Part shown: positions 1 to 32,388 of the stretch, one piece after another
How the letters are laid out: every line of letters starts with the position of its first letter
Position numbering within the stretch: position 1 is the first letter of the stretch
Notes under the pieces: model-generated
Database searches by the model: none
What the model was told of the DNA's origin: nothing
What the model saw: only the letters and a program-made list of their open reading frames with translations
NCBI GenBank assembly: GCA_028290225.1
Contig: JAQGKH010000051.1
Location: 1-32,388, forward strand
From: Devosia sp.
GTDB taxonomy: Bacteria; Pseudomonadota; Alphaproteobacteria; Rhizobiales; Devosiaceae
Direction of reading: 5' to 3'
Length of the DNA stretch: 32,388 bases
Position numbers and translations under genes: made by a program

Positions 1-944
1 TGTACGAGGCCGCCGAACAAGGGGGCTGGGACGGATGGGACGAAGGGCGGGGCGTGGCCATCGGTTACCGGCTGGCGCAAACGCTTGGGGTGACCCTGGG
101 CGATCAGGTCACCATCATCAATCCGGATGGCGCCATGACTCCATTCGGCAGCACGCCACAGATCAGATCCTATCCGGTCAGCGTCATTTTTGACCTGGGC
201 ATGGTCGAATTCGATTCCCTGTTCATGTACATGCCGCTCGAGCCGGCGCAGGACTACTTCAAGCTGGTCGAGGAAGTGCTGAAGCCCGGTCAGCCGCCGC
301 TTGGCCCCATGGCGACCGACGAGGAGATCGATGCTGCCTATGAGCGCATTCCTCGCGCCACTGCGGCCGAGATCTTCATCGACGATCCCGACAACATCAC
401 GGTGATGCGCGAGCGGCTCGGGGCCAATCCGGCTGGCCGTCCCATGGTGCTCACCGATTGGCAACAGCGTAACGAGACGTTCTTCTCCGCCCTGCAGGTG
501 GAGCGGGTGGTGATGTTCACGATTTTGTCGATGATCATCGTCGTTGCTGCGTTCAACATAATTTCCAGCCTTGTCATGCTGGTAAAGGACAAGAGCGCCG
601 ATATCGCGGTGCTCCGCACCATGGGAGCGACGCGTGGTGCGATCATGCGGATCTTCTCGATCACCGGCACCACTATCGGCGTGATCGGCACGCTGGCGGG
701 TACCGTCTTGGGCCTGATCATTGCGGCTAATGCCGAAACGCTGCGGGCTTTCATCTCCAGCACGCTCGGGGTCGCGATCTTTCCCCCCGAGGTGTTTTTC
801 CTGTCCTCCCTGCCGTCGAAAACGGATCCGGTGGAAGTCACGGTGGTTGTTTGCCTTGCGCTTGGGCTGAGTTTCCTCGCCACGCTTTATCCCGCCTGGC
901 GGGCAGCACAGTACGATCCGGTAGAGGCGCTTCGCTATGAATAA
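1..944 (+). CDS. lolC: Lipoprotein-releasing ABC transporter permease LolC/LolE family, 5'-truncated at window edge
   Basis: Frame is open from nt 3 ([30 protein letters not shown]...), so the track start at 54 is internal. FtsX-like C-terminus ([40 protein letters not shown]). Overlaps lolD by 8 bp. Confidence 0.9.
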
Positions 945-1623
945 GCCACACCTGATCCTGACCAATGTGCATCGTCACTACGGGCAGGGCGATGCCACTG
1001 TGCGCGTGCTGGAGGCTGCCAACCTGACTGTCGAGAGCGGCGAACTGGTGGCTTTGGTGGCGCCTTCGGGCGCCGGCAAATCCACCTTGCTGCACCTTTC
1101 GGGACTGCTCGAGTCGCCGCAAGGCGGCGAGGTGGAAATCACGGGCATTCCGACGAGCAAGCTGGGTGATCGCGGCCGCACCCAGCTGCGTCGCTCCACC
1201 GTTGGCTATGTGTACCAGTTCCACCATCTGCTGCCGGAGTTCACTGCCTTGGAGAACGTCTCCATGCCGCAACTCATTGCCGGTCGGACGAGCGCGGAAG
1301 CGGAAGCGCGGTCGCTGGAATTGCTGGACTTGCTGGGGATTAAGCCCCGGGCGAGGCACCGTCCGGCCGAACTCTCGGGCGGCGAGCAGCAGCGGGTGGC
1401 CATTGCGCGAGCCGCTGCCAACCGGCCCAAGGTGATCCTGGCCGATGAGCCCACGGGCAATCTGGATCCTGACACCAGCAACCTGGTGTTCGAGGCGCTG
1501 CGCGCGCTGATCAAGAACGAGGGCGCGGCTGCCTTGATTGCTACCCACAACCACGATCTGGCCCGTCGGGCCGATCGCATCGTGACGCTGCGCGGTGGCT
1601 TGGTGGTCGAGCACACCCTTTAG
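937..1623 (+). CDS. lolD: Lipoprotein-releasing ABC transporter ATP-binding protein LolD
   Basis: Walker A (APSGAGKST), signature [14 protein letters not shown], Walker [13 protein letters not shown]; overlaps the upstream permease. Confidence 0.93.
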
Positions 1624-1682
1624 GTTCGCCGCACAAAGCCGTGCGATCACTGGCGATCAGCGCATGTTGGCTCGTTCCCCCT

Positions 1683-1737
1683 GCGCTGACCTCGTGTCCG
1701 AACCCAAAGCTCAGACCTGCTGACACGGGGTCAGCGC
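1683..1737. repeat. Long inverted repeat / stem-loop between lolD and the small ORF
   Basis: GCGCTGACCTCGTGTC (1683-1698) pairs with GACACGGGGTCAGCGC (1722-1737): 16 bp with one T.G wobble, 23-nt loop. Confidence 0.7.
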
Positions 1738-1864
1738 TGCCGTGCCCAGAAGCAGCTGAGTGGCGCCCGACTTCCCATCCTCGGCACGATGCGGGTTGAG
1801 CGCCTTTGCCAACCATTAATGCTTCACTAACCACAGGACGTCTGTCCCCGCTTTCCCCGCTGCT

Positions 1865-1893
1865 TTGACTCGACAAGAACAAAACAAGAACAT
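1865..1893 (+). promoter_or_regulatory. Putative sigma70-type promoter overlapped by a LexA box
   Basis: TTGACT (1865-1870), 17-nt spacer, GAACAT (1888-1893, weak -10); the GAAC-N7-GAAC motif lies in the spacer and -10. Confidence 0.5.
1877..1891 (+). promoter_or_regulatory. LexA (SOS) box, alphaproteobacterial type GAAC-N7-GAAC
   Basis: GAAC AAAACAA GAAC, exact match to the known alphaproteobacterial SOS direct-repeat motif (GTTCN7GTTC on the other strand). Confidence 0.8.
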
Positions 1894-1924
1894 AGAAGAG
1901 GGGCACCACAGAGGAGACTTCGAC

Positions 1925-2023
1925 ATGCTCACTTTCATCAAGGACTTGGCTGCGTTCGTCACGCTTGGCGCATTCACGATCGGCTCGCTCACCTGGATGG
2001 ATATCGTCACCCGACTCGTGTGA
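1925..2023 (+). CDS. Small ORF, 32-aa predicted single-pass membrane peptide (MLTFIKDLAAFVTLGAFTIGSLTWMDIVTRLV)
   Basis: ATG with GAGGAG 8 nt upstream, TGA stop, hydrophobic central segment, LexA box ~34 bp upstream. Below the length cutoff of the supplied track. Confidence 0.6.
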   Translation: MLTFIKDLAAFVTLGAFTIGSLTWMDIVTRLV

Positions 2024-2100
2024 CTCTAGTTGTGGATTGCGCTAGCCAAAGGTTCCGGCGCTGCCTGCAGGCTGTCACAAAGGCGGCCTAGGAGTTGAGC

Positions 2101-5100
2101 ATGAGCGGTCTCGGTTTTATTCACCTTCACGTCCATTCTGCCTTCTCGCTCCTGGAAGGGGCGCTGCAGCTCGAAACGATTCTCAAGCTTGCCAAGGAGG
2201 ATCATCAGCCCGCGCTTGGCATTGCCGACACCGGCAATCTCTTCGGCGCGCTGGAATTCTCGGAGAAGGCCAGCAAGAAGGGCATGCAGCCGCTGATCGG
2301 CGTCGAACTGCCCATCGATTTTGCCGCCGCTGAAGAGCGGATCAGCGAGCGTGGTCATATCGCCTGGGCGGGCAAGTCGAGCGTGGTGCTGATGGCAACC
2401 AGCGAGACGGGTTTTGCCAATCTCTCTCGGCTGGTGTCGCGCGCTTATCTGGAAGGAGAGGGCGGCAGCGCCAGTGCGCGGCTGGATTGGCTCAGCCGCG
2501 AGGGGCTTGAGGGTGTTATCTGCCTGTCTGGCGGGCCGGAAGGGGCGATCGACATGCCCTTCGCGCTGGGTCAGGACATCAACGCGTCGGCCCGCCTCGA
2601 TCGGCTTTCCAACCTTTTTGGCGACCGATTTTATATCGAACTGCAGCGCCATGGCCGGCCAGTGGAAGGTTCGGTTGAGCCGCGGCTCATCGATTATGCC
2701 TATCGGCATGGTATTCCGCTGGTGGCAACCAACGAGCCGTTCTTCAAATCCGCCAAGGAATTCGAGGCGCATGACGCGCTGCTGGCCATTGCCGGAAGCA
2801 CCGTGTTGGCGCAGACCGAGCGCCGCAAGCTCAACGACCAGTACTACTTCAAGACCCGGGCGGAGATGGTCGAGCTGTTCGCCGATCTGCCCGAGGCGCT
2901 GGAGTCGACCATCGAGATCGCCAGGCGCGTGGCCTACCGGCCACGCACCCGCGGACCGATCTTGCCGAAATTCGCAGCCGCGCCCGAGCTGACCGACGAT
3001 GAGGCGGTGGCCGCTGAAGCGGCCGCGCTTCGTGCGATGGCGGAGGAGGGGCTGGATCGGCGCATAGCGACGGTCGGTATTGCCCCGGGCAAGACTGAAG
3101 CCGACTACCGCCAGCGGCTTGAATTCGAGCTGGATATCATCCAGCGCATGAAGTTTCCCGGCTACTTCCTCATCGTGGCGGACTTCATCCGCTGGTCCAA
3201 GGCTCAAGACATTCCGGTGGGGCCGGGCCGCGGCTCGGGCGCGGGCTCGCTCGTCGCCTATGCGACCACGATCACCGATCTCGATCCGCTCCGCTACAAT
3301 CTCCTGTTCGAGCGCTTCCTCAATCCCGAGCGCGTGTCGATGCCCGACTTCGACATCGACTTCTGCCAGGACCGGCGCGAGGAGGTGATCCAGTACGTCC
3401 AGCGCAAATACGGCTCCGAGCAGGTGGCGCAGATCATCACCTTCGGAACGCTGCAGGCGCGCGCCGTGCTGCGCGATGTCGGTCGCGTCCTCCAGATGCC
3501 CTATGGGCAGGTTGACCGGATCTGCAAGCTGGTGCCGGCCAATCCGGCCGATCCCTGGTCGATCGAGCGCACCATGAACGAGGTGCCGCAATTCCGGATG
3601 ATGGCCGAGGACGACGAGACCGTGGGCGAGCTCGTTGCCATCGCCAAAAATCTGGAAGGCCTGTTCCGGCACGCGTCGACCCACGCGGCGGGCATCGTCA
3701 TCGGCGATCGCCCGCTGCAGGAACTGGTGCCGCTATACCGCGATCCTCGCTCGGACATGCCGGTCACGCAATACAATCTGAAATGGGTCGAGCCGGCCGG
3801 GCTGGTGAAATTCGACTTCCTCGGCCTCAAGACCCTGACGACGATCCAATACGCCGTGCAGATGGTCAACCAGGATGGCGGGAGCTTCCGCATCGAGGAC
3901 ATCTCGATCGATGATCCCAAGACCTACAAGCTCTACCAGGTGGGCGACACCTTTGGCGTTTTCCAGGTGGAAAGCCCCGGCATGCGGCGGGCCCTCGTGG
4001 ATCTCAAGCCCGACCGCTTCGAGGACGTCATCGCTCTGGTGGCGCTGTATCGCCCGGGGCCGATGGACAATATCCCGCTGTTTTGCGACCGCAAGCATGG
4101 TCGCGAAGAGGTGGAATATCCCCACGACGCGCTGCGCACGGTGCTGGACGAAACCTACGGCATCATCGTTTATCAGGAGCAGGTGATGCAGATCGCCCAG
4201 CTGCTGTCGGGCTATTCGCTGGGTGAAGCGGATATGCTGCGCCGCGCGATGGGCAAGAAGATCAAGGCGGAAATGGACGCGCAGCGCGAGCGCTTCGCGG
4301 AAGGTGCGGAACGGTTCGGGCTGACTACGAAGCTGGCCGACACGATCTTCGATCTATTGGCCAAATTCGCCAATTACGGCTTCAACAAGAGCCATGCCGC
4401 GACCTACGCGCTCGTGTCGTATCAGACGGCATACCTCAAGGCCCACCATCCCCATGAGTTCTTCGCCGCATCCATGACGCTCGACATGGGCAACACGGAC
4501 AAGCTGTCCGATTTCCGGCGCGAGGCGGGCAAGAAAGGCATCGAAATCGTGCCGCCCTGCGTGAACAAGTCCGAGGTGGTGTTTTCGGTCAAGGAGCGCA
4601 AAGTGTACTACGGACTTTGCGCGGTGAAGGGCGTCGGGCGCCAAGTGGCCGAGCATATCGTCGAGGCGCGTGGCGCCACGCCGTTCAAGGATTTGGGCGA
4701 TTTTGCCCGGCGTGTCGATCCCCGCATCCTCAACAAGCGTACCCTTGAAACCCTCGTCAATGCCGGCGCCTTCGATGCGTTGGTTCCCCGGCGCGAACAG
4801 GCCTTTGCTGCCATCGACGCAGTGATGGGCACCGCCCAGGCGCTGACATCGGAGCGCTCCGAGGGGCAGTGGAACATGTTCGATACCGGCGAGGCGGAAG
4901 CCTTCAAGCTTCCTGCCGGCGTGCCGGCCTGGTCCACCACCGAGCGGGCCGATCGCGAACTTTCCGCCATTGGCTTTCACCTTTCGGCGCATCCGCTCGA
5001 TGCTTATGCCGATCTGTTTGAAAAGCTGCGCGTGCAGCGCTGGGGCGATTTCGAGCGTGCCGTCAAGGATGGTGCTTCGGCCGGGCGCCTCGCCGGAACT

Positions 5101-5556
5101 ATCGCCGGGCGCCAGGATCGGCGCACCCGCAAGGGTACGCCGATGATGATCCTGACCCTTTCGGACCAGAGCGGCACCTTTGAGTGCATCGCCTTTTCCG
5201 AACAGATCAACGAGTTCGGCAGTTTGCTGCAGCCGGGCAGGTCGGTGATCTTGCAGGTGGGTGCCGACGAGCGCGCCGATGGCGTGAGCCTGCGGCTGCT
5301 TTCCGCCGAAGCGATCGAAGGCGTCGCCGACAAGGTCGATCGCCGCCTCACCGTATTTGCGGCCGATGCCAAATGCCTGGGTCCGATCAGTGCGCAGCTC
5401 AAGCGAGGGGGGGAGGGGGCCGTGAACTTTGTCGTGATCCGGAATGGCGGAGAACGCGAATACGAGATCGAGCTACCCGGCCAGTATCGCCTTACGGCGG
5501 AAATTGCCGGCGGCATCAAGGCGCTCGATGGCGTCACCGATGTGAGGCTGCACTAG
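2101..5556 (+). CDS. dnaE: DNA polymerase III subunit alpha
   Basis: N-terminal PHP domain (FIHLHVHSAFSLLEGAL), GPGRGSGAGSLVAYA, PDFDIDFCQDRR, C-terminal OB region. Start placed at the 2101 ATG (AGGAG at 2090-2094) rather than TTG 2095. Confidence 0.97.
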   Translation: MSGLGFIHLHVHSAFSLLEGALQLETILKLAKEDHQPALGIADTGNLFGALEFSEKASKKGMQPLIGVELPIDFAAAEERISERGHIAWAGKSSVVLMATSETGFANLSRLVSRAYLEGEGGSASARLDWLSREGLEGVICLSGGPEGAIDMPFALGQDINASARLDRLSNLFGDRFYIELQRHGRPVEGSVEPRLIDYAYRHGIPLVATNEPFFKSAKEFEAHDALLAIAGSTVLAQTERRKLNDQYYFKTRAEMVELFADLPEALESTIEIARRVAYRPRTRGPILPKFAAAPELTDDEAVAAEAAALRAMAEEGLDRRIATVGIAPGKTEADYRQRLEFELDIIQRMKFPGYFLIVADFIRWSKAQDIPVGPGRGSGAGSLVAYATTITDLDPLRYNLLFERFLNPERVSMPDFDIDFCQDRREEVIQYVQRKYGSEQVAQIITFGTLQARAVLRDVGRVLQMPYGQVDRICKLVPANPADPWSIERTMNEVPQFRMMAEDDETVGELVAIAKNLEGLFRHASTHAAGIVIGDRPLQELVPLYRDPRSDMPVTQYNLKWVEPAGLVKFDFLGLKTLTTIQYAVQMVNQDGGSFRIEDISIDDPKTYKLYQVGDTFGVFQVESPGMRRALVDLKPDRFEDVIALVALYRPGPMDNIPLFCDRKHGREEVEYPHDALRTVLDETYGIIVYQEQVMQIAQLLSGYSLGEADMLRRAMGKKIKAEMDAQRERFAEGAERFGLTTKLADTIFDLLAKFANYGFNKSHAATYALVSYQTAYLKAHHPHEFFAASMTLDMGNTDKLSDFRREAGKKGIEIVPPCVNKSEVVFSVKERKVYYGLCAVKGVGRQVAEHIVEARGATPFKDLGDFARRVDPRILNKRTLETLVNAGAFDALVPRREQAFAAIDAVMGTAQALTSERSEGQWNMFDTGEAEAFKLPAGVPAWSTTERADRELSAIGFHLSAHPLDAYADLFEKLRVQRWGDFERAVKDGASAGRLAGTIAGRQDRRTRKGTPMMILTLSDQSGTFECIAFSEQINEFGSLLQPGRSVILQVGADERADGVSLRLLSAEAIEGVADKVDRRLTVFAADAKCLGPISAQLKRGGEGAVNFVVIRNGGEREYEIELPGQYRLTAEIAGGIKALDGVTDVRLH

Positions 5557-5660
5557 CCGCGATCCGGGCAGCGCGCCACTGGCGCTTGCCTTTGGGGCCG
5601 GTCTCCCCTATATCCGCGCATGCGCCAGACTTTGGTCGGCGCGATTTCACACACGAGGCC

Positions 5661-5706
5661 GGCTTCTCCTGAGGGGGAGCCATCCGGTGGCGGGGTAGCC
5701 CGCCGC
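5661..5706 (+). promoter_or_regulatory. Tandem hairpins in rpsB 5' leader
   Basis: GGCTTCTCC-TGA-GGGGGAGCC (5661-5681) followed by GGCGGG-GTAG-CCCGCC (5689-5704), ~45 nt upstream of the rpsB start. Confidence 0.5.
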
Positions 5707-5750
5707 ATGATCTCGTGGCGGCATCAACCGGTAAACAAGGAGCAGCCATC

Positions 5751-6521
5751 ATGGCTTTGCCCGATTTCTCCATGCGCCAATTGCTTGAAGCAGGCGTGCA
5801 TTTCGGCCACCAGAAGCACCGCTGGAACCCCAAGATGGAGCGCTTCATCTTTGGTGTTCGCAACGACATCCACATTCTCGACCTGAGCCAGACCGTGCCG
5901 GCGCTCAGCCGCGCCTTGCAGCTGATCAGCGACACCGTGGCCGATGGCGGTCGCGTTCTGTTCGTGGGCACCAAGCGCCAGGCCGCTCCGCTGGTGGCGG
6001 ATGCCGCCAAGCAATCGGCCCAGTATTATGTCAATTCCCGGTGGCTGGGCGGCACGCTGACCAACTGGCAGACCATTTCCAACTCGATTTCGCGTTTGCG
6101 CCAGTTGGAAGCGATGGGTGAGGATGAACTCGCCCTGCGCACCAAGAAAGAGCGTCTGATGATGTCGCGCGAGCGGGAGCGCCTGGAGCGCGACCTGGGC
6201 GGCATCAAGGATATGGGCAACGTTCCAAGCCTCTTGTTCGTGATCGACACCAACAAGGAAGCCAACGCCATCAAGGAAGCTCGTCGTCTGGGCATTCCGG
6301 TGATCGCGATCGTCGACACCAACAGTGATCCCGACACCGTGGATTTTCCGATCCCGGGCAATGACGACGCCAGCCGCGCTCTCGAACTCTATGTTTCGCT
6401 GGTTTCCAAGGCTGCCATCGACGGCATCGGCCGCTCCTCGAGCGCTCTTGGCGCCGATCTCGGCGCAGCCGACCAGGCGCCGGTTGAAGATCTCCCCGAA
6501 GAGACTGCCGCCGCTCAATAA
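5751..6521 (+). CDS. rpsB: 30S ribosomal protein S2
   Basis: [40 protein letters not shown] 5751 preferred over track start 5715. Confidence 0.97.
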
Positions 6522-6577
6522 TCCAGCGTGCTGGATTTCATCTTGAACCAAACAACGCGGCCTCCTTGTGAGGCCGC
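6520..6577 (+). promoter_or_regulatory. Two hairpins between rpsB and tsf
   Basis: AATCCAG-CGTG-CTGGATT (6520-6537) and GCGGCCTC-CTTGT-GAGGCCGC (6557-6577); no U-tract. Confidence 0.55.
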
Positions 6578-6592
6578 CCAGAGGTGAACCCT

Positions 6593-7540
6593 ATGGAAAT
6601 CACTGCAGGCATGGTCAAGCAGCTCCGCGAAGCGACCGGCGTGGGCATGATGGACTGTAAGAAGGCCTTGGCCGAAACCAATGGCGACATGGAAGCGGCG
6701 GTGGATTGGCTGCGTACCCGTGGCCTGGCCAAGGCGGCCAAGAAGGCTGACCGCGTAGCCGCTGAAGGCCTGGTGGGTGTTGCGACCAGTGGCAACAAGG
6801 CTGCCGTGGTCGAGGTCAATTCCGAAACCGACTTCGTGGCTCGCAACGAGCAGTTTCAGGCCATTGTCGGCAATGTCGCCAAGCTGGCGCTCGATGCCGA
6901 TGGTGATGTGGTCAAGCTGGGCGGAATGCCGTTCCCCGGCTCGGGTCACTCGGTTTCCGCTGAACTGACCGAGGCTATCACCAAAATCGGTGAGAACATG
7001 AACCTGCGCCGCACCGAGACCCTGTCGGTTACCGACGGCGTCGTGGAAAGCTATGTGCACTCGGCGGTCAAGCCGGGCATGGGCAAGATCGGCATCCTGG
7101 TCGGCCTTGAGTCCACCGGCGACAAGGCTGCCTTGTCGACGCTGGGCAAGCAGCTGGCGATGCATATTGCCGCGACCAATCCACTTTCCATTTCGCCCGA
7201 CGATCTGGATCAAACTGTGGTTGCCCGCGAACGCACGATCTTTGCAGAGCAGGCCCGCGAAAGCGGCAAGCCGGCTGACATCATCGACAAGATGGTGGAA
7301 GGCCGTGTGCGCAAGTACTACGAGGAAGTGACGCTGCTGGCGCAGACCTTCGTGATCGATGGCGAGACCAAAGTCGGCGACGCCATCAAGAACGCGGAAA
7401 AGGCCGTCGGCGCGCCGATCAAGCTGACCAAGTTCATCCGCTACGCCCTGGGCGAAGGCATTGAAAAGGCCGAGACCGACTTCGCGGCTGAAGTTGCGGC
7501 GACTGCCGGCATCAAAAAAGACGAGCAGCCGGCCCAGTAA
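6593..7540 (+). CDS. tsf: Elongation factor Ts
   Basis: [52 protein letters not shown]; start at ATG 6593. Confidence 0.97.
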
Positions 7541-7607
7541 GGGCTGGGCAGGTGGGCTTGCGGGCTCACCTGCTGCTTTGGCGTTGTGCCGGGTTTTGGC
7601 ACAACGC
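7532..7607 (+). promoter_or_regulatory. Hairpin cluster between tsf and pyrH
   Basis: GCCCAG/CTGGGC around the tsf stop codon, GCAGGTG/CACCTGC (7548-7573), GCGTTGTGCC-GGGTTTT-GGCACAACGC (7581-7607, perfect 10-bp stem). Confidence 0.55.
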
Positions 7608-7708
7608 GCATATCTGCGCCGCCAGCGCTTTCCTGCCCGGCATGGCTGTGCCATAGGGTGGCGTGCCGCCTTTGCGGCTGAATCATTTTCTCGAAGAAGG
7701 AATTGCCG

Positions 7709-8425
7709 ATGACCGGCTTCAAGCGCATTTTGCTCAAGGTCTCGGGCGAAGTGTTAGCCGGCGATCAGTCCTTTGGGATCGAGCCCGAGTTTCTCCATTC
7801 GGTCGCCAGCCAGATTGCCGACGCGGCCAAGGCCGGCACCGAGATTGCCATAGTGATCGGGGCGGGCAATATCTTCCGCGGCATGGCTGTGGCGGCCGAC
7901 GGCACCGACCGGGTCACGGCCGACCTCATGGGCATGCTGGGGACAGTGATCAACTCGCTGGCCCTTTCGAACGCCATTTCGCGCCAGGGCGTGAAGTCCA
8001 AGGTGTTTTCTGCGCTGACCATGCCGTCGGTGGCCGACAATTTCACCGCGCGGGCTGCCAAGGCCGCCTTGGACGAAGGCTATGTGGTTGTTTGCGCGGG
8101 CGGCACCGGCAATCCGTTCTTCACCACCGATACCGCAGCCGCACTCAAGGCGATCGAGCTCGATTGCGATGTGCTGCTCAAGGGCACCAAGGTCGATGGC
8201 GTTTATTCGGAAGACCCGATGAAGAATCCCTTGGCGACGCGCTACGATACCGTCACCTATGACGAGGTGATCAGCCGCAATCTCAAGGTAATGGATACCG
8301 CTGCCTTCGCTCTGGCACGCGACAATGCCTTGCCAATAATCGTTTACGCGCTAGACGACCAGGAAGGCCTTTCCGGCGTTTTAGCCGGTACGGCCCGCAG
8401 TACACGAGTCGGTAAGGCGAACTAG
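7709..8425 (+). CDS. pyrH: UMP kinase
   Basis: MTGFKRILLKVSGEVLAGDQSFGIEP..., IVIGAGNIFRG, GTGNPFFTTDTAA. Confidence 0.97.
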   Translation: MTGFKRILLKVSGEVLAGDQSFGIEPEFLHSVASQIADAAKAGTEIAIVIGAGNIFRGMAVAADGTDRVTADLMGMLGTVINSLALSNAISRQGVKSKVFSALTMPSVADNFTARAAKAALDEGYVVVCAGGTGNPFFTTDTAAALKAIELDCDVLLKGTKVDGVYSEDPMKNPLATRYDTVTYDEVISRNLKVMDTAAFALARDNALPIIVYALDDQEGLSGVLAGTARSTRVGKAN

Positions 8426-8443
8426 ACTATAAGGACGAACATC

Positions 8444-9001
8444 ATGGCCGCTTATTCTCTCACTGATCTCAAGAACCGGATGCAGAAGTCCATCTCTTCC
8501 TTGCGCGAGGAACTGGCCGGGCTTCGCACGGGGCGCGCCAGCGCCAGCCTGCTTGAGCCGGTTACAGTGGAAGCCTATGGTTCGCGCATGCCGCTGAACC
8601 AGGTTGCAACCGTGACTGTGCCCGAGCCGCGCATGCTCAGCGTCCAGGTCTGGGACCGCTCCATGGCGAACGCCGTGGAGAAGGCCATCCGCAACAGCGG
8701 TCTGGGTCTTAATCCGGTTGGCGAGGGCCAGGTGATCCGTGTTCCGCTTCCTGAACTCAACGAAGAGCGCCGGCGCGAATTGACCAAGGTTGCGCATAAC
8801 TATGCCGAGCAGGCGCGCGTTGCCGTGCGCCATATCCGGCGCGACGGCATGGACATCCTCAAGAAAGCTGAGAAGGACGGCGACCTGAGCCAGGACGACG
8901 TTCGCACCCAATCGGACCTGGTTCAAAAGGCCACCGATGCGGCCGTGGCGGAGATCGACAGTGTGGTCGTCGCCAAGGAACAGGAAATCATGCAGGTCTG
9001 A
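8444..9001 (+). CDS. frr: Ribosome recycling factor
   Basis: [45 protein letters not shown]. Confidence 0.97.
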
Positions 9002-9031
9002 CGTTTTTTGCGCTGCGCCAGGAGGGCGTAG

Positions 9032-9793
9032 ATGTCCAGCGATCCCGCTATCACCGCCGAACTTGCGCCGCGTCCGCGGCTGCGCATTCCCGTGCATCTC
9101 GGGGTGATCATGGACGGCAATGGTCGCTGGGCCAAGGCACGGGGCAAGCTGCGCACCGAAGGCCATATCGAAGGTGTCAAATCCCTGCGCAACCTGGTTG
9201 AGCTGTGCATCAACTATGGCGTGGCCCATCTGACGGTGTTCAGCTTTTCTTCGGAGAACTGGAGCCGGCCCAAGGAGGAAGTGGCCTTCATCTTCAATCT
9301 GTTGCGCCGGTTCGTCGCGTCCGATCTGCAGCGCTTGATCCGCAACAATGTCCGGGTTCGGATCATCGGGGACCGCATCGGCCTCGAGCCATCGCTGGTT
9401 CGGTTGATCGACGACGTCGAAGCCAAGACGCGCGACAACACCGGTCTGGTGCTGATCGTCGCCTTCAACTATGGCGGCAAGGCCGAAATTGCCGAGGCAA
9501 CCCGCCGGATTGCCGTTGAAGTTGCTGCGGGGCGGCTGGCTCCGGACGACATCACCGAGGACACGATCGCGGCGGCGCTTTATACCGCCGGCATTCCGGA
9601 TCCCGATTTGATTATCCGCACCAGCGGCGAACAGCGCATTTCCAATTTCCTGCTGTGGCAGGCCGCTTATTCGGAATTCGTCTTTGTTGACGAGTACTGG
9701 CCCGATTTCGGGGAAGAAAGCTTCGTGAAGGTTCTTGAAGCCTTTTCACTGAGAGATCGGCGCTTCGGCGGCATTGGAAGCGCAGGTCCGTGA
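9032..9793 (+). CDS. uppS: Isoprenyl transferase (undecaprenyl diphosphate synthase)
   Basis: VIMDGNGRWAKARG; LTVFSFSSENWSRP; DLIIRTSGEQRISNFLLWQAAYSE. Confidence 0.96.
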   Translation: MSSDPAITAELAPRPRLRIPVHLGVIMDGNGRWAKARGKLRTEGHIEGVKSLRNLVELCINYGVAHLTVFSFSSENWSRPKEEVAFIFNLLRRFVASDLQRLIRNNVRVRIIGDRIGLEPSLVRLIDDVEAKTRDNTGLVLIVAFNYGGKAEIAEATRRIAVEVAAGRLAPDDITEDTIAAALYTAGIPDPDLIIRTSGEQRISNFLLWQAAYSEFVFVDEYWPDFGEESFVKVLEAFSLRDRRFGGIGSAGP

Positions 9794-10650
9794 CTATGCC
9801 GGACGCTCCTCCGGGACAGCCTTCGCCGCCGCGCCGTCGAGTCTGGGCTGATCTGGGGCCAAGGATCGGATCCGCCGTTGTCCTGATCGCGCTTACCGTG
9901 TCTGCCCTTTATATCGGCGGGCCGTTTTTTGCCCTGGTGGTCAGCCTGGTTTTTGCGGGTGCCTATCGGGAATGGGAAACCATGGTGTCGCGTGCACCGC
10001 TCACGCCGTTTGGCTGGGTGTTGATTGCGGCCTTGGCGCTATCGGGCCTGGTTTATCCATTTGCTGGTGTATCGGTCGCCATCGGCATCGTTGCCTTTGC
10101 GTGTGTCGCGGCGATTGTCGCGCGCGGGGAGGGCATGTGGTGGCGGGTGGTCGGCCTGGTTCTGTTTGGGGCGGTGATCATCGCCGCCCAGGCCTTGCGC
10201 GGAACGACATTCACCGGCGTCTGGGCCGGCCTTTATCTGGGCACCGTTGTCTGGATGACCGACTCGGCGGCTTTTTTTGCCGGACGCCAGATCGGGGGGG
10301 AAAAGCTGGCGCCCGATATTTCGCCCTCCAAGACCTGGTCCGGTGCCCTGGGTGGTTTGGCGCTGGGTACAACGGCGGGCCTGGTGGTCTGGACGCTGGT
10401 GTCTGATTCTCCTTGGTGGATCGGCCTCGTGCTGTCTGCGACGCTGAGCATTCTTGGCCAACTGGGCGATCTGGGCGAAAGCGCGGTGAAGCGCCACTTC
10501 CGCGTCAAGGACAGCGGCGACATCATTCCCGGGCATGGTGGATTGATGGATCGGCTGGATAGCCTTACGCTTGGCGTGTTGCTGGTGCTGGTTGTTGGCG
10601 CATTGCACGCGGGCTGGGGCGCGGTAGCCGAAGGGCTTTTGCACTGGTAG
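9790..10650 (+). CDS. cdsA: Phosphatidate cytidylyltransferase
   Basis: Polytopic membrane protein with SPSKTWSGALGG and CdsA signature (GDLGESAVKRHFRVKDSGDIIPGHGGLMDRLDSL). Start may be GTG 9790 or ATG 9796. Confidence 0.95.
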   Translation: MTMPDAPPGQPSPPRRRVWADLGPRIGSAVVLIALTVSALYIGGPFFALVVSLVFAGAYREWETMVSRAPLTPFGWVLIAALALSGLVYPFAGVSVAIGIVAFACVAAIVARGEGMWWRVVGLVLFGAVIIAAQALRGTTFTGVWAGLYLGTVVWMTDSAAFFAGRQIGGEKLAPDISPSKTWSGALGGLALGTTAGLVVWTLVSDSPWWIGLVLSATLSILGQLGDLGESAVKRHFRVKDSGDIIPGHGGLMDRLDSLTLGVLLVLVVGALHAGWGAVAEGLLHW

Positions 10651-10686
10651 GCTGAGCGGCATTCGCAGCCGCGAACAAGGTATTCA

Positions 10687-11823
10687 ATGCTCGATTTCAT
10701 CCCCTGGCTTCTGTCCTATGTCATCCCCTTCCTGGTGGTGCTGACCGTCATCGTCTTTGTCCACGAAATGGGGCATTACCTGGTGGCGCGCTGGAACGGC
10801 GTTGCGATCGACGCCTTCTCGATCGGCTTTGGACCGGAGTTGTTGGGCTGGAACGACCGTCATGGCACGCGCTGGCGGCTTTCGGCCATTCCCCTGGGCG
10901 GTTATGTGAAGTTCACCGGCGATGCCAATGCGGCAAGCGTGCCCGATGCCGAGACCCTTGCCAGTGCTGACCCGGCTCTAGCGCCGCACCTGTTCGCCAA
11001 CAAGAATGTCTGGCGGCGCATCGCCGTGGTTGCCGCCGGACCGATCGCCAATGTTCTGCTGACCTTCTTGATCCTTTATGCGCTGCTGCTCGGCTATGGG
11101 CGCTACACCATACCCCCGGTGATCAGCGAAGTGATTGCGGGCTCGGTGGCCGACGCGGCCGGGCTGCGGGCTGGCGACGTGATCACCGGCGTCGACGGTT
11201 ATGCCGTGCGTGGGTTCGAGGATTTCCAGCGCTTCGTGGCCACCAGTCCGCAGCGTCCGGTTACCCTGGACATCGAGCGTCAGGGGGCCAGCCAAAGCCT
11301 GGTGCTGGTGCCCGAAGCCGTGGAGGTAAAGGACCGCTTCGGCAATACGCAGCGCATTGGCCGAATCGGGGTCAGCCGCGATGTGGAGCAAACCGAGGTT
11401 ACGCTTTATCGGCCCGGGCCCGTGGAAGCGATCGGGATGACCTTCGAGGAAATCCGGTTCATCATCCAGCGCACGGGGGCGTTCCTGGGGGACTTCTTCG
11501 TGGGGCGGGGGGATGTGGAGCAGCTTGGGGGGCCGGTAAAGGTCGCCAAGGTCTCCGGCGAGGTGGCAACCTTGGGTATTGTAGCCCTGATCAACTTGAT
11601 GGCCTTGCTCTCGCTGAACATCGGCGTATTCAATCTGTTGCCGATTCCGATGCTGGATGGCGGGCACCTGTTGTACTACCTGGTCGAGGCCGTCCGAGGA
11701 CGACCATTGAGCATCAAGGTGCAAGAGATTGGTTTTCGCTTCGGGTTTGCTTTGGTGTTGGCGCTGATGGTGTTTACGTTGTTCAACGATACACTGTTCG
11801 CCTACCTGCGCACGCTGAATTAA
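10687..11823 (+). CDS. rseP: RIP metalloprotease RseP (site-2 protease family)
   Basis: HEMGHY zinc motif, PDZ domain, LLPIPMLDGGHLLYY. Confidence 0.95.
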   Translation: MLDFIPWLLSYVIPFLVVLTVIVFVHEMGHYLVARWNGVAIDAFSIGFGPELLGWNDRHGTRWRLSAIPLGGYVKFTGDANAASVPDAETLASADPALAPHLFANKNVWRRIAVVAAGPIANVLLTFLILYALLLGYGRYTIPPVISEVIAGSVADAAGLRAGDVITGVDGYAVRGFEDFQRFVATSPQRPVTLDIERQGASQSLVLVPEAVEVKDRFGNTQRIGRIGVSRDVEQTEVTLYRPGPVEAIGMTFEEIRFIIQRTGAFLGDFFVGRGDVEQLGGPVKVAKVSGEVATLGIVALINLMALLSLNIGVFNLLPIPMLDGGHLLYYLVEAVRGRPLSIKVQEIGFRFGFALVLALMVFTLFNDTLFAYLRTLN

Positions 11824-11834
11824 CCTTGCCTTAA
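11820..11834 (+). promoter_or_regulatory. Putative CtrA-like site TTAA-N7-TTAA upstream of bamA
   Basis: TTAA CCTTGCC TTAA C, exact match to the TTAAN7TTAA consensus; overlaps the rseP stop codon and one arm of a hairpin. Confidence 0.35.
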
Positions 11835-12005
11835 CCTTGGTTGGCAAGGTGTTGCACGAATACAAGGCATCCAAGCATTTGCTAACCGCGTCGCGGCTTT
11901 AGCCTTGTCCTTGGTTAAATAACCGGTAAAACGGTTTAATGGAGTGGGCTTGGGGGAGCGCTGTGCATGGCGAGTCCCCGAGCCAGTCGCAGAAGGCAAA
12001 AAAAT

Positions 12006-14114
12006 ATGACTCAATCGAAGCTAATGCGCGGTGTGGCGCTCGCAATTCTGAGTGCTGCAGCTCCTGTTATCGGTTCCGGCGTTCCGCTCATTGGCGCTGT
12101 TGCGGCGCAGGCTCAGGAGCAACTGGTCGGCTCGGTGCTGTTCGAGGGCAATCGTCGCTTCTCGGATACCCAGCTCTTGAGCATGGTTGACCTGTCCGCA
12201 TCGGGTATCTTCACGCAGCAGCGCCTGGCCTCCGATATCGAGAGTATCCGCCAGGCTTATGACGGCGACGGTTTCATGTCGGTCGGGGTGACGGCGCGGA
12301 CTGAAGCCACTGCCGATAATCGCGTGCGGATCACCTTCGTGATCAATGAAGGTGAGCGGGCCGGCATTGCCGCCATCAACTTCACCGGCAACAACGCGTT
12401 CAGCGCGGGCAACCTCAAGGGCAGCATCACCACCAAGGAAACCGGCTTTTTGAGCTGGCTGCTCAAGGATGACTCCTATGATGAGCGCCGCATCGCCGTG
12501 GACCGTGAACTGGTGCGCTTGTATTACGCCAATCGCGGCTATCCCGATGCGCAGGTCACATCGGTCGGCGAGTATGACGCTGCGCGCAATGCGTATTTCA
12601 TCAACTTCACCATCAATGAAGGCCAGCGCTACGAGTTCGCCAATGTTGGCATCGAGACCAGCATTGCCGGCCTCAACACCAATGCGCTGACCGGCACGGT
12701 GCGCACCGACGAAGGTGGGCGCTATTCCATCACCGACCTGCAGCGCACCATCGAAGACATGGCTTATGAAGCCACCGCACAAGGTTATTCCTTTGCCGAT
12801 GTGCGTGCGCGCATGGACCGCGATGTTACCAACGGGACCTTCAATGTCACCTATCTGGTTGATGAAGGGGCGCGCGTATATGTCGAGCGCGTCAACATCA
12901 CCGGCAACGACAAGACCCGTGATTTCGTGATCCGTCGCGAGCTGGAGTTTGCTGAAGGCGACCCCTTCAACCGTGCCCTGCTGGTGCGGGGCCGCAAGGA
13001 AATCCAGGATCTGGGGTTCTTCTCGGCTGTTGAAGTGACCACCCAGCCAGGCTCCTCGGCTGACAAGGTCATCATCAACATCGCAGTAACGGAAAGCTCG
13101 ACGGGCGAGTATGGCGCAACGGCCGGTTACTCCACCACCGAAGGCATTCTGGGTGAAGTCTCGCTGACCGAGCGCAACTTCCTTGGTCGTGGCCAGTATC
13201 TGCGGGCCGCTGTTGGCGCCTCGCAATCGGGTCGCACCTTCGACTTCTCCTTCACCGAGCCGCGTTTCATGGGGCTGCAGGTGTCGGCAGGCGTTGATGC
13301 CTATCATCGCATTGTCGATGAAACGGATCGCAACTTCTATGGCTTCCAGTCGACCGGTGGCCAGGTGCGGCTGGGTGTGCCGATCCTAGGTGATCTGTCC
13401 GGGACGGTGTTTACCGGCATCGAGCGCAAGACCGTTGTGGATGAAGATCCGGACAACTCGGCGCTGTTTGATAACGGTGAGGAGTTCTACAAGGCTTTTG
13501 CCGGCTATACGCTGACCTGGAACGGGGTGGACGACACCAAGAACCCGACCGAAGGCCTGTATGCGACCTTTACCCAGCAATATATCGGCTGGGACCACAA
13601 TCTGATCAAATCGGAAGCTCGCGGTCGTTACTTCGTGCCCTTGCTGGATGACAGCGGCATCGTGGCCAGCGTCAAGGGCCAGGCCGGCGTCATCAACGAT
13701 CTGGGTGACGATGGCGTCAGCCCGCTCGAGGCATTCATGCCCGGCTCGCAGCTGATCCGTGGCTTTGAAGGTCGTGGGCTTGGCCCGCGTCTGGCAAGCG
13801 GCGAATATCTGGGTGCGACCATGTATGCCGGCTTGTCGGCGGAAGTGGAGTTCCCCATTCCCGTGCTGCCCGAAAGCTATGGCGTGAGCGGCGCCGTCTG
13901 GGCTGATGCAGCCTGGGTGGATGGTTTGGCCAATGCGGAAGGCAATGCGGTTGATCCGGGTAGCGTAGACGAGCCATGGCGCACGTCCGTCGGCGCGTCG
14001 CTGATCTGGGACTCGCCATTCGGTCCGCTCCGTGGGGACTTCGCCCATGTGCTCAACAAGGCGACTTCGGATCGCACGCAGGTGTTCCAGCTGACCCTCT
14101 CCAGCTTGCTCTAG
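12006..14114 (+). CDS. bamA: Outer membrane protein assembly factor BamA
   Basis: Signal peptide (MTQSKLMRGVALAILSAAAPVIGSG...AQAQEQ), POTRA repeats, beta-barrel with ...LIRGFEGRGLGPR.. and C-terminal ..VFQLTLSSLL. Start at 12006 fits the signal peptide; track start is 11967. Confidence 0.93.
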   Translation: MTQSKLMRGVALAILSAAAPVIGSGVPLIGAVAAQAQEQLVGSVLFEGNRRFSDTQLLSMVDLSASGIFTQQRLASDIESIRQAYDGDGFMSVGVTARTEATADNRVRITFVINEGERAGIAAINFTGNNAFSAGNLKGSITTKETGFLSWLLKDDSYDERRIAVDRELVRLYYANRGYPDAQVTSVGEYDAARNAYFINFTINEGQRYEFANVGIETSIAGLNTNALTGTVRTDEGGRYSITDLQRTIEDMAYEATAQGYSFADVRARMDRDVTNGTFNVTYLVDEGARVYVERVNITGNDKTRDFVIRRELEFAEGDPFNRALLVRGRKEIQDLGFFSAVEVTTQPGSSADKVIINIAVTESSTGEYGATAGYSTTEGILGEVSLTERNFLGRGQYLRAAVGASQSGRTFDFSFTEPRFMGLQVSAGVDAYHRIVDETDRNFYGFQSTGGQVRLGVPILGDLSGTVFTGIERKTVVDEDPDNSALFDNGEEFYKAFAGYTLTWNGVDDTKNPTEGLYATFTQQYIGWDHNLIKSEARGRYFVPLLDDSGIVASVKGQAGVINDLGDDGVSPLEAFMPGSQLIRGFEGRGLGPRLASGEYLGATMYAGLSAEVEFPIPVLPESYGVSGAVWADAAWVDGLANAEGNAVDPGSVDEPWRTSVGASLIWDSPFGPLRGDFAHVLNKATSDRTQVFQLTLSSLL

Positions 14115-14138
14115 TCGCAGAGGCGTGAAACAGTTCAA

Positions 14139-14175
14139 GGAGCCGCGGGGCGGTAGCGCCGCGGCTCCTTGCTTT
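14139..14175 (+). terminator. Probable rho-independent terminator or hairpin after bamA
   Basis: GGAGCCGCGG (14139-14148) / CCGCGGCTCC (14159-14168), followed by TTGCTTTT. Confidence 0.6.
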
Positions 14176-14186
14176 TAAGTGATATA

Positions 14187-15224
14187 ATGGTCGATACCCG
14201 CTTTCACCGCTTCGCCGGTCCCACCTCGGTCAGCGCAATTCTATCCGGTCTGGGACGCGCCGGTTTGCTTGCCGAACTGCCTGGCAATGCCGCCGAGCAC
14301 GTCATCACCGGCGCGGGGGAACTGGAACTTGCCGGTTCTGGCGATATCGCCCTGGCGGCACATAGCTCTTATGGCGAACAGTTGCGGGCAACCAATGCCG
14401 GCGTGGTGATCGTTGCGCCAGCTTTGCGCGAGTCCGTGCCGGCAAACACGATCGCCTTGGTGGCGGATCACCCGCATCACCTGTTTGCAGACGTTCTGGA
14501 TTACCTTTACCCCGCCAGTACCCAAGCAGTGATCGCTGGTAATCGAGCCGAGCTCGGGGCGCCCATATTCGAGCTGGATGTGACCATCGGCTCCAATGTG
14601 GTGATTGGATTTGGCGTCGAGATCGGGCGCGGTACGACCATCGGGGCGAATACCGTGATTGGACCCGGCGTCACCATCGGCCGGAATTGCGCTATCGCGG
14701 CCAACACCACCATCGACTGCGCCCATATCGGCAACAATGTCGTGATCCATCCGGGTGTGCGCATCGGCACCGAGGGCTTCGGCTGGCTGGACTTCGGACA
14801 GACCAACCGCAAATTGCCCCAGTTGGGGCGCGTGCTGATTCAGGATGGAGTGGAGATCGGGGCCAATTCCACTGTCGACCGGGGGGCCCTGGGCGATACC
14901 TGCCTGGGCGAAGGCACCAAGATCGATAATCTGGTCCAGATCGGGCATAATTGCCGTATCGGCCGCAACTGCCTGATCGCTGCCATGTCCGGCCTGTCCG
15001 GCTCGACCATTGTAGGCGATGGGGTGCTGATGGGCGGTGGCGTGGGCACATCGGGCCATCTGACAATCGGGGCGGGCTCGGTGGTGCATGGGCGCGCGGC
15101 GGTGACCAAGAACTGGCCGGCGGGCTCCAAGCTGGCCGGGGCACCGGCGCAGGATATTCGGGATTTCTGGCGCGAGACCGCCACGATACGTAAATTGGCC
15201 AAGGGGGACCGACGGCATGACTGA
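14187..15224 (+). CDS. lpxD: UDP-3-O-(3-hydroxyacyl)glucosamine N-acyltransferase
   Basis: Hexapeptide repeats, NVVIHPGVRIGTEGFGW, VDRGALGDTCLGEGTKIDNLVQIGHN; ATG 14187 preferred. Confidence 0.95.
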   Translation: MVDTRFHRFAGPTSVSAILSGLGRAGLLAELPGNAAEHVITGAGELELAGSGDIALAAHSSYGEQLRATNAGVVIVAPALRESVPANTIALVADHPHHLFADVLDYLYPASTQAVIAGNRAELGAPIFELDVTIGSNVVIGFGVEIGRGTTIGANTVIGPGVTIGRNCAIAANTTIDCAHIGNNVVIHPGVRIGTEGFGWLDFGQTNRKLPQLGRVLIQDGVEIGANSTVDRGALGDTCLGEGTKIDNLVQIGHNCRIGRNCLIAAMSGLSGSTIVGDGVLMGGGVGTSGHLTIGAGSVVHGRAAVTKNWPAGSKLAGAPAQDIRDFWRETATIRKLAKGDRRHD

Positions 15225-15693
15225 GGACGTGACTACTGCAACCGAGCTCGGCGCCATGAGCTTGGCCGAAATCCTCAAGAGCCTGCCGCATCGCTATCCG
15301 ATGCTGATGATCGACCGGATCATCAACATCAACGGCGATGAAACGGCGGTCGGCATCAAAAATGTTACCTTCAATGAGCCCATCTTTCAGGGTCACTTCC
15401 CCGAGAACCCGATTTTCCCCGGCGTGCTGATCATCGAAGGCATGGCGCAGACCGCCGGCGCGATCGTCATCAGGCATGACTCGGGTACGGGCCGGAAGAA
15501 TATCGTGCTGATGCTGGGCGTGGATAAAGCCAAGTTCCGCAAGCCTGCCATTCCGGGCGACAGGATCGAGTTCCACATCGCCAAAATCCAGCGGCGCCGT
15601 AATGTCGGCCGTTACGAGGCGCGGGCGATGGTGGATGGAACGATCATCGCCGAGGCCGAAATTACCGCCATGATCGTCGAGGCTACTTCGTGA
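15217..15693 (+). CDS. fabZ: 3-hydroxyacyl-ACP dehydratase FabZ
   Basis: LPHRYPMLMIDRI, EPIFQGHFPENPIFPGVLIIEGMAQTAG. Confidence 0.97.
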   Translation: MTEDVTTATELGAMSLAEILKSLPHRYPMLMIDRIININGDETAVGIKNVTFNEPIFQGHFPENPIFPGVLIIEGMAQTAGAIVIRHDSGTGRKNIVLMLGVDKAKFRKPAIPGDRIEFHIAKIQRRRNVGRYEARAMVDGTIIAEAEITAMIVEATS

Positions 15694-16499
15694 GCGAAGC
15701 CTTTGTGCACCCCACAGCCATTGTCGCGCCCGGTGCGCAGCTGGGGCAGGGGGTCAAGGTCGGGCCCTATTGCATCGTGGGCGAATACGTGGTGCTGGGC
15801 GATGATGTCGAGCTGATTTCCCATGTGTCGGTGGATGGACATACCGAGATCGGAGCGGGTACCCGCATCTTTCCTTTCGCCTCGGTCGGGCATGTGCCAC
15901 AGGATCTGAAGTATCACGGCGAAGCCTCGCGCCTGGTGATCGGCGAGCGTTGTACGATCCGTGAGGCCGTGACCCTCAATCCGGGTACCGAAAACGGCGG
16001 CATGCTGACCCAGATCGGCAATGACTGCCTGATCATGGCCAATGCGCATGTGGCCCATGACTGCATCATCGGCAACAACGTCATCATGGCCAATTATGTT
16101 GGCATTGCCGGCCATTGCCAGGTTGGCGACAACGTGATTTTCGGCGGTATCTGCGTGGTGCATCAATTCACACGCATTGGCGATCATGCATTTATCGGCG
16201 CCCAATCGATGATCGATGGCGATGTGATCCCCTATGGCATGGCCGTGGGGAACCGGGCCACCCTGGCCGGGCTGAACCTCGTGGGGCTCAAGCGCCGTAA
16301 ATTCGACCGCGAAGCCATTCATCGGTTGCGTGCGGCTTATCGCATGATCTTTTCCAATGAGGGCACGCTGCGCGAACGGGTCGAGGATGCGGCTGAGTTG
16401 TTCAAGGACGACAAGCTGGTGCAGGATGTGGTCGCCTTTATCGGTGCTGCATCGGACCGCCCCATCCTGATGCCGCGGAACGGCAACGCCTCCGAGTGA
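15690..16499 (+). CDS. lpxA: Acyl-ACP-UDP-N-acetylglucosamine O-acyltransferase
   Basis: Hexapeptide repeats; VHPTAIVAPGAQLGQGVKVGPYCIVGE; HVAHDCIIGNNVIMANYVGIAGH; GTG start overlapping fabZ. Confidence 0.96.
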   Translation: MSEAFVHPTAIVAPGAQLGQGVKVGPYCIVGEYVVLGDDVELISHVSVDGHTEIGAGTRIFPFASVGHVPQDLKYHGEASRLVIGERCTIREAVTLNPGTENGGMLTQIGNDCLIMANAHVAHDCIIGNNVIMANYVGIAGHCQVGDNVIFGGICVVHQFTRIGDHAFIGAQSMIDGDVIPYGMAVGNRATLAGLNLVGLKRRKFDREAIHRLRAAYRMIFSNEGTLRERVEDAAELFKDDKLVQDVVAFIGAASDRPILMPRNGNASE

Positions 16500-17350
16500 T
16501 GTGGGGCGCGGCACGGCGGTTGTCGATCTTTGCCGGAGCGGGCGACCTGGTGCCCCATGTGGTTCAGGCAGGGTTGGATGCCGGCTACAAGGTCCAGGTG
16601 CTGGCGCTGACGCCGCGGCCGGATCTCACGACGGTCAAGGTCGTCGAGGCCAAGCTCGACAATCCGCTCGGCATCATCTGGTCTTTGAAGGTGTTTCGCA
16701 CCACCCATATTGCGATGGCGGGAGGCATTCACCTGCCCGACAAGGCGCGCGAGGGGCTCATTCGCTTTGCCAGCGGCAATGGCGCCGCCGCAGGAGGTCC
16801 GGAGGTTATGCCGGTGGGTGATGCGGAACTGGCGGCGGTCGCCTCGGTGCTCAAGAAAATGACGGGAGCCGATCTGATCGGGGTGCATGAATTGGCGCCT
16901 GATTTGCTAGCGCCCGAAGGAAGCATTGCAGGCCCAGCCCTAAGCGAGACGGCGCTAACGGCGGCGAATTATACGCTCGGCATTGCGCGCGCCATCGGCA
17001 GCCTCGACATAGGCCAGGCGGTGGTGGTAACCGGTCGGCGAGTGATTGCCGTGGAGGATATCGAGGGGACGGACGCGCTGATTGCCCGGGTCGGCGGGCT
17101 GCGGCGGGCAGGTCTGGCGGGTGATGGCGGGCTCGATCTGGTTCTGGCCAAGGCAATGAAGCCCCAGCAGCCGGCTTTCGCCGATCTCCCGGCGATCGGG
17201 CCGGCAACGGTGGCGCATTGCGCTGCCGCTGGCATTGGGGTGATTGCGGTGGAAGCGGGCCGCAGTCTGGTGCTCCAGCGCCAATCGCTGAATGAGGCCG
17301 CCACGCGCCACGGCATCAGTGTTGTTGGCGTGAAGCTTGCCGATGCCTAG
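16496..17350 (+). CDS. lpxI: UDP-2,3-diacylglucosamine pyrophosphatase LpxI
   Basis: LSIFAGAGDLVPHVVQAGLDAGYKVQVLAL; GQAVVVTGRRVIAVEDIEGTDALIARV; location between lpxA and lpxB. Confidence 0.93.
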   Translation: MMWGAARRLSIFAGAGDLVPHVVQAGLDAGYKVQVLALTPRPDLTTVKVVEAKLDNPLGIIWSLKVFRTTHIAMAGGIHLPDKAREGLIRFASGNGAAAGGPEVMPVGDAELAAVASVLKKMTGADLIGVHELAPDLLAPEGSIAGPALSETALTAANYTLGIARAIGSLDIGQAVVVTGRRVIAVEDIEGTDALIARVGGLRRAGLAGDGGLDLVLAKAMKPQQPAFADLPAIGPATVAHCAAAGIGVIAVEAGRSLVLQRQSLNEAATRHGISVVGVKLADA

Positions 17351-18494
17351 GGCACTTAAGCTCTTTGTGCTGGCCGGCGAGCCGTCGGGCGACCGGATTG
17401 CCGCTGATCTGGTGCAGCGTTTGCGAGCCCGGGTATCGGTAGAACTGCTCGGGGTCGGCGGCGACGAGTTGGCAGCACAGGGCCTGCGCTCGTTGTTCCC
17501 GATGAGCGATCTGGCCGTAATGGGCATAACCGATGTGCTCCGGCGCCTGCCTTTGCTGTTGTGGCGGGTGGAGCAGACCGCGCGCGCCATCCGCGCAGCC
17601 GCGCCGGACATCGCGGTGCTGGTGGATGCGCAGGACTTTTCTGCCCTGGTGGCGCGGCGACTGCACCGCATGGGGTACCGCAAACCGCTGGTGCTTTATG
17701 TTGCACCTTCGGTTTGGGCCCGCGCGCCCCAACGGGCGCAAAAGCTGCGGCCTTTGTTCAGTGAAGTGCTGGCGGTATTGCCGTTTGAGCCCGACGTGAT
17801 GATCAAGCTGGGCGGTCCACCAACCACCTATGTGGGGCATCCCGCACTCGCGGAAGCGGCCCCGGTGATGATGGCGCCGGAGCGCGGCGAACTCCTCCTT
17901 CTGCCCGGCAGCCGCGAAGGTGAATTGCGCCGCCATCTTCCCCTATTCAAAACCGTCGTCGCGCAATTGTCGCAGCATCCGGCAGTGACGGGGATAACCA
18001 TTCCGACGCTCCCCGCCTTGCAACAGCGGCTTGCCGATGAAGTGGCGAGCTGGCCGGTGCCCGTCGCAATTGCTGCCGAGCGGGCCGAAAGGCCGGAGCT
18101 ATATCGTGGCGCCGTGCTGGCCTTGTCGGTCGCTGGCACGGCGACGCTGGAACTCGCCCTGGCGGGCGTGCCGATGGTGGTCACCTATGTCATGGACAGC
18201 CACCAGGCGCGGGTGTTCGGCAAGCTCGGCCAGCCCATGGTGGCGCTGCCCAATATCATCATGGGACGGCCCATGCTGGATGAACTGGTGATGCGCGAGC
18301 CAGACGCAGATGTTCTGGTGAAGCGTGCCCGAGCCCTGCTCGACAGCAAAGAAGCCCGCCAGCGCCAGCAACTGGGTTTTGGCGAGCTTTACAAGCTGAT
18401 GGCCGAGGGCCTTCCCGGCACGTCACGCCAAGACCCGGCTGACCGGATCCTGGCGCATCTCACCGCCAATCAGCGGCTTTCGATGGACATGTAA
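17343..18494 (+). CDS. lpxB: Lipid-A-disaccharide synthase
   Basis: [71 protein letters not shown]. Confidence 0.95.
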
Positions 18495-19759
18495 TCGCGC
18501 ATGGGGGCTCCATCATAGAGCTGGCGCGGACGGCCGATCTTCTTCTGAGGATCGGCGATCATTTCCTTCCACTGCGCAATCCAGCCGACGGTACGCGCAA
18601 CCGCGAAGAGGGCGGTGAACATGGAGGTGGGGAAGCCGATCGCGTCAAGGATGACGCCCGAATAGAAGTCCACATTCGGGTAGAGCTTGCGCTCGACGAA
18701 ATAGGAGTCCTCCAGGGCGATGCGCTCTAGTTCCTGGGCGACCTGCAATGTGGGGTTGTTCTCGACCCCTAGAATGTCGAGCACCCGCTTGGCGGTGGCC
18801 TGCATCACCGTCGCCCGGGGATCGAAGTTCTTGTAGACGCGGTGACCGAAGCCCATCATGCGGAAGGGATCGTTCTTGTCCTTGGCGCGGGCGATGTATT
18901 CGGGAATGCGATCTACCGTGCCGATCTCGCGCAGCATGTTGAGCGCCGCTTCATTGGCGCCGCCGTGAGCTGGACCCCAAAGGCAAGCCACGCCCGCCGC
19001 GATGCAGGCGAACGGGTTGGCATCGGACGAGCCGGACAGGCGCACAGTCGAGGTCGAGGCGTTCTGCTCATGATCGGCGTGCAGGGTAAAGATCAGGTCC
19101 ATCGCCCGGGCGATTTCAGGATCGACCTTGTACTGCTCGGCCGGCACCGAGAAGCACATGTGGAGAAAATTGGACGCGTAATCGAGATCGTTGCGCGGAT
19201 AAACGAAGGGCTGGCCAACCGAATATTTGTAGGCCATCGCCGCAATGGTTGGCATCTTGGCGATCATGCGGATGGAGGCGATCTCGCGCTGCTGCGGATC
19301 GTTGATGTCGGTGGAGTCGTGGTAGAAGGCCGCCATGGCGCCGACCACGCCGGTCATGATGGCCATCGGATGCGCATCGCGCCGGAAGCCGCGATAGAAA
19401 TAGTGCATCTGCTCGTGCACCATGGTGTGGCGCGTCACCACATCCTCGAACTGGGCGAGTTCGCTCTTGCTGGGCAGTTCGCCATAGAGGAGGAGGTAAC
19501 AGACTTCCAGATAATTGCTCTTGGCCGCGAGCTGGTCGATCGGGTAGCCGCGATAAAGCAGTTCGCCCTTGTCACCATCGATGAAGGTGATGGCGCTGTC
19601 GCAGGCTGCCGTGGAGGTGAAGCCCGGATCATAGGTGAACATGCCCGTCTTGGCATAAAGCGATCGAATATCGATCACGTCCGGCCCCACGGATCCCGAC
19701 AACACCGGGAACTCGAAAGTCCGCTCCCCGATAGTGAGCTTGGCGACTGGATCGGTCAT
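18470..19759 (-). CDS. gltA: Citrate synthase
   Basis: [105 protein letters not shown]. Confidence 0.97.
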
Positions 19760-19907
19760 TTAACTCTCCTCCATGGCCCGCGACCTGGAGTGCAGGGAGC
19801 ACCACAGATGGGCTGGCAATTACTTGTTCAGCTGTGTTGTGGGGTAGCAGTTCGCCCCCGCCCCCGCAACTAAAGGTAAGGAGCACTTACCCTATGTCTT
19901 GATATCC

Positions 19908-21320
19908 CTAGGCTGTCTGATCGTTCAACCGGGCCATTGTTTCGGCGCGACCGATCAACACCATGACCTCGAAGATTCCGGGGGACACGGTGCGGCCGGT
20001 CAAGGCGGCGCGAAGCGGCTGCGCGAGCTTGCCGAGCTTGAGACCCTTAGCTTCAGCAAGGGTCCGCATAGCCGTGTCGATGGCAGGCACGCTCCACTCG
20101 ATGATTCCCTCCAGCGTCGTGGCCATATCGGCCAAAACCGTGCGGGCTTCGGGGGTCAGCAGCGCCGTGGCGGCGGCATCGATGGTGAGCGGGCGGGTGG
20201 CATAGATGAATTGGGCCAGATCGATGAGCTCGAGCACGGTCTTGGCCCGTGGCTGCAGTTCGGGAAGCGCGGCAAGCACCGTGTCCTTGTTGCCGGTCAG
20301 CCCAGCAAGGTCGACCTCCCGCCCCACTTCGCGGGCGGTTGCGACCATGATGTCGTAGAGATAAGCGGGCGCGGCCTCGCGAATGTAGTGGCCGTTGATG
20401 TTCTCGAGCTTGACGAAGTCGAAGCGCGCCGCCCCCTTGTTGAGCCCTTCAAGGCTGAACCACTCCACCATCTGCTGGGTGGAGAAGATTTCGTCGTCCT
20501 CATGGCTCCAGCCAAGCCGTGCCAGATAATTGCGCAAGGCTTCGGGCAGATAACCCATCTGCCGGTAGGCTTCCACGCCCAGTGCGCCGTGGCGCTTGGA
20601 AAGCTTGGCGCCGTCCGGGCCATGGATCAGCGGGATATGGGCCATGTCGGGCACGGTCCAGCCCATGGCATTATAGATGATGATCTGCCGGGCGGCATTG
20701 GTCAGGTGATCGTCGCCGCGGATGATGTGGGTCACGCCCATGTCGTGATCGTCAACCACCACGGCATGCATGTAGGTGGGCGTTCCGTCCGAGCGCAGGA
20801 TGATGAAGTCATCCAGGTTCTCGGTCTTGAACACGACCTTGCCCTGGACATGGTCATTGACCACGATGTCTCCCGAAAGCGGCGCCTTTATGCGTACCAC
20901 CGGAGCGATGCCTTCAGGGGCTTGGCTTGGGTCCCGGTCGCGCCAGTAACCGTTGTAGCGCGGCGGCTTGCCGGCGGCGCGGGCTTCCTCGCGCATCTGG
21001 TCGAGCTCGGCAGGCGAGCAATAGCACAGATAGGCATGGCCCTTGGCCACCAACTCATGGGCAATCTCGGCGTGCCGGCTGGCACGGCCGAACTGCGAGA
21101 TGGCATCGCCGTCCCAATGCAGCCCCAGCCAGGACAAGCCCTCCTTGATGGCCTGCACGGCCGGCTCGGTGGAGCGTTCGCGGTCGGTGTCCTCGATGCG
21201 CAGCAGCATGGTGCCGCCGTGCTTGCGGGCAAAGGCCCAGTTGAACAGCGCCGTGCGCGCGCCACCGATATGGAGGAAGCCGGTGGGGGAAGGCGCGAAG
21301 CGGGTAACGACTTTAGACAT
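19908..21320 (-). CDS. gltX: Glutamate--tRNA ligase
   Basis: [42 protein letters not shown] (KMSKS equivalent); true start at 21320, not 21410. Confidence 0.96.
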
Positions 21321-21399
21321 GGATACCGGAACGGTTGGACTAGGTTTGGTGCCGTGTGTAGCATAGGGCACCACGAGCGCAAGTAGAGGGGTCGCCGGG

Positions 21400-23544
21400 G
21401 TGCAGGGCACGGGGGCGCTGGAGCAGACAAGGGAGCTTGCGCCGGTGCCGGCGCAGCGTCATCAATTGCTTCGCGCACCCTCCAGCCGGTCGGACCGCCG
21501 CCTGCGGCGCCCGCAGCTGGGTCAGGCCGTTGCCGAAGCGCTGGCGACACGACGGGTGTTCGTGTTGCTGCCATTTGCAGGGATCGGGGGGCTCGTCAGC
21601 TATGCCGGCTTGCCGTTCGAGCCTGCGGGGTGGGCGCTCGTTGCCATTGGCGTGGCGCTTATGCTGGCCGTTGCGCTGAGCCTGCGCAATCTGGCGGCCT
21701 TGCGCGTGGTGGTGCTGCTTGCCGCCTTCTGGGGCGGTTTTTGCCTGCTCGCGGTTCACGGTGCGCTGGGCGGATCGGATATGCTGCGCTATCCGCTTTT
21801 TGGCGAGTACCAGGGGGTGGTGGACGAGATCCTGTCGGCAACGGCAGAGGAGCGCCGCATCGTGGTTTCCAACCTGCGGCCGGTGGGCGATGCCGTGGCG
21901 GTGCCGATCAACAAGGCCCGGCTGCTGATCCCGCCGGAGCCGCCATTACGGCCGGGCGACACCATTGAGGGCAAGCTGCGACTGGCGCCGGTACCGGGCC
22001 CCATACTGCCGGGTGCTTTTGATGGACAGTTTCACGCCTTTTTTGCCGGCATTGGCGCCTATGGCAATGCCACGGGTGCGGTGACCCGCATCGCCGAAGC
22101 GAGCGGGTTTGATCTGGGCCGATCGGTCGAGGACTTGCGCCGCAACATTGGTGTCCGGCTTGACAGCCAGCTTGAAGGCGCTGCGGCGGCCATCGCACGA
22201 GCCATGGTGGTGGGCGACCAAAGCACGATCTCCGACGAGACCCGCGAGGTGATGGCGGCTTCAGGGCTGGCGCATATCTACTCCATTTCGGGGCTTCATC
22301 TTTCGATTGTGGCGGGCGGGGTGTTCTGGCTGGTGCGGCTGGCGCTGGCGAGCCTTCCAGGATTTGCGGTGGGCTGGCCGGTCAAGAAACTGGCCGCCGT
22401 GACGGGAATTGCCGCCGCCTTCAGTTATCTGCTGCTGGCCGGTGGGCTGGCCAATGTGCCCGCCTTGCGGTCCACGATCATGCTGGCGCTGATCTTTGGC
22501 GCGGTGCTGGCCGGCCGGCGGGCGCTCACCATGCGCAATGTGGCGATTGCGGCGCTGGCCGTGATTGTTCTGGATCCCGCCAGTGTGTTCCGGGCCAGTT
22601 TCCAGCTGTCCTTTGCGGCGGTGGTGGCCTTGATCGGCATCTATGAATTGCCGCGGCGCGGCCCCACCGTGCACCGGGCCGGGATTGGCAAGCTTGTTGC
22701 TGGTGTGGGTACGGCGGCGCTGACTAGCTTCATCGCCGGAACCGCTACGCTGTTGTTTTCGGCCTACCACTTCCAGCAGACGGCGCCGCTGGGCGTGATC
22801 GGCAATGTGCTGGTGCTGCCTGTGGTGAGCCTCCTCATCATGCCCTTCGGGTTGCTCGCTGTCGTGCTGATGCCGCTGGGGGTGGAAGCGCCCTTTGTGG
22901 CGGTGATGGGATGGGGAATCGAGCGCATGGTGGACGGGGCCAGCCTGGTTGCCGGCTGGAGCGAGGGACTGACCGGAAACCCGCTGTTGACGGCGACCTC
23001 GCTGCTGATTGGGCTGGTTGGGCTGGCCTGGTTTGCGTTTCTTTCCAATTGGTGGCGCCTAGCTGGCCCAATGGCAGCACTGCCGCTGATCCTGCTGTTC
23101 GGCCTTGACCAGCGGCCGGACGTGCTGATTGCCGACAGCACACAGGCCGTGGCCGTGCGCACCGAGAATGGCATGGGGCTGCTGGCGGGGCGGGCCGAGA
23201 GTTTTGCGGTGGAAGTCTGGGGCGAGCACTATCAGGAAGCGATTGCCCCCGACCTCGCCGAGGGGCGCTGCGACAGCCTGGGCTGCGTTGTTGCAACGAA
23301 GCGATATTCAGTTGCCGTGGTCCGCGACGCCGCCGCCTTTGACGAAGATTGCGCCCGCCATGACCTGGTGGTCACGCGCTTGCGGGCGCCGCAGGCCTGC
23401 CGGGCCCAGGCCCAGGTTATCGACCGGGACGACCTGGCGGCAGGGGGTGTACACTGGTTGCGCTGGAACGCTTCGGACCGACGCTTTGATGTGCGTCCGG
23501 CCGTGCTTAATCTCACCCGGCCGTGGCGAGCCGGGCTACCGTGA
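21400..23544 (+). CDS. comEC: ComEC/Rec2 family competence membrane protein
   Basis: Competence-domain motif [27 protein letters not shown], multiple TM helices. Start codon uncertain. No obvious C-terminal metallo-beta-lactamase HxHxDH motif. Confidence 0.9.
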
Positions 23545-25468
23545 CCCCCGCCGCCGGGATTTCGGCGGAGCCGAGCACATAGGCGGTTTCGTCATCGGCA
23601 AGGGCCAACACCGTGTCCTTGCTGCCATAATTGACGTAGACGCGCATGCCGTCGCGCACCCGGCAGCGGACGCCGGCGGGAAGCGCGATCCTTGGCAGGC
23701 CAGCTTCCATGATGAGGTAATCGACGATGCGCTGGATCAGCGCCCGGTTGCCGCTGGCCGCCTGGTAGAAGAGCTTGCCCTGGGAGACCAGCACCGGCCA
23801 ATCGTCCTCGTCTTCCATGATCACCTCGGCGCCGGTTTCAAGCCGTTCGCGCCAATGGCGCACGGCGCCGCCGCCCTTGACCGGCACCTCGATGCTGGGG
23901 TCGACAGTGTCGACGCGCATGACCTTGGCGTTCAGAATATTGGGCGACAGGTCGGGCGCAAGTTGGGCCGGGAAGCTGAAATCGGGCGTCTTGGAGCCGG
24001 TGCGCGGGCCGATCAGCAGGTGCCCTTCGTGCTCGGCAACGGCTTGGCGCAGGGCATCGGACCAGGTGAACAAGGCCGGGATCGCAACGATGCTGTAGCC
24101 GGCAAAGCTTGACGTGCTGGGGGGCAGGATATCCACATCGATGCCGTGCTTGCGAAAGGCCGCATAGACAGCACGGACCTGTGCACCGTGGCTGAAGCCT
24201 TTGGCCTGGGGCAGGATCTGCCAGGCCCATTCGCTTTCGTAGTCGTAGACCAGCGCTACCTTGCCCCTGGCTGTCACACCGGCCATGCCCGTCTGCCGCA
24301 GTTCCTGGGCAACCTGGCTGGCTTCGTGATAAGCGGGCGCGGGTTCGCTGTCGGGTCGCAGCAGGCCCGCATGCATCTGTTCCTGCCCGAACGGGGCCTG
24401 GCGCCAGCGGAAGTAGGAAACCACCTCGGCGCCATGGGCGAAGGCCTCCCAGGCCCAGAGCCGGGCCATGCCGGGCAAGGGGTCGGGGTTGAAATCGGCC
24501 CAGTTCACCGGCCCGGGTTGCTGCTCCATGACCCACCAGCGGCCATGGCCGACGCTGCGGTAGAGATCGTGGTGGAAGGCCTGGTAGTCGGGTTCTCCCT
24601 GGCGCAGATATTGCAGCTTGATGTCATCGCTCTCGTCGCTACGTGCGAGATGGCCGAGCGGGTAGGCATCCCAGCTGGCGACATCGAGGGTTTCGGCCAC
24701 CTTGAAGTGGTCAAAGTCGGTGTAGCGACCCATGAAATTGTGGATCACCGGCAGGTCGGGCCGTGCCGCCTTGAGGATATCGAACTGCAATGCGTTGAAG
24801 GCCGCCACCTGGTCGGACGAATAACGGCGGAAATCGAGCTCATGGGCGGGGGCCGCTTCGCAGACCAGGAGATTGGGCAGCTCGATCTGATCGAAGCGGC
24901 TGTATTCCATGGACCAGAAGACATTGCCCCATGCCTGGTTGAGGGCGTCGATGGTGTTGTATTTCCGTTCCAGCCAGAGGCGGAAGCCCGCCAATGCCGC
25001 GGGGGAATAGGAGTAGGAGGTGTCGTGGCAGCCATATTCGTTGTCGGTCTGCCAGGCGGCGAGTGCCGGGTGCTGGCCAACGGCGTCGGCCAGCAGCTGC
25101 ACGATGCGCCGGCACTCCTCCCGATAGCCAAGATGGGAGAAGTCATAGTGCCGGCGCGAGCCGAAGCCGCGGCGGCGCCCCTGCGCATCGACCGCCAGCA
25201 TGTCGGGATGCTTGTCAACCATCCAGCGGGGGGGCGTTGCCGTGGGGGTGCCGAACACCACTTTGAGCCCATGCGCGGCGAGGGCATCCATGGCGCGGAT
25301 GATCCAGTCCAAGCGCAGATCGCCCGGGGATGGCTCAAGCCGCGACCAGGCAAACTCGCCGATGCGCACATAGCGGATGCCCACCTCCGCCATGCGCGCG
25401 GCATCGTGCGCCCACCAATCCTCAGGCCAATGTTCCGGGTAGTAACAAACGCCGAGGGCAGGGATCAT
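23513..25468 (-). CDS. Glycoside hydrolase family 42 beta-galactosidase
   Basis: LGVCYYPEHWPEDWWAHDAARMAEVGIRYVRIGEFAWSRLEP; acid/base AAWQTDNEYGCH; nucleophile region WWVMEQQPGPVNWADFN. Confidence 0.93.
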   Translation of the reverse strand: MIPALGVCYYPEHWPEDWWAHDAARMAEVGIRYVRIGEFAWSRLEPSPGDLRLDWIIRAMDALAAHGLKVVFGTPTATPPRWMVDKHPDMLAVDAQGRRRGFGSRRHYDFSHLGYREECRRIVQLLADAVGQHPALAAWQTDNEYGCHDTSYSYSPAALAGFRLWLERKYNTIDALNQAWGNVFWSMEYSRFDQIELPNLLVCEAAPAHELDFRRYSSDQVAAFNALQFDILKAARPDLPVIHNFMGRYTDFDHFKVAETLDVASWDAYPLGHLARSDESDDIKLQYLRQGEPDYQAFHHDLYRSVGHGRWWVMEQQPGPVNWADFNPDPLPGMARLWAWEAFAHGAEVVSYFRWRQAPFGQEQMHAGLLRPDSEPAPAYHEASQVAQELRQTGMAGVTARGKVALVYDYESEWAWQILPQAKGFSHGAQVRAVYAAFRKHGIDVDILPPSTSSFAGYSIVAIPALFTWSDALRQAVAEHEGHLLIGPRTGSKTPDFSFPAQLAPDLSPNILNAKVMRVDTVDPSIEVPVKGGGAVRHWRERLETGAEVIMEDEDDWPVLVSQGKLFYQAASGNRALIQRIVDYLIMEAGLPRIALPAGVRCRVRDGMRVYVNYGSKDTVLALADDETAYVLGSAEIPAAGVTVARLATAG

Positions 25469-25474
25469 GAGAAC

Positions 25475-26350
25475 CTAGAGGGTGATACGGGCTTCAGGAA
25501 GGCCAGGAACATCGAGCCGGATGGCAAAGATGCCGCCGGCCACCTTTTCTGCCGCCAGCTGCTCGGGGCTGAGCGTTTTGGCGGCGGTGGTGATGAAGAG
25601 GGTCTTGAGATCAGGACCGCCGAAAGCGGGGCAGGTCACCTGGGAGACCGGCACTTCGACGACCCGGTCAACCGAGCCATCCGGAGCATGGCGCACCACG
25701 CAGCTGCCGCCCCACCTGGCGCTCCAGAGATAGCCCTCGCTGTCGACTACCGCGCCATCGGGATAGCCCGGACCTTCCGAAACATCGGCGAATACCGACC
25801 AGTCACCGACCGGCAGGCCGGTGGCGGGATCGGTCTCGACCTTGAGGATCTGCTGGGTGGGAGTGTCGGCCCAGTAAGCGGTGCGACCATCGCGGGTGAA
25901 GCAGGTGGCATTGGGGATCGAGGCGTTGGAGCGCAGCACGCTGAGCTTGCCGGCGCGGTAGTGGTAGAGCGTGCCGCCCCGCGCATCCTCGTTTTTGGGC
26001 ATGGTGCCGATCCAGAAGGCGCCCGATGGGTGCACGCGGCTGTCATTGCCGCGAGTGGCAGCGTTGTCGGCCTCGATGGGGACGATGAGGCTTTGTTCGC
26101 TCGTTTGCAGGTTGAAGCGCTTGAGCCCGGTTTCGGTCACAAGGGCGAGGTTGTCCGCGTCGATGATGGCGGCCGCGGCGACGTTCTCGCCAAAGCTCCA
26201 GCTGCCTTCAATGTCCCCGGTGGCCGAGGCGGCGAAGAGCTTTTGGTTGTTGATATCGAAAAAGAAGAGCTGCTGGCGATCAGGGTGCCAGAAGGGGCCT
26301 TCGCCCAAGGCACATTTGCTGTCGATCAACAGTTCGGCGGTTTGGGTCAC
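25475..26350 (-). CDS. SMP-30/gluconolactonase/LRE family protein, putative galactonolactonase
   Basis: CALGEGPFWHPDRQQLFFFDI; NDSRVHPSGAFWIGTM; GPGYPDGAVVDSEGYLWSARWGG; ATGA overlap with dgoA. Confidence 0.9.
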   Translation of the reverse strand: MTQTAELLIDSKCALGEGPFWHPDRQQLFFFDINNQKLFAASATGDIEGSWSFGENVAAAAIIDADNLALVTETGLKRFNLQTSEQSLIVPIEADNAATRGNDSRVHPSGAFWIGTMPKNEDARGGTLYHYRAGKLSVLRSNASIPNATCFTRDGRTAYWADTPTQQILKVETDPATGLPVGDWSVFADVSEGPGYPDGAVVDSEGYLWSARWGGSCVVRHAPDGSVDRVVEVPVSQVTCPAFGGPDLKTLFITTAAKTLSPEQLAAEKVAGGIFAIRLDVPGLPEARITL

Positions 26351-26958
26351 GGCGTCATCCCTCGATCATAGGCTGCTACGGCCTGCGCAGCGCGCTGGCT
26401 CACTTCGGCGGCGGTGCTGCCGGGTTTGTACAAAAAGGTGCCCAGGCCGAACCCGACGCAGCCCGCGGCAAAGTATTCGCCGAAATTGTCGGGGTTGGCG
26501 CCGCCCACCGCATAAAGCGGCAGCTCGGGCGGCAGCACCGCCTTCATTGCCTTGATGCCGCGCGGCCCCAAAACTTCGGCCGGGAAGAACTTGAGGCCAG
26601 TGGCGCCCGCCTTGATCGCTTTGAACGCATCGCTGGGCGTAAACACACCGGGATAGGAGCCGAGCTGAATGCGCACGGTTTCTTCAATAACCGATCGGTT
26701 AGTGTCCGGTGATACGATAAATGTGCCGCCGGCGTCAGCGACCGCCCAGACCTGCTTCTTGGTCAGGACGGTTCCGGCGCCGATCATCGCCGCATCGCCA
26801 AGCGCCTCCGAGGCAAGGGTGATGCTGGCCAGGGCATCGGGCGAGTTCAGCGGCACTTCGATCATGGTGATCCCGGCCGCGATCAGGGCGTGACAGACAT
26901 CCAGTGTTTCGGGCGGGGTGATGCCGCGCAGGATCGCAATCAGGTGGCGATGGCTCAT
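26347..26958 (-). CDS. dgoA: 2-dehydro-3-deoxy-6-phosphogalactonate aldolase
   Basis: LIAILRGITPPETLDVCHALIAAGITMIEVPLNSPDAL; Schiff-base Lys region ATGLKFFPAEVLGPRGIKAMKAVLP. Confidence 0.92.
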   Translation of the reverse strand: MSHRHLIAILRGITPPETLDVCHALIAAGITMIEVPLNSPDALASITLASEALGDAAMIGAGTVLTKKQVWAVADAGGTFIVSPDTNRSVIEETVRIQLGSYPGVFTPSDAFKAIKAGATGLKFFPAEVLGPRGIKAMKAVLPPELPLYAVGGANPDNFGEYFAAGCVGFGLGTFLYKPGSTAAEVSQRAAQAVAAYDRGMTP

Positions 26959-26970
26959 GGGGTTCTCCGA

Positions 26971-27897
26971 TCAGGCGATAAAGTTGCGCGCAGCCTTAAG
27001 GCCCGCCAGCACCACTTCGGTTCCATCCACCGGCTCGCCTTGCGCACCGATCATGCCAAGCACCTGGGCATAAAGGGCGCATAGCGCTGGCGAGCCGATC
27101 AGCGGCACGGTTTGATTGCCGATCCGGGCGCGGCGGCTGCCGATCTCGGTGCCGATCAGCAGACCCGACAGATAACCTTCGCACCAATCGGGCTCCCGGC
27201 CCGACAGGAGCGAACTGGCACGCACGGCGAAGAGTTCGCTGGTCAGCTGCTCCGGCCGATCGAGCCCGATCTGTGCTCCGGCCGCAAAACCCTCGTCGCG
27301 ACCTGCCCCTCCCGTGGCACCAACCAGGGAATGGCGCAGCACCGACTGAGTGCGCAGCAACTCAAACAGCTCGCCGGTCATGGCCGTGGAGAAATGCTCG
27401 ATGCGGGTGCCGTTCATATCGGCCCATTTGGAATGCGTGCCGGGCATGCAGACGACGCCGGCAAAGCCGGGGCGCAGCGCGGCCAGGCCAAGCAGCTGGG
27501 TTTCTTCACCCCGCATGACGTTGTCACCGCCAGACTTTTGGCAAACGCCGGGGAGGATGGCCGCGGTGAGATGCCCGTCGGGCAGGGGTGGACGCACGGC
27601 CCCATCGATCAAGCCGCGCAGATCGGTAGGTGCTTCGAGGTAGGGAGCCTCACACCAGCCCTGGCGGGCGCCGGCCATGCCGCAAACCAGCACATCCAGC
27701 GAACCGCCGCGGTTGCTGCCCAGACCCCGGAGCAAAGCCTGGAGCACGCCGGGATACTCATCGCGCGTCAGCTTGCCCATGCCCTGGTCGGAAGAACGCG
27801 ACAGCACCACGGCACCGTCCGGAGCCAGGCCCCAGGCACGCAGGTTGGACGTGCCCCAATCAACGCCGACCCACTCAACAAACTCAGTCACGCCCAT
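26971..27897 (-). CDS. dgoK: 2-dehydro-3-deoxygalactonokinase
   Basis: VEWVGVDWGTSNLRAWGLAPDG; PGTHSKWADMNGTRIEHFSTAMTGELFELLRTQSVL; adjacent to dgoA. Confidence 0.93.
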   Translation of the reverse strand: MGVTEFVEWVGVDWGTSNLRAWGLAPDGAVVLSRSSDQGMGKLTRDEYPGVLQALLRGLGSNRGGSLDVLVCGMAGARQGWCEAPYLEAPTDLRGLIDGAVRPPLPDGHLTAAILPGVCQKSGGDNVMRGEETQLLGLAALRPGFAGVVCMPGTHSKWADMNGTRIEHFSTAMTGELFELLRTQSVLRHSLVGATGGAGRDEGFAAGAQIGLDRPEQLTSELFAVRASSLLSGREPDWCEGYLSGLLIGTEIGSRRARIGNQTVPLIGSPALCALYAQVLGMIGAQGEPVDGTEVVLAGLKAARNFIA

Positions 27898-27907
27898 TCC
27901 CCCTCGT

Positions 27908-27924
27908 GTTGCGCCCCTCGCAAC
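27908..27924. repeat. Short palindrome in the dgoK / dehydratase divergent intergenic region, possible regulator site
   Basis: GTTGCG-CCCCT-CGCAAC perfect dyad just upstream of dgoK; another GTTGCG half-site near 27940. Confidence 0.35.
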
Positions 27925-28106
27925 GGCTCAAGCCTAATTGTTGCGCCGCCTCCCGCCTAGCCGATTCGGCGGCTGGGTGAAGTCAGTGACCCCGCTCGGC
28001 GACAAATTCCCGCCAGAATGGCATTCAAACTTGCCACTAACATGCTAGAACCGCTGCAAACAGCAGCGTGTTTTCGCCATGGCGCGAACCATTGAGGAAT
28101 ACGGAC

Positions 28107-29936
28107 ATGACGGCAGATAACGGCTTCTCCTTCCCTGACGGGCAGGACAGCGCGCCCAAGAAGCTGCGCTCGCGCGCCTGGTTCGACAATCCCGAGAACC
28201 CCGACATGACCGCGCTTTACCTCGAGCGCTACATGAACTTCGGCGTATCGCGCGAAGAGCTGCAGTCCAACAAGCCCATTATCGGCATTGCCCAGACCGG
28301 CTCGGACCTCAGCCCCTGCAACCGCCACCATATCGTGCTGGCCGAGCGCGTGCGCGAAGGCATCCGGGAAGCGGGCGGCATTGCCATCGAGTTTCCGGTG
28401 CACCCGATCCAGGAAACGGGCAAGCGCCCGACGGCCGGCCTCGATCGCAACCTGGCCTATCTCGGGCTCGTGGAAGTGCTTTATGGCTATCCGCTGGACG
28501 GCGTGGTGCTGACCATCGGTTGCGACAAGACCACGCCCGCCATGCTGATGGGCGCCGCGACGGTCAATATTCCGGCGATCGCATTGTCGGTCGGGCCGAT
28601 GCTCAATGGTTGGCACAAGGGCGAGCGCACCGGCTCGGGCACCATTGTGTGGAAGGCGCGTCAGATGATGGCCGCGGGCGAGATCGACTATGCGCAGTTC
28701 ATCGAACTCGTCGCATCCTCGGCACCTTCGACGGGCTATTGCAACACCATGGGCACGGCGACGACCATGAACTCGCTGGCCGAGTCGCTGGGCATGCAGT
28801 TGCCGGGCTCGGCGGCGATCCCAGCGCCGTATCGCGATCGCCAGGAAATGGCGTATCGCACGGGCAAGCGCATCGTCGACATGGTGCATGAGGACCTCAA
28901 GCCCTCCGACATCCTGACCAAGGATAATTTCATCAACACCATCGTGGTCAATTCCGCGATTGGCGGCTCGACCAATGCGCCGATCCATATCCAGGCTATT
29001 GCCAAGCATATCGGGGTGGAGCTCGAGCTGCAGGACTTCCAGACCTATGGGCACAAGGTGCCGCTGCTGGTGAACCTGCAGCCGGCGGGCGAGTATCTGG
29101 GCGAGGATTACTACCATGCCGGCGGCGTGCCAGCCGTGGTGAACGAGCTGATGAAGCAGGGGCTCATTCGCGAGAACGCCCCCACCGTCAACGGCAAGAC
29201 CATTGGCGAGAACTGCCGCAATACGCCCATCCAGGACGAAAAGGTGATCCGTCCCTTCGAGCAGCCGCTCAAGGAAGAGGCCGGGTTCCTGGTGCTGCGC
29301 GGGAACCTGTTTGACAACGCCATCATGAAGACCAGCGTGATCTCGCCCGAGTTCCGCGAGCGCTACCTGGCCAATCCCGAGCATCCCGGCATGTTCGAGG
29401 GAAAGGCCGTGGTGTTCGACGGACCCGAGGATTATCACCACCGCATCGACGATCCGTCGCTCGATATCGACGAGCACACGCTGCTGTTCATGCGTGGCGC
29501 CGGTCCGATCGGCTATCCCGGCGCAGCCGAGGTGGTCAATATGCGGCCGCCCGATTACCTCATCAAGAAGGGTATCCACGCGCTGGCTTGTATCGGTGAC
29601 GGGCGGCAATCGGGTACGTCGGGTTCGCCCTCGATCCTCAACGCTTCCCCGGAAGCCGCCGCTGGCGGCAACCTCGCGATTCTGCGCACTGGCGATCGTG
29701 TGCGGATCGATCTCAACAACGGCACGGCCGATATCCTGATCTCGGATGCGGAGATCGCGACACGGCGGCAGGAGCTGGCGGAAGCGGGCGGGTATAAATA
29801 TCCCAAGCATCAGACGCCGTGGCAGGAGATCCAGCGCGGACTGGTGGACCAGCTTGGCAATGGCGCAGTGCTCAAGCCGGCGGTGGCGTATCAGCGGATC
29901 GCCCAGACCCACGGCGTGCCGCGCGACAATCACTAA
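28107..29936 (+). CDS. IlvD/EDD family dehydratase (sugar-acid dehydratase, D-xylonate/L-arabonate dehydratase type)
   Basis: [32 protein letters not shown]; Fe-S cysteines in [61 protein letters not shown] 8 nt before ATG 28107. Confidence 0.92.
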
Positions 29937-29946
29937 GGCCACCCAG

Positions 29947-29974
29947 GATCCCCGCTTCGGCGGGGATCTTTTTT
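29947..29974 (+). terminator. Rho-independent terminator after the dehydratase gene
   Basis: GATCCCCGC-TTCG-GCGGGGATC-TTTTTT: perfect 9-bp stem, TTCG tetraloop, T6 tract. Confidence 0.93.
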
Positions 29975-30030
29975 GTGGCGCTATCGGCATGGATAGGCGC
30001 CGGTCGGCGATGAGCCTCCGGATAGAGCGG

Positions 30031-30091
30031 CGCTGGCGAGGCTTTGCCTCAAGAAACGTTGCGCAATAACGGAAGCTCCGCCTCGCCAGCG
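30031..30091. repeat. 12-bp perfect inverted repeat with nested short stem
   Basis: CGCTGGCGAGGC (30031-30042) / GCCTCGCCAGCG (30080-30091); inside it CGTT-GCGCAAT-AACG. Confidence 0.65.
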
Positions 30092-30669
30092 ACCGGGTGC
30101 CGATGCCCGCGCCGACCTGCGGCGCATGCCAGATTCCGCGCGCGAAACACTAGGCCTTGATGCGCGCAGCTGCCTGCGCACACCAGAACCCCGATGGCCA
30201 GTGCAGCTGCCACCAGCGGCGTTTCGCCCAAGACCACCGGACGATAGAGGTCCACGGCTTTTGCGGGCACCGGCCGGATCGCGGCGACCCGCGAACCCCC
30301 AGTCTCCACCCACCAACCACTCGTCATGATCTCGCTTGGGTGCGTGGATGGAGAGAGATTAGCCCCAAGCGGCGGGGCAGGGGATAAGTTCGAAATCCGA
30401 CGCGGAATCGGTCCTGCAGAGCCTGGGTGGCTGAAACTTGCGCCGTGATGTGCAGCTCAAGGTTTACGCAGCCTGACCAGCCCTAAGCACCCCGCCCGAG
30501 CAGGGATGCGGGGAAGGCGTGCCCGGACCTGAAGCAGACGACCGGTATTTGAAGGAAGCAGGCTGCCGAGGAGGTCGAAGCCCCAACCCGGCCGTCCCTC
30601 AAGGTAGAGGGTGTGGCGCAGGGCTCTTGAGTCACTCGGCAAGTTCGAAAAGGTCGCGGCTGGGGGATG

Positions 30670-31383
30670 TCAGTACTTGCGTAGCAGTCCAACGAGCCGG
30701 CCTTGTACCTTGACGCGGTCGGGGGGGAAGATGCGGGTTTCGTAGGCGGGGTTGGCGGCTTCCAGCGCAATGGTGTTGCCCTTGCGGCGAAGGCGCTTGA
30801 GCGTGGCTTCTTCGTCGTCCACCAGCGCCACGATGATTTCGCCGGTGCTGGCCACGTCCTGCTTGCGGATCAACACGGTGTCGCCATCGAAAATGCCGGC
30901 GTCGATCATCGAATCACCACGTACCTCAAGAGCGTAGTGCTCGCCAGCGCCAAGCATTTCGGGCGGCACTGAGATGGTGTGGGAATGGGTCTGGATGGCC
31001 TCGATCGGCGTACCCGCGGCGATGCGGCCCATGACAGGAATTGCAACGGGGCGCACATAATCATCGCTCCAGCCGGAGCGCGGCGGCGGCGCGGCAACGC
31101 GCCCCAGATTGCCTTCGATGACGCTGGGTTCAAAGCGCGCCTTGCGGCCGCCCAGGGCGGGGTTCATCGAATCGGGCAGCTTGAGCACCTCCAGGGCGCG
31201 CGCCCGATTGGGCAGGCGGCGAATAAAGCCCCGCTCTTCCAGGGCAGTGATCAGCCGGTGAATGCCGGACTTGGAGGCCAGATCCAACGCATCCTTCATT
31301 TCGTCGAACGAAGGGGGAATGCCGCTTTCCTTCATCCGCTCATGGATGAACATCAGCAGTTCATGTTGCTTGCGCGTCAGCAT
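30670..31383 (-). CDS. lexA: SOS transcriptional repressor LexA
   Basis: [33 protein letters not shown]; autocleavage/catalytic motifs [35 protein letters not shown]. Confidence 0.97.
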
Positions 31384-31407
31384 CGGGGCCCTTCAATCGC
31401 AGAATCG

Positions 31408-31422
31408 GAACAAAGACTGAAC
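31408..31422 (+). promoter_or_regulatory. LexA box 1 upstream of lexA (GAAC-N7-GAAC)
   Basis: GAAC AAAGACT GAAC, exact match, 24 bp upstream of the lexA start. Confidence 0.8.
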
Positions 31423-31423
31423 G

Positions 31424-31452
31424 ACCATAGGTGTTCCAGTTATGTTCTGCAA
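31424..31452 (-). promoter_or_regulatory. Putative lexA promoter
   Basis: Minus strand TTGCAG (31452-31447), 17-nt spacer, TATGGT (31429-31424); spacer overlapped by LexA box 2. Confidence 0.5.
31433..31447 (-). promoter_or_regulatory. LexA box 2 upstream of lexA (GTTC-N7-GTTC on plus strand)
   Basis: GTTC CAGTTAT GTTC on plus = GAAC-N7-GAAC on minus, exact match. Confidence 0.85.
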
Positions 31453-31491
31453 TAACGCTCATGTGGACAATCGTAAAATCCTGGCGATTTC

Positions 31492-32388
31492 TTAAAAACC
31501 GTGGATCGGCGTGGCTTGCGCGAAGGCGCCGGCTGGCTGGCCGGGGTCGAACTCGGGCTGAACCAGCAGCATGTCGGCATGGGCCAAGGAGGAGGTGTGG
31601 CCGCTATCGGTCTGGCTGATCGGTTGCAGCCCGGGGCCGGCGGGCGAATGCACCAGCTGAGCGCGCATGAAATGGCGGCGGCCGGTGTTGGGCGGGGTTG
31701 GCGCCAGGAGCGGCAGGTGCCAGGGCACCGGTTCGGCATAACCCAGCCAGCGACGGAGGGCGGGTTTGATGAACACCGCGGCAGTGACCATGGCGGACAC
31801 CGGATTGCCCGGCAGGCCGAACACCAGGGTGCGTCCATGGGTGCCAAACATCAGCGGTTTGCCCGGCCGCATATTAATGCGCCAAAAATCAAGCTGCACG
31901 CCCGACTCAAGCAGGATTTTCTGGACGATGTCGTGATCGCCGACGGTGGCGCCGCCGGTCGTGACAACGACATCGGGAGCATCGGCAAAGATGGCGGCGA
32001 GGCGATCAGCCAGGGCGGCGCGATCATCGGGGGCGATACCGTAATCGCGGATGTCGGTGGCATAGGGGGCAAGCAGCGGCTTGAGCCCGAAGCTGTTGGA
32101 AGCGACGATCTGATCGGGCCCAAGCGGGTTCCCGGGAAGCACCAGTTCGTCGCCGGTGGCGAGCAGGGCAATGCGTGGCCGCACCGTGACCGAAAGGGCT
32201 GGGCAGTTGGCGGCGGCGGCCACCGCCAGTTGCATGGGGGTGAGCCTGCTGCCGCGGGCGATCAGTTCCTGGCCGCGGCGGAAATCGTCCCCGAGGGGCC
32301 GGATGCTGCGGCCAACGGGCGGCTGGGCGGCAAAGCTGATGGCGTTGCCAGCGGCGCTGGCTTCTTCCTGCATGATCACGGCATCGGC
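31492..32388 (-). CDS. moeA: Molybdopterin molybdenumtransferase MoeA, 5'-truncated at window edge
   Basis: Frame open to window end (ADAVIMQEE...), ALLATGDELV, VVTTGGATVGDHD, RPGKPLMFG, FGLPGNPVSAMV. Confidence 0.94.
   Translation of the reverse strand, partial: ADAVIMQEEASAAGNAISFAAQPPVGRSIRPLGDDFRRGQELIARGSRLTPMQLAVAAAANCPALSVTVRPRIALLATGDELVLPGNPLGPDQIVASNSFGLKPLLAPYATDIRDYGIAPDDRAALADRLAAIFADAPDVVVTTGGATVGDHDIVQKILLESGVQLDFWRINMRPGKPLMFGTHGRTLVFGLPGNPVSAMVTAAVFIKPALRRWLGYAEPVPWHLPLLAPTPPNTGRRHFMRAQLVHSPAGPGLQPISQTDSGHTSSLAHADMLLVQPEFDPGQPAGAFAQATPIHGF

Follow-up and report, generated by a model that had tools for sequence, protein, structure and literature searches.

The described system closest to the locus analysed here is that of SidA in Caulobacter. 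SidA, an inner-membrane protein of 29 aa, interacts with FtsW and thereby blocks division; the activating FtsW substitutions F145L and A246T suppress its effect (PMC4211646). Its gene is CCNA_02004 (PMC10769358), and dnaE1 of the same organism is CC1926 (PMC1839093). In S. meliloti, Ribo-seq revealed a small ORF, sORF25, translated in the 5'-UTR of dnaE1; its authors proposed for sORFs located in 5'-UTRs, the one of dnaE1 being named among them, a role of upstream ORF (uORF) (PMC10117765).

The window, i.e. the whole stretch of 32,388 nt from Devosia sp. analysed here, presents in this order lolE/lolD-like genes, an intergenic stretch, an ORF of 32 codons and dnaE1, which starts with an ATG at 2101. 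This short ORF, and a GAGGAG motif placed 8 nt before its ATG, had been pointed out in an earlier note made from the DNA alone, and both are present as described. It encodes MLTFIKDLAAFVTLGAFTIGSLTWMDIVTRLV, from the ATG at 1925 to the stop codon at 2021–2023, and the alignment of congeners favours this ATG as the start. The version given by an ORF finder, a 52-aa frame starting with TTG at 1865, was rejected: it would start in the promoter, and conservation does not extend to its upstream part. The peptide gene is of the kind that gene annotation tends to overlook. A Pfam search of the window peptide found no family, and the small membrane protein YmiC (NCBIfam NF041484) was discarded as a relative, the score being 12.6 bits (E 0.078) versus a cut-off of 42 bits. 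The best 19-residue Kyte-Doolittle mean of the window peptide is 1.60, versus 2.06 for SidA; with its 32 aa it matches the type of ~30 aa with a single membrane helix, a helix whose prediction is borderline by hydropathy alone.

Table 1. Positions in the window of the peptide gene, its expression signals and the associated genes.
Feature	Positions	Strand	Evidence
-35 hexamer TCGACA	1870..1875	+	aligned with T[GAC]GAC[AGC] in 35 congeners, 17 nt ahead of the -10
LexA (SOS) box GAAC-N7-GAAC, in the spacer between -35 and -10	1877..1891	+	exact match; position kept in congeners, other genera and families
-10 hexamer TAGAAG (TATAAG in most relatives)	1893..1898	+	congener alignment
Shine-Dalgarno GAGGAG, ATG 8 nt downstream	1911..1916	+	sequence; GGGAG/GGAG at the equivalent position in relatives
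Putative SidA-like membrane peptide gene, 32 aa, stop included	1925..2023	+	36/36 congeners, 124/136 family genomes, dN/dS ~0.16, distant SidA homology
dnaE1, replicative DNA polymerase III alpha subunit	2101..5556	+	Pfam PHP, DNA_pol3_alpha, finger, HHH and OB domains
lexA, presumed repressor of the box	30670..31383	-	Pfam LexA_DNA_bind 4e-17, Peptidase_S24 2.5e-33
Two LexA boxes in the lexA promoter	31408-31422 (+), 31433-31447 (-)	opposite strands	exact pattern match

The promoter is best read from the alignment of 35 congeners, whose consensus is T[GAC]GACA-N17-TATAAG with the LexA box in the spacer. The TTGACT at 1865, initially taken as the -35, is not conserved and its spacing is too long; the conserved hexamer is the TCGACA of Table 1. 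The exact GAAC-N7-GAAC announced at 1877–1891 is present and reads GAACAAAACAAGAAC. It was said to overlap both the spacer and the -10: the former holds, but the latter does not, the box lying entirely within the spacer. A promoter scanner, which requires stricter hexamers, called no promoter at the locus. In most relatives a third GAAC half-site is found just 3' of the -10 (GAAC-N6-GAAC, within TATAAGAAC), and it was lost in the species of the window (region 1893–1905); this third half-site may serve LexA as an accessory site or belong to the transcript start.

Taken by itself the box is unremarkable and near chance. Four exact boxes occur in the window for 0.61 expected, and 93 in the 2.6 Mb genome versus 74 for the reversed control pattern; the extended form GAACN7GAACNTA is unique to this locus. 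Such numbers, barely over those of the control, would suit a chance ORF lying beside a chance or unrelated LexA-like box, and as the bare pattern is common genome-wide, it is conservation that must carry the argument. The peptide is encoded in all 36 congeners sampled. At the 30 congener loci first examined the exact box was found at the same place in 23 cases, most of the remaining loci being one base off. Among 35 members, pS is 0.47 versus 0.11 for pN (dN/dS ~0.16) and the changes gather at third positions, an excess not seen in the other two frames, which points to a strong purifying selection on the amino acids along the full length of the peptide. The earlier note had set beforehand the lack of a conserved reading frame in relatives as the result that would speak against the gene; with 36 congeners out of 36 and such a dN/dS, the frame turns out to be strongly conserved. 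The residues F4, K6, D7, A9-T13, G15, F17-T18, G20 and L22-D26 are invariant in the genus set; across genera K6, D7 and F17 are still invariant, and W24 near-invariant.

At the level of the family, the search (E<=1) retrieved the peptide from 124 of the 136 genomes, representing 12 of the 16 genera. We examined 40 loci from other genera: every one has an ORF of 32–35 aa, nearly all display a TgGACa-N17-TATAAG-like promoter with the box or a one-base variant of it in the spacer, and dnaE lies downstream in 39. In the last one dnaE was not found within the stretch fetched; the peptide and its promoter are kept there, and a rearrangement separating them from dnaE1 is possible. Conservation as a unit, through the family and beyond, refutes the fortuitous association of an ORF and a box, to which we attach virtually no probability, and lifts this box above chance.

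Other promoters of the same genome make the motif credible as the LexA box of the organism, since boxes are found at those of lexA, of imuA and, with one substitution, of recA. The lexA gene is located ~29 kb downstream of the peptide gene, in the same window. The recA promoter carries AAACAAAATGAGAAC, one substitution away from the box, and that of the ImuA-like ORF (imuA) carries GAACAAAACCAGAAC. The operator expected for alphaproteobacterial LexA is a direct repeat GAAC-N7-GAAC or GTTC-N7-GTTC at a promoter, and this is what is observed at 1877–1891. Elsewhere in the genome, an exact box GAACAAACAAGGAAC separates an alanine-racemase-like ORF from a RadA/RecA-like ORF (genome contig C169:1951), so that an SOS control of radA is possible, and an AT-rich exact box GAACAAAATTAGAAC lies ~25 nt 5' of a 114-aa ORF, MAPSADIRVLGTRIERATLWQGRSGRVYELQSESFEKFSV (genome contig C123:3533).

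In the other families of the order, which is probably Hyphomicrobiales, searching with the peptide profile yielded weak matches. Nearly every short-frame match examined was preceded just 5' by an exact LexA box and followed 3' by dnaE, neither of which was used in the search; the best matches in other orders likewise have a LexA box before and dnaE after. Class-wide, the 32-aa profile alone proved too weak (10/295) and was abandoned for the regions upstream of dnaE1, which were collected independently of the peptide, the order being sampled by 59 genomes and the wider class by 89. An exact box occurs at 450 nt or less upstream of dnaE1 in 28 of the 59 and 22 of the 89, versus 1/58 in a stretch further upstream and 0/59 within dnaE; several exact boxes of the class sample (GTTC orientation, within coding sequence, no ORF) were judged due to chance. 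Conversely, a test independent of the box relied on a profile whose training set was limited to the first 22 peptides found upstream of dnaE1. On the sense strand this profile matched 26/59 order genomes (three of these matches being from the genus of the window or in the training set) and 10/89 other class genomes. The antisense strand gave no match in either sample, and the box stands directly 5' of nearly all the sense matches. Profile matches and box do not depend on each other, and thus represent two independent marks that co-occur. The arrangement found outside the family, in the order as in the class, is a box and a membrane peptide of 26–47 aa ahead of dnaE1. With the 22-peptide profile no recognisable copy shows up in about half of the order genomes and in the majority of those of the wider class, which may reflect loss, divergence or the detection limit. 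One class genome displays MARWVREMLSLASCGGFVWMAWQAALLAY before dnaE1 (-261..-243 relative to dnaE1), with two tandem LexA boxes upstream; it reaches a sub-threshold 20.5 bits with the SidA model NF033228 and appears to bridge SidA and the wider family.

The same slot was then considered in the Caulobacterales, whose named genomes were found by a PopZ scan before their dnaE1 regions were examined. Most of these slots hold a LexA box and an ORF of 29–30 aa, and in Caulobacter and Phenylobacterium this ORF is SidA itself (NCBIfam NF033228): that of Caulobacter vibrioides matches the NCBIfam entry “cell division inhibitor SidA” with E=2e-20 and 72 bits. The profiles of the two groups are aligned in register by hhalign (P=4.5e-4 and 2.8e-4). 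Eight SidA sequences score 17–24 bits with the profile built without Caulobacterales, and this is equalled by none of 1000 shuffles of each sequence and at most by 1 of 457 membrane-segment decoys. As the slot is the same and the profile match stands above all shuffles, a distant homology to SidA can be claimed. The window peptide taken individually does not match NF033228 (cut-off 35 bits), and in the reverse test the SidA profile gave it 1.5 bits, a value equalled by 35 of the 457 decoys, so that the link with SidA runs through the family and not through the single sequence; besides, a length of 29–32 residues caps every sequence statistic. What we claim is accordingly best worded as a distant homology together with synteny and shared regulation, and not as the membership of the existing SidA model. 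Among the broader characters of a SidA family, we find here a homology that goes beyond composition and hydrophobicity, a location directly upstream of dnaE1 and, judging by the conserved box in the spacer, a probable LexA-controlled promoter. The proposal of an SOS-induced SidA-like membrane peptide thus gains support from the conservation of the frame, from the conserved promoter box and from the presence of SidA in the equivalent slot. The earlier note invoked SidA as an analogy and disclaimed any homology: the likeness is borne out, but the disclaimer was too modest, as the family profile gives a distant homology.

Synteny, distant homology and shared regulation being combined, the gene of the window is best taken as a diverged, syntenic SidA homologue. 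We consider it probable that this ORF is a genuine gene of the SOS response, orthologous to Caulobacter sidA by gene position and distant homology though diverged, and that its induction blocks the divisome. A small, hydrophobic, LexA-controlled peptide might also act in the manner of TisB or DinQ, lowering the membrane potential or slowing growth with no divisome target, and DinQ offers a precedent for such SOS peptides (PMC3567139). However, position, promoter and sequence profile all tie the peptide to SidA, a divisome inhibitor, and the invariant K6, D7 and F17 with the near-invariant W24 suggest a specific partner; we regard this membrane-directed action as improbable.

The distance from the peptide gene to dnaE1 is 77 nt (60–168 nt from the peptide stop in congeners) and no terminator-like site was found in between, for which reasons dnaE1 is the likely second gene of the transcript; the two genes are probably co-transcribed. 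The same closeness and lack of terminator would fit a leader whose translation tunes dnaE1, the peptide having no function of its own, and a uORF role was indeed proposed for the S. meliloti sORF before dnaE1 (PMC10117765). A structure or attenuator in the RNA between the promoter and dnaE was looked for and rejected, the leader folding no better than shuffles (z 0.35). Since, moreover, the distance to dnaE1 varies from ~40 to ~480 nt over all loci and strong purifying selection bears on the amino acids over the full length, a leader-only role is less likely; also against it, the Caulobacter counterpart is a proven trans-acting protein (PMC4211646). On the whole we find it unlikely, and sORF25 may represent the SidA-like peptide family in S. 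meliloti.

For the SidA homologue that we favour, the promoter and box architecture, the purifying selection, the position before dnaE1 and the distant homology are what can be read from the DNA; from these we infer LexA binding, translation at this locus, membrane insertion, division arrest, the FtsW target and co-transcription, as follows. In undamaged cells LexA would sit on the box between the -35 and the -10 and block the promoter. Upon damage, the cleavage of LexA triggered by RecA would free a near-consensus sigma-70 promoter, and the 32-aa peptide would be translated behind a short leader carrying a strong ribosome-binding site. Inserted in the inner membrane as one helix, the peptide, like SidA, would act at the FtsW/FtsI/FtsN stage and stop septal wall synthesis, and this septal block would keep cells from dividing across broken chromosomes. 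The transcript probably continues into dnaE1, which would raise the polymerase supply simultaneously. FtsW is encoded in the genome of the window, with F at the equivalent of F145 and S at that of A246. This serine and the divergence of the peptide from SidA could indicate a shifted target, e.g. FtsN, FtsI or an elongation protein, proposed because many relatives divide asymmetrically or show polar growth. Yet F145 is conserved in FtsW and nothing positive speaks for such a shift, which we deem very unlikely.

The occurrence of such distant relatives of SidA in many alphaproteobacteria suggests that a switch arresting division under damage is much older and more widespread than the annotation of SidA implies. 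One step further, an ancestral alphaproteobacterial SOS operon sidA-dnaE1 can be imagined, in which a single LexA-controlled promoter would drive the replicative polymerase together with a micropeptide that blocks the divisome, and which would predate the split of the order of the window from Caulobacterales; we see the chances of this scenario as evenly balanced. Damage would then halt division and raise the polymerase supply together, and the module would have escaped notice, its peptide being too small to be annotated and too far from SidA for the existing model. Our literature search, whose coverage left aside the original 2011 Genes Dev paper on SidA, turned up neither SidA-like peptides beyond Caulobacter and its close relatives nor any description of sidA-dnaE1 as a joint SOS unit. 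With homology to SidA granted, an SOS division checkpoint could be predicted, and put to the test, in many genera of the class from the few hundred nucleotides that precede dnaE1, and the translated sORF of S. meliloti, proposed as a possible uORF, would gain a new interpretation. The many diverged natural variants, with their invariant K6/D7/F17 and near-invariant W24, could also serve to map the SidA-FtsW interface by covariation.

How does the locus finally compare with known systems? With SidA it shares a short single-helix peptide (29 aa for SidA, 32 aa in the window), a LexA box just 5', a gene directly ahead of dnaE1, N-termini in register and the common pattern [KR][DE]xxA[FL]V[ST][LV]xxF; it differs by a score under the NF033228 cut-off and by a diverging C-terminal half (TWMDIVTRLV in the window). 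The sORF25 of S. meliloti is likewise a small translated ORF located, in a relative, in the 5'-UTR of dnaE1, but it was proposed as a uORF by its authors (PMC10117765) and is likened here by its location and translation. DidA of Caulobacter is also a damage-induced membrane inhibitor of division, with the same late divisome complex as its target; by contrast it has 71 aa, is SOS-independent and binds FtsN (PMC4211646). YneA, SosA, ChiZ and DivS are small SOS-induced membrane division inhibitors too, and YneA binds FtsW (PMC13396833), but they belong to other phyla, are longer and have no sequence relation shown with the present peptide. At last, TisB and DinQ of E. coli resemble it as single-helix membrane peptides under LexA, and differ in being membrane-active, with no divisome target known.
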